Shown: positions 1 through 64,000, counted from the first letter of the stretch. The stretch: 64,000 nucleotides of DNA from Thalassospiraceae bacterium LMO-JJ14 (GCA_021555105.2 CP134604.1:2952501-3016500), one strand, 5' to 3'. The notes: generated by a model not told the origin, from the letters alone. Numbers and translations are program-made.

Positions 1-190
1 TTTCCTCCGTAGAGCGTATGCGGTATTAGCCTTCGTTTCCAAAGGTTGTTCCCCACTCCAGGGCAGGTTCCCACGCGTTACTCACCCGTTCGCCACTAGG
101 CACCCGGAGCAAGCTCCGGACCTCGTTCGACTTGCATGTGTTAGGCATGCCGCCAGCGTTCGTTCTGAGCCAGGATCAAACTCTCAAGTT
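1..190 (-). rRNA. rrs: 16S ribosomal RNA, 5' end (partial)
   Basis: Read on the minus strand, the stretch ending near 190 begins with the universal 16S start (AGAGTTTGATCCTGGCTCAG is at 186-167), followed by the conserved blocks AACGCTGGCGGCATGCC, ACATGCAAGTCGAACG and GTGAGTAACGCGTGGGAA. The rest of the gene runs off the left edge of the window. The helix-6 region and the block around 1-60 are of alphaproteobacterial type. The mature 5' end is set near 190 by analogy with E. coli and could be off by a few bases. Confidence 0.97.
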
Positions 191-507
191 GATTTGCCGA
201 TGCCCTGCAAGCAAGACACCGAAAACCGACAAGAACCTGTCCTCGCACAATCGTGGCTGCTCAATACCGCCATCACTCCAATAAAGAAGCAACAACGCCA
301 AAAAGCAGTTCCGATACGTGAGAAGACAAACTCCATAAGATGTCCTCGATGAACAACAAGCCGCCGCCCACGTATCTCTTCCGTATTCACAATGTATATC
401 AGCGTGCGCCTGGATTTAAGCCCGAAACGCTCACGAGAAAGCCTAGAGCGGCACTCTCGCGTCTCGCGGGGCGTCGGAAGAAGATCCAACGCCCCGCGAG
501 AGACGGG
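191..507 (-). promoter_or_regulatory. rRNA operon leader, with 5'-terminal hairpin
   Basis: This is the transcribed leader between the rrn promoter and 16S. Its very start holds a perfect 13-bp GC-rich inverted repeat: arms 462-474 and 489-501, 14-base loop. The nascent transcript would therefore begin with a stable hairpin. A weak boxA-like sequence (TTGCTTCTTTA on the minus strand, about 281-292) is a candidate antitermination site. I see no protein-coding gene in this stretch. Confidence 0.55.
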
Positions 508-537
508 GTTATAGGCCCTCAGCATCGATACTGTCAA
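508..537 (-). promoter_or_regulatory. rRNA operon promoter
   Basis: On the minus strand a perfect -35 box TTGACA (537-532) is followed by an 18-base spacer and TATAAC (513-508). An A-rich stretch lies just upstream (around 538-552) and could act as an UP element. Transcription would start near 500-502, about 310 bases before the 16S 5' end. This is the expected position and strength for an rrn promoter. I see no second strong promoter nearby. Confidence 0.75.
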
Positions 538-920
538 ATCTTTTTCATATTCCCCAAAATACGCCTTAACTCATTGATAATAAATATTTTAATCCGCATC
601 GAGATGCACTGGAAGCTGAAATAATAAAAGTTTTCCTTAAAAAAAATCAACAAGCGCCCCGCCGTACTCGAAAGAACGCCCCCCGATCTTGCGCAACTGT
701 TTGTTAATCTGAACCCGATATAGTTGATTCCATTGACAGAATCGCCCTGAAACCGCTTGACAGGCAGGACCGGGGCGGGTCAATTTGGTGATAATCAATA
801 AGGCGGGCCCTGGGCAAATACACGCAACAGCAAGATACGGCCTGTAAATAGTACGGCACACCGCTTCGGTGAGGCGGCTGATATGATTCTTGAGGGATTC
901 TTGGGGCAAAAGCATAAGCT
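538..920. other. intergenic region between rrn promoter and M23 peptidase
   Basis: This is about 380 bases without a supported gene, lying between two divergently transcribed units. It should contain the promoter of the M23 peptidase gene. TTGACA-like words occur on the plus strand at 733-738 and 757-762, but neither has a -10 box at usable spacing, so I do not call a promoter. No repeat or RNA gene stands out. Confidence 0.4.
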
Positions 921-2285
921 ATGAAGAATAAAGGCATTTTCATCCTTGCAGCGGCCTCCAGCGTCGCCTTGCTGTTCGCATTGAATGTGCTTCAGCTCGA
1001 TATCGGCGAAGATCTGACGGAAGCCGACACCATGTCCATGGCGCCGATCTCGCTCGGCAACCCGGCTGCCGCGGCAACACTGCAGACCCGCCGCCCGGTC
1101 GCACCGCATCGCGCCAGCATCGTCCCGGCGCAGCCGGCGATCTATAACCAGCGTATTGAAATCGGCCGTGGCGACACTCTTGCGGAATTGCTTGTCGGCG
1201 CCGGCGTCGAACGAACCGACGCGCATTACGCGATTAAGGCGCTGTCCGAATATTATAATCCACGCCGCATCCGCCGCGGCCAGGATGTCACTTTGACGTT
1301 CGAGAGCGCGCCGCTCTCCGTCGATGCCCGCACACAGACCAAGAACGACACCTTCATCGGCTTCGCCATCGAGCCCGATTACAAAACCGAAGTTCGCGTT
1401 GCCCGCACCGCCGACGGCGATTTCCGTGCCGAGCAGCACGCCAAGGAACTTGAACGGACACCGGTACATGCCGAAGGCAAAATCGAAAACAGTCTATATG
1501 TCGCCGGTCGCGATGCAGGAGTGCCCGCCGTCATTATTGCCCGCATGATCCGGCTGCTATCCTGGGACGTCGACTTCCAGCGCGATATCCGTACCGGCGA
1601 CAGCTTCGAAGTTATGTACGAGCGCGTTCTCGATCAATCCGGCAAATCCGTCTACAACGGCGCCGTGACCTATGCCGCCCTGACGTTGAGCGGCAAGCGG
1701 ATCAATATCTACCGCCATGAACTCAATGACGGCACCGTCGATTATTTCGACGAATCCGGCAAGGCGTCCCGAAAGGCGCTGATGCGTACCCCGATCGACG
1801 GCGCGCGCCTGTCGTCGACCTTCGGCAAACGCAAACACCCGATTCTCGGCTATACCCGGATGCATAAGGGCGTCGATTTCGCAGCCCCCACCGGCACACC
1901 GATCTACGCTGCCGGTAACGGCACCGTTGCCTTTGCCGGACGCAAGGGCGGTTATGGCAATTACATCCGGATCCGCCACAACGGCACGTTCGAGACCGCC
2001 TACGCACACCTCAAGGGGTTCGCGCGTGGCGTCCGCAGCGGCAAACGCGTCGAGCAGGGGCAGATTATCGGTTATGTCGGCACCACCGGGCGCTCGACCG
2101 GCCCGCACCTGCATTACGAGGTCCTGAACGGCGGCAAACAGGCCAACCCACTGCGCGTCAAGATGCCGTCCGGGCGCACCCTGGAAGGGAAAGAGCTTGC
2201 CAAGTTCCTTGAGCACCGCAAAGTGCAGGATCGTCTTCTGGCATCGCTCAAAGGCACCGAAGTCGCCGCCTCAAACAGCAATTAA
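921..2285 (+). CDS. M23-family murein endopeptidase (LytM/MepM-like)
   Basis: 454-residue envelope protein predicted to cleave peptidoglycan cross-links in the periplasm. Residues 1-25 form a hydrophobic signal or anchor segment. Residues about 70-120 resemble the LysM/OapA-like domain found before M23 domains. Residues about 295-415 form the zinc peptidase domain, with the ligand motif HKGVD (His315, Asp319) and PHLHYE (His396, His398) both present, so it is probably active. The start is the first ATG before the hydrophobic segment; its ribosome site is weak. The hydrolase gene begins 15 bases downstream and may be co-transcribed. The family is secure; which bond it cuts is inference. Confidence 0.9.
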   Translation: MKNKGIFILAAASSVALLFALNVLQLDIGEDLTEADTMSMAPISLGNPAAAATLQTRRPVAPHRASIVPAQPAIYNQRIEIGRGDTLAELLVGAGVERTDAHYAIKALSEYYNPRRIRRGQDVTLTFESAPLSVDARTQTKNDTFIGFAIEPDYKTEVRVARTADGDFRAEQHAKELERTPVHAEGKIENSLYVAGRDAGVPAVIIARMIRLLSWDVDFQRDIRTGDSFEVMYERVLDQSGKSVYNGAVTYAALTLSGKRINIYRHELNDGTVDYFDESGKASRKALMRTPIDGARLSSTFGKRKHPILGYTRMHKGVDFAAPTGTPIYAAGNGTVAFAGRKGGYGNYIRIRHNGTFETAYAHLKGFARGVRSGKRVEQGQIIGYVGTTGRSTGPHLHYEVLNGGKQANPLRVKMPSGRTLEGKELAKFLEHRKVQDRLLASLKGTEVAASNSN

Positions 2286-2300
2286 GCGATCTCCCTTCTG

Positions 2301-3077
2301 ATGCGCGCCCTTGCACTTTCCACCAGTGACCTTGGCGACGGCACACCTGTCATTATTGTGCACGGTCTGTTTGGTCGCCGCCGCAACTGGCAGGCGATCC
2401 AGAAACGTCTGGCCGAAAGCGCGCGCATCGTAACCGCCGACATGCGCAATCACGGCGATAGTCCCTGGGACGATGAAATGACCTACCCGGCCATGGCCGG
2501 CGACCTGGCGCGGCTCATCGGCGATCTGGATGCCGGTCCCTGCGTGGTCGTCGGCCACTCCATGGGCGGCAAGGCGGCAATGACGCTGGCGCAGAGCGAG
2601 CCCAGCCTTGTGCGCGGCCTGATGGTCGTCGATATCGCCCCGGTTGCTTATGGACATTCGCACCGTCCCTATATCGATGCCATGCGAGGCGTGCCGCTTG
2701 ATGAACTGGCGCGCCGTTCCGAAGCCGAAAAGTACTTACAGGACGCCATCCCGGACCCCGGTATCCGCGCCTTTCTTCTACAGAATCTGGGGCAGGACGA
2801 GACAGGTATGAAATGGCAGGTCAATCTGGATGCCATTGAAAACGGTCTCGCGGACATTCTGGATTATCCGCAAGGGCTGGGAGCCCCCTACGACGGCCCG
2901 ACGTTGTTTCTGCGCGGCGGCAAATCAGATTTCGTCTCGGAAGCGCACATGCCGATCATCGACAGCCTGTTTCCAATGGCGGTGCACGCTGAAATCGCCG
3001 ATGCCGGACACTGGGTGCACGCCGAGAAACCGGAAGACGTCATCCGTCACATCCGCGACTTCGTGAAAAGCACCTAG
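2301..3077 (+). CDS. alpha/beta hydrolase (YbfF-type esterase)
   Basis: 258-residue soluble hydrolase. It shows the oxyanion-side motif HGLFG (21-25), the nucleophile elbow GHSMGG with Ser87, and the late catalytic His237 in DAGHW, so the triad looks complete. The segment RNHGDSP and the overall length match the YbfF/abhydrolase-11 esterase group. It follows the M23 peptidase gene on the same strand with a 15-base gap and converges on the SPOR lipoprotein gene just downstream. Substrate unknown; thioester and short-chain ester hydrolysis are reported for relatives. Confidence 0.88.
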   Translation: MRALALSTSDLGDGTPVIIVHGLFGRRRNWQAIQKRLAESARIVTADMRNHGDSPWDDEMTYPAMAGDLARLIGDLDAGPCVVVGHSMGGKAAMTLAQSEPSLVRGLMVVDIAPVAYGHSHRPYIDAMRGVPLDELARRSEAEKYLQDAIPDPGIRAFLLQNLGQDETGMKWQVNLDAIENGLADILDYPQGLGAPYDGPTLFLRGGKSDFVSEAHMPIIDSLFPMAVHAEIADAGHWVHAEKPEDVIRHIRDFVKST

Positions 3078-3083
3078 ACCCGG

Positions 3084-4487
3084 TCAGCCGTCGTTCATCA
3101 CCGTGGTGTCACAGAACTGACGGCGCTTTTTCAACTGCGAGCAAAGCGACTTCGCTTCGGAAACCGACGGCAACGGCCCAGCCTTGAGGCGGTAATACGT
3201 GCCCTTGCTGCCGAGCGTCACGCGGCTGACCTCGTGATCGAGGCTCCCCAGCACATTGCCGTGCGCCCGCTTGATCTGCAGCCAGCCGCTCTCCGCCTGC
3301 TTGGCCGATCTGTAGGACGCCAGGTGCACCGCGGGTTGCGGCCCCGACGGCTTGGGTGCTGCCTTGGCCGCCATCGGCTGAGCCTCGGGCGCCGGTGCAG
3401 CCTTGGCCATTGTCCCCGCGGGCTGTCCCGGACCGGCTGCGGATTGCACGGAAAGTTCGATGGCCTGACGCTCACGGGCATATTCATCCGCCGTGATGTA
3501 GCCCGCATCGCGCAGCTTTTCGAGACGGCGGATAGCGTCCGCCCCTTCCATCAGCCCACGCGGCGGCGCCGTCGGCTCGGCAACCATAACCGGCGCCGAG
3601 GGCATCATCGCATCAAGGATCATGTTCCGCTCGGCGGAATGCTGCGAAACGCTGATCGCACGCATTTCAAGCGCACGGCCGATGGCCCGCAAGCGTGCAG
3701 AAATCTGTTCGGTTGTCGGCACCGGCCGGTCCAGTCCCGCCGCCGGCGGCGGTGATGTCAACGGCAGCAACGCGCCGATGCTCGACTGGCGGCGCTGATT
3801 ATATTCATCCTGTGTGATAAGCCCCTGATCACGTAGCGCCTTCAGCGTCGCAAATCGGGACATGACGTTCGAATCGCCCCCCTGGAAACCGCCGATCATG
3901 CTCGGCGATTCCATCTGCATGCCGCCCTGCGCAGCGGGTGTGTTCATCGACATCGGCGTCGATGCGACTTCGGTGCTGGTACGGCCCAGCATCACGTCAC
4001 CCTGCGGTGCGGCGCCGATCGGCACGCTGTTCATACCGGACCTCATCGCCGCTTGCGCCGTGCCGCCGGTTTCCAGCAGCGACAAATTGACGCTCGCCAC
4101 CTGCGACGCAGGGCGCGTTGTCAATTCATTCCAGACCACGAACTGCTCGCTGTCATCGGGGCGGATCGCCAGAACGGCTTCATACATTTCACGCGCCTTC
4201 ACCAGTTGACCGGTGTTCTGGTAAAGAATGCCCGATCCGAGAAGCGCATGGATATCGCGGGAGTTGGCCTTGAGAGCGCGCTGGAAAAATCCTTCGGCAG
4301 TGACGTAATTCCCCTTCGCCATCTCAGCGAGGCCGAGTTCCGCCTGATCGTTTTTCTTGAACGGGCTCGAAGCCCAGAAAGATTCTTCGAACACATTGCC
4401 GTCGAACACGGCGCAACCGCTCAGGAGACCGGCAGCCACACACAATGGCACGATCTTCTTGATTAAGCGTCCTGTTCTCTTGGTCAT
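3084..4487 (-). CDS. lipoprotein with TPR, two SHOCT-like motifs and a C-terminal SPOR domain
   Basis: 467 residues from the chosen start at 4487. An upstream in-frame ATG at 4556 would put a charged extension before the signal peptide, and the chosen start has a purine-rich AGGGGG site. The signal peptide ends in a lipobox (LLSGC). A TPR-like pair follows at about residues 50-115. Then come two short SHOCT-like motifs of the form LxxLRDxGxITxDEYxxxR, separated by low-complexity sequence. The last ~75 residues form a SPOR domain (VHLASYRSAKQAESGW), which in known families binds denuded septal glycan. Likely an envelope protein linked to cell division; the precise role is unknown. Confidence 0.8.
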   Translation of the reverse strand: MTKRTGRLIKKIVPLCVAAGLLSGCAVFDGNVFEESFWASSPFKKNDQAELGLAEMAKGNYVTAEGFFQRALKANSRDIHALLGSGILYQNTGQLVKAREMYEAVLAIRPDDSEQFVVWNELTTRPASQVASVNLSLLETGGTAQAAMRSGMNSVPIGAAPQGDVMLGRTSTEVASTPMSMNTPAAQGGMQMESPSMIGGFQGGDSNVMSRFATLKALRDQGLITQDEYNQRRQSSIGALLPLTSPPPAAGLDRPVPTTEQISARLRAIGRALEMRAISVSQHSAERNMILDAMMPSAPVMVAEPTAPPRGLMEGADAIRRLEKLRDAGYITADEYARERQAIELSVQSAAGPGQPAGTMAKAAPAPEAQPMAAKAAPKPSGPQPAVHLASYRSAKQAESGWLQIKRAHGNVLGSLDHEVSRVTLGSKGTYYRLKAGPLPSVSEAKSLCSQLKKRRQFCDTTVMNDG

Positions 4488-4583
4488 GCCGCCCCCTATT
4501 CGTAACCGGTCGTATACCCGGACGTATTTTGGCGGGCCGACGCGCGTTATGCGCAAATAGCTTCAAGCCCACAATACCTAGCG

Positions 4584-4610
4584 GCCTCCACCAGATATAG
4601 CCGTGGAGGC
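4584..4610. other. inverted repeat between two minus-strand genes
   Basis: Arms GCCTCCAC (4584-4591) and GTGGAGGC (4603-4610) enclose an 11-base loop. It lies in the 199-base gap between the secreted protein gene at 4687-5274 and the downstream lipoprotein gene. No T-run follows on the minus strand, so a classical terminator is not supported. It could be a weak terminator, an mRNA-stabilising stem or an operator. Confidence 0.35.
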
Positions 4611-4686
4611 AGTACTAAAATACTAATCTTTGGTTAAAAAATCACAAGAAAAATGTATTAAGCGGTATTTTTCGGTGATTGTTCCG

Positions 4687-5274
4687 TTAGTGGGACTTTT
4701 TCGGTTCTTCCGCCGGCGCGCTGTTCTCAAGCTCCGCACAGCCGAGCAAGCTGGCAAACGGCAGCTTTGACATCGCACCGCCGCCCATTTGGCGGGTTCC
4801 TTTGATCACCAGAATATCGGTGATCAATTCATCGCCGAGCGCCTGGTTAATGGCATCGATCAGGCGCTTATCCTCGGCCTGCTGCTCGGTCGTCTTGGAA
4901 ATCCGGTATATCTTTTCCTTGGTTTTATCGGGGTCGAAAATATAGCTGATGACCATCGGCTTTTCGTACCATGCACGCAGCAACGCATCACTGATGCGCG
5001 GCCCCAGAGTGCAAACATAGCCGACCTTGTCCTTGGAGATCACGGTGAGAACCGGTGTCACGGGAATATTGGAGGTGGACCGGCTTTTGGCGCTGCGTTT
5101 GACCGGCGCCAGCATGGACCGCATCTGAACATGCGATTCGCCACTGCCCCGAAGTCCGAAAGTGCGCTTCAATTTCAACTGATCGGCAATCGCTGTTGCC
5201 GGCTGAGCCGCTATCACAACGGCAACAGCCACAACGGCACAAAGTGCCGATTTCAAAAACCCATGATATTTCAT
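4687..5274 (-). CDS. secreted protein of unknown function
   Basis: 195 residues. The start at 5274 is set by an AAGGA site 8 bases upstream; an in-frame codon 21 bases earlier lacks such a site. Residues 1-30 are a signal peptide ending in an AxA-type cleavage site. The mature part is basic near its N terminus and has a mixed alpha/beta region (about 60-170) with no motif I recognise. Two cysteines, in GYVCTLG and LGCAE, could form a disulfide. It lies upstream of the SPOR lipoprotein gene on the same strand. Function not assigned. Confidence 0.65.
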   Translation of the reverse strand: MKYHGFLKSALCAVVAVAVVIAAQPATAIADQLKLKRTFGLRGSGESHVQMRSMLAPVKRSAKSRSTSNIPVTPVLTVISKDKVGYVCTLGPRISDALLRAWYEKPMVISYIFDPDKTKEKIYRISKTTEQQAEDKRLIDAINQALGDELITDILVIKGTRQMGGGAMSKLPFASLLGCAELENSAPAEEPKKSH

Positions 5275-5338
5275 AAATACATCCTTGGAGCACAATACGG
5301 CAATTTAATGATGCCGTTTATTCGTATTAGTACGGAGC

Positions 5339-5827
5339 TTAGAGGATTTTTTCCATGTAAACCACGCCTGGCAGCGGATTATCATAATAAGCTTTGGTTT
5401 CCAAAAAGCCCATGCGCAGATACATGTCCCTGGCCGTTTTCAATTGCGACAGGGTATCCAGGACCATGCGCCGGTAGCCGGCATTTTCAGCGAAGCTGAG
5501 CGCCAGTTCGGCAAGCGTGCGGCCCAGCCCCTGACCGCGCCATTGATCGCGTACATAAAGGCGCTTCATTTCGCAAAGCTTGTCATCCTGGTTTCCCACC
5601 GGCCTGACGGCAACGATGCCGGCAACGTCACTGTTATCCCGTGCGATAAATATATCGCCGCCCGGCGGCGCGTATTTGCCCGGCAGGTTCGCGATTTCAT
5701 TTTCGAAATCCTGAAAGCACAAATCAACGCCCAGCCATTGCTGGTATTCGACGAACATTTCGCGCGTGTGCGCCATGTCCGCATCGGACCGGGCAGGCCT
5801 GATGTCGAACGATGCCTTGGTGCTCAC
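5339..5827 (-). CDS. GNAT-family N-acetyltransferase
   Basis: 162 residues. The GTG start at 5827 overlaps the stop of the upstream phzF-like gene (GTGA), which fixes the start and implies translational coupling. The fold signature is complete: a beta-strand block around EMKRLYVRDQWRGQGLGRTL, containing the acetyl-CoA pyrophosphate loop (Q/RxxGxG/A form), then YLRMGF near the C terminus. Last gene of the four-gene unit alaX, tartrate-type dehydrogenase, phzF-like, GNAT. Acceptor substrate unknown. Confidence 0.85.
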   Translation of the reverse strand: MSTKASFDIRPARSDADMAHTREMFVEYQQWLGVDLCFQDFENEIANLPGKYAPPGGDIFIARDNSDVAGIVAVRPVGNQDDKLCEMKRLYVRDQWRGQGLGRTLAELALSFAENAGYRRMVLDTLSQLKTARDMYLRMGFLETKAYYDNPLPGVVYMEKIL

Positions 5828-6606
5828 AATCGGAACGTCCCCTCGACCACAAGCCGCGCCTTGCCGCCGATTTCCACCCGCGCGCCGGACATACGGCAGT
5901 AAAGATCGCCGGATCGGGCCGAGACCTGCCGGGCATGGATTGTATCCTTGCCCAGAATATCCGCCCAATACGGCACGATGGTGCAGTGCGCCGAGCCGGT
6001 CACGGGGTCTTCGTTGATACCGGCGTGGGGTGCGAAATAGCGCGATGCACAGTCAGAACTGTCGCCCGGCGCCGTGATGATCAGACCCATACCATCCATC
6101 TGCTTGATGAAATCGAAATCCGGCCGGATGGCCAGCACGTCCGCCTCTTTTTCGAATACAGCCATATTCTTGACCGCACGGAGAAACCGTACCGGGCTCG
6201 CGCCAAGCGCCTCTTCCAGGCCATCCGGCACAGGGGCATCGCTGGCCGCAAGGGCCGGGAAGTCCATCACCAGCATGTCGCCGTTTCGCCTAACGCCGAG
6301 TGTGCCGCTGCGGGTCTCGAACGCGACCTCTTCACGCGCCGTATCCAGTTTCTCCAGGATCAAGGCGCCGGTCGCCAGCGTCGCGTGACCACACAGATCG
6401 ACCTCGATCTCCGGGGTGAACCAGCGCAGTCGAAACCCGTTTCCCTCCGGCACATAGAACGCGGTTTCCGACAGGTTGTTTTCAAGTGCGATCGACTGCA
6501 TGACGTCATCGGGCAGCCACTCGTCGAGCGGACACACCGCCGCCGGATTGCCGCCGAACGGCCGGTCGGTGAAAGCATCGAGCTGATACAACGGGATCGT
6601 CGTCAT
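5824..6606 (-). CDS. PhzF-family isomerase/epimerase
   Basis: 260 residues, usual length for the family. The N terminus (YQLDAFTDRPFGGNPAAV) and the motif ENNLSETAFY, which holds the family's catalytic glutamate (about residue 45), are both present, as is the later GHATLA. The two-lobe PhzF fold is therefore well supported. The start lies 3 bases after the dehydrogenase stop and the stop overlaps the GNAT start. Family members isomerise dihydro-hydroxyanthranilate or epimerise amino-acid-derived acids; with no phenazine genes here a metabolic side-reaction is more likely. Confidence 0.9.
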   Translation of the reverse strand: MTTIPLYQLDAFTDRPFGGNPAAVCPLDEWLPDDVMQSIALENNLSETAFYVPEGNGFRLRWFTPEIEVDLCGHATLATGALILEKLDTAREEVAFETRSGTLGVRRNGDMLVMDFPALAASDAPVPDGLEEALGASPVRFLRAVKNMAVFEKEADVLAIRPDFDFIKQMDGMGLIITAPGDSSDCASRYFAPHAGINEDPVTGSAHCTIVPYWADILGKDTIHARQVSARSGDLYCRMSGARVEIGGKARLVVEGTFRL

Positions 6607-6609
6607 CTT

Positions 6610-7680
6610 TTAGTTCCCAAGCTCCGCCTCGAGGGCGCGGCACATATCCTCGGTCGAAGCATTGCCACCCATATCCGGGGTTTTCGGCCCGTCACCCTTG
6701 AGCAGGTTTTCGATGGCCCGGATCATGTCCGCCGCCGCCTCTCCATGCCCCAGGTGATCCAGCATCATGGATGCGCACCACACCGTACCGATGGGGTTGG
6801 CGATCCCCTGTCCGGCAATATCCGGGGCCGAGCCGTGCACCGGCTCGAACATCGACGGATGTTCACGCTCGGGATTGATGTTCCCGCTGGGCGCGATCGC
6901 AATCGTACCTGTAATTCCCGGCCCAAGATCGGAAAGAATATCGCCGAACAGGTTCGAGCCGACGACGACGTCAAACCAGTCCGGGCTGGTGACGAACCGT
7001 GCCGCCAGAATGTCGATATGGAATTTCGCCGTTTCGATGTCCGGGTACTCCGCCGAGATCGCCTCGAAGCGTTCATCCCAATACGGCATCGAATGGATGA
7101 TTCCGTTCGATTTCGTCGCCGACGTCACATGCTTGCGGGGCCGTGTGCGGGCCAGTTCAAACGCATAGCGCATGATCCGGTCCGTCCCCTTGCGGGTGAA
7201 GATCGACTGCTGCGAGACGAATTCGTCTGCGGTGCCGCGATACATGCGCCCGCCGATTTCCGAATACTCGCCTTCATTGTTTTCACGCACGATGACCATG
7301 TCGATATCGCCCGGCTTGCGTCCGGCAAGCGGACACGGCACGCCCTCGAACAGGCGCACGGGACGCAGTGAAACATACTGCTGATATTCGCGGCGGATCG
7401 GAATCAACAGCCCCCACAACGACACGTGATCCGGCACGCCGGGATAGCCGACGGCGCCCAACAGGATGCTGTCATGACCGGCGATATCGGCAAGGCCGTC
7501 TTCCGGCATCATGGCGCCTTCCTTGTGGTAGCGCTCGCAGCTCCAGTCCTTCTCGTCGAAGCTGAAGGCAATGTCATGCTTACGGCCGACGGCTTCGAGA
7601 ATCCGGCAGGTCGGCGGAACGACTTCGTTGCCGATGCCGTCACCCGGAACGACTGCGATCTTGTATGCGTTGGTACTCAC
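6610..7680 (-). CDS. tartrate dehydrogenase/D-malate dehydrogenase (decarboxylating) family
   Basis: 356-residue NAD-dependent beta-decarboxylating dehydrogenase of the isocitrate/isopropylmalate superfamily. The N terminus shows AVVPGDGIGNEV. The substrate-loop sequence VRENNEGEYSEIGGR is the form typical of tartrate/D-malate enzymes rather than LeuB or Icd. The metal-site region GSNLFGDILSDLG and the later GSAPDIAGQG are intact. Starts with GTG, preceded by GAGGGG at 8 bases. It sits 26 bases after alaX and 3 bases before the phzF-like gene. The exact substrate (tartrate, D-malate, 3-isopropylmalate) cannot be told from sequence alone. Confidence 0.87.
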   Translation of the reverse strand: MSTNAYKIAVVPGDGIGNEVVPPTCRILEAVGRKHDIAFSFDEKDWSCERYHKEGAMMPEDGLADIAGHDSILLGAVGYPGVPDHVSLWGLLIPIRREYQQYVSLRPVRLFEGVPCPLAGRKPGDIDMVIVRENNEGEYSEIGGRMYRGTADEFVSQQSIFTRKGTDRIMRYAFELARTRPRKHVTSATKSNGIIHSMPYWDERFEAISAEYPDIETAKFHIDILAARFVTSPDWFDVVVGSNLFGDILSDLGPGITGTIAIAPSGNINPEREHPSMFEPVHGSAPDIAGQGIANPIGTVWCASMMLDHLGHGEAAADMIRAIENLLKGDGPKTPDMGGNASTEDMCRALEAELGN

Positions 7681-7706
7681 GTATTTTTCCCCTCAGGTTT
7701 TTTTAT

Positions 7707-8423
7707 TCACGGATTGATAAGGTGCACATTGATGCGCCGGTTATGCTTGCCCTTGTTCTCGATCTTGCCGACGCGCAGCGCACCGATCTCTGATGTATTG
7801 GCGACGTGCGTCCCGCCGCACGGCTGCAGATCGACACCATCGTCGATTTCCATCAGCCTTACCCGTCCCGCGCCCATCGGCGGTTTGACGGACATGGTGC
7901 GGACGAGATCCTCGTTTGCCGCCATTTCATCGTCGGTGATCCAGCGATGGCCCATGGCGTGCGCTTCGTCGACCAGCTTGTTGAGATGCGCCTCAATGCC
8001 TTCCTTGTCGATATTGGTATCCGGCAAGTCGAAGTCGAGACGGCTTTTTTCCTCACCGATCTGCCCGCCGGTGACACCGCCGTCGACGACGGCGCACAAC
8101 AGGTGCAGGGCGGAGTGCATCCGCATCAGACGATAGCGCCGGTCCCAGTCGATTTCGCACGTCACTTTATCGCCGGCAACAAGCGCCGGGGCGCCTTCGT
8201 CCGGGATATGCAGATGCCTGCCGCTCTCGCGGTCCTTGACGGTGTTCTGAATCGCCACTTCACGTCCATCGGCTGTTCTGAGCACGCCTGTATCGCCGGG
8301 CTGACCGCCCCCCATGGCATAAAAGATCGTGCAGTCGAGTTCGATACCGCTGTCATCTGCTGCTATGACCATGGCGTCACAGGTTCTCAGATAAGAATCT
8401 TCGCGGAACAGTTCTTCGGTCAT
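7707..8423 (-). CDS. alanyl-tRNA editing protein (AlaX-type)
   Basis: 238 residues, a free-standing homologue of the AlaRS editing domain that removes serine or glycine from mischarged tRNA-Ala. It has the expected FYAMGGGQPGDTG segment and both zinc-ligand motifs: HSALH at about residue 105 and CGGTH at about residue 205. The start has AAAGGGA 5-10 bases upstream. First gene of the unit running through the dehydrogenase, PhzF and GNAT. A repeat element separates it from the dehydratase gene upstream. Confidence 0.9.
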   Translation of the reverse strand: MTEELFREDSYLRTCDAMVIAADDSGIELDCTIFYAMGGGQPGDTGVLRTADGREVAIQNTVKDRESGRHLHIPDEGAPALVAGDKVTCEIDWDRRYRLMRMHSALHLLCAVVDGGVTGGQIGEEKSRLDFDLPDTNIDKEGIEAHLNKLVDEAHAMGHRWITDDEMAANEDLVRTMSVKPPMGAGRVRLMEIDDGVDLQPCGGTHVANTSEIGALRVGKIENKGKHNRRINVHLINP

Positions 8424-8451
8424 TGAATTCCCTTTGTCGTAAACCCCTACT

Positions 8452-8521
8452 CGTCATCCTCGCGAAAGCGGGGATCCAAGGCATCCGTAATCCTGGGTTC
8501 CCGCGTGCGCGGGAATGACAA
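8452..8521. repeat. palindromic intergenic repeat (REP-like)
   Basis: Two imperfect hairpin units: GTCATCCTCGCGAAAGCGGGGA (from 8453) and TTCCCGCGTGCGCGGGAA (from 8498). Their outer ends (GTCATxCxCGCG and CGCGGGAATGAC) are inverted relative to each other. It lies between the dehydratase stop and the alaX start. A single related hairpin occurs at 56501-56525, so this looks like a dispersed genomic repeat rather than a gene-specific terminator. Confidence 0.65.
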
Positions 8522-8545
8522 TATAGAATGGCTGCATGTGCCGTG

Positions 8546-9508
8546 TCATTCCCCGGCCATCGCCTGCAGAAATTGCTCTTTGTCGGCGTTGCCGCCGCTA
8601 AGAATCACGGCGACTTTCTTGCCGGCCATCTTGTCCTTTTCCTGCAGCAAACCGGCAAGCGGTCCGGCCCCGGCACCTTCGGCAATATTGTGAGTGTCGA
8701 AGAAATAGGCCCGCATCGCGGCACGGAATTCGTCCTCGGCCAGGCGCACGATCCGCTCCGCACCGCCGTTGATGATCTCGACAGCCTCAGGGTCAGGGCT
8801 GCGGCACGCCACACCGTCGGCGAACGTCGCGGCATCGTTGGTTTCGACCGGCGCACCTTTCTCGAACGACAGGGCATAGGCCGGCGCCTTGTCGGCGACG
8901 ATACCGACGATCCTGGTCTTCAGGCCCAGCCCGTCGCGGACCGAAATCAGGCCGCAGATGCCGGATCCCATCCCGATCGGCACATAGATCGTATCCAGGT
9001 CGGGATGCGCGCGCATCAACTCCAGCCCATAGGTGCCGACACCCGCGACCAGATTCGGATGAAACGGCGGGATCATGTGCAGGCCCTCGGCGGCGCCCAC
9101 ACGCCCGGCTTCCTCGCGGCTTTCCTGAAAATCATCGCCGTGTACCATCAACTCGGCACCATAAGCCTGCATCGCCAGATTCTTCTCGGGATTATTACCG
9201 TGCGGCACATAGATGACCGAACGCATCCCCATCGCCGTCGCCGCGCGTGACACCGACTGCCCATGATTGCCACGGGTCGCGGTGATCACGCCCGGGCAAT
9301 CCGGCTCGGCCTGCTTCAGCAGCGTCAGGTAGTTGAGCCCGCCCCTGATCTTGAAAGCCCCGATCGGGGTATGGTTCTCGTGCTTGACGATAACCTCGGC
9401 ACCGATGCGCGCGTTCAAAAGCGGCCATGATATCTCGGGCGTCGGGCGCATATGCCGGTAAACCACTTCGGCGGCGGCCTCGATGTCTCTTAAAGGTATG
9501 ACGGGCAT
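8546..9508 (-). CDS. PLP-dependent threonine/serine dehydratase-like enzyme (fold type II)
   Basis: 320 residues. The start at 9508 has an AGAGGA site and lies one base past the EamA gene stop; an earlier in-frame start would run into the upstream gene. The PLP lysine lies in HTPIGAFKIRGG (about residues 45-56), the substrate loop is TRGNHGQS, and the phosphate-binding glycine run is in IGMGSGICG. Length and motifs fit catabolic threonine dehydratases without an ACT domain. Pairing with an EamA transporter suggests the two handle a hydroxy-amino acid; the substrate is not determined. Confidence 0.85.
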   Translation of the reverse strand: MPVIPLRDIEAAAEVVYRHMRPTPEISWPLLNARIGAEVIVKHENHTPIGAFKIRGGLNYLTLLKQAEPDCPGVITATRGNHGQSVSRAATAMGMRSVIYVPHGNNPEKNLAMQAYGAELMVHGDDFQESREEAGRVGAAEGLHMIPPFHPNLVAGVGTYGLELMRAHPDLDTIYVPIGMGSGICGLISVRDGLGLKTRIVGIVADKAPAYALSFEKGAPVETNDAATFADGVACRSPDPEAVEIINGGAERIVRLAEDEFRAAMRAYFFDTHNIAEGAGAGPLAGLLQEKDKMAGKKVAVILSGGNADKEQFLQAMAGE

Positions 9509-9509
9509 T

Positions 9510-10451
9510 TTAATTCCTCTCTTTAACGGCAGCGGGTACACGCTGCGCCCGGCTGGCCAGCACAATACCGCCGAGGATCAGCGCCGTCGAAAACACAATC
9601 GGCAATGTGATCGCCTCGCTCAACAGCAGCACGGCGAAAACCAGACTGACCACCGGCTGTGCAAACTGCACCGGCGCGATACGCACCACCGAGCCGTGAT
9701 TCAGCGCCCAGTACCACGCCGCATACGCCAGGACGGTCGCGAACATGACCAAATACAGCGTCGATCCCCAACCGACATACGTCAACCCGCCCCAGGCAAA
9801 GTCATGCGACAGCCAGATCAGCAACGGCACCTGCGCCAACCCGGCAATCGCAACCCCCCAGAAGGTCGTCGACCAGGTCCCTATCTTGGCCGTCGCACGG
9901 CTGCCTGCGACATAGCCGCTGCCGGAAATAACCGCCGCCGCAATGCACAGCAGATCACCGCCGAGAGTCGCAACGCCGGTACTGTCACGCGACGTGATCA
10001 GGATCGTCTCGCCGGCCATCGCCAGCGTGGCGCCCGCGAACCAGCCGCGGCGCGGCATGCGTCTGTCGAGCATGGCCGCCATCGCGCCGGACACCACCGG
10101 CATACAGGCAAGGATCAGCGCCGCGTGCGATGTTGCCGTCCGCGACACACCCAGCGTAAACAGGATCGGAAATCCGCAAAATGCCGCGAAGCCGGCCAAA
10201 AGCAGCCAACTCCATGTCGCTTTGTCGGCCGGCAAGCGGAGCCGCAGGAAAAAGATAAACGCAACGGCCGCCGGCACGGCTAGGACCGAGCGCATCAAGC
10301 CCGCCTGCAAGGCCGGAATTTCCGACACTTGAAACGCCGTCAGTGCAGGCGTGATCCCCCACGATAAGACGGCGAAGGCGGCAAGCCCGAAAGCTGCCGC
10401 CGACACCTGACCCGGTTGCGTCGTCGTTGTCATGCCGAGATGAGACGCCAT
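9510..10451 (-). CDS. EamA-family (DMT) transporter
   Basis: 313 residues with about ten hydrophobic segments in the two-fold EamA repeat (FAVLSWGITPAL in repeat 1, VLAYAAWYWALNHG in repeat 2). This is typical of inner-membrane metabolite exporters. Start is uncertain: ATG 10451 and ATG 10433 are both possible and neither has a strong ribosome site. Translation of the dehydratase begins one base after its stop, so the two form an operon. Confidence 0.85.
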   Translation of the reverse strand: MASHLGMTTTTQPGQVSAAAFGLAAFAVLSWGITPALTAFQVSEIPALQAGLMRSVLAVPAAVAFIFFLRLRLPADKATWSWLLLAGFAAFCGFPILFTLGVSRTATSHAALILACMPVVSGAMAAMLDRRMPRRGWFAGATLAMAGETILITSRDSTGVATLGGDLLCIAAAVISGSGYVAGSRATAKIGTWSTTFWGVAIAGLAQVPLLIWLSHDFAWGGLTYVGWGSTLYLVMFATVLAYAAWYWALNHGSVVRIAPVQFAQPVVSLVFAVLLLSEAITLPIVFSTALILGGIVLASRAQRVPAAVKERN

Positions 10452-10493
10452 CCCGCCACTGCTTTCAATGCCGATCCCGTCACCGGACGCAAT

Positions 10494-10751
10494 TTACGCT
10501 TTCCAGAACGGTTTAGCGGCTTCGGCATCGACCTGTTCGCGGTTCAGTCCGACATCATCGAGCATGCGGTCATCAAGCCGGGCCATCCGCGCACGCATTT
10601 CTGCGCGTTGCTGCCATTCACACTGGGTCACGAAATGCGCCATTGCGGCTTCGGCAAGTGCCGGTGCAACTCGCCGCATCGCACGCCACCCGCTGTTGTC
10701 CAAAGACCATCTGGGGGCCTGCATTGTTCCGTTACAATTTAAGTTCTTCAT
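10494..10751 (-). CDS. DUF1127 (YjiS-like) small protein
   Basis: 85 residues. The start at 10751 is fixed by an AAGGA site 11 bases upstream; a longer frame would cross the divergent promoter region. The C terminus carries the DUF1127 pattern RARMARLDDRMLDDVGLNRE followed by a basic, aromatic end. Such proteins are short and often RNA-binding or phosphate/arginine-metabolism linked in alphaproteobacteria. Divergent from the MocR regulator, with an inverted repeat between them. Confidence 0.8.
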   Translation of the reverse strand: MKNLNCNGTMQAPRWSLDNSGWRAMRRVAPALAEAAMAHFVTQCEWQQRAEMRARMARLDDRMLDDVGLNREQVDAEAAKPFWKA

Positions 10752-10776
10752 AGCTTTGTTTCCTTGTCTCAAGCTT

Positions 10777-10813
10777 ATTGTGTCTAATATATTGACAATA
10801 AATTTGATACAAT
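10777..10813. promoter_or_regulatory. candidate MocR operator in divergent promoter region
   Basis: The AT-rich gap between DUF1127 and the MocR gene contains ATTGTGTC (10777-10784) and GATACAAT (10806-10813), inverted with one mismatch. An ATTGACAAT word lies between them. The half-sites flank likely promoter elements for both directions. MocR-type regulators usually control themselves and a divergent neighbour through repeats like these. No binding evidence. Confidence 0.45.
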
Positions 10814-10828
10814 ATAGGAATTGTTCCC

Positions 10829-12232
10829 ATGACAAATTGGCTTCCAGATATCACCGAACGCAAGGGCGCCAAGTACCTGCGCATCGCAGATGCCATTGAC
10901 GATGCCATCCAGGAAGGTGAGTTGAAGGCAGACACAAAATTGCCGCCGATGCGTAATCTGGCCTATGACCTCGGCGTGACATTGGGAACAGTGTCACGTG
11001 CCTATCAGGAAGCAGAGCGGCGCGGTCTCGTCGGCGGCGAGGTCGGGCGCGGCACCTATATCAAGGGCAATGGCCGCTATCCGCAGCCACAGACTCCCCG
11101 CGCCTTCGCATATGGCGGGTCGCGTGAGAACGGCATCAATCTTAGTATGGCCGTCCCGCCTTTGGGCGATGGCGGCACTTACCTTGCCGAGACCATTCGC
11201 GAAATATCCAAGGACACGTCCCTGTGCGGCGAACTGATGGATTATCAGGCCCATTCCGGACTGGAACGGCACCGCCAGGGGGGCGTGGACTGGGTCGCGC
11301 GCACCGGCGTCGAGACGAACACCGATTGCCTGACGCTGACCAACGGGACGCAGCATGCGATCCTTGTCGCGGCCATGGCGATTGCCCGCCCCGGCGACAC
11401 CCTCCTCGTCGAAAGCATCACCTACCCCGGCATCATTCATATCGCGTCGCAGTTGGGTCTCAAGCTCGCGCCGGTGGAAATCGATGACGAGGGCGTTTGC
11501 CCCGATGCACTGGAAAAAGCCATTCTCGAACACCGCCCACGCTGCGCGTACATGGTCCCGACCGTGCAAAACCCGACGACGGCCGTCATGTCCGATCAGC
11601 GCCGACGCGATATCGCCAACGTCATCATGCGCCACAATCTTCTGGTCATCGAAGACGACATATGGGGGTTTCTGCCGACAGACCGCGCAGCGTCGCTTGC
11701 GGCTTATGCCCCCGATCAGGTGATTCATGTGACCGGACTTTCCAAGGCTATGTCGCCGGGTCTTCGGATCGGCTACATCGCCACGCCACCGGGGGCGACG
11801 GACGCCATCCGCTCGGTCGCACGCATGTCGACATGGATGACGCCACCGCTGATGGCCGAAGTCGCAACCCGTTGGCTTGCCGACGGCACGGGTGACGAAA
11901 TGATACGGTGGCAACGCGCTGAAGCAGAAGCCCGCATGGAAATCGCCGTCGATGCGCTGGGGGAATTCAGCATTCGCGGGCATAAACACAGCTATCAGAT
12001 CTGGCTGGAACTGCCCGATCCTTGGCGGGCGGAAGCGGTTCGCGATCAGGCGGCACGCCGGGGCATCTATTTCCTTTCCGGCGACAGCTTCGTGTTCGGA
12101 CGCCAGCAGGCCCCGCATGCCATCCGGTTATGCGTCGGCAGTTGCCGCACCCGCGACGAGGTCCGTCAGGGCGTCGAAACTGTCCGCGATATTCTTCGTG
12201 GCCCGGTTGCGGGCACACCAGTCATCGCCTGA
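10829..12232 (+). CDS. MocR/PdxR-type GntR regulator with aminotransferase-like domain
   Basis: 467 residues. Residues about 15-80 are a GntR-type winged helix (KLPPMRNLAYDLGVTLGTVSRAY). The remainder is a fold-type I aminotransferase domain. The PLP-binding lysine is retained at about Lys306 in GLSKAMSPGLRIG, as are the aspartate and asparagine of the cofactor pocket (QNPTTAVMS, IEDDIWGF). So it probably senses PLP or an amino compound. Divergent from DUF1127 and the EamA/dehydratase operon, its most likely targets. Confidence 0.88.
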   Translation: MTNWLPDITERKGAKYLRIADAIDDAIQEGELKADTKLPPMRNLAYDLGVTLGTVSRAYQEAERRGLVGGEVGRGTYIKGNGRYPQPQTPRAFAYGGSRENGINLSMAVPPLGDGGTYLAETIREISKDTSLCGELMDYQAHSGLERHRQGGVDWVARTGVETNTDCLTLTNGTQHAILVAAMAIARPGDTLLVESITYPGIIHIASQLGLKLAPVEIDDEGVCPDALEKAILEHRPRCAYMVPTVQNPTTAVMSDQRRRDIANVIMRHNLLVIEDDIWGFLPTDRAASLAAYAPDQVIHVTGLSKAMSPGLRIGYIATPPGATDAIRSVARMSTWMTPPLMAEVATRWLADGTGDEMIRWQRAEAEARMEIAVDALGEFSIRGHKHSYQIWLELPDPWRAEAVRDQAARRGIYFLSGDSFVFGRQQAPHAIRLCVGSCRTRDEVRQGVETVRDILRGPVAGTPVIA

Positions 12233-12242
12233 CGGGGCCCTT

Positions 12243-13058
12243 TTATCCCTTGAAGTCCGCAACAGTAACGGCGTGATTAAGCGGCCCATGCCCCGAGCCG
12301 AAACCCGGATTGGTGCGGATCGCCGCCAGCACATAGGCTTGCGCACGATTGACGGCATCGGCCATCGGCAGCCCCTGGGCGATGCCACAGGCGATTGCCG
12401 ACGCCAGCGTACAGCCGGTGCCGTGAGTGTTCGGCGTATGAATCCGTTCTGCCTCGAAAGCCCAGGTGCTGTCACACGTCGCCAGGTGGTCGCAAAGGAT
12501 ATCCGTCCCTTCTAGATGCCCACCCTTGACCAGCACCGCATCCGGTCCCAACACCAGAAGTGCATCCGCGGCACGCGACATATCGTCGACGCTGTTGATC
12601 GATATACCGCTCAGCACTTCCGCTTCGGGAATGTTCGGCGTGATCAAGGTGGCGGCCGGCAGCAGCTTTGTTTTCAGCGCATCCTGTGCCGCATCCGCAA
12701 GCAAGGACGCGCCCCCCTTGGCAATCATCACCGGATCGGCAACAACCGGCACGCCCGGAACCAGTTCGGCTAAAAGCGATACAACCGTTTCAATGATTTC
12801 CGCGCGATGCAGCATACCGATCTTGATGCAGTCGGCGCCGATGTCTTCAAGTACGGCCCGCATCTGCTTGGCGACGAAGTCTTCAGGGATCTCGAAGATG
12901 TCGTGAACGCCAAGGGTATTTTGCGCCGTCAGCGCCGTAATCGCCGTCATGGCAAAGCCGCCGAGCGCGGTCACGGTCTTGATGTCCGCCTGAATACCGG
13001 CACCGCCGCCACTGTCCGAACCGGCAATTATGAGAACCCGGCCTTTCATTTCGGCCAT
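12243..13058 (-). CDS. thiD: hydroxymethylpyrimidine/phosphomethylpyrimidine kinase
   Basis: 271 residues; phosphorylates HMP and HMP-P for thiamine synthesis. Ribokinase-fold signatures are present: IAGSDSGGGAGIQADIKT at the N terminus, ADPVMIAKGG in the middle and the anion-hole motif THGTGCTLASA near residue 215. The start has AGGAAG at 6 bases. It is 9 bases downstream of glmM and ends the long minus-strand run; thiE is about 19 kb away, so the thiamine genes are dispersed. No TPP riboswitch seen upstream. Confidence 0.93.
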   Translation of the reverse strand: MAEMKGRVLIIAGSDSGGGAGIQADIKTVTALGGFAMTAITALTAQNTLGVHDIFEIPEDFVAKQMRAVLEDIGADCIKIGMLHRAEIIETVVSLLAELVPGVPVVADPVMIAKGGASLLADAAQDALKTKLLPAATLITPNIPEAEVLSGISINSVDDMSRAADALLVLGPDAVLVKGGHLEGTDILCDHLATCDSTWAFEAERIHTPNTHGTGCTLASAIACGIAQGLPMADAVNRAQAYVLAAIRTNPGFGSGHGPLNHAVTVADFKG

Positions 13059-13067
13059 GCTGTCTTC

Positions 13068-14411
13068 CTAAGCCTGTTCGGAAATTGCCACGCAAATGCC
13101 GTCGACGACGGACTCGACGAGCGTCAAATCCTCCCCTTCCGCCATGACGCGGATCAGGGGTTCGGTGCCGGATTTGCGAATAAGAATACGGCCGGACCCG
13201 CTGAGGCTGGCCTCGGCATCTGCAATCGCCTTCTTGACGCTGGCCGCTTCGAGAGGCGAGCCGCCGTTATAGCTGACGTTTTTGAGCAATTGCGGCAGGG
13301 CCACGAACTTGTCGCAGATTTCGCTCGCCCGCTTGTTGGATGCAACCAGTACCGCAAGCACCTGGAGTGCTGCGATCAGACCGTCGCCGGTGGTCGCGTA
13401 ATCGTCAAAGATCAGATGCCCCGACTGTTCGCCGCCAAGATTATAAGCCTCCGCGCGCATGGTTTCCGCGACATAACGATCGCCGACCGGGGTACGCTTG
13501 AGATCAAGCCCCATACCGTTCAGGAAATGCTCAAGGCCGAGGTTCGACATCACCGTCGCCACGACACCACCACCCTTGAGCCGCCCCGTCATATGCCAGT
13601 CATGGGCAATCAGCGCCATGATCTGGTCGCCGTCGATAACACGGCCGTTTTCGTCACAGACAATCAACCGGTCGGCATCGCCATCAAGGGCCAGTCCGAT
13701 ATCCGCCCCCGCCGCAACCGTCTGCGATTGCAGCGCGTCCAGTTGCGTCGAACCGCAATCCTTGTTGATGTTGGTGCCGTCAGGCGTAACGCCGATCTTG
13801 CTGATTTCCGCACCCAGTTCCCAAAGCACCTCGGGAGCGACTTTGTAGGCCGCGCCGTTGGCACAATCGATCGCCACCTTCAGACCGTCGAGCCGCATCC
13901 CGCGCGGGAATGTTTGCTTCACATATTCCGTATAGCGGCCGCGCGCATCGTCCAGCCGTCGGGCGCGGCCGAGCATGTCGGCGGGTTCCAGATCAACGGA
14001 CAGATCGCGGTCCATCTTGGCTTCGATTTCGGCTTCGACCTTATCGGAAAGCTTGTAGCCATCGGGCCCGAACAGCTTGATGCCGTTATCCTCGAAAGGG
14101 TTATGCGACGCCGAGATCATGACGCCGAGATCGGCACGCAACGAACGGGTCAGCATCGCCACTGCCGGGGTCGGCATCGGCCCGACCAGCACAACGTCCA
14201 TTCCCATGGCAACGAAGCCCGACGTCAGCGCCGGCTCGATCATGTAACCTGACAGTCGCGTATCCTTACCGATAACGACGTGATGGCGATGATTGCCACG
14301 GCGGAATTGCAGTGCCGCCGCCATGCCAAGCCTGAGAGCCACCTCGGCCGTCATCGGGTGGCGGTTGGCGCGGCCGCGAATACCGTCGGTGCCGAAGTAC
14401 TTTCGCGTCAT
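13068..14411 (-). CDS. glmM: phosphoglucosamine mutase
   Basis: 447 residues from 14411; converts glucosamine-6-P to glucosamine-1-P for UDP-GlcNAc. Starting at [13 protein letters not shown] puts the phosphoserine of ISASHNP at Ser102, matching E. coli GlmM, which supports this start. An in-frame ATG at 14426 has a somewhat better AGGGA site and cannot be excluded. The metal-binding loop LDGDADR and the sugar-binding end RKSGTEP are intact. It sits between folP and thiD in the same order as many proteobacteria (ftsH-folP-glmM). Confidence 0.95.
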
Positions 14412-14551
14412 TGGTGATCCGTCCATGTAATTCCCTGGCTCCGCATATCCCAAGTCATAATCGATAATTATGCAAAGAAAAGGGTTTCCGAAGCGTTTAT
14501 GGCCTGTAATCGCACAGATAAAGGCTTTTAAACCGCTAAATCAGGCTCCCT

Positions 14552-15391
14552 TTACAGGTCTTCGGCTTCCTCGATGGCCTGCCACACGGCAAGTGCCTGA
14601 CGGGTTTCGGCGACATCGTGCACGCGGAAGATCTGCACGCCCCGGTCCCAGCCGGCAATGGCGGCGGCGATCGATCCTGCTACGCGTTCCTTGGCGGGAA
14701 CATCCCGGTCGATTTTCGAGATAAAGCTTTTCCGCGACACCCCTAACAGCAACGGGACGCCTAGCGTGTGAAATGCATCTATGCCGGACAGGATACGCAG
14801 GTTGTGATGCAGGTTCTTGCCAAAACCGATGCCCGGGTCGATGCTGATTCTTGAGCGCGCCAGGCCGGCTTCTTCCAGCACCTCAAGACGGTCGCGCATG
14901 TAATCGAGTATATCCAGTGCCGCGTCTTCATATGTCGGATTGTCCTGCATCGTTTCCGGGGTGCCCTGCATATGCATCAGCACGACATCGACATTGCTCC
15001 CCGCACAGACCGCCGCACTTTCCGGATCGCCCGTCAGGGCCGTCACATCGTTGACGATGGAAGCCCCGGCATCGATGGCCCGGCGCATCACATCGGCGTG
15101 GCGGGTATCGACGGAAATCAGGACACCGGTATTCGAAATTCCTTCGATGACCGGCAGGATACGTGCACATTCCTCGTCGATGGTGATCGGCCTGGAACCG
15201 GGGCGCGTCGACTCACCGCCGATATCGAGGATATCCGCACCGTCGTCGATCAGTTTCAGGGCATGATCAATGGCAACCCGGGAATCGAGAAAATCACCGC
15301 CGTCGGAAAAACTGTCAGGGGTCACGTTGACCACCCCCATCAGGCGCGGGCGGTCGAGCGTCAGGCCGGCAAACGTCAAAGGTTCGGGCAC
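14552..15391 (-). CDS. folP: dihydropteroate synthase
   Basis: 279 residues; joins p-aminobenzoate and dihydropterin pyrophosphate in folate synthesis. Motifs: MGVVNVTPDSFSDGG (pterin side), DIGGESTRPGS, and the late SRKSFI and FRVHDV. The start is GTG at 15391. Its GAGG-type ribosome site lies in the GC-rich inverted element just upstream (15399-15448), so that element may influence translation. Follows ftsH by 78 bases. Confidence 0.95.
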   Translation of the reverse strand: MPEPLTFAGLTLDRPRLMGVVNVTPDSFSDGGDFLDSRVAIDHALKLIDDGADILDIGGESTRPGSRPITIDEECARILPVIEGISNTGVLISVDTRHADVMRRAIDAGASIVNDVTALTGDPESAAVCAGSNVDVVLMHMQGTPETMQDNPTYEDAALDILDYMRDRLEVLEEAGLARSRISIDPGIGFGKNLHHNLRILSGIDAFHTLGVPLLLGVSRKSFISKIDRDVPAKERVAGSIAAAIAGWDRGVQIFRVHDVAETRQALAVWQAIEEAEDL

Positions 15392-15398
15392 CTAGAGA

Positions 15399-15448
15399 CT
15401 CCCCTCACCCGGCGCGAAAACGCGCCGCCCCCTCCCAGAGGAGAGGGC
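15399..15448. repeat. GC-rich inverted repeat element in the ftsH-folP gap
   Basis: GGCGCG (15411-15416), AAAA, CGCGCC (15421-15426) forms a tight hairpin. It is flanked by CCCCTCACCC and the self-complementary stretch CCCTCCCAGAGGAGAGGG. The layout resembles dispersed palindromic intergenic elements. No T-run follows on the minus strand. It contains the folP ribosome site, so it may act as a stem that limits read-through or folP translation. Confidence 0.5.
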
Positions 15449-15469
15449 AAGCAAACAACACGTGCGAGA

Positions 15470-17407
15470 TCACTGTCCGGGTTGCGGTTCGGGATCGATC
15501 CCGCCGGCACTGCCGGGCCCCTTTTTCGGGCGGGTTTTACCACCCGTCGGAATAGAGGTACGGCGCGGCGCATCGGCACCGGCATCGCCATCATGATCGC
15601 GGTGGATATCCTCGCCGTTCAGCAGCGCCTTGACCTCGGCACCGCTGAGCGTTTCGTATTCCAGAAGACCTTTGGCGATCGTTTCCAGATCGTCGCGTTT
15701 TTCGGTAAGGATCTTGCGGGCATTCTCCTCCGCTTCCTCGATCAGGCGGCGGACTTCTTCGTCGATCATCGTCGCCGTCGCATCCGAGACGTTTTTGTGA
15801 CGCGCAACCGAATGCCCAAGAAACACTTCTTCTTCATTGTCGGCATAGCGCAGACGGCCCAGTTTGTCTGAGAAACCGAACTCGGTGACCATACGTCTGG
15901 CCATGGATGTGGCCTGCTGGATATCGTTCCCGGCACCGGTCGTGACGTTTTCCTTGCCGAACACCAGTTCCTCGGCAATCCGCCCGCCGTACATGACGGC
16001 AAGACGCGACAGCAACTGGCGCTCGGATTGGCTGAGTTGATCGCGTTCCGGCAGGCTCATGGTGACACCGAGTGCGCGACCACGCGGAATGATCGTCACT
16101 TTGTGCAACGGATCGGTTTTCGGCATTATCAGGCTGACAAGAGCATGCCCGGCCTCGTGATAGGCGGTCAGTTTCTTTTCTTCCTCGGTCATGACCATGG
16201 AACGGCGCTCGGCACCCATCATGACCTTGTCCTTGGCTTCCTCGAAATCTTCCATGGTGACGACGCGCTTCGATTTACGGGCCGCAAGCAACGCCGCCTC
16301 GTTCACAAGGTTGGCGAGATCGGCACCGGAGAACCCAGGTGTGCCGCGCGCGATGACGTGCGGATCGACGTCGGGCGCCAGCGGCACCTTGCGCATATGC
16401 ACCTTGAGAATTTTCTCACGGCCCAGGATATCCGGGTTCGGCACCACGATCTGGCGGTCGAAACGGCCGGGTCGCAGAAGTGCCGGATCAAGCACATCGG
16501 GACGGTTCGTCGCAGCGATCAGGATCACCCCTTCGTTAGCTTCGAAGCCATCCATCTCGACCAGCAACTGGTTCAGGGTTTGCTCGCGTTCATCGTTGCC
16601 GCCGCCGAGACCGGCGCCGCGATGACGTCCGACAGCGTCGATTTCATCGATGAAGATGATGCAAGGGGCATTCTTCTTGCCCTGCTCGAACATGTCGCGG
16701 ACACGCGACGCACCGACGCCGACAAACATTTCAACGAAGTCGGAGCCGGAAATGGTGAAGAACGGCACATTCGCCTCACCGGCAACAGCACGCGCCGTCA
16801 GCGTCTTACCGGTGCCCGGCGGGCCGACAAGCAGACATCCCTTGGGGATGCGTCCGCCAAGGCGCTGGAATTTCTGCGGGTCTTTCAGGAACTCGACGAT
16901 TTCCTCAAGCTCCTGCTTGGCTTCGTCGATGCCGGCGACATCCTCGAACGTGACGCGGCCCTGCTTTTCGGTCAAAAGCTTGGCCTTCGATTTACCAAAG
17001 CCCATGGCCTTGCCGCCGCCGGACTGCATCTGGCGCATGAAGAATATCCAGACACCGATCAGAAGCAGCATCGGGAACCATGAAATCAGCACGCCCCAGA
17101 GCGTCGGCGAGCCGTCATCCGCCGGTTCGGCACGGATCGTCACGCCCTTGTCCTTGAGGCGTTGCACGAGCTGCGGATCATCCGGCGCATAGGTCTGGAA
17201 CGCACCGCCCGACTGATACTGGCCGAAAATCTGATTGCCCTTGATAGTGACACCCTTGACGTCGCCGCTTTCGACACGGCCGAGGAAGTCCGAGAACGCC
17301 ATTTCATTTATGCCCGGACGCTGCGCCGTTCCCTGGAACAGGTTGAACAACGCTAACACCAGCAGGCCGATAATGATCCAAAGGGCGATATTCTTAGAAA
17401 AATTCAC
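15470..17407 (-). CDS. ftsH: ATP-dependent zinc metalloprotease FtsH
   Basis: 645 residues from GTG 17407, chosen because AAGGAAG lies 6-7 bases upstream and it places the first membrane helix at the N terminus ([20 protein letters not shown]). A periplasmic domain is followed by a second helix (about 100-125). The AAA module has Walker A GPPGTGKT (195-202), Walker B IIFIDEID and the SRH. The zinc site HEAGH lies near residue 420. The tail is hydrophilic and Gly/Pro-rich. Degrades misfolded membrane proteins and regulators such as sigma-32 and LpxC in relatives. Between tilS and folP, a conserved order. Confidence 0.96.
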
Positions 17408-17538
17408 AGGGTTACTTCCTTTTCGGCGCCGCCGTAACAAGGCTTTTAGAGGCTTTTTATGTCCGGTCCGGCCATGCGATTCCGATTACGGTCCCAGGCG
17501 CACCACATTCCACTCTTAGAAATAGTGCTTTTCAGCGC

Positions 17539-18831
17539 TTACGCAACGGAAAATCCACCACCCGACAGCGGCATTGTTGGTGCAAATCGCACTGAAACGC
17601 CATTATTTTCAATGCAACCGGGCTTCGGCACATGATAACCGTCGTGATTTCGGATCACCGGCACCCCCGGGCGGGCCTTGGCCGGCAATGCGCGATACCA
17701 TGCCGGACGTGCCGATTTGGGCCAGTCTGCCCCCAACACCGGCGACCAGGGATGCGCAGAGGCCCCCGTCAGGCTTTCCGGCAACTGAATAATGAAACGG
17801 CCGTCCCAGAATGTTATTCCCGCCATCAGGGGCCGGGATGCGGGAAGATTTCGCGCCTCGCGGTAAACACTCAAAATCCGCGCCGCCGGCTCGAAGCGCG
17901 CGCCACCGAGCGTCCCGCCCTGCCCTGCGCCCATCTTCGCCATCAAACGTTCTACGGCGGCGATTTCCGGCGCATAGGTTTTGCCGCCGATACAATGTGT
18001 CATGCGCGCCAGCACACGCAGGCGAATGTCCTCGTCCAGCTCGAATAATGCCGCGCGCTCGCATCGTATGAAACCGGCGGGATCCAGTTCCGCATATTGC
18101 GCCAGCCAGCGCGCCGTTTCCGTCTCCAGTGCCCGGCGTGCCCGGGCAAAACGGCGGGTGCCGATAACGATATCGCCGACGTCCGCGCCGCTTGCTGCGA
18201 GTTCGTTGCGAATGGCGGTACGGGCGTATTTCGGATTCACATTCGACGGATCTTCGAGCCAATCGATTTTTTCCGCTTCAAGTGTGGCGTTAAGACGTGA
18301 TTTCGGGAAACCCAGTAACGGCCGCAGGACGCGGCAGGCGCTCAGCATGCGGACCGGCGCCATCGCCGCAAGACCGTCCGGCCCGCTGCCGCGCCGAACC
18401 CGCATCATGAATGTTTCCGCCTGATCGTCGGCATGGTGCGCCAACATCAAATGCAATACGCCTTGGCGGCGGCACCAGTCGTCCATAAGGGTGTAGCGAG
18501 CCTGGCGCGCGGCAGCCTGAATGCCGGTATCCGGCTTTGCCCCTGTCCATTCGAGAATATGCGCCCGGATCCCGCGTGCGCGCAGGCGTTCCGCCGTCAG
18601 TGCGGCTTCACCAGCCGATTCCGGCCGCAGACCGTGATCGACGATCAGGGCGCTGAGGTATCCGCCCAGTTTTTCAGCCCAGGCATGCGCCAGATACACA
18701 AGCGCCGTACTGTCGGCGCCGCCCGAAACCGCGACGGCCACATGCGGCGTGCGCTCGAACGGCGCGAACGCCCGCATCGCCTGATCGAATTCATCAGCCG
18801 TTACGGGACGGGACCGCGGGGGCGTGGACAT
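17539..18831 (-). CDS. tilS: tRNA(Ile)-lysidine synthase
   Basis: 430 residues; modifies C34 of the AUA-reading tRNA-Ile with lysine and ATP. The PP-loop motif SGGADS is at 36-41, followed by VDHGLRPES and the AHHADDQAET segment typical of TilS. The C-terminal part is divergent, as usual. It is 16 bases downstream of cpoB and precedes ftsH by 131 bases; the tol-pal/tilS/ftsH order is widely conserved. Confidence 0.93.
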   Translation of the reverse strand: MSTPPRSRPVTADEFDQAMRAFAPFERTPHVAVAVSGGADSTALVYLAHAWAEKLGGYLSALIVDHGLRPESAGEAALTAERLRARGIRAHILEWTGAKPDTGIQAAARQARYTLMDDWCRRQGVLHLMLAHHADDQAETFMMRVRRGSGPDGLAAMAPVRMLSACRVLRPLLGFPKSRLNATLEAEKIDWLEDPSNVNPKYARTAIRNELAASGADVGDIVIGTRRFARARRALETETARWLAQYAELDPAGFIRCERAALFELDEDIRLRVLARMTHCIGGKTYAPEIAAVERLMAKMGAGQGGTLGGARFEPAARILSVYREARNLPASRPLMAGITFWDGRFIIQLPESLTGASAHPWSPVLGADWPKSARPAWYRALPAKARPGVPVIRNHDGYHVPKPGCIENNGVSVRFAPTMPLSGGGFSVA

Positions 18832-18847
18832 TAGGGATACCGGCTGC

Positions 18848-20020
18848 TCAGACGCAGCCGTTTTTCTGCCATTCGCGCTGCAGGGTATTTTTCAGACCGG
18901 CCGGAGCATCCGGATAGTCAGAGCGCAGTTTCTGGAAGGCGGCGCAGGCTTCGCTCTTTTTCTCGAGACTGGACAACGACATGCCAAGCTTGAGCAGCGC
19001 ATCGGGGGCTTTCGGCCCCTGCGGGTCCGTTTGATAACCTTCCAGGAAGGTTTCCGCCGCTTCGACGAAGGCACCGCGCACGTAATAGGTTTCGCCCAAC
19101 CAGTAGCGGGCATTGCTGGCCAATTTATCGGTGCCGTGCTGCTCAATAAACTGCCTGAGCGAAGACGCCGCCAGATCGTATTTTCCCTGCCGCAGCAGAC
19201 CAAAGGCATGCATGTACTGTTCTCGCGGCGTACCTTCCGGCAGCGCCGCTGTTTCCGCAGACGGGACCGCGGAAGGCTGCGTCGCCGCAGTATTCACGCT
19301 TGCCGGTGCCGGTGCCGCCAAAGGTGCGGGCGCTGCCGGTGCAGGCGCCTCGCCCGTCAACTGGGCCAACAGGGCATCGGCTTCGCTCTGCGGCGCGGGT
19401 GCGGGCGTTGCCGTCGCATTCGTTTGCGGATTGCTGAGGTCGGATGCGCTCAACTGACCCAGCACCTGACTGCCATCGGGCGTACCCGCCGGCATATTCT
19501 GTGTGCCATCCGATGGCTGTCCGCCAGGCGGCAACGGATTGGCGGCAATATTAGATGGGCTCGTCTGCATCGGCTGCGGCTGCGCCATGGACGTCGTACT
19601 GCCCGTCATCGGCTGGCCCATCGACGTGGCGCCGCCACCATGCTCCAGTTGCTTGAGCCGGAAGTCGACATCGGTGACCAGCTTTTCGAGGTTTTGCGAA
19701 ATCTGATTGACCTGATAGGTCAGTTCCTCGATCCGGCCGGTCATCCCGCGCAGGTCGTTTTCGACTTGCGACATGCGCACACTCAGACGTGCATAGGCCG
19801 GATCACCGTTGCCCGAAACAGGTGCCGTAGAGCCGGCCTGCGCCGTTCCGGAACCGCCCCGGGCAATCTGCACATTGAGCGTTCTGATATCGCGTTCCAG
19901 GCGTTCGATGCGGTCCATCAGGGCGCGGGCATCCGTATCCTGCGCATGCGCCGACGGCATCGCCACCATCACAACCACGGCGCACAGTGCAGCGCCGGTC
20001 CATGCCCCTTTGAACGTCAT
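18848..20020 (-). CDS. cpoB: Tol-Pal system coordinator CpoB (YbgF)
   Basis: 390 residues. The start at 20020 has CGGAG 7 bases upstream and directly precedes a signal peptide (VVMVAMPSAHAQ). An N-terminal coiled coil (about 30-110), which trimerises in E. coli, is followed by a long Ala/Pro/Gln-rich linker (about 120-250). A C-terminal TPR block follows (about 265-385: YMHAFGLLRQGKYDLAASSL, ASNARYWLGETYYVRG). Periplasmic; in E. coli it tunes TolA and PBP1B during constriction. Last gene of the tol-pal set. Confidence 0.92.
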   Translation of the reverse strand: MTFKGAWTGAALCAVVVMVAMPSAHAQDTDARALMDRIERLERDIRTLNVQIARGGSGTAQAGSTAPVSGNGDPAYARLSVRMSQVENDLRGMTGRIEELTYQVNQISQNLEKLVTDVDFRLKQLEHGGGATSMGQPMTGSTTSMAQPQPMQTSPSNIAANPLPPGGQPSDGTQNMPAGTPDGSQVLGQLSASDLSNPQTNATATPAPAPQSEADALLAQLTGEAPAPAAPAPLAAPAPASVNTAATQPSAVPSAETAALPEGTPREQYMHAFGLLRQGKYDLAASSLRQFIEQHGTDKLASNARYWLGETYYVRGAFVEAAETFLEGYQTDPQGPKAPDALLKLGMSLSSLEKKSEACAAFQKLRSDYPDAPAGLKNTLQREWQKNGCV

Positions 20021-20194
20021 CGCTATCTCCGGTCCATCCTTCAAATAACAAAACGTCCGGCACTGAATTAAGCATCGTCCGCTTCAGATCATCTTAAGCC
20101 GTAATCTCGCCAACATATTAGGCAAAATTAAGGCGCTTGCCCATCCGGCATAAACCGGCGAGCAAACGCCCTAACTAACTCGTTTCGGCGAGGA

Positions 20195-20716
20195 TCAGCT
20201 GCCGGTGCTGTCGACAACCGTCACGCCACGGCGATTTTGCGCCCAGGCGGTTTCGTTGTGACCCAGCGCGGCCGGGCGTTCCTTGCCGTAAGAGATGGTC
20301 TTGATGCGGGCCGGGTTGATTCCGAGCGCAACAAGATAATCCTTGGAGGCATTGGCACGGCGCTCGCCAAGAGCAAGGTTGTATTCACGCGTGCCGCGTT
20401 CGTCGCAGTGACCTTCGATAACGACACGGACACCGCCGAATTTTTTCATCCAGGCAGCCTGCTTTTCGAGCGAGGCGCGTGCTTCGGCGCTCAGATCAGA
20501 GCTGTCGAAAGCGAAGAATACGCGGTCACCGACATTAACGACCAGATCTTCCTGGCTACCGGCCGGGATCTGAACTTTAGCCATCGGGGCACCGCTGCCG
20601 CTCGACGTCGACGCTGTGGCGCCGGACGACTGGGCGTTACCACTCGATTCCGGCGCTGTTTCACAGGCTGCAAGCAATGCAACTGCGGCCAGCACACTAA
20701 AAAATTTGAAACGCAT
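20195..20716 (-). CDS. pal: peptidoglycan-associated lipoprotein Pal
   Basis: 173 residues. The signal peptide ends in lipobox LLAAC, giving an outer-membrane lipoprotein. A Ser/Gly/Ala-rich linker (20-50) precedes the OmpA-like domain (about 60-170), with the glycan-binding signature IEGHCDERGTREYNLALGERRA. It anchors the outer membrane to peptidoglycan and is pulled to the septum by TolA/TolB. The 196-base gap upstream is AT-rich and may hold a separate promoter. Confidence 0.95.
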   Translation of the reverse strand: MRFKFFSVLAAVALLAACETAPESSGNAQSSGATASTSSGSGAPMAKVQIPAGSQEDLVVNVGDRVFFAFDSSDLSAEARASLEKQAAWMKKFGGVRVVIEGHCDERGTREYNLALGERRANASKDYLVALGINPARIKTISYGKERPAALGHNETAWAQNRRGVTVVDSTGS

Positions 20717-20912
20717 AGGAAATACTCCTCAACGGGTGATATCTCATTAACCCAATCGCCGAACGCTCGGCACAATAACACGCGCGTTCGCGAAAACGCC
20801 GGTTGGGGGTATCTTTAAAGAGTGACGGGCTTGATTCCAAGTCCTTTTTTGGAAAATGCAGACATCCACAATAGTTTTATATTTACCAGATTCCGCACTG
20901 CGGCATGCAAAA

Positions 20913-22253
20913 TCAAGGGATCAAAGGCGACCACGCCGGGTCCGATGCACCAACCGGCGTAATAATCTCGCGTTCGTTGTATCCGGTCAGGTCAATGGAA
21001 TAGAGCCTGGGTTCTGTGACATTTTCACCGTTTTTCGATTGCCGGAAGTAAATCAGCACCCGTCCGTTCGGCGACCACGTCGGTGCTTCGACCAGATAAT
21101 CCTGTGCCAAAAGACGCTCGCCGGTGCCGTCCGGACGCATCACGCCAATATAGAACGTGCCCCGGGAAATCTTTGTAAAAGCAATCAGATCGCCCCGCGG
21201 TGACCATACCGGGGTCGCGTACCTTCCTTTACCGAAGCTGATACGACGCACGTTTTGCCCATCACCGTCCATAACATAAAGCTGCTGCGAGCCGCCACGA
21301 TCGGAGTTAAAGACGATCTGGCTGCCGTCCGGAGCAAAGCTCGGCGATGTGTCGATGGCACCGGAACGGGTTAGCTGCCGCGACTGGCGGGTGCGCAAGT
21401 CCATCACATGGATGTCCGTATTGCCGTTTTGCGACATGCTCATGATGATGCTTTGCCCATCCGGCGAGAAGCGCGGCGCAAAGGTCATGCCTGGGTAATC
21501 CCCCAGAAGTTCCTGACGTCCGGTATCGATATTGAAGATATAAACCCGGGGCGTATTGCCGCGATAACTGAGATAGGTGATTTCCTGCAGCGTCGGCGAA
21601 AATCTGGGCGTTAAAACCAGTTCCGAGCCATCCGTCAGAAAGCGGTGATTGGCACCGTCCTGATCCATGATCGCCAGCCGCTTGATGCGGCGGCGCTCCG
21701 GTCCGCTTTCCGCAATATACACAATACGGGTATCGAAATAGCCGTCTTCACCGGTGATCCGCTTATAGATCGCATCGGCAATGATGTGCGCGACGCGGCG
21801 CCAGTTGTCCGGCACAGTGAAATAGGCGAGACCCACCATCTGCTGTTCGGCGAACACATCCCAAAGCCGGAACTCGACCCTGAGCCGGCCGTCGGGCACC
21901 AGTTCCGTGCGTCCCTGAACCAGTGCCTGGGCATTGATTATGCGCCAGTCGCCGAATCGCGGCAGCGCGTTTAATGCCCCGTCCGTCTGGATGAAAGCGC
22001 GGCTGTCGATCGGCTTGAACAGGCCGGAGCGCTGCAGGTCGGCCGCTATGACGCCTGCCATGTCGCGGCCGATGCTCGCTTCCTCACCCCCGGCACCGAA
22101 AAAATCGGTGACGGCAATGGGCAACGGCTCCGCCTTGCCCTGCGTGATATCGACCCGTAGTTCGGCGCGCACCGTGCCAAGCGTGATTGCTGCCATGAAT
22201 ATCGCACACAGCAGGACCGGCATCGCTTTTCGCATCATCGAACGGACAAACAT
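20913..22253 (-). CDS. tolB: Tol-Pal protein TolB
   Basis: 446 residues; periplasmic. The start at 22253 has AAGGAG at 6 bases, overlapping the tolA stop region. A signal peptide is followed by an N-terminal domain (about 35-165) that binds TolA in relatives. The C-terminal six-bladed beta-propeller has recurrent SPDG/APDG/SPRG/SPNG motifs and binds Pal. Nine bases separate it from tolA, so the two are co-translated. Confidence 0.95.
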
Positions 22254-22262
22254 GGAAGCTCC

Positions 22263-23216
22263 TTACAGTAGCTCTTTCGGATCGAAGTTGATCACGATCT
22301 CGCGCCATACCTGATATTTATCAGGCGGCAGTTTGATGGGATTGCAGCGCGGATTCAATACGGCACGCTTCGCCGCATCCGCTGCCGACTGAAAATAGGC
22401 GTCGGAAAAATATCTCGCCTGGTCCTCGATCCCCGCCGATTGCACGGTGCCGTCGGGATTCATGCTGAGTCGAACCAGCACGGCAAGGTTCTCGGCATTT
22501 TTCGCGCCCGCAGGTACGTTCCAACATCCGGACACCCTTTCGATCACCTGGCGGCGCATGGCATCCAGTTCCGTCATCGTCACCTTCTTGGTCGGATCGG
22601 CGTTCTGATCGGGTGCCTTGGTCTTAAGCGCGGCACGCATCTGCGCGGCGAAATCGGGTTTCGGTTTTTCTTCCTTTTCCGGCTCGGCGGCCTTGGTTTT
22701 CTTGATTTCCTCAAGCGTCTTCAACAGCGATGCGACCTGGAATTCCTCAGGCGGCTTCGGTTTCTTCATGATCTTGGCCTTGGCCGCCAAGGGTTTCGGC
22801 GGCGCCGGCTTCGGCTCGGGCTTGGGTTCCGGCTCCGGCTTGGGTTCCGGCTTGGCCTCAGGCACGGGTTCGGGTTCCGGCTCCGGCTCCTTTTTCGGTT
22901 CCGGTTCGGGTTCAGGCTCCGGTTTCGGCGGCAAGGCGGCGACTTCGGGCTCAGGCGCGGGCGGTGGTGGAGGCGGCGGCGCGGGTTCCGGTTCGGGCTT
23001 GGCTTCCTCGACCGGTTTCTCCGGCTCCTTCTCGGGTTTCTCTTCCGGTTCGGCTGCGGGCGTCGGGGCGTTCCGAACTTCGTCGATTTCAACCAGCTCG
23101 ACAAACACCGGCGTTTCCTCAAGCAGTTCCGGCGGATTGATAAACGGCAACCCAAGGAAGCTCATCGCGGCAACCGCCACGTGAAAAGCTATCGAGATGA
23201 TAAAACCGGTCCGCAT
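22263..23216 (-). CDS. tolA: cell envelope protein TolA with Pro-Glu-Lys-rich linker
   Basis: 317 residues. Residues 5-25 form the single inner-membrane helix that pairs with TolQR. Residues about 55-150 are an extended PEPKPEP-type linker. The C-terminal domain (about 215-317: [39 protein letters not shown]) is the TolA/TonB-like domain with two cysteines. The linker differs from the long Ala/Lys helical linker of enterobacterial TolA and is shorter. Within tolQRAB. Confidence 0.92.
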
Positions 23217-23264
23217 AAGTATTGACGTGCCTAAGTCTGTAATTCCGGGTTCAGGACATCCCCA

Positions 23265-23744
23265 TTACGGGGACTTCTTGTTCTTCTTGGCTTCTTTCTT
23301 CGGGGACGTATCGCCGCTGCGCGTGATCAGGGCCACGCGGCGGTAACCGGCCTTGTTGATTGTCCCCATGACTTCCATGACGCGGCCGTAATTGATTCCG
23401 GCATCGCCGCGCACGAAAATTCTCAGATCGCGGTTTTCGCCGGTGATGGCGCGCAACCGCGGTACCAGAACCTCCAGCGGCACCGACGTGTCCTGCAGGA
23501 ATATCTCGCCGCTTTCGTTGATCGATATCGCCAGCGGTTCGTCTTCGCCGGCGATGGCGCCAGCCTTGGTTTCCGGCAGATTGACCTCGACACCAACAGT
23601 CAGCAGCGGCGCCGTCACCATGAAGATGATCAGCAAGACCAGCATCACGTCGACGAACGGCGTGACGTTGATATCGCTCATCGGGCGGCGGCGCTGACGG
23701 CCGAACCTGCCGCCGCCGCTCAGGCGTTGGGTTATGATCGCCAT
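23265..23744 (-). CDS. tolR: Tol-Pal protein TolR (ExbD family)
   Basis: 159 residues. One transmembrane helix carries the essential proton-path Asp32 in NVTPFVDVMLVLLIIFMV. A periplasmic domain follows (about 60-140) with a Lys-rich tail. It forms the TolQ5R2-type motor. AGGAG precedes the start; the tolQ stop is 9 bases upstream. The N-terminal GGGRFGRQRRRPMSDINVTP is the usual ExbD cytoplasmic lead. Confidence 0.95.
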   Translation of the reverse strand: MAIITQRLSGGGRFGRQRRRPMSDINVTPFVDVMLVLLIIFMVTAPLLTVGVEVNLPETKAGAIAGEDEPLAISINESGEIFLQDTSVPLEVLVPRLRAITGENRDLRIFVRGDAGINYGRVMEVMGTINKAGYRRVALITRSGDTSPKKEAKKNKKSP

Positions 23745-23753
23745 GGGCTGCTC

Positions 23754-24470
23754 CTAGGTATCCATCTCGCGCGACAGGATCGCTGAAAACTCACCGGCAA
23801 AGCTTTCCAGCCGCCCGGCATAACGGTCCAGGTCCCTACTCAGCTTGTTGTAGGCGACAACCGCCGGAATTGCAGCCAGCAGGCCAAGCGCGGTCGCGAA
23901 CAGGGCTTCGGCGATACCCGGCGCAACCACCGCCAGCGATGTGTTCGATGAAATGGCGATGGACTGGAAGCTGTGCATGATCCCCCAGACAGTCCCGAAC
24001 AGGCCGACGAAAGGCGCCGTCGCCCCGGTCGTCGCCAGAAATGTCATGTATTTTTCGGCGCGGTCCATTTCCCGGTGCACGGTGATCTGCATGACACGGT
24101 CGATGCGTTCGCTCAGGCCCAACTTGATATTTGCCGACGCGCTGTTGGACACCCGGCGCCATTCACGCATGGCCGCAGAGAACACAGCGGCCATCGGATC
24201 GCGCGGGTTCGCCGCAACACGATCGAACAGATCGTCCAGCGACTTGCCCGACCAGAAAGCCTGCTCGAACTCGCTTGAGCGCTTGTTGAGCCGACGCACG
24301 GTCAGAAGCTTCTCGAAAATGATCGCCCAGCACCAGATCGAAGCCAGCACCAGTATCACCATAACCGACTTCACAACGATATCGGCACGCAGGAACATCG
24401 ATATGATCGTGAACTGATCCGCACCGACCGATCCGGCCATCATCGCGGCGTCTACTGCTTGATTTTCCAT
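23754..24470 (-). CDS. tolQ: Tol-Pal protein TolQ (ExbB/MotA family)
   Basis: 238 residues with three membrane helices (about 20-50, 140-165, 180-205). The channel motif GATAPFVGLFGTVWGIMHSF is intact. With TolR it converts proton motive force into TolA movement. GGAGACAGGA precedes the start. It follows ybgC by 52 bases, the classical order ybgC-tolQRAB-pal-cpoB. Confidence 0.95.
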   Translation of the reverse strand: MENQAVDAAMMAGSVGADQFTIISMFLRADIVVKSVMVILVLASIWCWAIIFEKLLTVRRLNKRSSEFEQAFWSGKSLDDLFDRVAANPRDPMAAVFSAAMREWRRVSNSASANIKLGLSERIDRVMQITVHREMDRAEKYMTFLATTGATAPFVGLFGTVWGIMHSFQSIAISSNTSLAVVAPGIAEALFATALGLLAAIPAVVAYNKLSRDLDRYAGRLESFAGEFSAILSREMDT

Positions 24471-24522
24471 TCCTGTCTCCGCTCGTCCTTCAATCTCGTG
24501 TCATCGCCCTTTTCAAAGGACC

Positions 24523-24966
24523 TCATGTAAGCGCCTGTGTGATCTGCAGGCATTCCCTGACCACTTGGGGCAGGCGTTTCGGCGCGCCGCTGGAAATATC
24601 CATACAGGCCAGTCTGATGTGAATTGCGACCAGGACCTCGCCATCGCGGCAGATATCCTGATGCATGCGCACGCTGGCGCCGCCCAATTCGGTAATTCGG
24701 GTGCGAACCTCAAGCATGTCGTCGAGCCGCGCCGGCTTAATGTAATCGGCATGGCATTCGCGGACGGCAAAAGCGAGCTTTTGCGTATTCATCATATCGC
24801 CGTTTTCTATGCCGTTCTCGCGCAGCAGTTCGGTACGCGCACGTTCGGCAAATTTCAGATAATTGGCGTAATAAACGATGCCGCCGGCGTCCGTGTCCTC
24901 GTAATAGACGCGGACCGGAAGAACATGCACCGAGGCATTTCCGGCTTTCGGTCCGGCGTCAGGCAT
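24523..24966 (-). CDS. ybgC: acyl-CoA thioesterase YbgC
   Basis: 147-residue hotdog thioesterase. The signature [24 protein letters not shown] carries the catalytic aspartate (about residue 24). First gene of the tol-pal cluster. Its start overlaps the last 8 bases of ruvB, so the repair and envelope genes are physically coupled. In E. coli it acts on short- and medium-chain acyl-CoA and associates with phospholipid synthesis enzymes. Confidence 0.93.
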
Positions 24967-26014
24967 CTTTTGCTTCCTCGGGATCTTCGGCGATCAGCTC
25001 AAGCTGGCTCAGGTTCGCCGGCGCTTTCAGCCCCAAGTGTTTGAAACCGTCGCCCGTCAAAGCACGGCCACGCGGTGTGCGCATCAGCAATCCTTGCTGG
25101 ATCAGGTACGGCTCGATGACTTCCTCGATGGTGTCACGCTGTTCGGACAAGGCGGCCGCCAGTGTCTCCACCCCGACCGGCCCGCCACCATAATTATCGG
25201 CGATGCATCCGAGATAACGACGGTCCATGGCATCAAGACCGCGCTTGTCGACATCCAGCCTGTTGAGGGCTGCATCGGCGGCCTCGGCATCGACCGGCGA
25301 ACGTCCGTCAACGGCGGCGAAGTCGCGAACCCGGCGCAGCAACCGCCCGGCGACGCGCGGTGTGCCGCGGGCGCGCTTGGCGATTTCGCGCGCCCCGTCG
25401 ACGGTCAGTTCCATGTTAAGCAACCCCGCACCCCGCGAAATGATCTTCTGCAGATCCTCGATACCGTAAAATTCGAGGCGCATCGGAATACCGAAGCGCT
25501 CTCGAAGCGGTGTCGTGATCAAGCCGGACCGGGTCGTCGCGCCGACCAGCGTAAAGCGCGGCAGATCAATCCTGACGGAGCGTGCAGCCGGGCCTTCGCC
25601 GATAATCAGGTCGAGCTGAAAATCCTCCATCGCCGGATAAAGAATTTCCTCGACCGCCGGGCTGAGACGGTGAATTTCGTCGATAAACAGAACATCGCCC
25701 GCTTCAAGGTTCGTCAGGATTGCCGCCAGATCCCCGGCCTTGGCAATGACTGGCCCGGACGTGGCGCGAAAACCGACACCCATTTCCCTGGCCACGATTG
25801 AGGCCAGCGTTGTCTTGCCGAGCCCGGGCGGCCCGAAAAACAGCACGTGATCCAGCGCTTCGGCGCGGCTGATGGAGGCCTCGACAAACACCTTGAGATT
25901 GGAGCGCACATGCGGCTGGCCGACGAAATCATCGAGCCGCTGCGGCCGCAAAGCCGCGTCCTGGCCATCGCCGGGCAGGTTTGCAGGTTCAAGAATGCGA
26001 TCACCCTCGGCCAT
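24959..26014 (-). CDS. ruvB: Holliday junction helicase RuvB
   Basis: 351-residue AAA+ branch-migration motor. Walker A GPPGLGKT is at 61-68, Walker [12 protein letters not shown] follows, and sensor motif GATTRSG, arginine-finger region RFGIPMRLE and the C-terminal winged helix ([14 protein letters not shown]) are intact. The ATG directly follows the ruvA stop codon. Works with RuvA on Holliday junctions. Confidence 0.97.
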
Positions 26015-26662
26015 CTAGCGGCGCGCTCCGGCATGTGTATCCGCAGGCGCCAGCTTTGAAAGCCCGGCCTTGATCAGACTGCTGACATCGGCGCCCTCGC
26101 CGATGTCATTGGCGGCTTCGGCAACGACGCCCAGGGCCTGAGACGGGCTGTATCCGAGATTGACCAGCGCCGACACCGCGTCGGAAACGGCCCCTTGTGC
26201 ATGATTTACCGGCGCTGAGGATTTCACCCCGACTTCGGTCTTCAGGGCCTGGCCGAGTGTAATCGTGCCGACCTTGTCCTTGAGTTCGGAAATAATACGC
26301 GCCGCCAGCTTCGGCCCGACACCTGGCGCGCGCGTAATCGCCCCCTTGTCGCCGGACAGGATGGCGCGGCTGACTTCGTCGGTGCTGAGCACGCTCTGAA
26401 TGGCGAGGCCGACTTTGGCGCCGACGCCCTGCACCGTCGTCAAAAGCTTGAACCAGTCACGCTCCAGCGTATCGGCAAAGCCGTAAAGATGGATGTGATC
26501 TTCGCGGACATGGGTCTCGATAAAGAAAACCGCCGCCTCGCCGACGACCAGTCTGCCGAGGGTGCGCCCCGATGCGAAGACCAGATAGCCGACGCCGTTG
26601 ACGTCGATCACCGCCCAGTCGTCACCGATGTCTTCTATGAGGCCTTTCAGGCGTGCGATCAT
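26015..26662 (-). CDS. ruvA: Holliday junction DNA-binding protein RuvA
   Basis: 215 residues. Domain I (OB fold, [20 protein letters not shown] to about 62), domain II with HhH motifs ([26 protein letters not shown]) and flexible linker, and domain III ([15 protein letters not shown]) are all recognisable. Its ATG overlaps the ruvC stop by 4 bases, so ruvC-ruvA-ruvB is one tightly coupled unit. Confidence 0.96.
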
Positions 26663-27165
26663 TGTGCCGTCCTCGCAAGCTGGCGGACTTTTTCGGCAGT
26701 GCCGCGATGATGCGCATGACAGATCGCGACGGCCAGCGCATCGGCGGCATCCGCGCCGGCGACCTTGGCCCCCGGCAACAGCATCTTGACCATCACCTGC
26801 ACCTGTTCCTTTTGCGCATGACCGGATCCGACTACGGTCTTCTTGACCAGGTTCGGCAGGTATTCGGCGACATACAATCCGGCCAGCGCCGGGACCAGCA
26901 ACACGATGCCGCGTGCCTGCCCGAGTTTCAGGGTCGATACCGCGTTCTTGTTGACGAAGGTCTCTTCGACGGCGGCTTCCTCGGGTGCGTATTCGGCGAT
27001 GACCTCCCTGAGACCGGCATGCAGTTCAACCAGCCGCTCGGAAAGTGCCGCTTTGGGCGACGTGCTGACCAAACCGTCCGCGACATAACTCAGGCGGTTG
27101 CCAACGGCTTCGATGACGCCCCATCCCGTTGTCTGCAATCCCGGATCGAAACCGATCAAGCGCAC
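26659..27165 (-). CDS. ruvC: crossover junction endodeoxyribonuclease RuvC
   Basis: 168 residues, RNase H-fold resolvase. The N-terminal [13 protein letters not shown] carries the first metal-binding Asp7. [21 protein letters not shown] holds the middle glutamate. The C-terminal [13 protein letters not shown] supplies the last acidic residues. It begins 13 bases after yebC; the yebC-ruvCAB order is conserved in proteobacteria. Confidence 0.96.
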
Positions 27166-27178
27166 GTAATACTTCCCC

Positions 27179-27922
27179 TCAGGCGCTCAGCGCCGCCATG
27201 ATTTCGTCGGAAACGTCAAAGTTCGACGACACCGTCTGTACATCGTCATTGTCTTCCAGCACCTCGATCAGCTTGAACAGCGTGCTTGCCGTATCGGCAT
27301 CGACCTCGATGGTGTTCTGCGGTTTCCATTCCAGTCCGCCGCTTTCCGGATCGCCGAATTTTTCGGCAAGTGCCTCGCGCACATCGGCGAAGTCGTCCGG
27401 GTCGCAGGAAACGGCATGTCCGTCCTCGTCGCTCGCGACGTCCGTCGCGCCGGCTTCAAGCGCCGCTTCGAACATATCCTCGGCGCTCGCGGTGTCGGCC
27501 GGATAAACGATGCTGCCGATGCGATCGAACATGAAATTGACGCTGCCGGTTTCGCCGAGATTGCCGCCGTGCTTGGAAAACGCCGAGCGAACTTCGGATG
27601 CGGTACGGTTGCGGTTATCGCTGAGCGCCTCGACGATCATGGCGACACCGCCGGGGCCGTAGCCTTCGTAGCGGATTTCCTCATAGTTCTCACCGTCGCC
27701 GCCGACGCCGCGGGCAATGGCGCGTTTGATATTGTCGTTCGGCATATTCAGGGATTTTGCGTTGGCGATCGCAAGACGAAGCCGCGGGTTGAAGCCCGGG
27801 TCTTCACCCGCACGCGCGGCGATGGAAAGTTCCTTGCCGAGCTTGGCGAATACTTTCGCCCGCTTGGCGTCCTGCGCACCCTTGCGATGCATGATGTTCT
27901 TGAATTTTGAATGGCCGGCCAT
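27179..27922 (-). CDS. YebC/PmpR-family regulatory protein
   Basis: 247 residues with the standard start [21 protein letters not shown] and the later [23 protein letters not shown]. Family members act as transcription factors or as translation factors at proline-rich stalls. The latter role would suit this genome, which encodes proline-rich TolA and OmpA-like proteins as well as EF-P; that link is inference. First gene of the ruv unit. Confidence 0.93.
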
Positions 27923-28105
27923 GGTTTTTTATTCCGTCTCTTTCTTCCATCTGCAAAAGCGGCCACGCCGATGCGCACCGCGAATCGCTTCATATTACAT
28001 TTGAGGCGGGCAAATGAATACCGCGCCGAGCCTTCTGGATCATCATTCAGAGGCAATATGTCAAGAATTGGGCGGACTTATAATTATTCGATGCCCGAAT
28101 TCCGC

Positions 28106-28921
28106 TCAGGCTTTGGGAATAGTCTCGGAAAGCCGGGCGCCGACGCGGACCGGCTCGATCCGTTTGGCAAGACCGGTTTTATCGTCCAAGACGACAAAAC
28201 AGCCGCACAGCGTGCCGTCCTCACCTGCCGGCTCCAGGCGGATTCGCTCTCCCTTGGTTATAAACCGCTGCACCGACAGGCCCTTCTTCATGCCGATAAC
28301 CGAGTCATAATCGCCGGTCATGCCAAGGTCTGTCTGATACGCCGTGCCGCCCGGCAGCACCCAGGTGTCGGCTGTCGGCACGTGCGTGTGCGTGCCGACG
28401 ACGACGCTGGCGCGTCCGTCGACATAATGCGCGATGGCTTGTTTTTCGCTGGTTGCCTCGCCGTGCACATCGAAGATGATGGCATCGACATCGCGGCCGA
28501 TGCGATAGCGCTTTAAAAGATCGTCGAGGGCGCGGAACGGATCGTCGAGCAGTTCCATGAACAGGCGGCACATGACGTTCGCTACAAGAATGCGCTTACC
28601 GGCTTGCGTCTTGTATATGCCATGCCCCTTGCCCGGTGTTTCCGGCGGGTAATTGATCGGGCGGAGGATTTTCTCGTCACGCTCCATCTGCGACAGCACA
28701 TCGCGCTGATCGAAGACGTGATTGCCCGTCGTGATACAGTCGGCACCGGCCTGGTAAAAACTGTCGCAGATATTGCCGGTGATGCCGAAGCCGTGTGCCG
28801 CATTTTCGCCGTTGACGATGACGAAGTCGGTTTTCAACCTCTCGCGCAATGCCGGCAGATTACCGTTAAGCACAGCGCGCCCGGAACTGCCGACAACATC
28901 CCCGATAATCAGAATTCTCAT
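28106..28921 (-). CDS. YmdB-family metallophosphoesterase
   Basis: 271 residues, calcineurin-like fold of the TIGR00282 group. Metal-site motifs: GDVVGSSGR at the N terminus, VNGENAAHG, TTGNHVFDQ and VVVGTHTHVPTAD. The Bacillus relative YmdB hydrolyses 2',3'-cyclic nucleotides and affects global RNA turnover. Its ATG overlaps the cyclo-ligase stop by four bases (ATGA), so the two are translationally coupled. Confidence 0.9.
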   Translation of the reverse strand: MRILIIGDVVGSSGRAVLNGNLPALRERLKTDFVIVNGENAAHGFGITGNICDSFYQAGADCITTGNHVFDQRDVLSQMERDEKILRPINYPPETPGKGHGIYKTQAGKRILVANVMCRLFMELLDDPFRALDDLLKRYRIGRDVDAIIFDVHGEATSEKQAIAHYVDGRASVVVGTHTHVPTADTWVLPGGTAYQTDLGMTGDYDSVIGMKKGLSVQRFITKGERIRLEPAGEDGTLCGCFVVLDDKTGLAKRIEPVRVGARLSETIPKA

Positions 28922-29523
28922 AACGTTCCTTTACCGTCGAACCGCATCAGTCCCGCTTCCGTCGCGATCCCGTCCAGAGGCTGGTCGTGCGGTCCGCGGG
29001 CCACGGTGTCTACCCGTTGGCCGGAAAAAGCAACACCTATGGCAAGCACACCGGCTTTGAGCGCGCGCAATTTCTCGAGCGTGCGGTCATAAAAACCGCC
29101 GCCATAACCGAGCCGGTAGCCAAAGCCGTCGAAGGCCAGCAAAGGCACGAACAACACATCCGGCAGAACTTCCTCGTAATCCGCAGACGGCACCGAGGTG
29201 CCGAACCCGCCGTCGATGAGGTTGTCTCCGGGGGACCAGACACGGAAAATCAGCGGTGACGCCTTGGCCGCAACCACGGGCAAAGCCGTCCGGTGGCCGG
29301 CCGCTTGAAGTGAAGCCAGTAAGGGCCGGGTGTCGATTTCCGTACCCATCGACCAAAACGCCGAAACGGTTCTTGCCGTGCCATCTAGCCCCAGCGCAGC
29401 GGCCCCGGCCATGACGTGACGGGCAAGTTCGCTCCCGGCATCGACATGCGCCGCGAACAGGTCTTTGCGGCGTTTTGCAGCGGCTTTGCGCTCTTGGTCT
29501 TTCTGGATTGTTGGTTCTGACAT
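28918..29523 (-). CDS. 5-formyltetrahydrofolate cyclo-ligase
   Basis: 201 residues from 29523; a longer frame would start inside the 6S RNA gene. It converts 5-formyl-THF to methenyl-THF. The nucleotide/substrate region VPLLAFDGFGYRLGYGGGFYDRTL is intact, as is the N-terminal basic KAAAKRRK. The zapA-6S RNA-cyclo-ligase order is conserved in proteobacteria and supports both this call and the RNA. Confidence 0.92.
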   Translation of the reverse strand: MSEPTIQKDQERKAAAKRRKDLFAAHVDAGSELARHVMAGAAALGLDGTARTVSAFWSMGTEIDTRPLLASLQAAGHRTALPVVAAKASPLIFRVWSPGDNLIDGGFGTSVPSADYEEVLPDVLFVPLLAFDGFGYRLGYGGGFYDRTLEKLRALKAGVLAIGVAFSGQRVDTVARGPHDQPLDGIATEAGLMRFDGKGTL

Positions 29524-29554
29524 AAACGCAGCACTATCAGGCTGACAGGACGAA

Positions 29555-29725
29555 AACAAATGACGGGCCGCATAAGCCGTTGGCCGTGAGATCCTCCGTG
29601 GCCTGCTCTAGCAGGTGGGCGCCGTGAATACCGGCCCCAAAGGGCCGACAGGGACAGCTCCCGTACGGTGGATTTAGGCCCCAGGGATAACGTTGGCCTG
29701 ACGCACTCCGCAGCCCGCCAAGACC
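29555..29725 (-). ncRNA. ssrS: 6S RNA
   Basis: The ~200-base gap between zapA and the cyclo-ligase gene is the classical 6S location. On the minus strand the ends pair over 11 bp including G-U pairs (29709-29719 with 29562-29572), giving the closing stem of a long rod. Paired arms continue inward around an unpaired centre, as expected for the RNA polymerase mimic. A T-rich segment follows the 3' arm. Exact ends are estimates. It binds sigma-70 holoenzyme and represses it in stationary phase in studied bacteria. Confidence 0.8.
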
Positions 29726-29729
29726 CAAG

Positions 29730-30065
29730 TTAGGTCTGTTCCAGACTTTCGGCAATGCTTTCGATGCGTGCGGACAATTTTTCCAGACTTTCACCAAGCC
29801 GGCCCTCGGCTTCCGCCGCCGCCGCCGCTCCTTTACCACCCGATTTCAGTGTGTCCATTTCGGCATATGCATCGGACAGTTCGTCGGCAATCAGCAGCGA
29901 CACCATCACCAGAAGCTTGGCATCCCCGATCTGACCGACAGCGGCGACCAGTTCACCGACGCGGCGGTCGATGTAGGCGCCAAGCCTGGAAAGGTGTGCT
30001 TCCTGACCATCGTCACAGGCAACATTATAACGCCGGTCGTTAATCGTAACGGTCACTTGCGCCAT
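29730..30065 (-). CDS. zapA: cell division protein ZapA
   Basis: 111 residues. The N-terminal head MAQVTVTINDRRYNVACDDG and the helix with GAYIDRRVGELVAAVGQIGDAKLLVM match ZapA, which binds FtsZ filaments and promotes bundling. The C-terminal half is a coiled coil. It starts one base after the stop of the upstream coiled-coil gene and is followed by 6S RNA. Confidence 0.92.
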   Translation of the reverse strand: MAQVTVTINDRRYNVACDDGQEAHLSRLGAYIDRRVGELVAAVGQIGDAKLLVMVSLLIADELSDAYAEMDTLKSGGKGAAAAAEAEGRLGESLEKLSARIESIAESLEQT

Positions 30066-30066
30066 A

Positions 30067-30330
30067 TCAGGATGCCGGCTTGTCTAGAAGGGTATCAAGG
30101 CGCTGGATAGTGCTCGCCAGACGCTCTGCGGCACGCCGGTTGAGGTCTTTCAACTCGGTATTTTCAAGGCGCAGACGATCAAGCACCTCGCTATCCGTAC
30201 CATTACCCTGCTCACTGTCCACCGTCAGGTTTCTGGAACTTACCGCAACATCGAGACGGTCAACGGCGGCTTCCAATCTTTCGAAAGCACGTTCCACCCG
30301 CGACGCCTTGGCGATGGTCGATGTCGACAA
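30067..30330 (-). CDS. small coiled-coil protein (DUF4164-like) upstream of zapA
   Basis: 87 residues, almost entirely helical with heptad leucines (ERLEAAVDRLDVAV, LRLENTELKDLNRRAAERL). The start is TTG at 30330, preceded by a G-run (GGGGGG) about 8-13 bases upstream; no ATG is available. Alphaproteobacterial zapA genes are often preceded by such a gene. A ZapB-like or Z-ring linker role is plausible but inferred only from position and coiled-coil form. Confidence 0.75.
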   Translation of the reverse strand: MSTSTIAKASRVERAFERLEAAVDRLDVAVSSRNLTVDSEQGNGTDSEVLDRLRLENTELKDLNRRAAERLASTIQRLDTLLDKPAS

Positions 30331-30599
30331 CGAGTTGCCCCCCAGAATCGAGCACGTTTGTATGATAACAGACGAGACCCTAATCCCGTTCAGTGATTAA
30401 GGTCAATTATTACCTGAGAAATTCCGGCTAGAATTATGAGATTGCGCGTATTTTTCCGATTCTCCACCTTCACGTACGGACCGAAGATGTAATCAGACGT
30501 TGACGTTTCCGGGGAAACCCGTTTTTTTGCCCGCGAAACATCGTCTTTAACCACTTATGCCGCGCCTGTTTCAGGCTGCGGCCAACTCAGGAGGAAACA
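30331..30599. other. divergent intergenic region upstream of gap and zapA
   Basis: 269 bases between two divergent units. It should hold promoters for both. Near 30505-30518 a short stem GTTTC/GAAAC is followed by CCGTTTTTTT on the plus strand, so a weak attenuator ahead of gap is possible. I see no convincing -35/-10 pair and no small gene. Confidence 0.35.
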
Positions 30600-31604
30600 A
30601 TGGCCGTACGCGTTGCCATTAACGGATTTGGTCGGATTGGTCGTCTTGTTCTGCGCGGCATCATGGAAAGCCGTCGTAACGACATCGAAGTTGTTGCAAT
30701 CAACGATCTCGGCTCGGTGGACATGAACGCGCATCTGTTCCGTTACGATTCAACGCACGGCCCGTTCCCGGGCACCGTCACCACCGACGGCGACAGCATC
30801 GACGTCGGTGCCGGCCCCATGAAGGTCACCGCCGAACGCGATCCGGCGAACCTGCCGTGGGGAGATCTCGGGGTTGATATTGCTTTCGAATGCACCGGCT
30901 TCTTCACCGATATCGCGTCGGCCGGCAAACACATCGAAGCCGGCGCCAAGAAGGTTCTGATCTCGGCCCCCGGTAAAGACGTGCACAAAACCATCGTCTA
31001 TGGCGTCAACCACGACACACTGACCGCGGATGACACCATCGTGTCGAACGCATCGTGCACGACCAACTGTCTGGCGCCGGTTGCACATGTGCTGCACCAA
31101 CTGGTCGGCATCGAAAAGGGTTACATGACGACGATCCACGCTTTCACCGGCGACCAGCGGACGCTCGACACACTGCATTCCGACCCGCGCCGCGCCCGTA
31201 CGGCATCGGCATCGCTGATCCCGACCTCGACCGGGGCTGCGAAGGCTGTCGGTCTCGTGCTGCCGGAACTGGTCGGTAAGCTCGACGGCACCTCGGTCCG
31301 CGTGCCGTCACCGAACGTGTCGCTGATCGATCTGACGTTCGATGCCGGGCGCGACACCACGGCGGAAGAAATCAACGAAGCCATGAAAGCCGCTTCCGAA
31401 GGCCCGCTCAAGGGGGTCCTCGGCTACAATACCGAGCCGCTGGTTTCCATCGACTTCAATCACAATCCGAACAGCTCCACGTTCGATGCCACGCAGACCC
31501 AGGTCATCGGCGGCAACTTCGTCCGCGTGCTGAGCTGGTATGATAACGAATGGGGCTTCTCGAACCGCATGCCGGACACCGCGAAGGTGATGGCCAGCAT
31601 TTAA
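30600..31604 (+). CDS. gap: glyceraldehyde-3-phosphate dehydrogenase, type I
   Basis: 334 residues; glycolytic/gluconeogenic NAD-dependent enzyme. The nucleotide motif INGFGRIGR is at 7-15 and catalytic Cys153 lies in [24 protein letters not shown] and [13 protein letters not shown] are intact. A very strong AGGAGG site lies 6-7 bases before ATG. Unusually pgk does not follow; instead a small unknown gene and thiE do. Confidence 0.97.
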
Positions 31605-31617
31605 TGACCTCCGTCCA

Positions 31618-32061
31618 ATGAACAAGGTCCCCGGGCCTTTCGTCATTGTTCACAATATCGGCGATGTGCATAACGCCGTCGCCGCAGCATCGAAACTCGG
31701 CCGCCCGGTAACGCTCATCAGCCCGCCGGGGGCCGGGGCTTCGATGGGCCCCGAGGTTTTCAAACACATGGTCGAAGCCGGTATTGATGCGCGTATCGGC
31801 AGTTCCAGCCGGGACAGCATCACAGCCGTTTTCGATTGTGCTTCCGAGCCCGGCCAGGCCATGGCGGCAATCCAAGCAGGTATTCGCCACATCCGTATCG
31901 ATGCCGGAGATGACGTACGCCGAAAACTGTGCGACATGGTAGGCGAAGACGGCTCAGTCCTGGATGGCACGCCCCTTTCGGCATTCGATCCCGGCTCTGC
32001 AAACAAGAATAACGACACCTTGCTGAACTGGCTCAGCTCGCAATCGGAGACCACGACATGA
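31618..32061 (+). CDS. conserved small protein of unknown function between gap and thiE
   Basis: 147 residues, no signal peptide. The sequence begins VPGPFVIVHNIGDVHNAV and has alternating hydrophobic strands and helices (VTLISPPGAGASMGPEVF, ITAVFDCASEPGQAM, GIRHIRIDAG), looking like a compact alpha/beta domain. The C-terminal ~35 residues look disordered. It overlaps thiE by four bases (ATGA) and starts 13 bases after gap. I do not recognise the family. Coupling suggests a metabolic accessory role but nothing more can be said. Confidence 0.7.
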   Translation: MNKVPGPFVIVHNIGDVHNAVAAASKLGRPVTLISPPGAGASMGPEVFKHMVEAGIDARIGSSSRDSITAVFDCASEPGQAMAAIQAGIRHIRIDAGDDVRRKLCDMVGEDGSVLDGTPLSAFDPGSANKNNDTLLNWLSSQSETTT

Positions 32062-32708
32062 CGAAAAATGCGCCGCCCGAGCCCTGCAAGCTTTACCTGC
32101 TGAGCCCGCCGGAAATAGAACCGGTTGCTTTTGCTGCCCTGCTTGAGCGCAGTATTGCCGCCAAACCGGAAATCGTCGGCGCCGTTCAACTTCGGCTCAA
32201 GAACGTCAGCGATGATGACTTTCTGCGCGCCGCCGAGACGCTGCGTCCGGTCTGCCATGGCTTCGATCTGCCGCTGATCATTAACGACCGCCCGGATATT
32301 GCCGCCGCGACCGGTTGCGACGGTGTCCACATTGGCCAGGAAGATGCGAGCTACGACGAGGCGCGCAAGTTATTGGGCGTTGACGGCATCATCGGCGTGA
32401 CCTGCCACGACAGCCGCGATCTCGCCATCGAAGCCGGAGAAAAAGGCGCTGATTATGTCGCCTTCGGTGCCTTTTTCCCGTCCGACAGCAAGGAAACCAA
32501 ACATCACGCTGATCCAGAGATCATCGAGGTCTGGTCGCAGATGACCACACTTCCCTGTGTTGCCATCGGCGGCATCACGGCGGACAACTGTGCACCGCTG
32601 GTTGCTGCCGGTGCAGATTATCTGGCGGTCATCGGCAGTGTCTGGAACCATCCTGAAGGCCCTGAAGCAGGCGTTGCCGCCTTTGCAGGCATACTTTCCG
32701 GCGCCTGA
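32058..32708 (+). CDS. thiE: thiamine phosphate synthase
   Basis: 216 residues; couples HMP-PP and thiazole phosphate. TIM-barrel motifs: VQLRLKNVSDDDFLRAAE, LIINDRPDIAAATGCDGVHIGQED, IGVTCHDSRD, DYVAFGAFFPS and VAIGGITADN. The canonical QLR(E/D)K is present as QLRLK. Translation is coupled to the preceding unknown gene. thiD lies far away; no TPP riboswitch precedes this gene. Confidence 0.92.
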   Translation: MTKNAPPEPCKLYLLSPPEIEPVAFAALLERSIAAKPEIVGAVQLRLKNVSDDDFLRAAETLRPVCHGFDLPLIINDRPDIAAATGCDGVHIGQEDASYDEARKLLGVDGIIGVTCHDSRDLAIEAGEKGADYVAFGAFFPSDSKETKHHADPEIIEVWSQMTTLPCVAIGGITADNCAPLVAAGADYLAVIGSVWNHPEGPEAGVAAFAGILSGA

Positions 32709-32833
32709 AACACGCCTCGCCATTCCCTGCCGAACGGGTTTGCGTCAAGTTTTCGGTGACATGCCCCCTAACGACCTGATAGAACCCGCGCCGGGCGTGG
32801 CCCATACGATATTATTTTCAGGACTAGATCGAC

Positions 32834-33403
32834 ATGAAGATTGACGGAAACGCCATCCGTCCCGGGATGGTTATCGAACATCAGGGACGCCTCTGGCGCG
32901 CCACGAAAATCCAGCACACCCAGCCCGGCAAAGGTGGGGCGTATCTGCAGGTTGAATTGAAAGACATCCGCGACGGCACCAAGCTGAACGAGCGCTTTCG
33001 CTCTTCGGAAAAAGTCGAACGCGCGCGTCTCGAGCAGACCGAATTCCAATACCTGTTCTCCGACGGCGATATGCACACCTTCATGCATGGCGATACCTAT
33101 GAACAAATCGCGCTCTCCTCGGAAGCGGTCGGAGAGAATGCCGTACCGTTCCTGCAGGATGGCATGAATGTGATGATCGAAACCTTCGAAGGTGAACCGC
33201 TTGGCGTCGAACTGCCGCAACACGTCACTCTTGAAGTGACCGAGGCCGATGCGGTTGTCAAAGGGCAGACGGCCTCGTCGTCCTATAAGCCCGCCATGCT
33301 CGAAAACGGTGTGAAGGTTCTTGTGCCGCCGCACATCGAGGCAGGCACCCGCATCGTCGTCGACACGCGCGACGTTTCCTACGTCGAACGTGCAAAAGAC
33401 TGA
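32834..33403 (+). CDS. efp: elongation factor P
   Basis: 189 residues, three beta-barrel domains. The KOW-like N-terminal domain carries Lys33 at the loop tip (QPGKGGAY), the position modified by EpmA/EpmB in many bacteria. The C-terminal OB domains end with GTRIVVDTRDVSYVERA. It relieves polyproline stalls; the window encodes several proline-rich proteins (TolA, OmpA-like) that would need it. suhB-like follows after 16 bases. The 125 bases upstream hold no gene. Confidence 0.96.
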   Translation: MKIDGNAIRPGMVIEHQGRLWRATKIQHTQPGKGGAYLQVELKDIRDGTKLNERFRSSEKVERARLEQTEFQYLFSDGDMHTFMHGDTYEQIALSSEAVGENAVPFLQDGMNVMIETFEGEPLGVELPQHVTLEVTEADAVVKGQTASSSYKPAMLENGVKVLVPPHIEAGTRIVVDTRDVSYVERAKD

Positions 33404-33419
33404 TCGGTATTAAAGCTTT

Positions 33420-34226
33420 ATGTCCAATCGCCTGACCCCGCTCCTGACCATCATGGTGAATGCCGCGCAAAAAGCGGGGCGTGCGTTGAGACGCGACTTC
33501 GGTGAAATCGAAAACCTGCAGGTCCTGAAAAAAGGGCCCGCGGATTTCGTCACCAAGGCCGACACCAAGGCCGAAAAGATCCTGATCGAGGAACTTCAGC
33601 AGTCGCGTCCGGCATATGGTTTCATCGTCGAAGAAGGCGGCGTCATCGAAGGCTCCGATATTTCCAACAAGTGGATCATCGACCCTCTGGACGGCACCAC
33701 GAACTTCCTGCACGGCATTCCGCATTTTGCCATTTCCGTGGCGCTGGAGCGCGACAAACGTATCGAAGCCGGCGTGATCTACAATCCGATTACCGACGAT
33801 CTGTATTATGCGGAACGCGGCAAGGGCGCTTTCCTGCGCGATTCCCGCCTGCGCGTCTCGGGCCGCGCGCATATTCAGGAATCCCTGTTTTCAACCGGCA
33901 TTCCGTTTCTGGGCCGCGATGGCCACGAACCTTTCATCGCAGAACTGCAAACCGTGATGGGTGCATCGGCGGGCATCCGCCGCTTCGGCGCAGCTTCACT
34001 CGATCTGGCGTTCGTTGCCGCCGGGCGCTACGACGGCTTTTGGGAGCGTGGCCTCTCGAGCTGGGACATGGCTGCCGGGGTTTTGCTGGTTCGCGAAGCC
34101 GGCGGTATCGTCAGTGATTTCCAGGGCCGCGACCGCATGTTGGAAACCGGCGAGATCATTGCGACGAACGCTTCCCTTGACCGCGATTTCCGGCAATTAT
34201 TGAAGAACGCGGCAAAAAACGCGTAA
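33420..34226 (+). CDS. suhB: inositol monophosphatase family protein (SuhB-like)
   Basis: 268 residues. Metal-site motifs are complete: the glutamate pair of VEEGG (about 70-74), IDPLDGTTNF with Asp88 and Asp91, and the late SSWDMAAG. In E. coli SuhB also acts in rRNA antitermination. It lies 16 bases after efp, so the two are likely co-transcribed, an arrangement common in alphaproteobacteria. Enzymatic substrate (inositol phosphate or other) not determinable. Confidence 0.92.
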   Translation: MSNRLTPLLTIMVNAAQKAGRALRRDFGEIENLQVLKKGPADFVTKADTKAEKILIEELQQSRPAYGFIVEEGGVIEGSDISNKWIIDPLDGTTNFLHGIPHFAISVALERDKRIEAGVIYNPITDDLYYAERGKGAFLRDSRLRVSGRAHIQESLFSTGIPFLGRDGHEPFIAELQTVMGASAGIRRFGAASLDLAFVAAGRYDGFWERGLSSWDMAAGVLLVREAGGIVSDFQGRDRMLETGEIIATNASLDRDFRQLLKNAAKNA

Positions 34227-34318
34227 AGCGGTTGAGGCCGGGCCTCCGGTTCGGTATTTTCGTTTACGATAATTCAGCGTGCAAAAGCGCGCGGCTCTTT
34301 CAGGGCAGTGGAGGCACT

Positions 34319-35326
34319 ATGGATCGCCAACAGGATATTCAACGACCCCGCATTTCCGCCACCGGCTTTTTCGGCAGCGCCGCACTTGCGGTTGTGGTCA
34401 TGGCCACTATCCCGGCGAGCGCACAGACATCCTCCTATCAGCCGGCAACGGATAACGTTTACATCAACTGGGGCGCCTTGAACGGCGCTGATATATCCCA
34501 GGCACCGGCTCGGCAATCCTACGGCTATGCGCCGGCGCCGATGGCAACCGGCGGACTTTTGATGCCGGGGCCGGTCATGCCGCGCTCGACGCTGCATGTC
34601 ACACCGCCGAAAGGCAGCACCGGCGTGACCCTGCGCAAGCCTGGCACGGGACCGAAGATGGCCGCAAAGCCTGCTGCACCGGCAGCCGCCGCACCTGCGC
34701 CTGCACCGAAGATCGCCGCAGCACCGCCGCCGGCACCAGCCCAGGCTGCCCCGCCGCCGGCACCAGCTCAGGCAGCGCCGAAGCAGCTCGCGCAAAAGAA
34801 AGCCGCTCCTGCGCCCACACCCGCGCCGCCCCCTGCTCCTGCACCGGCCAAGACGGTGACGGCTTCCGCGCCGCCTCCGCCACCGCCCCCCGTGTCGACC
34901 GGCGCACCGCCACCGCCGCCGATGCCGAGCGAAGCAGCGGCCATAGCACCGCCAGCCCCCCCAGCTGCATCGAAACCTGCCGAACAGGCTTCCACCAGCA
35001 CGGCAACCCCTGCGGATGGCCCTGTAAAAGTCGTCTTCAACAACGACGACACAAAACTATCGGCCGATGGTCAAAGCGCGCTTGAAAGCGTCCTTGAGAA
35101 ATTGTCCGCCGAGGAAAAAAGCCGCGTTCAATTGATGGCTTATGCCGCCGGTGACGATCTGACATCCAGCAAAGCCCGCCGGATTTCCCTGTCGCGTGCA
35201 CTTTCCGTGCGCTCATACCTGATCGAAAAAGGCGTCCGCTCGACGCGTATCGATGTCAGGGCACTGGGGGATAAAAGCGAAGGCGAGCCAAAGAACCGCG
35301 TCGACGTCAATGTGATTGAGCGTTAA
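34319..35326 (+). CDS. secreted OmpA-like protein with long Ala/Pro-rich linker
   Basis: 335 residues from ATG 34319, which has GGAGG at 6 bases; an earlier in-frame start lacks one. The hydrophobic signal segment (about 15-38) ends in ASAQ. Residues about 110-240 are a low-complexity Ala/Pro linker with runs of up to eight prolines. The last ~95 residues follow the OmpA-like pattern (DDTKLSADGQSALESVLEKL, ISLSRALSVRSYLIEKGV, NRVDVNV), but the usual GHTD glycan-binding segment reads AYAAGDD, so diaminopimelate binding may be altered. It precedes a MotA/MotB-like pair and may be its periplasmic partner. Confidence 0.75.
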   Translation: MDRQQDIQRPRISATGFFGSAALAVVVMATIPASAQTSSYQPATDNVYINWGALNGADISQAPARQSYGYAPAPMATGGLLMPGPVMPRSTLHVTPPKGSTGVTLRKPGTGPKMAAKPAAPAAAAPAPAPKIAAAPPPAPAQAAPPPAPAQAAPKQLAQKKAAPAPTPAPPPAPAPAKTVTASAPPPPPPPVSTGAPPPPPMPSEAAAIAPPAPPAASKPAEQASTSTATPADGPVKVVFNNDDTKLSADGQSALESVLEKLSAEEKSRVQLMAYAAGDDLTSSKARRISLSRALSVRSYLIEKGVRSTRIDVRALGDKSEGEPKNRVDVNVIER

Positions 35327-35344
35327 GACCGGATGTCCGGTCTT
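35325..35344 (+). other. stem-loop after the OmpA-like gene
   Basis: AAGACCGG (35325-35332) and CCGGTCTT (35337-35344) form an 8-bp stem overlapping the stop codon. No T-run follows, so it is unlikely to stop transcription fully. It may set relative levels of the OmpA-like gene and the MotA-like gene 54 bases downstream. Confidence 0.5.
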
Positions 35345-35397
35345 GCGTTCGCCCTGATCCGCTTGACGGGTCCGGTTCGGCCCGAGGATGGACACGC

Positions 35398-36558
35398 ATG
35401 ACACGCCCTACCGTTTTCCTGTTCCGTATGATCGCGTTTCTCGGGTGCGTCGCCGCCGCCTGTTTTTTCGTCTTCGATCCGCTGAAGGACGCCTTTCTGG
35501 CAAACGCCGCACTGAACGGCCTGATTCTCGGTGTCCTCGTGCTCGGTATCTTTTACAATTTCCGCCAAGTGGCGCTGCTTTATCCTGAAGTGTCATGGCT
35601 CGACAGCTTCCGCGACACGATAGCCGAAACCGACGCCGGTCTTCAGATCAGGCTGCCCGAAAGCCGCGACAATCCGAAATTGCTGGCGCCGATGGCAACC
35701 ATGCTGTCGGACCGCCGCGGCAGCCGTTTCAGCCTGTCGGCGCTCAGCATGCGTTCGATCCTGGACGGCATTGCGGCGCGTCTGGATGAAAGCCGCGATC
35801 TGTCGCGCTATAATATCGGCCTGCTGATCTTTCTGGGCCTGCTCGGGACGTTCTGGGGCCTGCTCGAGACCGTCGGCTCCATTGGCGAGGTGATCGGCGG
35901 CCTCAATGTCGATGGCGGCGAAACGGCGCTGGTCTTCGAAAAGCTGAAAACCGGCCTTGAAGCCCCGATCGACGGCATGGGTACGGCCTTTTCATCCTCC
36001 CTGTTCGGGCTTGCCGGTTCGCTGGTCCTGGGCTTCCTGGATCTGCAGGCAAGCCAGTCCCAGAACCGCTTTTTCAACGAACTGGAAGAATGGCTGTCGA
36101 GCGTTACCCGCTTGTCCAGCGGCGCACTCGGCGCTGAAGGTGAACAGGGCGTACCGGCCTATGTGCAGGCGTTGCTTGAACAGACCGCCGAGAGCCTTGA
36201 AAACCTGCAGGTCATTATTTCCAGAAGCGAAGAAGGCAAGCACGCCGTCAATCATTCGCTGAGTGAGTTGGCCAACAAGGTCGAAACCCTGACGGATCAT
36301 ATGCGCACGGAACAGGCCGTGATGCGTCACCTGGCCGAAACTCAGGTCGAGATGAAACCGATCCTGGAACGGCTGGCAAACGGCAGTGTCGGTAATAATG
36401 CCGATGAGGTCATGTCAGGGCATCTGCGCAATGTCGACAAGAATATGCAGCGCCTGGTCGACGAAAGCGCACTGACCCGCAACGAAATCACCGACGCCCT
36501 GCGCCGGGAAATCCGGTTGCTTGCCAGGACCATCGCCGCAACCGGCGACAGCAATTGA
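35398..36558 (+). CDS. MotA/TolQ/ExbB-family channel protein with coiled-coil tail
   Basis: 386 residues. Four membrane helices at about 8-26, 38-54, 139-160 and 192-216. The third carries LLIFLGLLGTFWGLLETVG, closely matching the TolQ/ExbB/MotA channel motif. The fourth region (GLEAPIDGMGTAFSSSLFGLAGS) resembles MotA/ZorA-type proteins. Residues 220-386 form a long charged helical tail in the cytoplasm. The MotB-like gene starts 11 bases downstream. Predicted pentameric ion-channel part of a stator-like motor. No flagellar genes, and no ZorC/D/E genes, are nearby. Function unknown. Confidence 0.8.
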   Translation: MTRPTVFLFRMIAFLGCVAAACFFVFDPLKDAFLANAALNGLILGVLVLGIFYNFRQVALLYPEVSWLDSFRDTIAETDAGLQIRLPESRDNPKLLAPMATMLSDRRGSRFSLSALSMRSILDGIAARLDESRDLSRYNIGLLIFLGLLGTFWGLLETVGSIGEVIGGLNVDGGETALVFEKLKTGLEAPIDGMGTAFSSSLFGLAGSLVLGFLDLQASQSQNRFFNELEEWLSSVTRLSSGALGAEGEQGVPAYVQALLEQTAESLENLQVIISRSEEGKHAVNHSLSELANKVETLTDHMRTEQAVMRHLAETQVEMKPILERLANGSVGNNADEVMSGHLRNVDKNMQRLVDESALTRNEITDALRREIRLLARTIAATGDSN

Positions 36559-36569
36559 GACCCTAGCGC

Positions 36570-37826
36570 ATGGCCTCCCTAAGCCGCCGCGATAACCGCT
36601 CCAGTGTCATTTGGCCGGGCTTCGTCGATGCCCTGGCGACGCTGCTGATGGTCATCATATTCCTGTTGCTGATCTTCGTGCTGGCGCAGTTCTTTCTGGG
36701 GCAGGCCCTTTCCGGCCGTGACAAGGCATTGCGTGCACTGGAAAACGATCTGAGCGAATTGTCGAAAGTACTGGCGCTGACCAAATCCGAGAACCAGCAA
36801 TTGCAGCTTGGCGTCGACAGCCTGCGCGATCAGCTTTCGGCTTCGCTGGAAAGTCGCGCCACGCTGGAGCAGCAGCTTTCCGGCCTGCGTGCCGATTATG
36901 CAAGTGCACAGGCGGAACTGTCGCAGATGCGCGCCCGCTCGGCTGCCGACAAGGAAGCCATCGACCGCCAGCTTGCCGAAATAGCCGATCTCAGCGGCGA
37001 TGTCGCCGCTCTTCGTGCGCTCAAGGAGGAACTCGAAAAAGAGGTCTCCACCCTGTCCTTTCGCGCTGCAGAAGCGGAAAAGCAGCGCGACGACCTGGAG
37101 CAGTCGCTGGCGAATACGGTTGCGTCCTTGACGAAAACCGAGGCAGAACGGGACGATCTGAAAGTCGGCCTCGCCGAAAAGCAGGAAATCGCCGACAGCG
37201 CCCGCGCCCAACTGGCCCTGATGAACAAGCAGATGGCCGCATTACGTCAGCAACTGAATTCCCTGAACGCTGCGCTCGACGCCGCCGAAGCGGAAGCCGA
37301 GAAGAAAGACGTGCAGATCAAGTCACTGGGGCAGCGCCTGAATGCCGCGCTGGCCTCGAAGGTTCAGGAGCTGTCGCGTTACCGCTCCGAGTTCTTCGGC
37401 CGTCTGCGCCAGGTGATCGGCAACCGCGACGACGTCAGGATCGTCGGTGACCGCTTCGTTCTACAGTCCGAATTGCTGTTCGCCAAAGGCTCTGCCGCCC
37501 TTGGGGACCGCGGCCGTGCCGAGCTTGCCAAGCTGGCGACGACATTGCTCGAAATCGCCATCAAAATGCCCGATGACATCGACTGGATTTTGCGGATCGA
37601 CGGTCATACCGACAGCGATCCGATCGCAACGTCCACGTTTCCGTCGAATTGGGAACTATCGACGGCCCGCGCACTTTCCGTCGTCCACTTCCTGATCAGC
37701 GAAGGCATACCGGCCAAACGGCTCGCCGCCACCGGGTTTGGCGAGTACTACCCTATTGAAACCGGGAAAAGCGAACTGGCGAAGGCGAAAAACCGCCGTA
37801 TCGAACTTAAGTTCACGCAGCGCTGA
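36570..37826 (+). CDS. MotB-like protein: TM helix, long coiled coil, OmpA-type domain
   Basis: 418 residues. A single N-terminal helix (about 15-42) has Asp20 at its start in WPGFVDALATLLMVIIF, the position of the proton-binding Asp in MotB/TolR. Residues about 45-265 are an uninterrupted coiled coil. Residues about 275-418 are an OmpA/MotB domain with the intact glycan-binding core RIDGHTDSDPI (His346, Asp348) and KNRRIELKF. The coiled coil is far longer than the plug/linker of flagellar MotB. Co-transcribed with the MotA-like gene; the MFS gene follows after 3 bases. Confidence 0.82.
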   Translation: MASLSRRDNRSSVIWPGFVDALATLLMVIIFLLLIFVLAQFFLGQALSGRDKALRALENDLSELSKVLALTKSENQQLQLGVDSLRDQLSASLESRATLEQQLSGLRADYASAQAELSQMRARSAADKEAIDRQLAEIADLSGDVAALRALKEELEKEVSTLSFRAAEAEKQRDDLEQSLANTVASLTKTEAERDDLKVGLAEKQEIADSARAQLALMNKQMAALRQQLNSLNAALDAAEAEAEKKDVQIKSLGQRLNAALASKVQELSRYRSEFFGRLRQVIGNRDDVRIVGDRFVLQSELLFAKGSAALGDRGRAELAKLATTLLEIAIKMPDDIDWILRIDGHTDSDPIATSTFPSNWELSTARALSVVHFLISEGIPAKRLAATGFGEYYPIETGKSELAKAKNRRIELKFTQR

Positions 37827-37829
37827 CAG

Positions 37830-39008
37830 ATGCCCGTCCTTTTTCTCATCGTCGTTGTCGACCTGATCGGTTTTGGGATCATCATCCCGCTGCTGCCGTT
37901 CTATGCCGAGCATTATCAGGCCTCACCGGCTCAGGTCGGCCTTTTGATGGCCATATACTCGGCGGCACAGTTTATATCGGCGCCGTTCTGGGGCCGGCTC
38001 AGCGACAGGATCGGACGCCGCCCGGTGCTGCTGGGGACGATATTCGCCGCCGCGCTGTCCTATATCTGGCTCGCTTTCGCAGACACCCTGATCATGCTGT
38101 TCATGGCGCGTGCCGTCGGCGGGCTGATGGCCGGCAACATTTCAACGGCCTTTGCCTATGCCGCGGATAAAACAACCAAAGAAAATCGTGCCATGGGCAT
38201 GGGCATGATCGGCGCTGCATTTTCCATAGGCTTTATCCTGGGGCCGGCACTTGGCGGCATTCTCGCGGGCGCCGATCCAGCATCCGCCGATTTCAAAACC
38301 CCGAGCCTTGCCGCCGCCGGCCTGTCGGCACTGGCCTTCCTGCTGGGCCTGTTCGTGCTCAAGGAAAGCCTGCCCGCCGAAGCCCGCGCCAAGATCGCCG
38401 GTCAAACGCGTACCGCCCGGATGAAGGCCCTTATGGATGCCCTCAAGACACCCGGCATCGGCATCCTGCTGATTCTCTCTTTTCTGGCAACTTTCGTTTT
38501 CGCCGGACTGGAATCGACATTCGCCATGTGGTCGCGCCGCCAGTTCGGGTGGGGTCCCGAACAAAATGGCTATCTTTTTGCCTTTATCGGGTTTTTTGCG
38601 GCCCTCATCCAGGGCGGTCTGATCGGCCGTCTGGCGGCCAGGTTCGGCGTTGAACGGCTGATCTTCTTCGGGGCGCTGGCCTTGAGTCTTGGTATGGCGT
38701 GCGTCCCGTTCGTCACCACGGTGCCACAACTTGTCGGCGCCATGACCATTGCCGCGATCGGCTTCAGCATTACCACCCCGGCCCTGAACACGGCGATCTC
38801 CGTCAAAGGCGAAGCCGATATCCAGGGCGGATTGATGGGCGTCACCCGATCCGCCACGACCCTGTCGCGCATGACCGGACCTGCCGTGGCAGGGGCCGCG
38901 TTCGGTTTTATCGGCCTGAATTCGCCGTATTTCTCCGGGGCCGTCATCATGTTGGGCGTGGCCCTGATCGCATATCTCGCGCTGCTGAAGGGCACGCGAA
39001 ACAACTGA
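37830..39008 (+). CDS. MFS transporter (TetA/drug-efflux type)
   Basis: 392 residues with about 12 membrane helices. Motif A is present in the first cytoplasmic loop (GRLSDRIGRRPVLL) and a motif C-like GFILGPALGG in helix 5. The first helix VVDLIGFGIIIPLLPFY matches the TetA/multidrug DHA1 group. It starts 3 bases after the MotB-like stop, so it is in the same transcript. Substrate unknown. Confidence 0.88.
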   Translation: MPVLFLIVVVDLIGFGIIIPLLPFYAEHYQASPAQVGLLMAIYSAAQFISAPFWGRLSDRIGRRPVLLGTIFAAALSYIWLAFADTLIMLFMARAVGGLMAGNISTAFAYAADKTTKENRAMGMGMIGAAFSIGFILGPALGGILAGADPASADFKTPSLAAAGLSALAFLLGLFVLKESLPAEARAKIAGQTRTARMKALMDALKTPGIGILLILSFLATFVFAGLESTFAMWSRRQFGWGPEQNGYLFAFIGFFAALIQGGLIGRLAARFGVERLIFFGALALSLGMACVPFVTTVPQLVGAMTIAAIGFSITTPALNTAISVKGEADIQGGLMGVTRSATTLSRMTGPAVAGAAFGFIGLNSPYFSGAVIMLGVALIAYLALLKGTRNN

Positions 39009-39090
39009 TTTCAATTGCATGCAACAGCGGGCTTGAAACACAGCCAGCGACTGGGTATAAGGCCCGCCTGTTTCAAGCGGAGCGAAAGCC

Positions 39091-39315
39091 ATGAAAAAAG
39101 ATACGCACCCGGAATATCACGAGATTACGGTCCAGATGACCGACGGGACGACCTTCACGACGCGTTCAACCTGGGGGAACCCGGGCGACACGCTCAAACT
39201 CGACGTCGATCCGACGTCACACCCGGCGTGGACCGGCGTGCACCGCCTTCTCGACAGTGGCGGCCAGCTCGCGAAATTCAACAAACGTTTCTCGGGTATC
39301 GGCCTGAAAAACTAA
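39091..39315 (+). CDS. rpmE: 50S ribosomal protein L31
   Basis: 74 residues. The pattern [41 protein letters not shown] and [12 protein letters not shown] is the alphaproteobacterial bL31. It lacks the zinc-binding cysteines, so it is the zinc-independent form. GGAG lies 10-13 bases before the start, and a clear terminator follows. Confidence 0.95.
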
Positions 39316-39338
39316 TACCACGTCCGGTAACGAACAAT

Positions 39339-39368
39339 AACGCTCCTTCATCTTGAAGGGGCGTTTTT
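39339..39368 (+). terminator. Rho-independent terminator of rpmE
   Basis: The stem AACGCTCCTTCA / TGAAGGGGCGTT (one G-T pair) is followed directly by a run of six T. It is placed 24 bases after the rpmE stop and ahead of the cyclase gene, so the cyclase must have its own promoter. Confidence 0.88.
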
Positions 39369-39503
39369 TGTTGCCTGACGTATACGCCGCAATGGGAATA
39401 TTGCATTGCAAAATCAAATTGTTATCGGATTCCTATTTTGTTATTCTGATTTTTGGAAGCAACCGAATGGCCCACAGTGGCGATCCGGTTGTTAGGCGGT
39501 GAG

Positions 39504-39527
39504 CGAATACGACACATGTCGTATTCG
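39504..39527 (+). promoter_or_regulatory. 24-bp palindrome abutting the cyclase ribosome site
   Basis: CGAATACGACA (39504-39514), a two-base centre, then TGTCGTATTCG (39517-39527): 11-bp perfect arms. The GAGGAGG site begins two bases later. As DNA it could be an operator for a dimeric repressor. As RNA the 2-base centre forces a slightly shorter stem that would sit directly against the ribosome site. Either way it is well placed to control the cyclase. Confidence 0.6.
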
Positions 39528-39541
39528 TGAGGAGGTTTAGC

Positions 39542-41338
39542 GTGCCCGGGATTACTCAGTTCGAGGTCCAGGTCCAGCAGGGACAGCGGTGGAGCATTCA
39601 CGCGCAGTTCGGTTCCTTTCAAAAGGAAGCCGCTGTCGAGGAAGCCCGCGGACTCGAACGCATGCCGGGCATCAGTGCCGTCAAGGTGGTCCGCGAGGTC
39701 TATGACCCGGATCGCGGTACATCCCAGGAATTCGTGATCTACAAAAGCGCCGGGGTATCGACGCTTGATCCGCATGAAACCGATGCCACCGATACATCCA
39801 AAAGCAAATCTGGCTGGGCCAGGGCAGAGGATGAGGATGCCGACGACGAAGAACTGTCCAACACCTTTTCTTCTCTGACCGATGACGACGCGCACAAGCG
39901 CCGCAAGAAAAGCAAAGGCAAGCCCAAGGAAAGCACGCTGACGCTTGTCGTCGTTAAGCTGTTGATGGTCGCTTTGATCAGCCTGACAATCGCCGGCTTT
40001 TTCACATTCATGGCGTCCAGCTTGATCAGCGGCAAGGTGCTGTTCGGCACGACCATGAAAGGCAATGCGGAATCCAATGTTCTGTTCGTCGTCTTCGTCG
40101 GCACGTTCCTGCTGTCGGCCCTGATGATGGCATCGAGCCTGCTGAAGAAAACCCAGATCAAGGACAACAAACCTCTGTTCAAGCCCAAGGCCGCAGCCGC
40201 ACCACCGCGCAAGGTCAAGAAGGTCAAGAAAAAGCGGCGGAAAAAGGCTCCTGCGCCCGGACGCGACCTTGAAGGCGCCGACAGCAGCGGTGGCTCGGGA
40301 GACGATGCTGCTTCGAACGAGCGCCTGCGTGGTGAAATGGGCGGCGAGAAAGAAGGCGATGGCGGCGGGTCCACACCTCCCGGGGCGGACGCCAAGGGGA
40401 CCCCGGGTTTGTCGCCTAAGGAAGAAAAGCAAAAGGCATTTATGATGAAGGCGCTCGGCGCCGCTCTTGAAGGGTCCAACTTCAACAAGGAGAAGCTGGA
40501 TAACTTCAACAAGTTCGGCGTCAATCTGTGGGTTGCCGGCGCCACTGAGGCATTGATGCAAAGCCGCGGTATCGACCAGAAGGCCGCCAACAAGATCCTC
40601 GGCGACAGTGTCCAGGTGCTGGGCTACAAAAAATCCCACGCTGAAAATTTCGCCGGCAAATACGAAGAATACCTTCTCCAGGACAGCCGCTATATGCAGA
40701 TGTTCCAGGCAGGCAGAAACGCCATGAACACCTTTATGACCGACGAGACGCATATCGCGCGGCACATGGACAGCGCGCTCGAAGAATGGAACAAGCCGAA
40801 GCAGAAGGAAGAACAGCCACGCGTTATCACCGTTCTGTTCACCGACATCGCCGGCTCAACGGCGATGACACAGGCGCTGGGCGATGCCGGGGCCCAGGAG
40901 GTCGTCAGAGCGCACAACCGCGTTGTACGGGAAGCCCTGACGCAATTCCGGGGCCGCGAAGTCAAGCACACCGGCGACGGTATCATGGCGTCGTTCGAAC
41001 AGGCTTCCGACAGTGTCGAAGCGGCAATCATGATGCAGCGTGGTGCCAATGAGCATACCCAGGGCAATCCGAACCTGCCGCTATATCTGAAGATCGGCAT
41101 TAACGCCGGTGAGCCGATCCAGGAAGACAACGACCTGTTCGGATCGACCGTGCAGATGTCGGCGCGTGTTGTCGACAAGGCACAAAAGAACGAGATTTTC
41201 GTGACCGACGTGGTCAAGGGGATCTGCTCGGGCAAGTCATATCGCTTCGTCAATCGGGGCGGCTTCGAAATGAAGGGCTTTGATGGTCCGGTGACGCTTT
41301 GGGAAGTCGATTGGCGTCGAGCGCAAGCCGCGGAATAA
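39542..41338 (+). CDS. membrane-bound class III adenylate/guanylate cyclase with novel N-terminal and middle domains
   Basis: 598 residues from GTG 39542, set by GAGGAGG. Domains: a soluble ~70-residue alpha/beta domain (FEVQVQQGQRWSIHAQFGSF); an acidic stretch; two membrane helices (about 132-160 and 180-200); a very basic Lys/Arg stretch and Gly-rich linker; a helical middle domain (about 295-405); and the cyclase domain (about 427-595). Metal aspartates are present (FTDIAGST, about Asp435; HTGDGIMASF, about Asp479). The usual transition-state motif VNxAAR reads VQMSAR: Asn replaced by Gln, Arg kept. Some active cyclases share this. Makes cAMP or cGMP; ligand and output unknown. Confidence 0.85.
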   Translation: MPGITQFEVQVQQGQRWSIHAQFGSFQKEAAVEEARGLERMPGISAVKVVREVYDPDRGTSQEFVIYKSAGVSTLDPHETDATDTSKSKSGWARAEDEDADDEELSNTFSSLTDDDAHKRRKKSKGKPKESTLTLVVVKLLMVALISLTIAGFFTFMASSLISGKVLFGTTMKGNAESNVLFVVFVGTFLLSALMMASSLLKKTQIKDNKPLFKPKAAAAPPRKVKKVKKKRRKKAPAPGRDLEGADSSGGSGDDAASNERLRGEMGGEKEGDGGGSTPPGADAKGTPGLSPKEEKQKAFMMKALGAALEGSNFNKEKLDNFNKFGVNLWVAGATEALMQSRGIDQKAANKILGDSVQVLGYKKSHAENFAGKYEEYLLQDSRYMQMFQAGRNAMNTFMTDETHIARHMDSALEEWNKPKQKEEQPRVITVLFTDIAGSTAMTQALGDAGAQEVVRAHNRVVREALTQFRGREVKHTGDGIMASFEQASDSVEAAIMMQRGANEHTQGNPNLPLYLKIGINAGEPIQEDNDLFGSTVQMSARVVDKAQKNEIFVTDVVKGICSGKSYRFVNRGGFEMKGFDGPVTLWEVDWRRAQAAE

Positions 41339-41385
41339 CAAGAGCGCAAGCCGCGGAATAACAAGAGCGCAAGCTGTGAAATAGC
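41319..41385 (+). repeat. 23-bp tandem repeat spanning the cyclase stop codon
   Basis: GAGCGCAAGCCGCGGAATAA plus CAA occurs at 41319-41341 and exactly again at 41342-41364, followed by a degenerate third copy (GAGCGCAAGCTGTGAAATAGC). The first copy encodes the cyclase C terminus and its stop; the others repeat that coding end without being translated. It looks like a recent slippage or unequal duplication. Confidence 0.85.
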
Positions 41386-41450
41386 GGCCCAGCCCCGGTT
41401 TCAGGCAGTCGTGCTGCCCCAGAATATCCGAAAAAAATCAATCTCGAACC

Positions 41451-41478
41451 CTTGCAGTACACCTCAGCAGGATTATCT
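41451..41478 (+). promoter_or_regulatory. candidate heat-shock (RpoH) promoter of the sHSP gene
   Basis: CTTGCA (41451-41456), a 16-base spacer, then TTATCT (41473-41478). The CTTG -35 half fits alphaproteobacterial RpoH promoters; the -10 half is a weak match. Transcription from here would include the whole thermometer leader. Suggestive only. Confidence 0.35.
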
Positions 41479-41524
41479 GATTCATGGAAAGAGCGGATGC
41501 CGTTTGGGTTCGCTCTGCTTAACG

Positions 41525-41610
41525 GAGCCCGACATGGGGGCCGTATTGGCTGCTCACCTGAATATTCAGGGTGCGGGCTCATGATCAAATCGCTCAAAGG
41601 AGGATTTGCT
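41525..41610 (+). promoter_or_regulatory. ROSE-type RNA thermometer in the sHSP leader
   Basis: The final hairpin pairs AAATCGCT (41587-41594) with AGGATTT (41601-41607). G41592 bulges opposite the ribosome site and the loop is CAAAGG. The TCGCT word is the U(U/C)GCU signature of ROSE elements and masks half of AAGGAGGA. Upstream, GAGCCCG (41525-41531) pairs with CGGGCTC (41574-41580) around an inner hairpin CACCTGAAT/ATTCAGGGTG with one bulge. ROSE elements melt on heating and release translation of small heat-shock genes in alphaproteobacteria, exactly this context. Confidence 0.8.
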
Positions 41611-42066
41611 ATGCGTACGATCGACTTTTCACCCCTTTTCCGCCATTCCGTCGGTTTTGACCGCATGCAGCGTCTACTCGACGCCGCCGCCCAGACCGAA
41701 CAGAACAACGCCTACCCGCCCTATAACATCGAACAGCTTGGCGAGAACGGTTACCAGATTACCCTGGCCATTGCCGGTTTCTCCGATAACGATATCGATA
41801 TCACACTGACCGACCGCACCCTTGTCGTTTCCGGGAAGATGAACGACGGTGAGGAAGAGCGTACTTTCCTGCACCGTGGTATTGCCGGACGTGCATTTGA
41901 ACGCCGCTTCGAGCTTGCCGACCACATTAAGGTCAAAGGTGCGAACCTTGAAAACGGTCTTCTGCACATCGCGCTTGAGCGTTCGGTTCCGGAAAGCGAA
42001 AAACCGCGCAAGATTGAAATTGCAGGCGCATCAGGCAACAAGGCAATCGAACAGAAAGCCGCCTGA
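41611..42066 (+). CDS. small heat-shock protein (Hsp20/IbpA family)
   Basis: 151 residues from ATG 41611, with AAGGAGGA 6 bases upstream; in-frame codons further upstream belong to the leader RNA. The N terminus MRTIDFSPLFRHSVGFDRM is typical of IbpA-like sHSPs. The alpha-crystallin domain (about 38-130) includes YQITLAIAGFSDNDI and the conserved GIAGRAFERRFELADHI. A holdase that binds unfolding proteins. Own transcription unit, thermometer-controlled, ended by a strong terminator. Confidence 0.93.
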   Translation: MRTIDFSPLFRHSVGFDRMQRLLDAAAQTEQNNAYPPYNIEQLGENGYQITLAIAGFSDNDIDITLTDRTLVVSGKMNDGEEERTFLHRGIAGRAFERRFELADHIKVKGANLENGLLHIALERSVPESEKPRKIEIAGASGNKAIEQKAA

Positions 42067-42086
42067 TACCCGCTTATCAGATTGAA

Positions 42087-42118
42087 AAAGGGCGCGCCCG
42101 CCATGCGGGCGCGCCTTT
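42087..42118. terminator. bidirectional terminator between sHSP and thioesterase genes
   Basis: AAAGGGCGCGCCCGC and GCGGGCGCGCCTTT form a ~13-bp GC stem around CAT, with A-rich sequence on the left and TTTCGTTTT on the right. It can serve the sHSP gene (plus) and the convergent thioesterase gene (minus), whose stop is 13 bases further on. Confidence 0.85.
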
Positions 42119-42130
42119 CGTTTTCTGGGC

Positions 42131-42574
42131 TTATTTGCCGTGGATACCGTGCATCTCGATACGTTCACGGATGGCTTCGGGGATTTGCACCGAGCGATGC
42201 GTATCCCGGTCGATGAAGACATGTACGAAATGACCGGTCGACGCCGGAATATCGTGTCCCTCGCCGAACAGGGCGATTTCATAAGTTACACTGGTGCCGC
42301 CGAGCCGGCCTGCTCTCAGCCCCGCCGTAACGGTTTCCGGAAAGGACAGTGGCCGATGAAAGCGGCAGAGCGATTCCACCACCAGCGGATAGCTGGGCGC
42401 ATTTTGCCAATCGATTTCGAGCGGTCCCATGGTAAAGCGGACGACGACAGTTTCGATCATCCGGTTATATACGACGTTGTTCAGATGCCCGAGCATGTCG
42501 TTGTCCCCCCAACGGGTCGGGATATCCGTTCGGAACGGAAACTCGGAGATTCGCCAATCGAGATAATCGCTCAT
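42131..42574 (-). CDS. acyl-CoA thioesterase, hotdog fold (4HBT), copy 2
   Basis: 147 residues. The motif TRWGDNDMLGHLNNVVYNRMIET carries the catalytic aspartate of 4HBT thioesterases. It is a clear paralogue of the upstream gene (RWxDNDxxGHxNNVxYxxxxxT in both) and its ATG overlaps that gene's stop by four bases. Probably acts on acyl-CoA; the pair may form heteromers or split chain-length range. Confidence 0.87.
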   Translation of the reverse strand: MSDYLDWRISEFPFRTDIPTRWGDNDMLGHLNNVVYNRMIETVVVRFTMGPLEIDWQNAPSYPLVVESLCRFHRPLSFPETVTAGLRAGRLGGTSVTYEIALFGEGHDIPASTGHFVHVFIDRDTHRSVQIPEAIRERIEMHGIHGK

Positions 42575-43017
42575 GCCCCGCCTCCCGTAACAATGCCTTC
42601 AAAGGCGCTGCGGATTTGTGGCGGGATCGGCACCGGTTTGTTGCTTTCTCGTTCGACGAAAACATGAATGAAATGTCCGGCCGCGCAGGCCTCGTTCTCG
42701 CCGTTGCGGAAGATTCCGACTTCGTAGCGTACCGACGAATTGCCAAGATGACCGAGCCGGAGACCGCAATCGATAAGGTCCGGATAGGCTACGGAGCGCG
42801 TATAATTACAGTGGCTTTCGACGACGACGCCGATCGTCGGAGCATTGTGAATATCAAGACCACCCTTTTCGATCAGGAAATAATTCACCACGGTATCGAA
42901 ATAGGAATAATAGGTGACGTTATTGACATGTCCGTACAGGTCGTTGTCCATCCAACGGGTCTGCAGACTCAGGAAATACTTGTAATCGTCTCTGATCTCG
43001 ATTTTCGCAGCAGCCAT
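42571..43017 (-). CDS. acyl-CoA thioesterase, hotdog fold (4HBT), copy 1
   Basis: 148 residues from ATG 43017; a GTG immediately upstream (43020) is an alternative. The motif TRWMDNDLYGHVNNVTYYSYFDT carries the catalytic aspartate, and GHFIHVFVERE ends the hotdog sheet. First of two coupled thioesterase genes. A strong inverted repeat lies 36 bases upstream. Confidence 0.87.
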   Translation of the reverse strand: MAAAKIEIRDDYKYFLSLQTRWMDNDLYGHVNNVTYYSYFDTVVNYFLIEKGGLDIHNAPTIGVVVESHCNYTRSVAYPDLIDCGLRLGHLGNSSVRYEVGIFRNGENEACAAGHFIHVFVERESNKPVPIPPQIRSAFEGIVTGGGA

Positions 43018-43052
43018 CACTTCTCACAATTCGCCTTGTCGCATATAATTTT

Positions 43053-43080
43053 GGGGGCCACCGGATGTCCGGTAGCCCCC
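43053..43080. other. long inverted repeat upstream of thioesterase pair
   Basis: GGGGGCCACCGGA and TCCGGTAGCCCCC are inverted with one mismatch around TG. On the minus strand it would sit just upstream of the thioesterase start, in the promoter or leader. On the plus strand no T-run follows. It could be an operator, a leader stem or a weak terminator for the ncRNA candidate at 43207-43288 reading the same way. Confidence 0.5.
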
Positions 43081-43206
43081 ATGTTTAATTGCCTCAACCC
43101 TGTAAAACTCGCCAGCAATCTTTTTTTTAATTGTGGCAGAATTAAAGCGATCTGCTTGCTCCACGTCAAGTGGGTCTTTTGCTTGAAAAATACTCATACA
43201 TGTGGA

Positions 43207-43288
43207 TGAAAAAGACCGCCCCCGGAGGGGCGGCGAGTTTTACAGGGAGGCGTCAAAGTGTGTGCCGGATTGCCCGGAACACCCTTAA
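43207..43288 (-). ncRNA. candidate trans-acting sRNA (MmgR/alpha-r8-like layout)
   Basis: On the minus strand a 5' hairpin (CCGG arms at 43274-43277 and 43265-43268, extended by ACAC/GTGT-type pairs) is followed by an open segment with CGCCTCCCTGTAAAAC. Then comes a GC stem (ggggcgg 43227-43233 with ccgcccc 43216-43222, 4-base loop) and TCTTTTTC. That is a complete Rho-independent terminator with no gene upstream to terminate. The unpaired CCTCCCT is anti-Shine-Dalgarno. The two-hairpin layout resembles the alphaproteobacterial alpha-r8 sRNAs as I recall them. A TATACT box about 50 bases upstream may be the promoter. The rest of 43081-43372 shows no gene. Confidence 0.6.
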
Positions 43289-43372
43289 AGCGTATCGCCG
43301 AGGCGTTAATTTTAGTTTAATAGATAGCAGTATAGGGACCTGTGATTCCCTTGCCTCTGAGGCGCGAAAGGC

Positions 43373-43594
43373 TTGATTTTGTTACCTGTATGGCTGGCCT
43401 GGACAATTATTCTGATCGGTTTCGTATTGCCGATGCTTCATGTTGCCCTCAGCCCTTCCGCGGGGCCGTGGCGGATGCCTGCGGGATCGCGGTGCCCGTT
43501 CAGTCCGCGTATTGGCTGGCTGGTTATCGTGCTTTTTCTGGGGCCGATCGGCTGGATCTTGTTCGTGACCCGCAAACAGCGCAGACCGACCTGA
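43373..43594 (+). CDS. small membrane protein, PLDc_N-like
   Basis: 73 residues with two hydrophobic helices (about 3-27 and 48-66). The second, RIGWLVIVLFLGPIGWILFVTRKQ, has the LGPIGWILF core of the PLDc_N domain found in cardiolipin-synthase N termini and small membrane proteins. Start codon TTG at 43373, preceded by GAAAGG; no ATG is available. Converges on the DUF1192 gene four bases away. Function unknown. Confidence 0.65.
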   Translation: MILLPVWLAWTIILIGFVLPMLHVALSPSAGPWRMPAGSRCPFSPRIGWLVIVLFLGPIGWILFVTRKQRRPT

Positions 43595-43598
43595 AATT

Positions 43599-43781
43599 TC
43601 AACGCTTAAAGAACTGCTCCGCGCCTTCACGGGCCGCCTGTTTGTGTTTGATGGCATCGCGGGTGCGGGCGATTTCCGCTTCCAGTTCCTCGATATATTC
43701 GCCCAAGGCCTCAATCGACATGATCTCAAGATCTTTTTTAGGCTGTTTCTGTTTTTTCGGTTCCAGGTCTTCGATATCCAT
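43599..43781 (-). CDS. DUF1192 small coiled-coil protein
   Basis: 60 residues from ATG 43781, with GGGGAGGGG just upstream. The pattern MSIEALGEYIEELEAEIARTRDAIKHKQAAREGAE (here given in part: ALGEYIEELEAEIARTRD) matches DUF1192, a short alphaproteobacterial coiled-coil family. Divergent from the quinone oxidoreductase gene, a frequent neighbour of DUF1192 genes. Function not known. Confidence 0.82.
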   Translation of the reverse strand: MDIEDLEPKKQKQPKKDLEIMSIEALGEYIEELEAEIARTRDAIKHKQAAREGAEQFFKR

Positions 43782-43891
43782 CTGCCCCTCCCCAACACTG
43801 GTCCGGAATGTTAAAAGAGACCCCACCCCATGAACAAGCCCCATCGACAAGCCCCTGCGGGGTGTCACATCAAAGGCAGAGAACTGAACAC

Positions 43892-44890
43892 ATGAGCATT
43901 CCCACCGAGATGAACTGCATCGAAATCACAGAACCCGGCGGCCCCGAGGTTTTAAAGCCGGCAACGCGCCCGGTGCCGGCACCCGAGGCCGGAGAAGTAC
44001 TGATCCGGGTGCAGGCCGCCGGCGTCAACCGGCCGGATTGCATCCAGCGCGAGGGCAATTACGCGCCACCGCCGGGCGTGACGGATATTCCGGGCCTTGA
44101 GGTTGCAGGCGAGGTTGTCGCCCTTGGCGGTGGCGTCACAGCCTTGAATGTCGGAGACAGCGTCTGCGCACTTGTTGCAGGCGGCGGCTATGGCGAATAC
44201 GTCACGGCGCCGGTGCAGCAGGTCCTGCCGGTCCCGGGGGGGCTTTCCATCGTCGAAGCGGCGGCCCTGCCCGAGACCTGCATGACGGTATGGACCAACG
44301 TTTTCGAACGCGCGCATCTGTCAGCGGATGATACGCTGCTGGTTCACGGCGGCTCGAGCGGTATCGGCACCACGGCGATTCAGATAGCATCCGCGCTGGG
44401 ATCAAGGGTCATGGTCACCGCCGGCAGTGCCGAGAAATGCCAAGCTTGCCTCGACCTTGGTGCCGAGCGTGCCGTGAATTACCGCGAAGAAGACTTCGTA
44501 GCCGCAGCCAAGGAATTCGGTGGCAAAGGCGTGGATGTCATCCTCGACATGGTTGGTGGCGATTACATAGCAAAGAACATCAAGGCTGCGGCACCGGATG
44601 CACGGATCGTCAACATCGCCTTTTTGCGGGGCGCCAAGGCCGAGGTCAATTTCATGCCCCTGATGCTGAAACGCCTGACCTTGACCGGCTCAACGCTCAG
44701 ATCACAATCTATTGAACGCAAAGGCGAAATCGCCCGTCACCTGAAAAAGACGGTGTGGCCCCTGATCGAGGCCGGGCGAGTGAAACCGGTCATTTTCAAG
44801 GTCTTCCCGCTTTCCGAGGCCCGCGCAGCGCACGAACTGATGGAATCCAACGCGCATATCGGCAAAATCATGTTGAAGATCGCAGAATAA
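43892..44890 (+). CDS. NAD(P)H-quinone oxidoreductase (zeta-crystallin/PIG3 type)
   Basis: 332 residues, medium-chain dehydrogenase fold without zinc ligands. The N-terminal domain has VQAAGVNRPDCIQREGNY and PGLEVAGEVVALG; the Rossmann motif is LVHGGSSGIGTTAIQIASALG; the NADPH-side segment is AVNYREEDF. The C terminus (AHELMESNAHIGKIMLKI) fits the PIG3/QOR group. Start chosen at MSIPTEMN; a second ATG at 43910 is possible. Confidence 0.88.
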   Translation: MSIPTEMNCIEITEPGGPEVLKPATRPVPAPEAGEVLIRVQAAGVNRPDCIQREGNYAPPPGVTDIPGLEVAGEVVALGGGVTALNVGDSVCALVAGGGYGEYVTAPVQQVLPVPGGLSIVEAAALPETCMTVWTNVFERAHLSADDTLLVHGGSSGIGTTAIQIASALGSRVMVTAGSAEKCQACLDLGAERAVNYREEDFVAAAKEFGGKGVDVILDMVGGDYIAKNIKAAAPDARIVNIAFLRGAKAEVNFMPLMLKRLTLTGSTLRSQSIERKGEIARHLKKTVWPLIEAGRVKPVIFKVFPLSEARAAHELMESNAHIGKIMLKIAE

Positions 44891-44917
44891 GCGTCTGTAA
44901 AAAATCGCGATGATGTT

Positions 44918-44947
44918 TTGACCCGGGGGCAACGGTGACGTTATAAA
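44918..44947 (+). promoter_or_regulatory. promoter of trcR
   Basis: TTGACC (44918-44923), 18-base spacer, TATAAA (44942-44947). Transcription would start near 44954, giving a ~54-base leader before the trcR ATG. Good match to the housekeeping consensus. Confidence 0.6.
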
Positions 44948-45007
44948 GGCGCCGAGTTTAACCGGAGTGCCATCCGGTCAATCCCTGATGTTCGAGAGGA
45001 AAGTGTT

Positions 45008-45661
45008 ATGGCGCATCCATTGATGCCAAAGGGTACTGCCGTTTGGCTTGTCGATAATACGACACTGACATTCAACCAGATCGCCCAGTTCTGCGGCCTG
45101 CATGAGTTGGAAGTCCAGGCCATTGCCGACGGTGACGTCGCGGTTGGCATGCAGGGCCTCGATCCTGTCAAGGCCGGCGCGCTGACGGCTGAAGAGGTCG
45201 AGCGCTGCGAAGGCGATGTAAACGCGGTTCTGCAGATGGTCAAGCCGAACATTCCGCAGCCGAAAGTCCGACAGAAAGGCGCCCGCTATACGCCTGTATC
45301 GAAACGCGGCGACCGCCCGAATGCCATTTCGTGGCTGGTTAAAAATTATCCGGAACTGTCCGATGCTCAGATTTCCAAACTGATCGGCACCACCAAACCG
45401 ACGATCATGTCGGTTCGTGACCGCTCGCACTGGAACTCGCCGAACATCAAGGCGGAAAATCCGGTTGGACTGGGCCTCTGCGCGGCAACCGATCTGGAAA
45501 AAGCCGTCGCCGTTGCCCGCGCGCGGTCGCGCACCGTGCATGCACCGAAAGCAGAACCGGCCCCGGCTGCGACCGAGATTCCGATTGCCGCACCGCCGGC
45601 CATGAATACGCCTGTTAGCGCCCCGGCAGATACGTCCGGTGAACCATCGGGCGAAAACTGA
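45008..45661 (+). CDS. trcR: TrcR, cell-cycle transcriptional regulator (DUF1013)
   Basis: 217 residues. The sequence MAHPLMPKGTAVWLVDNTTLTFNQIAQFCG and the central SKRGDRPNAISWLVKNYPELSDAQISKLIGTTKPTIMSVR match the DUF1013 family, which includes TrcR. It is an alphaproteobacterial regulator found with RNA polymerase and linked to cell-cycle gene control. A helix-turn-helix lies within about 105-140. The C-terminal 45 residues are Ala/Pro-rich and probably disordered. GAGAGGAA precedes the start. Confidence 0.88.
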   Translation: MAHPLMPKGTAVWLVDNTTLTFNQIAQFCGLHELEVQAIADGDVAVGMQGLDPVKAGALTAEEVERCEGDVNAVLQMVKPNIPQPKVRQKGARYTPVSKRGDRPNAISWLVKNYPELSDAQISKLIGTTKPTIMSVRDRSHWNSPNIKAENPVGLGLCAATDLEKAVAVARARSRTVHAPKAEPAPAATEIPIAAPPAMNTPVSAPADTSGEPSGEN

Positions 45662-45685
45662 TCGCCGCTGAACAGCAGACATAAA

Positions 45686-45716
45686 AAAAACGGCCGATCC
45701 AAGATCGGCCGTTTTT
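45686..45716. terminator. bidirectional terminator between trcR and cytochrome c genes
   Basis: AAACGGCCGATC (45688-45699) and GATCGGCCGTTT (45703-45714) form a 12-bp stem, with eight A on the left and five T on the right. It terminates the convergent trcR (plus) and cytochrome c (minus) transcripts. Confidence 0.92.
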
Positions 45717-45737
45717 GATTCCATACCCTGAACAGGG

Positions 45738-46121
45738 TCAGTGTTCTTTCAGATACTCGATTACCGCCTTGCGCTCGTCTTCTTTTTTAAGCTTGAAGGC
45801 CATGGCCGAACGCTGACCGTTTTTGGCCTTGGTGAACTTCGACGGGTTTTCCAGATAGGCCATCAGGTCGTCTTCGGACCAGGTCCAGTCTGCGCCCTTA
45901 AGGCCCTTATAACGTTTATAGCCATCAGCCGTACCGGCCTTGCGGCCAACGACACCTGCCAGCGACGGGCCGACCTTGTGTTTGCCGGCTTCCAGGCTGT
46001 GGCACGCCTTGCATTTTTTGAAGACCTTCTCACCATCTGAGGCAGTCGCTGCGCCCGGCAAAAGGCTCAGCGTCAGTGCGCAAGTGGCTACACATCCAAG
46101 AAATAATTTCGTCATTTTCAT
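45738..46121 (-). CDS. class I c-type cytochrome, periplasmic
   Basis: 127 residues. Signal peptide to about residue 27 (ATASDGEK). Heme motif CKACH at 37-41; the likely axial Met is in QRSAMAFKL (about residue 105). The segment HKVGPSLAGVVGRKAGTADGYKRY is typical of cytochrome c2/c550-type electron carriers. AAAGG lies 7 bases before the start. Role as soluble electron carrier between bc1 and oxidase or another acceptor is inferred. Confidence 0.92.
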   Translation of the reverse strand: MKMTKLFLGCVATCALTLSLLPGAATASDGEKVFKKCKACHSLEAGKHKVGPSLAGVVGRKAGTADGYKRYKGLKGADWTWSEDDLMAYLENPSKFTKAKNGQRSAMAFKLKKEDERKAVIEYLKEH

Positions 46122-46146
46122 CGTTTCAACCTTTATCCATTCGCCT

Positions 46147-46167
46147 TATCGGGACAGCATCCCGATA
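46147..46167. promoter_or_regulatory. 8-bp-arm palindrome upstream of cytochrome c gene
   Basis: TATCGGGA (46147-46154), CAGCA, TCCCGATA (46160-46167). It lies 26 bases before the cytochrome start. Spacing suits an operator overlapping the promoter or a 5' leader hairpin. No regulator can be named. Confidence 0.45.
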
Positions 46168-46243
46168 CCAAGTCCCCCAGCGGGAAAACTAGCTAATCAG
46201 AGCTACGAAGAAAAGGATTCCCGCGTAAAAAATGTAAATACCG

Positions 46244-47521
46244 CTACCCTTCAAGAAGCTTCTGCGTGCAGACTTCCTCGATTGCCGCCGTCAGAACGGT
46301 CATAGCCGCCTTGATCTCGTCAACCCCCGGCAACGTCGGCGCAATACGGATATTCTTGTCGTAAGGATCGCGGCCATATGGATATGTCGCACCTGCCGGG
46401 GTGATCTTCACACCGGCATCGGCACAGCGTGCAATGACCTTGGAAGCACACCCGTCGAGCACGTCAACACTGACGAAATAACCGCCTTCCGGCTTGGTCC
46501 ATGTCGCCAGACCGCTGCCGCCCAGGTGCTTTTCCAGCGCGTCTTCAACGGCGGCAAACTTCGGCGCCACGATCTCGGCGTGTTCTTTCATGTGCGCCAG
46601 TATGCCGTCCATATTCTTGAAGAAACGGACATGGCGGAGCTGGTTGATTTTGTCCGGTCCGATCATGGCATAGCCGATCTTGTCCAGATGGTCCTTGATG
46701 TTCTCGGGGCTGGACGCCAGCATCGCAACGCCTGCACCGGCGTGGGTCATCTTCGACGTCGAGCCAAGCACGATTGCCCGGTTCTTGTTTCCGGCTTTTT
46801 CACAGGCTTTCAGGATATCGGCCAGACGCGCCGGCCCATCGCCCAGATGATGCACAGCATAGGCATTGTCCCACATGATGCGGAAGTCCTTGGCCGCCGT
46901 CGGCATCGATGCCAAAGCCTCGACGGTTTCGTCCGTATAGGTTTCCCCCGACGGATTGGAATACTTCGGCACGCACCAGATCCCTTTGACCGATGTGTCG
47001 TCGGCAACGAGCGCACGTACCGCGTCCATGTCCGGGCCTTCCGGAGTCATATCGACCGTCAGCATTTCGATTCCGAGCCGTTCGCAAATCGCGAAGTGGC
47101 GGTCGTACCCCGGCACCGGGCAGATGAATTTTGCCCCCTGATCGCGCCATGCGCCCTCGCCGTCCGGCATGCCGAATGACATCGCATTCGACAGCACATC
47201 CCACATCATCGACAGGCTGGAATTACCGCCAACAATGATCTGCTCGGGTACGGTGCCGAGGAATTCAGCAAACAGGCGCCGCGCCTCGGGAATACCTGCA
47301 AGACCGCCATAGTTGCGAAGGTCGGTACCGTCCTCACCCGTGGTGTCGCCCGGCTGCACGGCAACCAGCAGATCGTCGCTGAGGCTGAGTTGTTCGGGTG
47401 ACGGCTTGCCGCGCGTCATGTCGAGGCTGAGGTTTCGACCGCGCAGTTGCTCCATGCGACCGGCAGCGTCCTTGTGGCGTCCACGAATGACGTCAGGATC
47501 GGCGGCTTTCGTCAGGTCCAT
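46244..47521 (-). CDS. aminotransferase class I/II, aspartate/alanine-glyoxylate type
   Basis: 425 residues from ATG 47521, set by AAAGGA 7-8 bases upstream; longer frames would overlap the SDR gene. Motifs: LSLDMTRGKPSPEQL near the N terminus, VPKYSNPSGETYTDE, FRIMWDNAYAVHHL (PLP aspartate) and the lysine loop GSTSKMTHAGAGV. These match the Asp_aminotransf group (PF12897) rather than AspC. It lies 22 bases after the SDR gene, so both are probably one transcript. Amino donor and acceptor unknown. Confidence 0.87.
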   Translation of the reverse strand: MDLTKAADPDVIRGRHKDAAGRMEQLRGRNLSLDMTRGKPSPEQLSLSDDLLVAVQPGDTTGEDGTDLRNYGGLAGIPEARRLFAEFLGTVPEQIIVGGNSSLSMMWDVLSNAMSFGMPDGEGAWRDQGAKFICPVPGYDRHFAICERLGIEMLTVDMTPEGPDMDAVRALVADDTSVKGIWCVPKYSNPSGETYTDETVEALASMPTAAKDFRIMWDNAYAVHHLGDGPARLADILKACEKAGNKNRAIVLGSTSKMTHAGAGVAMLASSPENIKDHLDKIGYAMIGPDKINQLRHVRFFKNMDGILAHMKEHAEIVAPKFAAVEDALEKHLGGSGLATWTKPEGGYFVSVDVLDGCASKVIARCADAGVKITPAGATYPYGRDPYDKNIRIAPTLPGVDEIKAAMTVLTAAIEEVCTQKLLEG

Positions 47522-47543
47522 TTTCAATTCCTTTGCTCTTAAC

Positions 47544-48314
47544 TTATTCGACATCCAGCGGATAGTTCTGCGGCAGCCGTCCACCATCGCAATAAATCGT
47601 CTCGCCGGTAATGTAGCTGGCATCGTCACTCGCAAGAAATACGCAGATCGAGGCGATCTCATCAGGTTCGCCGGGCCGTCCCAGTGGCGTCCGTGACAGC
47701 ACGCGGCGGCGCGCCGCATCGTTGGCCATCATGGTTTTGCCCATCTCGGTCGCGATTGTGCCGGGGCCGACCGCATTGACGCGAATGCCGTGCGGTGCCA
47801 GCGACAACGCCATCGATTTGGTCAGCTGCAGGACACCGCCCTTGCACACCGTGTACGGGGTTGCCGATGGAATCGCCACAACGGCATTGATCGACGACAT
47901 GTTGATAATGGTGCCGAAGCCCTGCTTGACCATCTGTTTCGCCGCCGATTGCCCGGCATAGAAAAAGCCGGTCAGATTGATGTCTATGGTTGTCGTCCAG
48001 TCTTCCTCGGTCAGTTCCAGGAAGTCCTTGGCAATCAGGATCGCGGCGTTGGACAGATGTACATCGACTTGGCCATAAGCCTCGACGGCAGCGGCAATCA
48101 GATCGTCGCAGTCCGATTTCTTGGAGACATCGCAGGCAAAATACATTGCCTCGCCACCGGCTTTACGAATGGCGCCGGCCACGCTTTCGCCCTTGCCGTC
48201 CTGAACATCGGAAATCACGACCTTGGCGCCTTCGCTGGCAAATCTGTGCGCGCAGGCCTCACCAATACCTTGTGCTGCGCCGGTTATGACGCAGACCTTG
48301 TCTTTCAATCGCAT
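47544..48314 (-). CDS. short-chain dehydrogenase/reductase
   Basis: 256 residues, classical SDR. Cofactor motif TGAAQGIGEACA (N-terminal), LSNAAI (NNAG-equivalent, here SNAA), catalytic Ser in NMSSINA, and Tyr/Lys in YTVCKGG. Asp37 after beta-2 (ISDVQDG) suggests NAD(H) preference. GGAGGAAC precedes the start. Co-directional with the aminotransferase. Substrate not predictable. Confidence 0.9.
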   Translation of the reverse strand: MRLKDKVCVITGAAQGIGEACAHRFASEGAKVVISDVQDGKGESVAGAIRKAGGEAMYFACDVSKKSDCDDLIAAAVEAYGQVDVHLSNAAILIAKDFLELTEEDWTTTIDINLTGFFYAGQSAAKQMVKQGFGTIINMSSINAVVAIPSATPYTVCKGGVLQLTKSMALSLAPHGIRVNAVGPGTIATEMGKTMMANDAARRRVLSRTPLGRPGEPDEIASICVFLASDDASYITGETIYCDGGRLPQNYPLDVE

Positions 48315-48497
48315 GCTGTTCCTCCGTTGCGGACACGTTCCGTCGCGGCATCAGCTGCGCGAAACGTAAGTTTTCATCGCCCGTGTATAACATCCATTTT
48401 CAGGCGAGGAAAAACGCTTCCGACAGGAGAACCGTGAAGTTTCGGTAAAAACAATGTCCCTGCCGTCTCGCGGCGGCCACTTTGCCGAACGACGCGG

Positions 48498-50411
48498 CTA
48501 TTTCCGTTCCGATGCGTAACCGACGCCTTCCAGCGCATCCGTAATTTCGTCAAGGATTACCGGATCGTCAATGGTCGCCGGCATTTTCCATTCCTTGTTG
48601 TCGGCGATCGCCTGCATGGTGCCGCGTAGGATCTTGCCGGACCGGGTCTTCGGCAGGCGCTGCACCACGGTCGCCTGCTTGAAGGCGGCAACCGGACCGA
48701 TCTTCTGGCGCACAAGCTGTACCACGTCCGAGACGATGTCGTCGGCATCACGCGTCACACCGGACTTGAGAACCAGGAAACCGAACGGCAATTGGCCCTT
48801 CATCTGATCCTCAACACCGATCACGGCACATTCGGCGACATCCGGGTGCGAGGCCAGAACTTCTTCCATCCCCCCTGTCGACAAACGGTGTCCGGCAACG
48901 TTAATGATGTCATCGGTCCGTGCCATAATGTAGATATAGCCGTCTTCGTCGAACATCCCGGCGTCCGCAGTTTTGTAATAACCGGGGTATTCCTCGAGAT
49001 AAGCATCGATATAACGCTGATCGGCATTCCACAGCGTCAGCAGGCTCGATGGCGGCATCGGCAGCTTGACACAGATGGCGCCGATATCCCCCGCCGGCAC
49101 AGGCTCATGCGTTTCTTCATGCAGAACCTGAACATTCCAGCCCGGCACCGGTTTCGTCGGCGAGCCCGGCTTCACCGGATATTCATGCAGCCCGAGGCAG
49201 TTGGACGCGATGGGCCAGCCGGTTTCCGTTTGCCACCAGTGATCGACCACCGGCACCTTCAGAACCTCAATCGCCCAATTGAGGGTATCGGGATCTGTCC
49301 GCTCTCCCGCCAGGAAAAGCGCATCAAGACTGGTGAGGTCGTATTTATTCAACAGTTCCGCATCCGGGTCTTCCTTGCGGATGGCACGGAAAGCCGTCGG
49401 TGCGGTAAACAGGGTTTTGACCTTGTGATCCGCAATCACCCGCCAGAATGCGCCCGCATCGGGCGTGCCCACGGGCTTGCCTTCATACAGCAAGGTCGTG
49501 CAGCCGTGCAGCAACGGTGCATAGACAATATACGAATGACCGACCACCCAGCCGACATCCGACGCCGCCCAGTAAACATCACCGGGATCGACGTTATAGA
49601 TATTCTTCATCGACCATTGAAGCGCCACCGCATGGCCGCCGTTGTCGCGCACCACGCCTTTCGGCTGACCTGTTGTCCCCGAGGTATAGAGGATATATAG
49701 CGGATGGCTGGATTCCACCGGCACGCAGTCGGCATGTTCGGCTGCGTCACGGGCTTCATGCCAATCGATATGACGTACAGCCGTTACCTCTGCCTCGCAC
49801 TCGGGCCGTTTCACCACCATGCAGAACTCGGGTTTGTGCTTGGCGGATTCTATCGCCTCGTTCAGCAAAGGCATGTACTCAATGACGCGGTTGACCTCTA
49901 TGCCGCAGGTCGCCGACAAGATCGCCTTCGGCTTGGCATCGTCGATACGGACCGCAAGCTCGTTCGCCGCAAAACCACCGAACACCACGGAATGAATTGC
50001 GCCGAGCCTGGCGCAGGCCAGCATGGCAATGGCGGCTTCCGGGATCATCGGCATGTAGATAACGACGCGGTCGCCTTTTTCGACCCCTTCCGCCTTGAGC
50101 ACGCCGGCAACACTCGCGACTTCCTCAAGCAACTCGATATAGGTGAATTTTTTGACGGTTCCGCCGGTCACCGGGCTGTCGTAAATCAAAGCCGTCTGAT
50201 CGCCACGGCCGCTTTCGATGTGGCGGTCCAGACAGTTGTAGCACGTGTTCATCTCGCCGCCGGCAAACCAGCGGTAGAACGGCTTGTTGCTGTCATCCAG
50301 GACCTTGTCCCATTTCTTGGTCCAGGTGATGCCTTCAGCGGCATCCCCCCAAAACCCTTCCGGATCGTCAATCGAACGAGCGTAGGCTTCTTCAAAGGCA
50401 TTGGTCATCAT
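48498..50411 (-). CDS. prpE: propionyl-CoA synthetase (PrpE-like)
   Basis: 637 residues, acetyl/propionyl-CoA synthetase family. The N-terminal domain has EGFWGDAAEGITWTKKWDKV, closer to PrpE than Acs. The P-loop is LYTSGTTGQPKGVVRDNGGH, then the adenylation core WWQTETGWPI, the hinge YKTADAGMFDEDGYIYIMAR and the acetylatable Lys in KTRSGKILRG. It activates propionate to propionyl-CoA via AMP. Divergent from a second acyl-CoA synthetase gene. No methylcitrate genes nearby. Confidence 0.9.
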   Translation of the reverse strand: MMTNAFEEAYARSIDDPEGFWGDAAEGITWTKKWDKVLDDSNKPFYRWFAGGEMNTCYNCLDRHIESGRGDQTALIYDSPVTGGTVKKFTYIELLEEVASVAGVLKAEGVEKGDRVVIYMPMIPEAAIAMLACARLGAIHSVVFGGFAANELAVRIDDAKPKAILSATCGIEVNRVIEYMPLLNEAIESAKHKPEFCMVVKRPECEAEVTAVRHIDWHEARDAAEHADCVPVESSHPLYILYTSGTTGQPKGVVRDNGGHAVALQWSMKNIYNVDPGDVYWAASDVGWVVGHSYIVYAPLLHGCTTLLYEGKPVGTPDAGAFWRVIADHKVKTLFTAPTAFRAIRKEDPDAELLNKYDLTSLDALFLAGERTDPDTLNWAIEVLKVPVVDHWWQTETGWPIASNCLGLHEYPVKPGSPTKPVPGWNVQVLHEETHEPVPAGDIGAICVKLPMPPSSLLTLWNADQRYIDAYLEEYPGYYKTADAGMFDEDGYIYIMARTDDIINVAGHRLSTGGMEEVLASHPDVAECAVIGVEDQMKGQLPFGFLVLKSGVTRDADDIVSDVVQLVRQKIGPVAAFKQATVVQRLPKTRSGKILRGTMQAIADNKEWKMPATIDDPVILDEITDALEGVGYASERK

Positions 50412-50539
50412 GATCTCTCCCGGTACGGCGCGTTTTGTTCATGAACCGCGCTCTTTAACTTGCCGAAGGTCTTCGGCATTATGCAAAAAAACAATTACGC
50501 GTGCACGCATCAAACATGCGTTTTACAGGGAGCCATACC

Positions 50540-52171
50540 ATGGGTGACGTCAGCATTTATGACATTGATCTAGATCAGACCGAAGCGAACTATACCCCAC
50601 TGTCACCGCTAAGTTTCATCCGCCGCACAGCTGCCGTTTATCCCGACATCACCTCCGTAATTCACGGCAAGCGGCGCTATACGTGGGCCGAGACCTACAA
50701 GCGCTGCAAGCGTCTGGCTTCGGCGCTGGCCAAACGTGGCGTCAAAAAAGGTGATACCGTCGCCGTGATGGCATCCAACACCCCTGAAATGTACGAATGC
50801 GCCTTTGGCCCCGCAATGATCGGCGCCGTGGTCAACACCCTCAATGTGCGGCTCGATGGGGATATCATCGGCTTCTCTCTGGATCACGCCGACACCAACG
50901 TCCTGATCACCGATACCGAGTTTTCACCGACCATCAAAGCGGCGCTGGAAAAGATCGGCCGCGATATATTGGTCATCGACATCAACGACAGCGAATACGA
51001 CGGTGAGGGCGAGCTTCTCGGCGAAATGGATTACGAGGCATTCCTCGCGACCGGCGATGAGAACCTTGAATGGGATCTGCCGGATAACGAGTGGGATGCC
51101 ATCAGCCTGAATTACACCTCAGGCACCACTGGCGACCCTAAGGGTGTCGTGTATCATCATCGCGGCGCGTATCTGAACGCGGTAAGCAACGTTCTCGGCT
51201 TCAACATGACGCACCATCCGGTCTATCTGTGGACCCTGCCGATGTTCCATTGCAACGGCTGGTGCTTCCCCTGGACCATCGCCGCGATGGCCGGCACCAA
51301 CGTCTGCCTGCGAAGCGTCAACGCCGGGGAAATCTTTGCCGCAATTGCCGATCACGGGGTCACGCACTTCTGCGGGGCGCCGATCGTGCTCAATTTCGTC
51401 ATCAATGCGAGCGACGAAGAACGCCGCCCCTTCGATCATACCGTCAACATCATGACCGCCGCCGCCCCGCCGCCGGCAACAACGTTGTCACGCATTCAGG
51501 AGCAGGGCTTCAACGTCACGCACGCCTATGGCCTGACAGAGACCTATGGCCCCGCCGTGATGTGTGCCTGGAAATCCGAATGGAACGATGAACCCATCGA
51601 GAAACAGGCGTATCTCAAGGCACGCCAGGGTGTGAAATACCATATGCTTGAGGATCTCTGCGTCATGGACCCGGAAACCATGCAACCCGTTCCCGCCGAC
51701 GGCGAAACAATGGGCGAGGTCATGTTCAAGGGCAACATCGTCATGAAGGGCTATCTCAAGAACAACAAGACCACGAGCGCTTCGCTTGCCGGTGGCTGGT
51801 TCCATTCAGGCGACCTCGGCGTTTTGCAGCCGGACGGTTATATTCAGCTCAAGGACCGCTCGAAGGATATCATTATCTCGGGCGGCGAGAACATTTCATC
51901 CATAGAAGTCGAGAGCGTGCTGTTCAAACACCCAGACGTTCTCTCCGCCGCCGTCGTTGCCAAGCCCGACGACAAATGGGGGGAAACGCCTTGCGCCTTT
52001 CTTGAGATGAAAACCGGCTCAACCGCTACGCCCGAAGACATCATTCAGTTCTGCCGCGACAATCTTGCACACTACAAGTGTCCGAAAAACGTCGTCTTTT
52101 CGGAACTGCCGAAAACATCGACGGGTAAAATTCAGAAATTCAAGCTGCGCGAGCAGGCGAAGGAAATCTGA
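50540..52171 (+). CDS. fatty acyl-CoA synthetase (AMP-dependent)
   Basis: 543 residues from ATG 50540 (GGGAG upstream). Motifs: LNYTSGTTGDPKGVVYHHRG, GLTETYGPAVM, GWFHSGDLGVLQPDGYIQLKDRSKDIIISGGENISS and KTSTGKIQKF. This form (TPMFHCNGW-type central loop, here LPMFHCNGWCFPW) is typical of medium/short-chain acyl-CoA synthetases including 3-methylmercaptopropionate-CoA ligase relatives. The substrate cannot be fixed. Divergent from prpE across a 128-base gap. Confidence 0.88.
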   Translation: MGDVSIYDIDLDQTEANYTPLSPLSFIRRTAAVYPDITSVIHGKRRYTWAETYKRCKRLASALAKRGVKKGDTVAVMASNTPEMYECAFGPAMIGAVVNTLNVRLDGDIIGFSLDHADTNVLITDTEFSPTIKAALEKIGRDILVIDINDSEYDGEGELLGEMDYEAFLATGDENLEWDLPDNEWDAISLNYTSGTTGDPKGVVYHHRGAYLNAVSNVLGFNMTHHPVYLWTLPMFHCNGWCFPWTIAAMAGTNVCLRSVNAGEIFAAIADHGVTHFCGAPIVLNFVINASDEERRPFDHTVNIMTAAAPPPATTLSRIQEQGFNVTHAYGLTETYGPAVMCAWKSEWNDEPIEKQAYLKARQGVKYHMLEDLCVMDPETMQPVPADGETMGEVMFKGNIVMKGYLKNNKTTSASLAGGWFHSGDLGVLQPDGYIQLKDRSKDIIISGGENISSIEVESVLFKHPDVLSAAVVAKPDDKWGETPCAFLEMKTGSTATPEDIIQFCRDNLAHYKCPKNVVFSELPKTSTGKIQKFKLREQAKEI

Positions 52172-52262
52172 CCGCGACAAGCCGACAAAAAGCGCCCTCG
52201 ACATCACGAGGCTGCTTCATGAAGACGGCGATGCTGTTCTAGAATTAGCCTGAAATAAACAA

Positions 52263-52294
52263 CAAGGCCGCTCCTCGCAGGACGCGGCCTTGCT
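52263..52294. terminator. terminator between acyl-CoA synthetase and DUF465 gene
   Basis: CAAGGCCGC (52263-52271) and GCGGCCTTG (52284-52292) form a 9-bp stem. The plus side continues CTTGTATC; the minus side continues TTGTTTATTT, which is the better T-run. It probably serves the minus-strand DUF465 gene and weakly the plus-strand synthetase. Confidence 0.65.
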
Positions 52295-52318
52295 TGTATC
52301 AGAGTGTCACCACGTTAT

Positions 52319-52486
52319 TTACGTGGCGCCCATACTCATTAATTCGTCCTTGATCTTAAGCTTTTGCTTCTTGAGGTCGTGAATGGTGATTTCATCAGGA
52401 AGGGATTTTCTTTCTTCGTTTTCGATCTTGCTTTCGAGATCGTGGTGTTTTGTCTGCAGGGCATCAATCCGCTCCGACATACCCAT
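52319..52486 (-). CDS. DUF465 (YdcH-like) small coiled-coil protein
   Basis: 55 residues, translated by hand: it begins MGMSERIDALQTKHHDLESK and ends LKIKDELMSMGAT. A perfect AGGAGG lies 8 bases before the ATG. Heptad pattern with the HDLKKQKLKIKDEL core of DUF465. A paralogue of similar size lies at 53789-53995, on the other side of the phosphofructokinase gene. Function unknown; these proteins are small, helical and often dimeric. Confidence 0.85.
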   Translation of the reverse strand: MGMSERIDALQTKHHDLESKIENEERKSLPDEITIHDLKKQKLKIKDELMSMGAT

Positions 52487-52609
52487 TACTTAATCCTCCT
52501 TTTCTGATTACCTGAAACGTTCCTACTTTCTTTCTCACTCCCAGTCAGTCGTAATATTACCGCAACAGACGTCGAATTGCCACAATGAACCGATTAAAAA
52601 TAGTTCATA

Positions 52610-53692
52610 TTAGGGTCTGTCACCCATACAGATGTCGAGACCGCGCGCTGCCTGCATCCTCGCGCCGGTCAGGTTAACCGGTTTTTCCCGGCCCACCACG
52701 TCATCCAACGCAACATCGCAAATAGCACCGTCCCACCACGACACCATTCGCCCGTTAGCTCCCCTCGACAGCAGGTCGACGGCGTGAATCCCGAATGACG
52801 ACGCCAGCACCCGGTCGAAACTCGACGGTGTGCCGCCGCGCTGGACATGACCCAAAACAGTGACCCGGGTGTCCGCGCCGGTGGCGTCATGAATCTCACG
52901 TCCGAGCTGCTGCGCAATCCCACCGAAGATGATCCTGCCCGACTGTTCGCTGAAGACCTGCTCTCCGCCCAAAGGCACAGCGGCTTCGGCACAAACGATG
53001 AGTGCGTGATTGCGCCCTTCTTCTTCGTGTATGTCGCGCAGTTTGGCGGCTATGACATCGATGTCGTAGGGAATTTCGGGGATCAGAATAACATCGGCGC
53101 CGCCGGCAATGCCGGCACTCAGCGCGATATGACCGGCCTGCCGTCCCATGGTTTCCAGAATCATCACGCGATGGTGGCTGGCCGCCGTCGGCTGCAGCCT
53201 GTCCAGGGCTTCGGTCACGACGCCGACAGCGGTATGAAAACCGATAGTAAATTCGGTCATCGGAACGTCATTGTCGATTGTCTTTGGAATGCCGATAAAC
53301 GGGACCTTCGCCTTTTCCATCAGGGCATGAAGGATTCGCATGGAGCCGTCACCACCAATCCCGATCAGGCCGTCGATGCCGAGCCCGTGAATGGCATCGA
53401 CGACACTTGCCGAACGGTCTGCTGTCTTGCCGTCCGGCATCGGATAACTGAACGGGTTGCCCTTGTTCACGGTGCCCAGCATGGTACCGCCGCTTCTGAG
53501 CACCACTCCTGAAAACACATCAAGGGTCAGCGGCACGGTGCGGGGCGGCGTTGTCAAAAGCCCCTCGGTGCTGTCGAGGATTCCCACCACTTCAGCACCG
53601 TACCCTTGCACGCATCTTTTAACGACAGCGCGAATGGCCGCGTTGAGGCCTGAACAATCGCCGCCGCTGGTCAACACACCCACCCGTTTCAT
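52610..53692 (-). CDS. pfkA: 6-phosphofructokinase
   Basis: 360 residues from ATG 53692 (GGGAAAG upstream; ATG 53707 is an alternative). Motifs: LTSGGDCSGLNAAIRA, IGGDGSM and the catalytic IPKTIDND (general-base Asp), then MGRQAGHIA and GHVQRGG. The residue pair that separates ATP- from PPi-using enzymes is Gly (GGDGS) and Lys (PKTIDND). Gly in the first site excludes the usual PPi type and favours ATP, while Lys in the second is unlike E. coli PfkA. This G/K combination is known from plant and trypanosome ATP-PFKs. Likely ATP-dependent. Confidence 0.9.
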   Translation of the reverse strand: MKRVGVLTSGGDCSGLNAAIRAVVKRCVQGYGAEVVGILDSTEGLLTTPPRTVPLTLDVFSGVVLRSGGTMLGTVNKGNPFSYPMPDGKTADRSASVVDAIHGLGIDGLIGIGGDGSMRILHALMEKAKVPFIGIPKTIDNDVPMTEFTIGFHTAVGVVTEALDRLQPTAASHHRVMILETMGRQAGHIALSAGIAGGADVILIPEIPYDIDVIAAKLRDIHEEEGRNHALIVCAEAAVPLGGEQVFSEQSGRIIFGGIAQQLGREIHDATGADTRVTVLGHVQRGGTPSSFDRVLASSFGIHAVDLLSRGANGRMVSWWDGAICDVALDDVVGREKPVNLTGARMQAARGLDICMGDRP

Positions 53693-53788
53693 GCTATACT
53701 TTCCCATTGAGACATCATGTGGAACCTCCTATTGCAGATAGGTGGATTTTGATATCCACTGTCAATACAGTCTAATCCATTGGGCGCC

Positions 53789-53995
53789 ATGACCGACAAC
53801 GATACCGAGTCACTTAAAACACAGTTGAACGACCTTCAACTAGAGCACCGCGATTTGGACGATGTTATCGAGCACCTGATCGAAACGCGGCCGTTTGACC
53901 AGTTGCAAATTCAGCGTCTGAAGAAGCGCAAGCTGTCGCTCAAGGATCAGATCAGGAAGATCGAAAGCCAGTTGCTACCCGATATCATCGCCTGA
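53789..53995 (+). CDS. DUF465-like small protein, second copy
   Basis: 68 residues from ATG 53789 (no strong ribosome site; a TTG at 53780 is in frame). Heptad-rich: LNDLQLEHRDLDDVIEHL and IQRLKKRKLSLKDQIRKIE, the latter aligning with the core of the DUF465 gene at 52319-52486. It is divergent from phosphofructokinase and converges on the GGDEF-like gene. Function unknown. Confidence 0.8.
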   Translation: MTDNDTESLKTQLNDLQLEHRDLDDVIEHLIETRPFDQLQIQRLKKRKLSLKDQIRKIESQLLPDIIA

Positions 53996-54026
53996 TTATC
54001 TCGGCTGATTATTTCAAACCGATTTT

Positions 54027-54752
54027 TCAGATATTCGCCAGCAGATTGCGGTCAGCGGCATGGATCGCCGCATCTGAAGATGTCCCGGGGCTGAGCTCAG
54101 CCGTGCCAAACAGCAAGTTCAGCGGCATCGTTTCGCCTTGTTCCTGAAACGGCGATTTCGCGGCACTGTTGACGATCGCGTCGGCACGCTCACGCGCCAA
54201 CTTCGTATCCGCCCCTAGCAGGATAACGGCAAAATCACTGCCGCCCAGGCTGCCCAGCACATCGTTCGGCTGCAAGGTCCGCGAAATCGCATTCGCGGCA
54301 TGAACAAGATAGCGGTCCAGCGCATCCCGGCCGTATGCCCGGCGGACATGTTCCGTATTGGACACGTACAAGACACAAAGCGACGGCATCACCGCCAGAT
54401 CGCCCAGATGATTGAGCACATGGTTCAGTTCGCGGACAAATTCACGCCGCCCCGGGACCGGCAGATAGGCATGCCGCGCCAGGTCTTCGCGCAGATTCTG
54501 CTCTCGCTCGCGTGACATTTCGAGCTGACGGCGCAGGGGTTCGATCTCACCGGCCAGCCTGTCCAGCACCTGCTGTGCGGCGGGCGTTATTTCCGCCGCC
54601 AGCCCATCGATTTCAAACGCATCGGCCTCGCCTTTGCGTTCATCCTCGAATTCGCCCGAATGATCCTTCGCGGGATGATCCTTGCCGGCGTTACCGCCCG
54701 AATTATTGGCAACGGGAACAATCCCTTGGGCCCGGTTAACGTCCATCGACAT
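54027..54752 (-). CDS. degenerate GGDEF-domain protein
   Basis: 241 residues from 54752 (54746 is also possible; GGGGG lies just upstream). The N-terminal ~75 residues are low-complexity and acidic, then a short coiled coil (about 75-100). The C-terminal ~150 residues have the GGDEF fold pattern (VPGRREFVRELNHVL, SLCVLYVSNTEHV, DALDRYLVHAANAI). The active-site motif reads GGSDF instead of GG(D/E)EF, so cyclic-di-GMP synthesis is unlikely. No EAL domain or membrane segment. Perhaps a nucleotide-sensing or scaffold protein. Confidence 0.75.
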   Translation of the reverse strand: MSMDVNRAQGIVPVANNSGGNAGKDHPAKDHSGEFEDERKGEADAFEIDGLAAEITPAAQQVLDRLAGEIEPLRRQLEMSREREQNLREDLARHAYLPVPGRREFVRELNHVLNHLGDLAVMPSLCVLYVSNTEHVRRAYGRDALDRYLVHAANAISRTLQPNDVLGSLGGSDFAVILLGADTKLARERADAIVNSAAKSPFQEQGETMPLNLLFGTAELSPGTSSDAAIHAADRNLLANI

Positions 54753-54796
54753 AACCCCCAGTTTCCTGCCCCCAAAGTATAGCACATATGGTTAAC

Positions 54797-54852
54797 GCAA
54801 GGTTGACGTAAAACGATGATAACCTTGCGCAAAGCGCCGCCGGACCTATAAT
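54797..54852 (+). promoter_or_regulatory. purE promoter with overlapping inverted repeat
   Basis: TTGCGC (54825-54830), 16-base spacer, TATAAT (54847-54852), start near 54859. GCAAGGTT (54797-54804) and AACCTTGC (54821-54828) are perfect inverted 8-mers whose right arm overlaps the -35 box. That makes a repressor operator plausible. No PurR homologue is known to me for this lineage, so the regulator is not named. Confidence 0.6.
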
Positions 54853-54890
54853 GCCGCGCTTTCCCGCCCCAGCCAGAAGGAAAGCAAAAG

Positions 54891-55391
54891 ATGGCGGCGC
54901 AACAAAATCCTGACGTCGGTATCATCATGGGCAGCCAGTCCGACTGGGAGACCATGAAGAATACGACAGATACCCTGGACGCGCTCGGCGTAACCTATGA
55001 AACACGCATCGTATCCGCCCACCGCACCCCGAAACGACTTTACGAATATGCCGAAACGGCCAAAGGCCGGGGCCTCAAGGTGATCATTGCCGGAGCCGGC
55101 GGCGCCGCGCATCTGCCGGGCATGGCCGCTGCCATGACGACACTGCCGGTATTCGGTGTGCCGATCGAAAGCAAATCCCTGAAGGGCATGGACAGTCTTC
55201 TGTCCATCGCACAAATGCCGGGTGGCGTGCCGGTGGGGACACTGGCGATCGGCAAGGCAGGCGCTATCAACGCGGCGCTTCTGGCGGCTTCCGTGATCGC
55301 GCTCGGCGATGCCGATGTGGATCAGGCCCTCGTACAGTGGCGGCAGGCACAAACCGATGCCGTCGCTGACGTACCGCGTGACGATGCCTGA
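54891..55391 (+). CDS. purE: N5-carboxyaminoimidazole ribonucleotide mutase
   Basis: 166 residues, class I PurE of de novo purine synthesis. [14 protein letters not shown] is the substrate loop; [14 protein letters not shown] holds the catalytic His; [21 protein letters not shown] and [13 protein letters not shown] follow. AAGGA precedes the start. It works on the product of PurK, encoded immediately downstream. Confidence 0.96.
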
Positions 55392-55401
55392 GAACAAAAT
55401 C

Positions 55402-56490
55402 ATGAAAAACACCCACCCGCTGGCACCCGGAAGCACCATCGGCATCATGGGCGGGGGGCAATTGGGCCGTATGACGGCGCTGGCCGCCGGTCAGCTCGGC
55501 TATAAATGCCACATATACTGCCCGGATCAAGACAGCCCTGCGTCACAGGTCTCCGCCGCCACGACGCTCGGCAGCTATGACGATACCGGGGCGCTCCGCA
55601 AGTTCGGCGAAGCGGTTGATGTGGTGACGTTCGAATTCGAAAACATCCCGCATGAAAGCGTGCAGTTGCTGTCCGAACATGCGGTGGTGCGGCCGGGCTG
55701 GAAAAGTCTTGCCGTTGCGCAGGACCGGTTGGTCGAAAAGGAATTCATCAACACCATCGCAAAAACAACGCCGTTCCGCCGCGTCACCTCGCCGGCCGAG
55801 CTTGAAGCTGCCGCCGCCGAGATCGGCCGCCCGGCGGTGCTCAAGACCGCGCGCATGGGTTATGACGGCAAGGGCCAGGTGCTGATTGCGCCCGATTGCG
55901 ATTACGCCGCCGCATGGTCGGAAATGGGCGCCGATATCGGCATCCTCGAAGCGTTCGTCGATCTCTCCCGGGAAATTTCGGTGATCGTCGCGCGTTCACC
56001 GGGCGGCGGCTGGGCGACCTATCCGCCGGTCGAAAACCGCCATGTGAACCATATTCTCGACACCACCATCGCCCCCGCCGTGATGCCGCCCGAAATGGCC
56101 AGGGACGCGGTCGATATCGCGCACGCCATCGCCGACGGGCTCGATCTGGTCGGGCTTCTGGCGGTCGAGATGTTCATCACCCGTGCGGGCGAATTGCTGG
56201 TCAATGAGATCGCACCCCGGCCACACAATTCCGGGCACTGGACCATGGATGCCTGCCCGACCAGTCAGTTCGAACAGTTCGTCCGTGCCGTCTGCGGTCT
56301 GCCGCTGGGCGATGTCACCCCTCACCACGATGCGGAAATGAAGAACCTGATCGGTTCCGCCGTTCGCGGCTGGGCCGACCTGATGTCAGACGCGGGCGCA
56401 CGGCTTCATCTTTACGGCAAAAAGGAAATCCGCGAAGGCCGCAAGATGGGTCACGTCAACCGGTTGTATCCCAAGGGTCACTGGAAGTAA
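55402..56490 (+). CDS. purK: N5-carboxyaminoimidazole ribonucleotide synthase
   Basis: 362 residues, ATP-grasp enzyme. IGIMGGGQLGRMTALAA at the N terminus, VLKTARMGYDGKGQ (ATP-binding lysine loop), and the metal site EMFITRAGELLVNEIAPRPHNSGHWT are intact. The start is placed 10 bases after the purE stop; ATG 55384, overlapping purE, is an alternative. Forms the purEK operon. Confidence 0.95.
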   Translation: MKNTHPLAPGSTIGIMGGGQLGRMTALAAGQLGYKCHIYCPDQDSPASQVSAATTLGSYDDTGALRKFGEAVDVVTFEFENIPHESVQLLSEHAVVRPGWKSLAVAQDRLVEKEFINTIAKTTPFRRVTSPAELEAAAAEIGRPAVLKTARMGYDGKGQVLIAPDCDYAAAWSEMGADIGILEAFVDLSREISVIVARSPGGGWATYPPVENRHVNHILDTTIAPAVMPPEMARDAVDIAHAIADGLDLVGLLAVEMFITRAGELLVNEIAPRPHNSGHWTMDACPTSQFEQFVRAVCGLPLGDVTPHHDAEMKNLIGSAVRGWADLMSDAGARLHLYGKKEIREGRKMGHVNRLYPKGHWK

Positions 56491-56500
56491 CGCCATCATC

Positions 56501-56525
56501 GTCACCCCCGCCACGCGGGAATGAC
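56501..56525. repeat. single REP-like hairpin after purK
   Basis: GTCACCCCCGCCACGCGGGAATGAC folds as a hairpin with CCCGC/GCGGG core and GTCA/TGAC ends. It is related to the two-unit element at 8452-8521. It lies between the convergent purK and unknown-protein genes, where it could also damp read-through. Confidence 0.55.
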
Positions 56526-56534
56526 GAAAGCGGC

Positions 56535-57380
56535 TCACATCACGCTCTGGCGCAATCCCGCTTCGATATCGCTTAAGGACAGCCGGTTTTGCTTGAAGGT
56601 CTCGAGCAGTTCGATTTCGACCACCACGCTTGGTTCAAGCTCCGCCATGATCAGGCCGCGCACGAAGCTGACCAGCTCCTGTGACTGGCCGGGATAGACA
56701 AGCAGGTTGGTGATCAGCTCGCGGCGGATCAGCGGCGGAAACTTGACGGTTTCAATCGCCAGCAGCTTCTTGACCTTCATCGGGATGCGCGGATTGCCGA
56801 AGATGCGGTCGAGACAGAAGCTGTAGATGCCGAAGTCCAGTTTGCCGGCGACGGCCTTGGTGAATTCATTGAATTCGTCCAGAAACGCCGGTGCGGAAAT
56901 CTTGTTTTCCAGCATCTGCCGAACGACGCCTAAAAAGGCGCGATAGCGTAGCCGAGCCGGAGACAGCTTGTCGCCGAGATCCGCCTCGATGGCCAGTATT
57001 TCGGCTTCACGAAAACCGCTCTGCAGGATGTGCTGTGCTGACTTGGTAACTGTCGGATCGAGAGCCTGTGCCTCGATCAGTTCGAAAAGCCGCTCATAGG
57101 AACGGCGTTTCTTGCGGCTGATGCCGCCGCTCCGCCCCAAAGGCAGCAACGCCGCCTGCGCCACCAGGGGATCGCGCGAATAAATCGTCGCGACCGCGGC
57201 CGCAGCCGCATTGCCCATATCGTTTTCCCGGAAATCATCCGTGATCACGAAACGGCTGCCGTCATGCACGGTCAGATAACGTCCGAGCTTTGTGCAGACC
57301 ATGAAATGATCCGCCAGATCAAGGTGCGCAGGTCCGTGTGTGGCTTCGGCTTGCAAAATGCACGTCTCCAATATTCGCAA
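56535..57380 (-). CDS. conserved alpha-helical protein of unknown function
   Basis: Up to 281 residues. No ATG is available: TTG 57380 is the most upstream start, but TTG 57356 has GGAG 9 bases before it and may be the real one. No signal peptide or membrane helix. Predicted mostly helical, with basic GISRKKRRSYERLFELIEAQ and long amphipathic segments (FREAEILAIEADLGDKLSPARLR shown in part: FREAEILAIEADLGDK). I do not recognise the family. Convergent with purEK. Confidence 0.65.
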   Translation of the reverse strand: MRILETCILQAEATHGPAHLDLADHFMVCTKLGRYLTVHDGSRFVITDDFRENDMGNAAAAAVATIYSRDPLVAQAALLPLGRSGGISRKKRRSYERLFELIEAQALDPTVTKSAQHILQSGFREAEILAIEADLGDKLSPARLRYRAFLGVVRQMLENKISAPAFLDEFNEFTKAVAGKLDFGIYSFCLDRIFGNPRIPMKVKKLLAIETVKFPPLIRRELITNLLVYPGQSQELVSFVRGLIMAELEPSVVVEIELLETFKQNRLSLSDIEAGLRQSVM

Positions 57381-57589
57381 AAATCATAACCGAGCCCCCC
57401 GGGGGAAGCGAGTCTTCAGGTGAAACCGCCAGCCAGCCTGATAAAAAGCGGTATTTGAAGGCCATAGGCATGCGCATAAGTGAACAACCGCGATTCTCCC
57501 GCCATCACGGCAAATGCGCTCACCAAACCGTGTACGGGCGTGATTCGTCATCAGACGGGGACCGGCGCATATTGAATTCAAGCGATGGA

Positions 57590-57692
57590 TATCCTCGCGA
57601 CCGGGTCCCCCTCCCGGTCTCGCGCTCGAACAGGGCGCGATCTCACCCCTGGTTACGGGGCACGGCTCAAACAGCTGTGCCCCGTTTCTTTT
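57590..57692 (+). ncRNA. candidate structured ncRNA with CU-rich loop
   Basis: On the plus strand: stem-loop 1 has CGCGACCGGG / CCCGGTCTCGCG arms (57596-57605, 57613-57624) and a TCCCCCT loop. Stem-loop 2 has TCGCGC / GGCGCGA around 57619-57640. A terminator hairpin follows (57657-57667 with 57673-57683) and then GTTTCTTTT. The T-run is only on the plus strand, and no plus-strand gene lies upstream, so it must end an RNA of its own. The C/U loop could pair with Shine-Dalgarno sites. The rest of the 317-base gap 57381-57697 shows nothing else; the promoter is not identified. Confidence 0.55.
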
Positions 57693-57697
57693 GCGGT

Positions 57698-58369
57698 TCA
57701 GGCCGAGCGTTTGAGTATTTTAAAGGGATTGGGCAATCGTCCGAGACCTTTCGTGAGACGTGCCTGATAGCCCGGAATTTTCATCACATCGTCGATACGA
57801 CGCTCAAGATATCCCCATGTATCGGCACCGTCCTTCGACGAATCCGCATGCCAGTAAAGCATCGTCGTGGTGTAGACCGGGAACAAAAGGCCGCGTTTGG
57901 TGTAATAGTTGAAATCCGTGGCATCGTCACCGGCGGCATACCAGATTCGGTTACAGGTCTCCCATGCCAGCCGCGCCGCCAACGCCTTGTGGGTCGGCAA
58001 CGCCAGGTAAGCCAGCAGACGCCGATGCGCTTCCTTGTAGGGCATGCATGCTTCAACGCGCGCACGAACACCTGCCGCGACCCGTTCGCGGATTTTCATG
58101 GACGAAAGATCAAGAGCGGCGAGTTTCTCCAGCATGCGGCGATCGAAATAGTCGGCGGCGTGTGCCGCCATATCCACCATACCGCCCGGGAAAGCACGGT
58201 ACGCGGCCCCTTCGCCAAGGCCAGAGGCGTCTTCACCAGACAACAACGCACGCTCGGTCCAGCCATCGAAGGGAACATGGGGCAATGTCGCTTCAAGCAT
58301 GCGATCGCGCAGTTCAAGGTTCGCCGCCTGGGCATCGTCGTAAACGTCGTGTTGTTTTTTGCCGGACAT
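57698..58369 (-). CDS. COQ9-family protein
   Basis: 223 residues from ATG 58369 (AGGAGG 4 bases upstream). The pattern HVPFDGWTERALL near the N terminus and the C-terminal COQ9 domain (PTHKALAARLAWETCNRIWYAAGDDATDFNYYTKRGLL, here quoted in part: TCNRIWYAAGDDATDFNYYT) match the family. Mitochondrial COQ9 is a lipid-binding TetR-fold protein that presents ubiquinone precursors to COQ7. An equivalent role in ubiquinone synthesis is likely. Next to def and rpsU. Confidence 0.9.
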   Translation of the reverse strand: MSGKKQHDVYDDAQAANLELRDRMLEATLPHVPFDGWTERALLSGEDASGLGEGAAYRAFPGGMVDMAAHAADYFDRRMLEKLAALDLSSMKIRERVAAGVRARVEACMPYKEAHRRLLAYLALPTHKALAARLAWETCNRIWYAAGDDATDFNYYTKRGLLFPVYTTTMLYWHADSSKDGADTWGYLERRIDDVMKIPGYQARLTKGLGRLPNPFKILKRSA

Positions 58370-58405
58370 ACTGCCTCCTGAACCAGATACGAAAGCCATT
58401 CTAGC

Positions 58406-58936
58406 TTATTCCGCCGGTTTCGTCATTTCCTCGACATAACCGAAACTGGCAAGATCCGTCATCCGCATCGGATACAGAATACCGTCCAGATGGTCGCATT
58501 CGTGCTGCACGACACGTGCGTGGAAGCCTTCGGCTTCGTAATCGAGCCTGTTGCCGTCCAGATCCAGTGCCTGGACACGGATATGCCGGGGACGGGCGAC
58601 ACGGCCCGACATCCCCGGCAGGGACAGGCAGCCCTCGACCCCGGATTCCGCCGTTTCATCCAGAACCGTGATTTCAGGATTGATGAGCACCGTCAATGGA
58701 TGCCCCGCGTCGTCCTCTGTGCGGTCTTGCGGGACCATGTAGATGACAAGGCGGAGCGGCACATGCACCTGCGGCGCCGCAAGGCCGATTCCCGGCGCAT
58801 CGTGCATGGTTTCGACCATATCGGCGACAAGACGCCTGATTTCCGCGGCGATTTCCGGGTCCTTCGGGTCGGGAATCTCTTTCGCCACCCCCATCAGCAC
58901 CGGGTGTCCCATGCGCGCAATCTTCAAAACCGCCAC
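58406..58936 (-). CDS. def: peptide deformylase
   Basis: 176 residues; removes formyl from nascent N-terminal methionine. All three motifs are intact: GIGLAAPQ (about 50-57), EGCLSLPG (metal Cys) and QHECDHLDGIL (metal His pair and Glu). The GTG start at 58936 has AAGGGG 7 bases upstream. The COQ9 gene follows 36 bases after its stop. The fmt gene is not adjacent here. Confidence 0.95.
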   Translation of the reverse strand: MAVLKIARMGHPVLMGVAKEIPDPKDPEIAAEIRRLVADMVETMHDAPGIGLAAPQVHVPLRLVIYMVPQDRTEDDAGHPLTVLINPEITVLDETAESGVEGCLSLPGMSGRVARPRHIRVQALDLDGNRLDYEAEGFHARVVQHECDHLDGILYPMRMTDLASFGYVEEMTKPAE

Positions 58937-58999
58937 TTTTCAACCCCTTACCGTTTTCAGAACAATTTTCGCAGAACTAAAAAATAACGCAATTCGCCC

Positions 59000-59028
59000 T
59001 TCACAGGGCCCGAAACGTTTGATATAAG
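59000..59028 (+). promoter_or_regulatory. rpsU promoter
   Basis: TTCACA (59000-59005), 17-base spacer, TATAAG (59023-59028). The start near 59035 gives a ~74-base leader ahead of the rpsU GTG, including a GC-rich hairpin around 59038-59058. Reasonable housekeeping consensus. Confidence 0.6.
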
Positions 59029-59108
59029 GCGCCTCACTCGCGGGGATGGCTCCGCGGACAAGGCTCTTGTGCCCTAACGTACAGATAGTTGGAAAGAGAT
59101 AGACACCC

Positions 59109-59312
59109 GTGCAAGTCACCGTTCGTGATAACAATGTCGATCAGGCCCTCAAAGCGCTCAAGAAGAAAATGCAGCGTGAGGGTATCTTCCGTGAAATGAA
59201 ACTGCGCCGTTCGTACGAAAAGCCGTCCGAACGCCGTGCGCGCGAAAAGGCTGAAGCCGTTCGCCGCGCCCGTAAGCTCGAGCGGAAACGCATCGAGCGC
59301 GAAGGTTTCTAA
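59109..59312 (+). CDS. rpsU: 30S ribosomal protein S21
   Basis: 67 residues, starting with [46 protein letters not shown] is standard bS21 (quoted here as [14 protein letters not shown]), with the basic C-terminal helix [14 protein letters not shown] terminator follows. In some lineages bS21 level tunes translation initiation. Confidence 0.95.
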
Positions 59313-59354
59313 CACCGCCTGACGACCTTCCCTTCTGGGTTGCCGGAATAGACG

Positions 59355-59386
59355 AACCGCCCGAGATGTCTCCCGGGCGGTTTTTC
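59355..59386 (+). terminator. Rho-independent terminator of rpsU
   Basis: AACCGCCCG / CGGGCGGTT stem followed by TTTTTCTCG. It lies 43 bases after the rpsU stop. Confidence 0.9.
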
Positions 59387-59480
59387 TCGCGTTTAGGGGA
59401 CATGCATTCATCCTGGTGAATACCTAAATAGAATACACCGTCCTTCTCGCCTCTCACGCCGGCTTCGGAAAGACCAGCAC

Positions 59481-60692
59481 ATGAAACGCGAACATCCCCC
59501 TCTGGCGTTTCCCGAATTCGTTAGCCTCGTCGCGCTGATGATCTCCATGGTCGCAATGTCGACCGATATCATGCTGCCGGCACTTGGCATCATCGGCCAG
59601 GATCTGGGTGTCACGGACCCGAATGACACGCAGCTGATCGTCTCGTCCCTGTTTGGCGGGTTTTGTATCGGACAGCTGCTCGCCGGGCCAATCTCGGACA
59701 GTATCGGGCGCAAAAAGACGATTTATGCCGGATACACCATTTTCATCATCGGCTGTCTGCTATCACTTTCCGCACAATCGCTTGAGACTATGCTGATCGG
59801 CCGCGTGCTGCAGGGGCTCGGCGCCGCACCGTCACGCATCATCACCATCGCCATTGTCCGAGACAGCTATGAAGGCCGCCCCATGGCCAGGATCATGTCC
59901 ATCGCCATGGCGATCTTCATCATCGTCCCCGCCATTGCGCCCAGTATTGGTCAGGGGTTGATCCTCGTCGCGAACTGGCAGGCAACTTATGTCTTCCTGT
60001 TGGTGATTGCACTGATCTGCTTCATCTGGCTCGCTCTGCGCCAGCCGGAAACCCTGCGCCCGGACACGCATCGGCCGTTTTCGCTCAAAAGTATTGCCAA
60101 GGGCATCAGGGAAGCATGCAGCTACAGACCGACGGTCGGCTACACGCTCAGCGCCGGGATCGTATTCGGGGCATTCCTAGGGTATCTCAGCTCGGCGCAG
60201 CAGATATTCCAGACCACCTACGGGCTAGGCGAGTTATTCCCGTTATTTTTCGGCATGGCCGCCCTGGCTATCGGCTCGGCCTCGATCTGCAATTCCAGGC
60301 TGGTCATGCGGCACGGCATGCGTCTGCTCAGTCATCGCGCACTGATGACGCTCTGCGCGCTGTCGATCATGTTTCTGGCCCTCAATATCGCGATCTGGGA
60401 CGGCGTACCGCCGCTTTGGCTGTTCATGGGCTGGCTGCTCGGTACGTTCTTCTGTGTCGGCATGCTGTTCGGCAATTTCAATGCGCTTGCGATGGAGCCC
60501 CTCGGCCACATGGCGGGCCTTGGCGCGGCTCTGGTCGGTTCCGTATCGACGTTCATCTCGCTGCCGCTCGGTTGGGGAATCGGTCATTCATATGACGGCA
60601 GCGTCTTGCCGTTGGTCGGGGGTTTCGCGCTGCTCGGCTGCCTGTCGCTGGCGATGATGACATGGACTGAGCGCTCGACGGAAAAAGCATAA
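59481..60692 (+). CDS. Bcr/CflA-type MFS drug transporter
   Basis: 403 residues, 12 membrane helices. Helix 1 STDIMLPALGIIGQDLGV carries the acidic residue typical of DHA1 Bcr/CflA proteins. Motif A is GPISDSIGRKKTIYAG, and VLQGLGAAPSRI (motif B-like) follows. Probably proton-coupled efflux; substrate unknown. GGAAAG precedes the start; a strong bidirectional terminator follows. Confidence 0.9.
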   Translation: MKREHPPLAFPEFVSLVALMISMVAMSTDIMLPALGIIGQDLGVTDPNDTQLIVSSLFGGFCIGQLLAGPISDSIGRKKTIYAGYTIFIIGCLLSLSAQSLETMLIGRVLQGLGAAPSRIITIAIVRDSYEGRPMARIMSIAMAIFIIVPAIAPSIGQGLILVANWQATYVFLLVIALICFIWLALRQPETLRPDTHRPFSLKSIAKGIREACSYRPTVGYTLSAGIVFGAFLGYLSSAQQIFQTTYGLGELFPLFFGMAALAIGSASICNSRLVMRHGMRLLSHRALMTLCALSIMFLALNIAIWDGVPPLWLFMGWLLGTFFCVGMLFGNFNALAMEPLGHMAGLGAALVGSVSTFISLPLGWGIGHSYDGSVLPLVGGFALLGCLSLAMMTWTERSTEKA

Positions 60693-60726
60693 AAAAGCCG
60701 CCCGGAATTGCGCCCGGGCGGCTTTT
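60693..60726. terminator. bidirectional terminator between MFS and pntB genes
   Basis: AAAAGCCGCCCGG (60693-60705) and CCGGGCGGCTTTT (60714-60726): 13-bp stem with A-run on the left and T-run on the right. It ends the convergent MFS (plus) and pnt (minus) transcripts. Confidence 0.92.
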
Positions 60727-60744
60727 GCTGTCTTCGGTGACGGC

Positions 60745-62139
60745 TTATTCCAGGCCGCCGACGATATCTTCGGTCATTGCCTTCGCATCGCCGAACAACA
60801 TCATCGTGTTGTCGGCATAGAACAACGGGTTATCGACACCCGCATAACCCGGGCTGAGCGAACGCTTCACGAACAGTACCGTACCGGCCTTTTCGACATC
60901 GAGGATCGGCATCCCGGCGATCGGCGATGTCGGGTCCGTCTTTGCGACCGGGTTGGTAACATCGTTGGCGCCGATCACGTATGCGACATCGGCGGTGGCG
61001 AACTCGTGGTTGATCTCTTCCAGTTCGAACACCTCGTCATACGGCACGTTGGCTTCGGCCAGCAAAACGTTCATGTGCCCCGGCATACGGCCGGCGACCG
61101 GATGGATAGCGTATTTGACCTCGACCCCTTCGGCTTTCAGCTTATCGGCCATTTCACGCACGGCGTGCTGTGCCTGCGCCACCGCCATGCCGTACCCCGG
61201 CACGATGATGACCTTGGATGCGTTGCCCATGATGAACGCCGCATCCGCTGCCGCACCGGCTTTTGCCTGACGGTCGGGATCGCTGGTTGCGCCCGGACCG
61301 GCGGCACTGTCGCCGCCGAAACCGCCCAGAAGCACATTGATGATCGAGCGGTTCATGCCTTTGCACATGATGTAGCTGAGGATCGCGCCCGAGGAGCCGA
61401 CCAGCGCCCCGGTGATGATCAGCGCCGGGTTAGCAAGCGTGAAGCCGATACCGGCAGCCGCCCAGCCAGAGTACGAGTTCAGCATCGAGACGACGACCGG
61501 CATGTCGGCGCCGCCGATCGGCACGATGATCAGGAAGCCGATGACGAACGACAGGATCAGCAGCAGCCAGAACGCCCCATAGCTCTCGGTACGGCAGAAA
61601 TAGACCAGCAGCGCCAGCATCGACAGCGCAATAATCAGATTCAGCAGGTGCTGGCCCTTAAAGGTGATCGGGTTGCCCGACATGATACCGCGCAACTTGG
61701 CGAAGGCGATGACCGACCCCGAGAAGGTAATGGCACCGATGGTCATGCCGAGGCCCATTTCGATCAGCGAGCCCGCAGGCAGCGACCCCTTGGAGCCGAT
61801 TTCATAGGCTTCGGGGTGGTACAACGCCGCCAACGCCACGAATACGGCCGCCAGACCGACCAGCGAGTGGAAGGCTGCGACCAGTTCCGGCAAGGCCGTC
61901 ATTTCAATCTTCTTGGCAACGACCGTCCCGATGCCGCCACCGATGAGGACGGCGACCGCGATCCAGCCATACGACACAACGTCCGGATGGGCGATCGTCG
62001 TGACGATGGCGATAGCCATCCCAATGATACCGAACGTATTGCCGCGGCGCGCGGTCTCAGGACTGGAAAGCCCCTTCAGCGCAAGGATGAAGAGGACGGC
62101 AGAGATAAGGTAAAAATATCCAACGAGTGTTCCGCTCAT
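60745..62139 (-). CDS. pntB: NAD(P) transhydrogenase subunit beta
   Basis: 464 residues; membrane domain plus the NADP(H)-binding domain III. Nine or so helices run to about residue 260. Domain III has IIVPGYGMAVAQAQHAV, AIHPVAGRMPGHMNVLLAEA and the late DANDVTNPVAKTDPTSPIAGMP-type loop (here GANDVTNPVAKTDP). With PntA it uses proton motive force to make NADPH. Last gene of the three-gene unit. Confidence 0.96.
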   Translation of the reverse strand: MSGTLVGYFYLISAVLFILALKGLSSPETARRGNTFGIIGMAIAIVTTIAHPDVVSYGWIAVAVLIGGGIGTVVAKKIEMTALPELVAAFHSLVGLAAVFVALAALYHPEAYEIGSKGSLPAGSLIEMGLGMTIGAITFSGSVIAFAKLRGIMSGNPITFKGQHLLNLIIALSMLALLVYFCRTESYGAFWLLLILSFVIGFLIIVPIGGADMPVVVSMLNSYSGWAAAGIGFTLANPALIITGALVGSSGAILSYIMCKGMNRSIINVLLGGFGGDSAAGPGATSDPDRQAKAGAAADAAFIMGNASKVIIVPGYGMAVAQAQHAVREMADKLKAEGVEVKYAIHPVAGRMPGHMNVLLAEANVPYDEVFELEEINHEFATADVAYVIGANDVTNPVAKTDPTSPIAGMPILDVEKAGTVLFVKRSLSPGYAGVDNPLFYADNTMMLFGDAKAMTEDIVGGLE

Positions 62140-62151
62140 GATCCGGCTCCC

Positions 62152-62574
62152 TTATTTCTGCTTCTTTTTGAACATGGCGAGCATGCGTTGCGTCACGATG
62201 AAACCGCCGAAGATATTGATCGACGCCAGCAGCACCGCAAAGAAACCCATGACCTTGGAAAAGTCCATCAGCGCGGGACCGACAGCCAGCAGGCCGCCGA
62301 CGATAATCACCGATGAAATGGCGTTGGTTACACCCATCAGCGGCGAATGCAGCGCCGGGGTCACGTTCCAGACAACGTGATAACCGACGAAACAGGCCAT
62401 GACGAAAATCGTGAACATGGACAGGAAATCGGCACCGCCGTGGGTCAACGCGACGTCACCAGTGGCAACCACGACCTGGGTCGCCGAATGCGCCAGATCG
62501 CCCGCCTGCTGGGACAGTTTTTCGAGGCCGGTTGCAAGTTCGGCCGCTTTATCCGCAAGGGTCGCTTTATCCAT
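62152..62574 (-). CDS. pntAB: NAD(P) transhydrogenase subunit alpha 2
   Basis: 140 residues. An N-terminal helical lead of about 45 residues precedes three to four membrane helices ([35 protein letters not shown]). This is the separate membrane part of the alpha subunit, as in the three-gene Rhodospirillum rubrum arrangement. It starts 2 bases after the pntAA stop and ends 12 bases before pntB. Confidence 0.95.
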
Positions 62575-62576
62575 GA

Positions 62577-63803
62577 TCAGGCCCCTTTCTCATCTTCGGT
62601 TTTGGTTTCATCCTTCTTCGCCGGGGCCTTCCTGGCCGGTGGCTTTTTAGCCCCGCCCTTGGCGCTCAGCACATCGCTGACACGCTCGGAAACGATCTTG
62701 CCGTCCTTGCAGACCATCGTGCCTTCGACAGTGGCATCTTCCGCGTCGAATTTAAATGCGCCCTTTTCCTTGTCGAAATGCGGCGAAACGAAGTTGAACA
62801 GATTCTTGGCGAACAGCGCCGATGCCGTTTCGGCCAGGCGGCTCGGCAGGTTCAAGCGCCCATCGATGATGACGCCGTTCTTCGTCGTCGTGACCTCGCC
62901 CGGCTTGGTCAATTCGCAGTTGCCGCCCGCTTCCGCCGCCATATCGACGATCACGGCGCCGGATTTCATGCTTTCGACCATGTCCTTGGTGATCAGCTTC
63001 GGCGCCGGGCGACCCGGGATCAGCGCCGTGGTCACGACGATGTCCTGTTTCGGCAGGTGTTCGCGCACCTTCTGTTTCTGCTTTTCGAAATACTCCGGCG
63101 GCATTTCCTTGGCGTACCCGCCTTCGGTTTCCGCCTCTTTTTCCATTTCCGGATCGACTTCAAGGAACTTACCGCCCAGTGAAGCAACTTGTTCCTTGGT
63201 GGCAGGACGGACGTCGGTCGCGCTGACCGCCGCGCCCAGACGTTTTGCCGTGGCAATCGCCTGCAGGCCGGCGACACCAACGCCCATGATAAAGGCACGA
63301 GCCGGCGGTACGGTACCAGCGGCCGTCATCATCATCGGCATCGCCCGGCCGTAAAGTTCGGTCGCGTTCAGGACAGCCTTGTAACCGGCAAGGTTCGCTT
63401 GCGACGATAGGATGTCCATGGATTGCGCCCGCGAGATGCGCGGCATCAGTTCCATTGCGAAACCGGTCGCGCCGGATTTTGCCAGCGTTTCGATCCCCTC
63501 TGGTTCCGTGAGCGCTGCAAGATGCGCGCACACGACCTGCCCCTTGGAAAGTTTCGAGCTCTCGGTCTTGGTCGGCGCCGAGATCTTCCAGACCATGCCC
63601 GCATCCTTGACCGTCGCGGCAAAGTCCTTGGCGATCGATGCACCGGCAGCCTTGAAAGTCTCATCCGAGATCGATGCGCCGTCACCGGCGCCCTGTTCGA
63701 CGACGACGTCGCACCCGAGACCGGTCAGTTTTCCGATGACCTCGACGGACGCAGCAACGCGGTCTTCGCCCGGCGCACGTTCCTTGGGTATCGCAATTTT
63801 CAT
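62577..63803 (-). CDS. pntAA: NAD(P) transhydrogenase subunit alpha 1 (soluble domain I)
   Basis: 408 residues from ATG 63803 (GAGGATG upstream), giving [19 protein letters not shown], the standard start. The NAD-binding domain has [19 protein letters not shown] and [18 protein letters not shown], and the mobile-loop region [15 protein letters not shown]. The last ~25 residues are Lys/Glu/Ala-rich and not conserved. First gene of the pnt unit. Confidence 0.95.
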
Positions 63804-63818
63804 GACATCCTCACTCAA

Positions 63819-64000
63819 AACAATTCGTTCTTATTCATTCAACAAAAGATACCAGTGCCCATCGGCAACGGTGACTGGTTGTTATGCCGTTTGTCGGATA
63901 CATGCGCAAGTGGCACTCACCCCCCTGACTTTCAAGTCGCGCCCGTTATTATTAAGCGCTCCCAACTATTATATTCAAAAAAACGCATATGTATACCCAT
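63819..64000. other. region upstream of the pnt operon
   Basis: 182 bases to the window edge without a gene. ACCAGT (63851-63856) and ACTGGT (63874-63879) are inverted around an inner TGCC/GGCA stem. On the minus strand this would lie in the pnt leader or promoter. The segment 63940-63990 is AT-rich. No definite promoter called. Confidence 0.35.

Follow-up and report, generated by a model that had tools for sequence, protein, structure and literature searches.

The A–B gene pair described here, which lies in a window of 64,000 nucleotides (the whole stretch of DNA that was analysed) from Thalassospiraceae bacterium LMO-JJ14, is core machinery transmitted by vertical inheritance; it is not part of the flagellum, and it does not form a defence island. 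Its products are a channel protein (A) and a MotB-like protein (B), and together they probably form an A5B2 motor driven by the proton-motive force, with a wall-anchored mast and with its output through the tails of A, as a housekeeping machine of the envelope. New here is the behaviour of the rod of B, the phase of which is fixed while its length drifts among relatives. The features of the locus are collected in Table 1.

Table 1. Features of the A–B locus, with positions counted from the first letter of the window.
Feature	Position	Strand	Basis
efp and suhB (inositol monophosphatase family)	32834..34226	+	Conserved flanking genes, syntenic anchor
OmpA-fold protein, likely secreted	34319..35326	+	ORF; Pfam OmpA E 2.3e-10
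A subunit, MotA/TolQ/ZorA-like channel protein, 386 aa	35398..36558	+	ORF, signature motifs, predicted fold
Predicted cytoplasmic helical tail of A, residues 218-386	36049..36555	+	Conserved end LLARTIAA
B subunit, MotB-like, 418 aa, PRK09039/NF006543 member	36570..37826	+	448.9 bits
Asp20 codon, candidate ion-carrying residue in the TM helix of B	36627..36629	+	Invariant in 28-sequence alignment
Predicted periplasmic coiled-coil rod of B, ~residues 44-283	36699..37418	+	AlphaFold helices, heptad-quantised family lengths
OmpA-like peptidoglycan-binding domain of B, GHTD (D348), LSTARA (R367)	37437..37823	+	Pfam E 6.7e-16

Locus organisation and distribution

The three reading frames outlined in the initial annotation, as well as the gap of 11 bases between the stop codon of A (TGA, 36556-36558) and the ATG of B, are confirmed in their coordinates. 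Promoter- and terminator-like signals at the locus do not rise above those of shuffled sequence. Comparison of neighbourhoods recovers the gene order efp-suhB-(OmpA-like)-A-B repeatedly throughout the class, with the A–B pair in single copy as the norm. Of 243 loci, 231 have a complete B adjoining A; 12 do not, and 7 of these are apparently clipped by the end of a contig or flank. The Tol system is separate, as had been proposed, with its TolQ gene on the minus strand at 23769-24407, approximately 11 kb from A–B.

Among 60 genomes sampled from the order, 51 carry a relative of A, as do 165 of 241 sampled from the class Alphaproteobacteria (about two thirds), while a phylum-wide sample yielded 95 of 299 genomes, with the strong matches nearly all within the Alphaproteobacteria. 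These relatives retain approximately 50-90% sequence identity in dozens of genomes, which excludes chance reading frames. No B protein above the NF006543 cut-off is encoded in the 14 genomes used as controls, which include Caulobacter and E. coli. The survey of distribution and synteny suggested at the outset thus places the pair class-wide and in a syntenic setting, and not as a local oddity.

The initial annotation had also placed a secreted OmpA-fold protein ahead of A, and this holds with one qualification. Of 243 loci, 179 have this gene ahead of A. Its product is likely secreted, with a putative signal peptide, read from the sequence by eye, that would be cleaved after ASA at residue 35, followed by a long Pro/Ala-rich linker and a degenerate OmpA domain at approximately residues 240-320. 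The canonical wall-binding Asp motif, G-[HYNR]-[TASG]-D, is missing from 165 of the 179 proteins, which keep AYAGG...ARRLSLSRALAVRSYLI in its place. The OmpA-like protein is probably a protein-binding partner, then, and not a wall anchor.

The A and B subunits

The A subunit carries the TolQ/MotA signature LGLLGTFWGLL together with GMGTAFSSS, in the pair of core helices that MotA, TolQ and ExbB proteins share. Among 28 aligned homologues LGLLGTF is invariant, including Thr151, and GMGTAFSSS is strongly conserved. Two N-terminal TM helices precede TM3 (~137-168) and TM4 (~193-217), by limits read from the sequence by eye. A falls below every curated cut-off in Pfam and NCBIfam. For the Pfam MotA_ExbB model it is too divergent (14.9 bits, cut-off 22.9), and the six matches of this model in the same genome do not include it. 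Searches of PDB sequences with A or its profile returned coiled-coil noise only. An AlphaFold model of moderate quality (pLDDT 71.5, pTM 0.48) aligns to TolQ (8vlw_B) with Z 12.1 over 194 residues at 3.7 Å and to ZorA (8vvn_D) with Z 11.1; TolQ, ExbB and ZorA together span Z 10-12 over approximately 190 residues, and MotA aligns more poorly at Z 8-10 (9.9 and below). The same model is matched at Z 9-11 by helical proteins with no relationship to A, and since helical proteins score highly by default, the fold match backs the sequence signature and would be insufficient alone.

Following TM4, the cytoplasmic tail of A is predicted to form helices at residues 254-329 and 336-382, in agreement with the long helical tail originally described alongside the motif. 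In 201 sequences the tail has a median length of 172 residues (quartiles 169-175), although it measures merely ~80-120 residues in about a tenth of members, and the conserved tail-end motif is missing from 58 of the 201. The length of the A tail is therefore near-constant in most members, unlike that of the B rod.

The B subunit contains WPGFVDALATLLMVIIF with Asp20, which lies in its single N-terminal TM helix. Its Pfam OmpA domain (residues 303-409) retains the wall-binding residues of GHTD and LSxxRA, with D348 and R367 invariant in 28 homologues, in agreement with the intact peptidoglycan-binding domain reported previously. Judged by profile scores, B is a clear member of NF006543 (PRK09039, “peptidoglycan-binding protein”), a family with a name but without an assigned function: it exceeds the cut-off of 305 bits, and 28/28 aligned homologues match at E ≤ 1e-60. 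The initial annotation could offer no function for the pair and was right in that no paper was found to assign one, but B was already in a named family. That family covers B only; the A partner, the variation of the rod and the synteny are not described in the literature searched. No functional study of the pair was found in open-access literature on PRK09039, DUF802, non-flagellar MotAB or envelope Tn-seq, nor in that on MotAB evolution, periplasmic force transducers, Sinorhizobium Tol-Pal, Rhodobacter CenKR/DalA, the Brucella envelope or Rhodospirillum curvature.

The TM-Asp and coil of B had been described together, with a coil of approximately 220 residues. Asp20 stands, and the coil is revised to approximately 240 residues, with AlphaFold helices at 18-190 and 209-283 and a low-confidence break at 191-208. 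In this monomer model the helix runs uninterrupted from the TM segment into the coil, with no obvious plug. Rod spans, counted from the channel Asp up to GDRF, where the wall-binding domain starts, range from 104 to 770 residues in 215 non-redundant B proteins, with a median of 252. Here the span from Asp20 to Gly293 is 273 residues, or 39 x 7, and 152 of the 215 spans are divisible by 7. Between closely related B proteins of unequal length, taken as disjoint pairs, 38 of 70 differences are multiples of 7 where 10 are expected (p 6e-15), and 63 of the 70 fall in classes 0, 3 and 4 (mod 7). A scan of periods from 2.5 to 15 has its maximum at 3.5 residues, with a resultant of 0.80 over all spans and 0.64 over the 75 distinct lengths. 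Modulus 7 alone, applied to the distinct lengths, gives a resultant of 0.278, and the maximum among 20000 null draws is higher (0.331). The cause is that, at this modulus, spans of 7n+3 and of 7n+4 residues work against those of 7n; the period of 3.5 takes in both. It is consequently the pair test, together with the period of 3.5, that carries the case for phase.

Three controls bear on this pattern. The length of the A tail shows no heptad quantisation, the wall-binding domain of B is near-fixed in length, and the YRSEFF-to-GDRF segment of B measures 22 residues in 207 of 209 proteins. The rods also display internal identity at multiples of 7, and one of them (L221) consists of 28-residue repeats, which suggests a route of rod growth. 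Taken as read from these sequences, the rod is a continuous, phase-locked coil that is free in length and is no calibrated spacer. The quantisation supports continuity and not rotation, as any uninterrupted coil would give the same pattern. A coiled coil rises by approximately 0.15 nm per residue, and at that rate the rod here would extend ~36 nm and that of the longest relative more than 100 nm. The periplasm is usually shallower than this, so that such a rod has to bend, slant or run along the membrane, which itself argues against a calibrated spacer.

Relationship to known stator systems

By tree and profile comparison, the nearest relatives of A are the uncharacterised DUF802 pairs, followed by ZorA. 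A tree of the TM core groups A with DUF802 proteins (bootstrap 92) and then with ZorA (88), apart from flagellar MotA, although monophyly of the A family is weak in this short-core tree (60). Of six profile-profile comparisons of A, that with the DUF802 set was best (97% probability, E 1.4e-11), and that with flagellar MotA was weak (33% probability). Pfam does not find DUF802 (PF05650) in A itself; the DUF802 relatives surfaced as weak matches in other lineages of the phylum, where the Pfam model identified four proteins. Like A–B, the DUF802 pairs of other Proteobacteria have an adjacent MotB-like gene and a role that is likewise unassigned. Their proportions mirror those of A–B, with a tail of ~490-780 residues inside and a short linker in B, where the present pair has a tail of ~170 residues and a long rod.

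ZorAB shares with A–B a channel fold with a helical cytoplasmic tail and a TM-Asp B subunit with a wall-binding domain. Its published assembly is 5:2, and three elements, namely ion flow, the tail of ZorA and wall binding by ZorB, are each reported as important to Zorya function (PMC11890865). A rival reading takes the pair as a domesticated Zorya-like sensor, whose mast would detect wall damage or phage entry and whose A tail would signal inside. The grouping with ZorA in the tree is in its favour, and the top-scoring models for A are the ZorA models of PADLOC, with ZorA1 matching A at E 1.5e-15 and 28/28 of its homologues; of 42 genomes matched by ZorA1 at E ≤ 1e-10, 29 belong to this class, and the match is the A–B locus wherever coordinates were compared. 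The curated NCBIfam ZorA cut-offs are nonetheless far from reached (NF033917, 17.4 against 500 bits; NF033915, 14.5 against 100), the distribution is vertical, syntenic and class-wide instead of island-like, and no Zorya effector was found with PADLOC among ten neighbouring proteins, consistent with the earlier statement that none lies nearby. With no adjacent ZorC/D/E, core inheritance, a long periplasmic rod and a shorter tail, A–B differs from ZorAB sufficiently that a true Zorya system is rejected and a domesticated sensor is improbable.

An alternative or ancestral flagellar stator is more doubtful still, to the point of being hardly credible. The MotB-like layout of B would suit it, as would the inferred four TM helices of A and the TM-Asp and OmpA domain that B shares with MotAB and PomAB, and many carriers of the pair, this genome among them, have a true flagellar MotA. 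The MotA1 model (TIGR03818) nevertheless matches six other places in the genome, one of them over the cut-off, and not the A locus, B has no obvious plug in its monomer model, and A stands apart in the tree. Occurrence is likewise independent of flagellar MotA, which is absent (by MotA1 over cut-off) from 15 of 39 carriers and present in 8 of 18 non-carriers; the two are not associated across these 57 genomes, in which both were scored (Fisher p 0.26). On model, tree and distribution a flagellar stator is rejected, and the pair stays the non-flagellar stator-type pair that it was first taken for. Of the “generic ion transporters” and the flagellar ones of PMC12505986, A–B would by our own placement join the former.

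The remaining comparison is with TolQR and ExbBD, the channel subunits of which are the best fold matches of A (Z ~11-12). In a reading that follows the initial annotation, and to which this resemblance lends support, the pair would be a periplasmic force transducer comparable to TolQR driving TolA-Pal: the A ring would stay still, and rotation or pulling by B would do work on the wall or outer membrane. That the rod is the largest element and that a secreted OmpA-fold partner is so often encoded adjacently speak for such a device. Set against this, B is tethered by its intact C-terminal wall-binding domain, a rod that varies several-fold in length would be strange if a fixed target had to be reached, and no TolA-, TonB- or Pal-like gene is prominent in the conserved locus across the class, where the conserved neighbours are efp and suhB. 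A also has an extra N-terminal TM helix and a C-terminal tail, and B a coil and OmpA domain, that TolQR and ExbBD lack. The TolQ model (TIGR02796) matches two other loci of the genome and not A, and on model scores and locus content TolQR or ExbBD identity is rejected, with the force transducer reading being rather unlikely. The model comparisons first suggested for A thus set it apart from the MotA1, TolQ and curated ZorA models alike.

Proposed mechanism and significance

The preferred reading remains that of a wall-anchored motor. The initial annotation spoke of a complete proton-driven motor, and it is from architecture that we infer as much. The gene pair, domains, conserved residues, distribution, synteny and phase-locked rod length are shown by the sequences, while stoichiometry, ion, rotation, direction of output and physiological role are inferences. 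The hallmarks of the stator kind are present in the invariant TM Asp of B (D20) and the invariant Thr of the TM3 core of A (T151). A and B would assemble as A5B2 in the inner membrane, with an ion path between Asp20 of B and the TM3/TM4 core of A, which is rich in Thr/Ser and includes Thr151. Ion flow would rotate the ring of A around the paired B helices. Beyond the pore these two helices would continue without interruption as a parallel coiled coil, forming a coaxial mast with its end fixed to peptidoglycan by the OmpA domains. Continuity of the mast would be required, so that heptad phase is kept, while its length would hardly matter. The secreted OmpA-fold accessory, often present and without the usual wall-binding Asp, would probably bind a protein.

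In ZorAB and MotAB models the B subunit is the part held by the wall. With B so held, the output is most likely the tails of A, which would be bundled in the cytoplasm and move as in ZorAB models, although the short-tail minority and the sequences without the tail-end motif weaken this idea. The suggestion that force is delivered far from the membrane is not supported: a rod that drifts between such extremes has no tuned reach, and the element conserved in length is the cytoplasmic tail of A. Upkeep of the envelope during growth or division is judged the likeliest role, from core distribution alone.

Many symbionts, pathogens and marine bacteria belong to the Alphaproteobacteria, and the pair is found in most of the genomes sampled from this class, commonly beside efp and suhB. 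That ZorA models match this housekeeping locus is a warning for annotation. A phase-locked rod that is free in length offers a handle on how the B subunits of stators carry torque. If A–B is a motor, then a widespread ion-driven machine of the envelope has been overlooked. More tentatively, and with less than even confidence, it may be a class-wide, wall-anchored rotary motor whose coaxial coil mast is selected for rotational phase and not for length, and which together with the DUF802 pairs would make up a further housekeeping branch of stators, next to those of Tol/Ton and of the flagellum; Zorya was perhaps recruited from this branch.

Neighbourhood of the motor genes

The gene for a cyclase-domain protein is syntenic in the nearest relatives with the motor genes, which encode the MotA/TolQ/ZorA-like channel protein A and the MotB-like coiled-coil protein B. 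Matches of its product to the Pycsar cyclase PycC are weak, and are probably due merely to the common cyclase domain. Beyond Tol and the A-B pair, the genome of strain LMO-JJ14 holds five more MotA/ExbB-family loci, four of which have a B-like OmpA protein nearby.

Features in the genome of strain LMO-JJ14 (C1)
Feature	Position	Description
Adenylate/guanylate cyclase-domain protein	window 39527-41338	603 aa; domain C-terminal, E 6.4e-15
L002, MotA/ExbB-family	C1:3142414	
L003, MotA/ExbB-family	C1:1743537	
L004, MotA/ExbB-family	C1:617537	
L005, MotA/ExbB-family	C1:2718260	
L006, MotA/ExbB-family	C1:2360334	

Variation in B

At five loci of other genomes (L226, L233, L242, L243 and L246), A is retained and B was not found within several kilobases; B may have been lost, relocated or become too diverged. 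The B protein of L221, with a stop-to-stop frame of 914 residues, has 770 residues between the channel Asp and the GDRF motif of the wall-binding domain, and most of this span consists of tandem repeats 28 residues long, with 44% identity when the sequence is compared with itself at lag 28.

DUF802 pairs

The DUF802 (PF05650) proteins of other Proteobacteria at L252, L253, L254 and L255 are MotA/TolQ-like channel proteins. They carry long cytoplasmic tails, and each gene is adjoined by one encoding a MotB-like OmpA protein. Together, the two proteins constitute a further uncharacterised stator pair.
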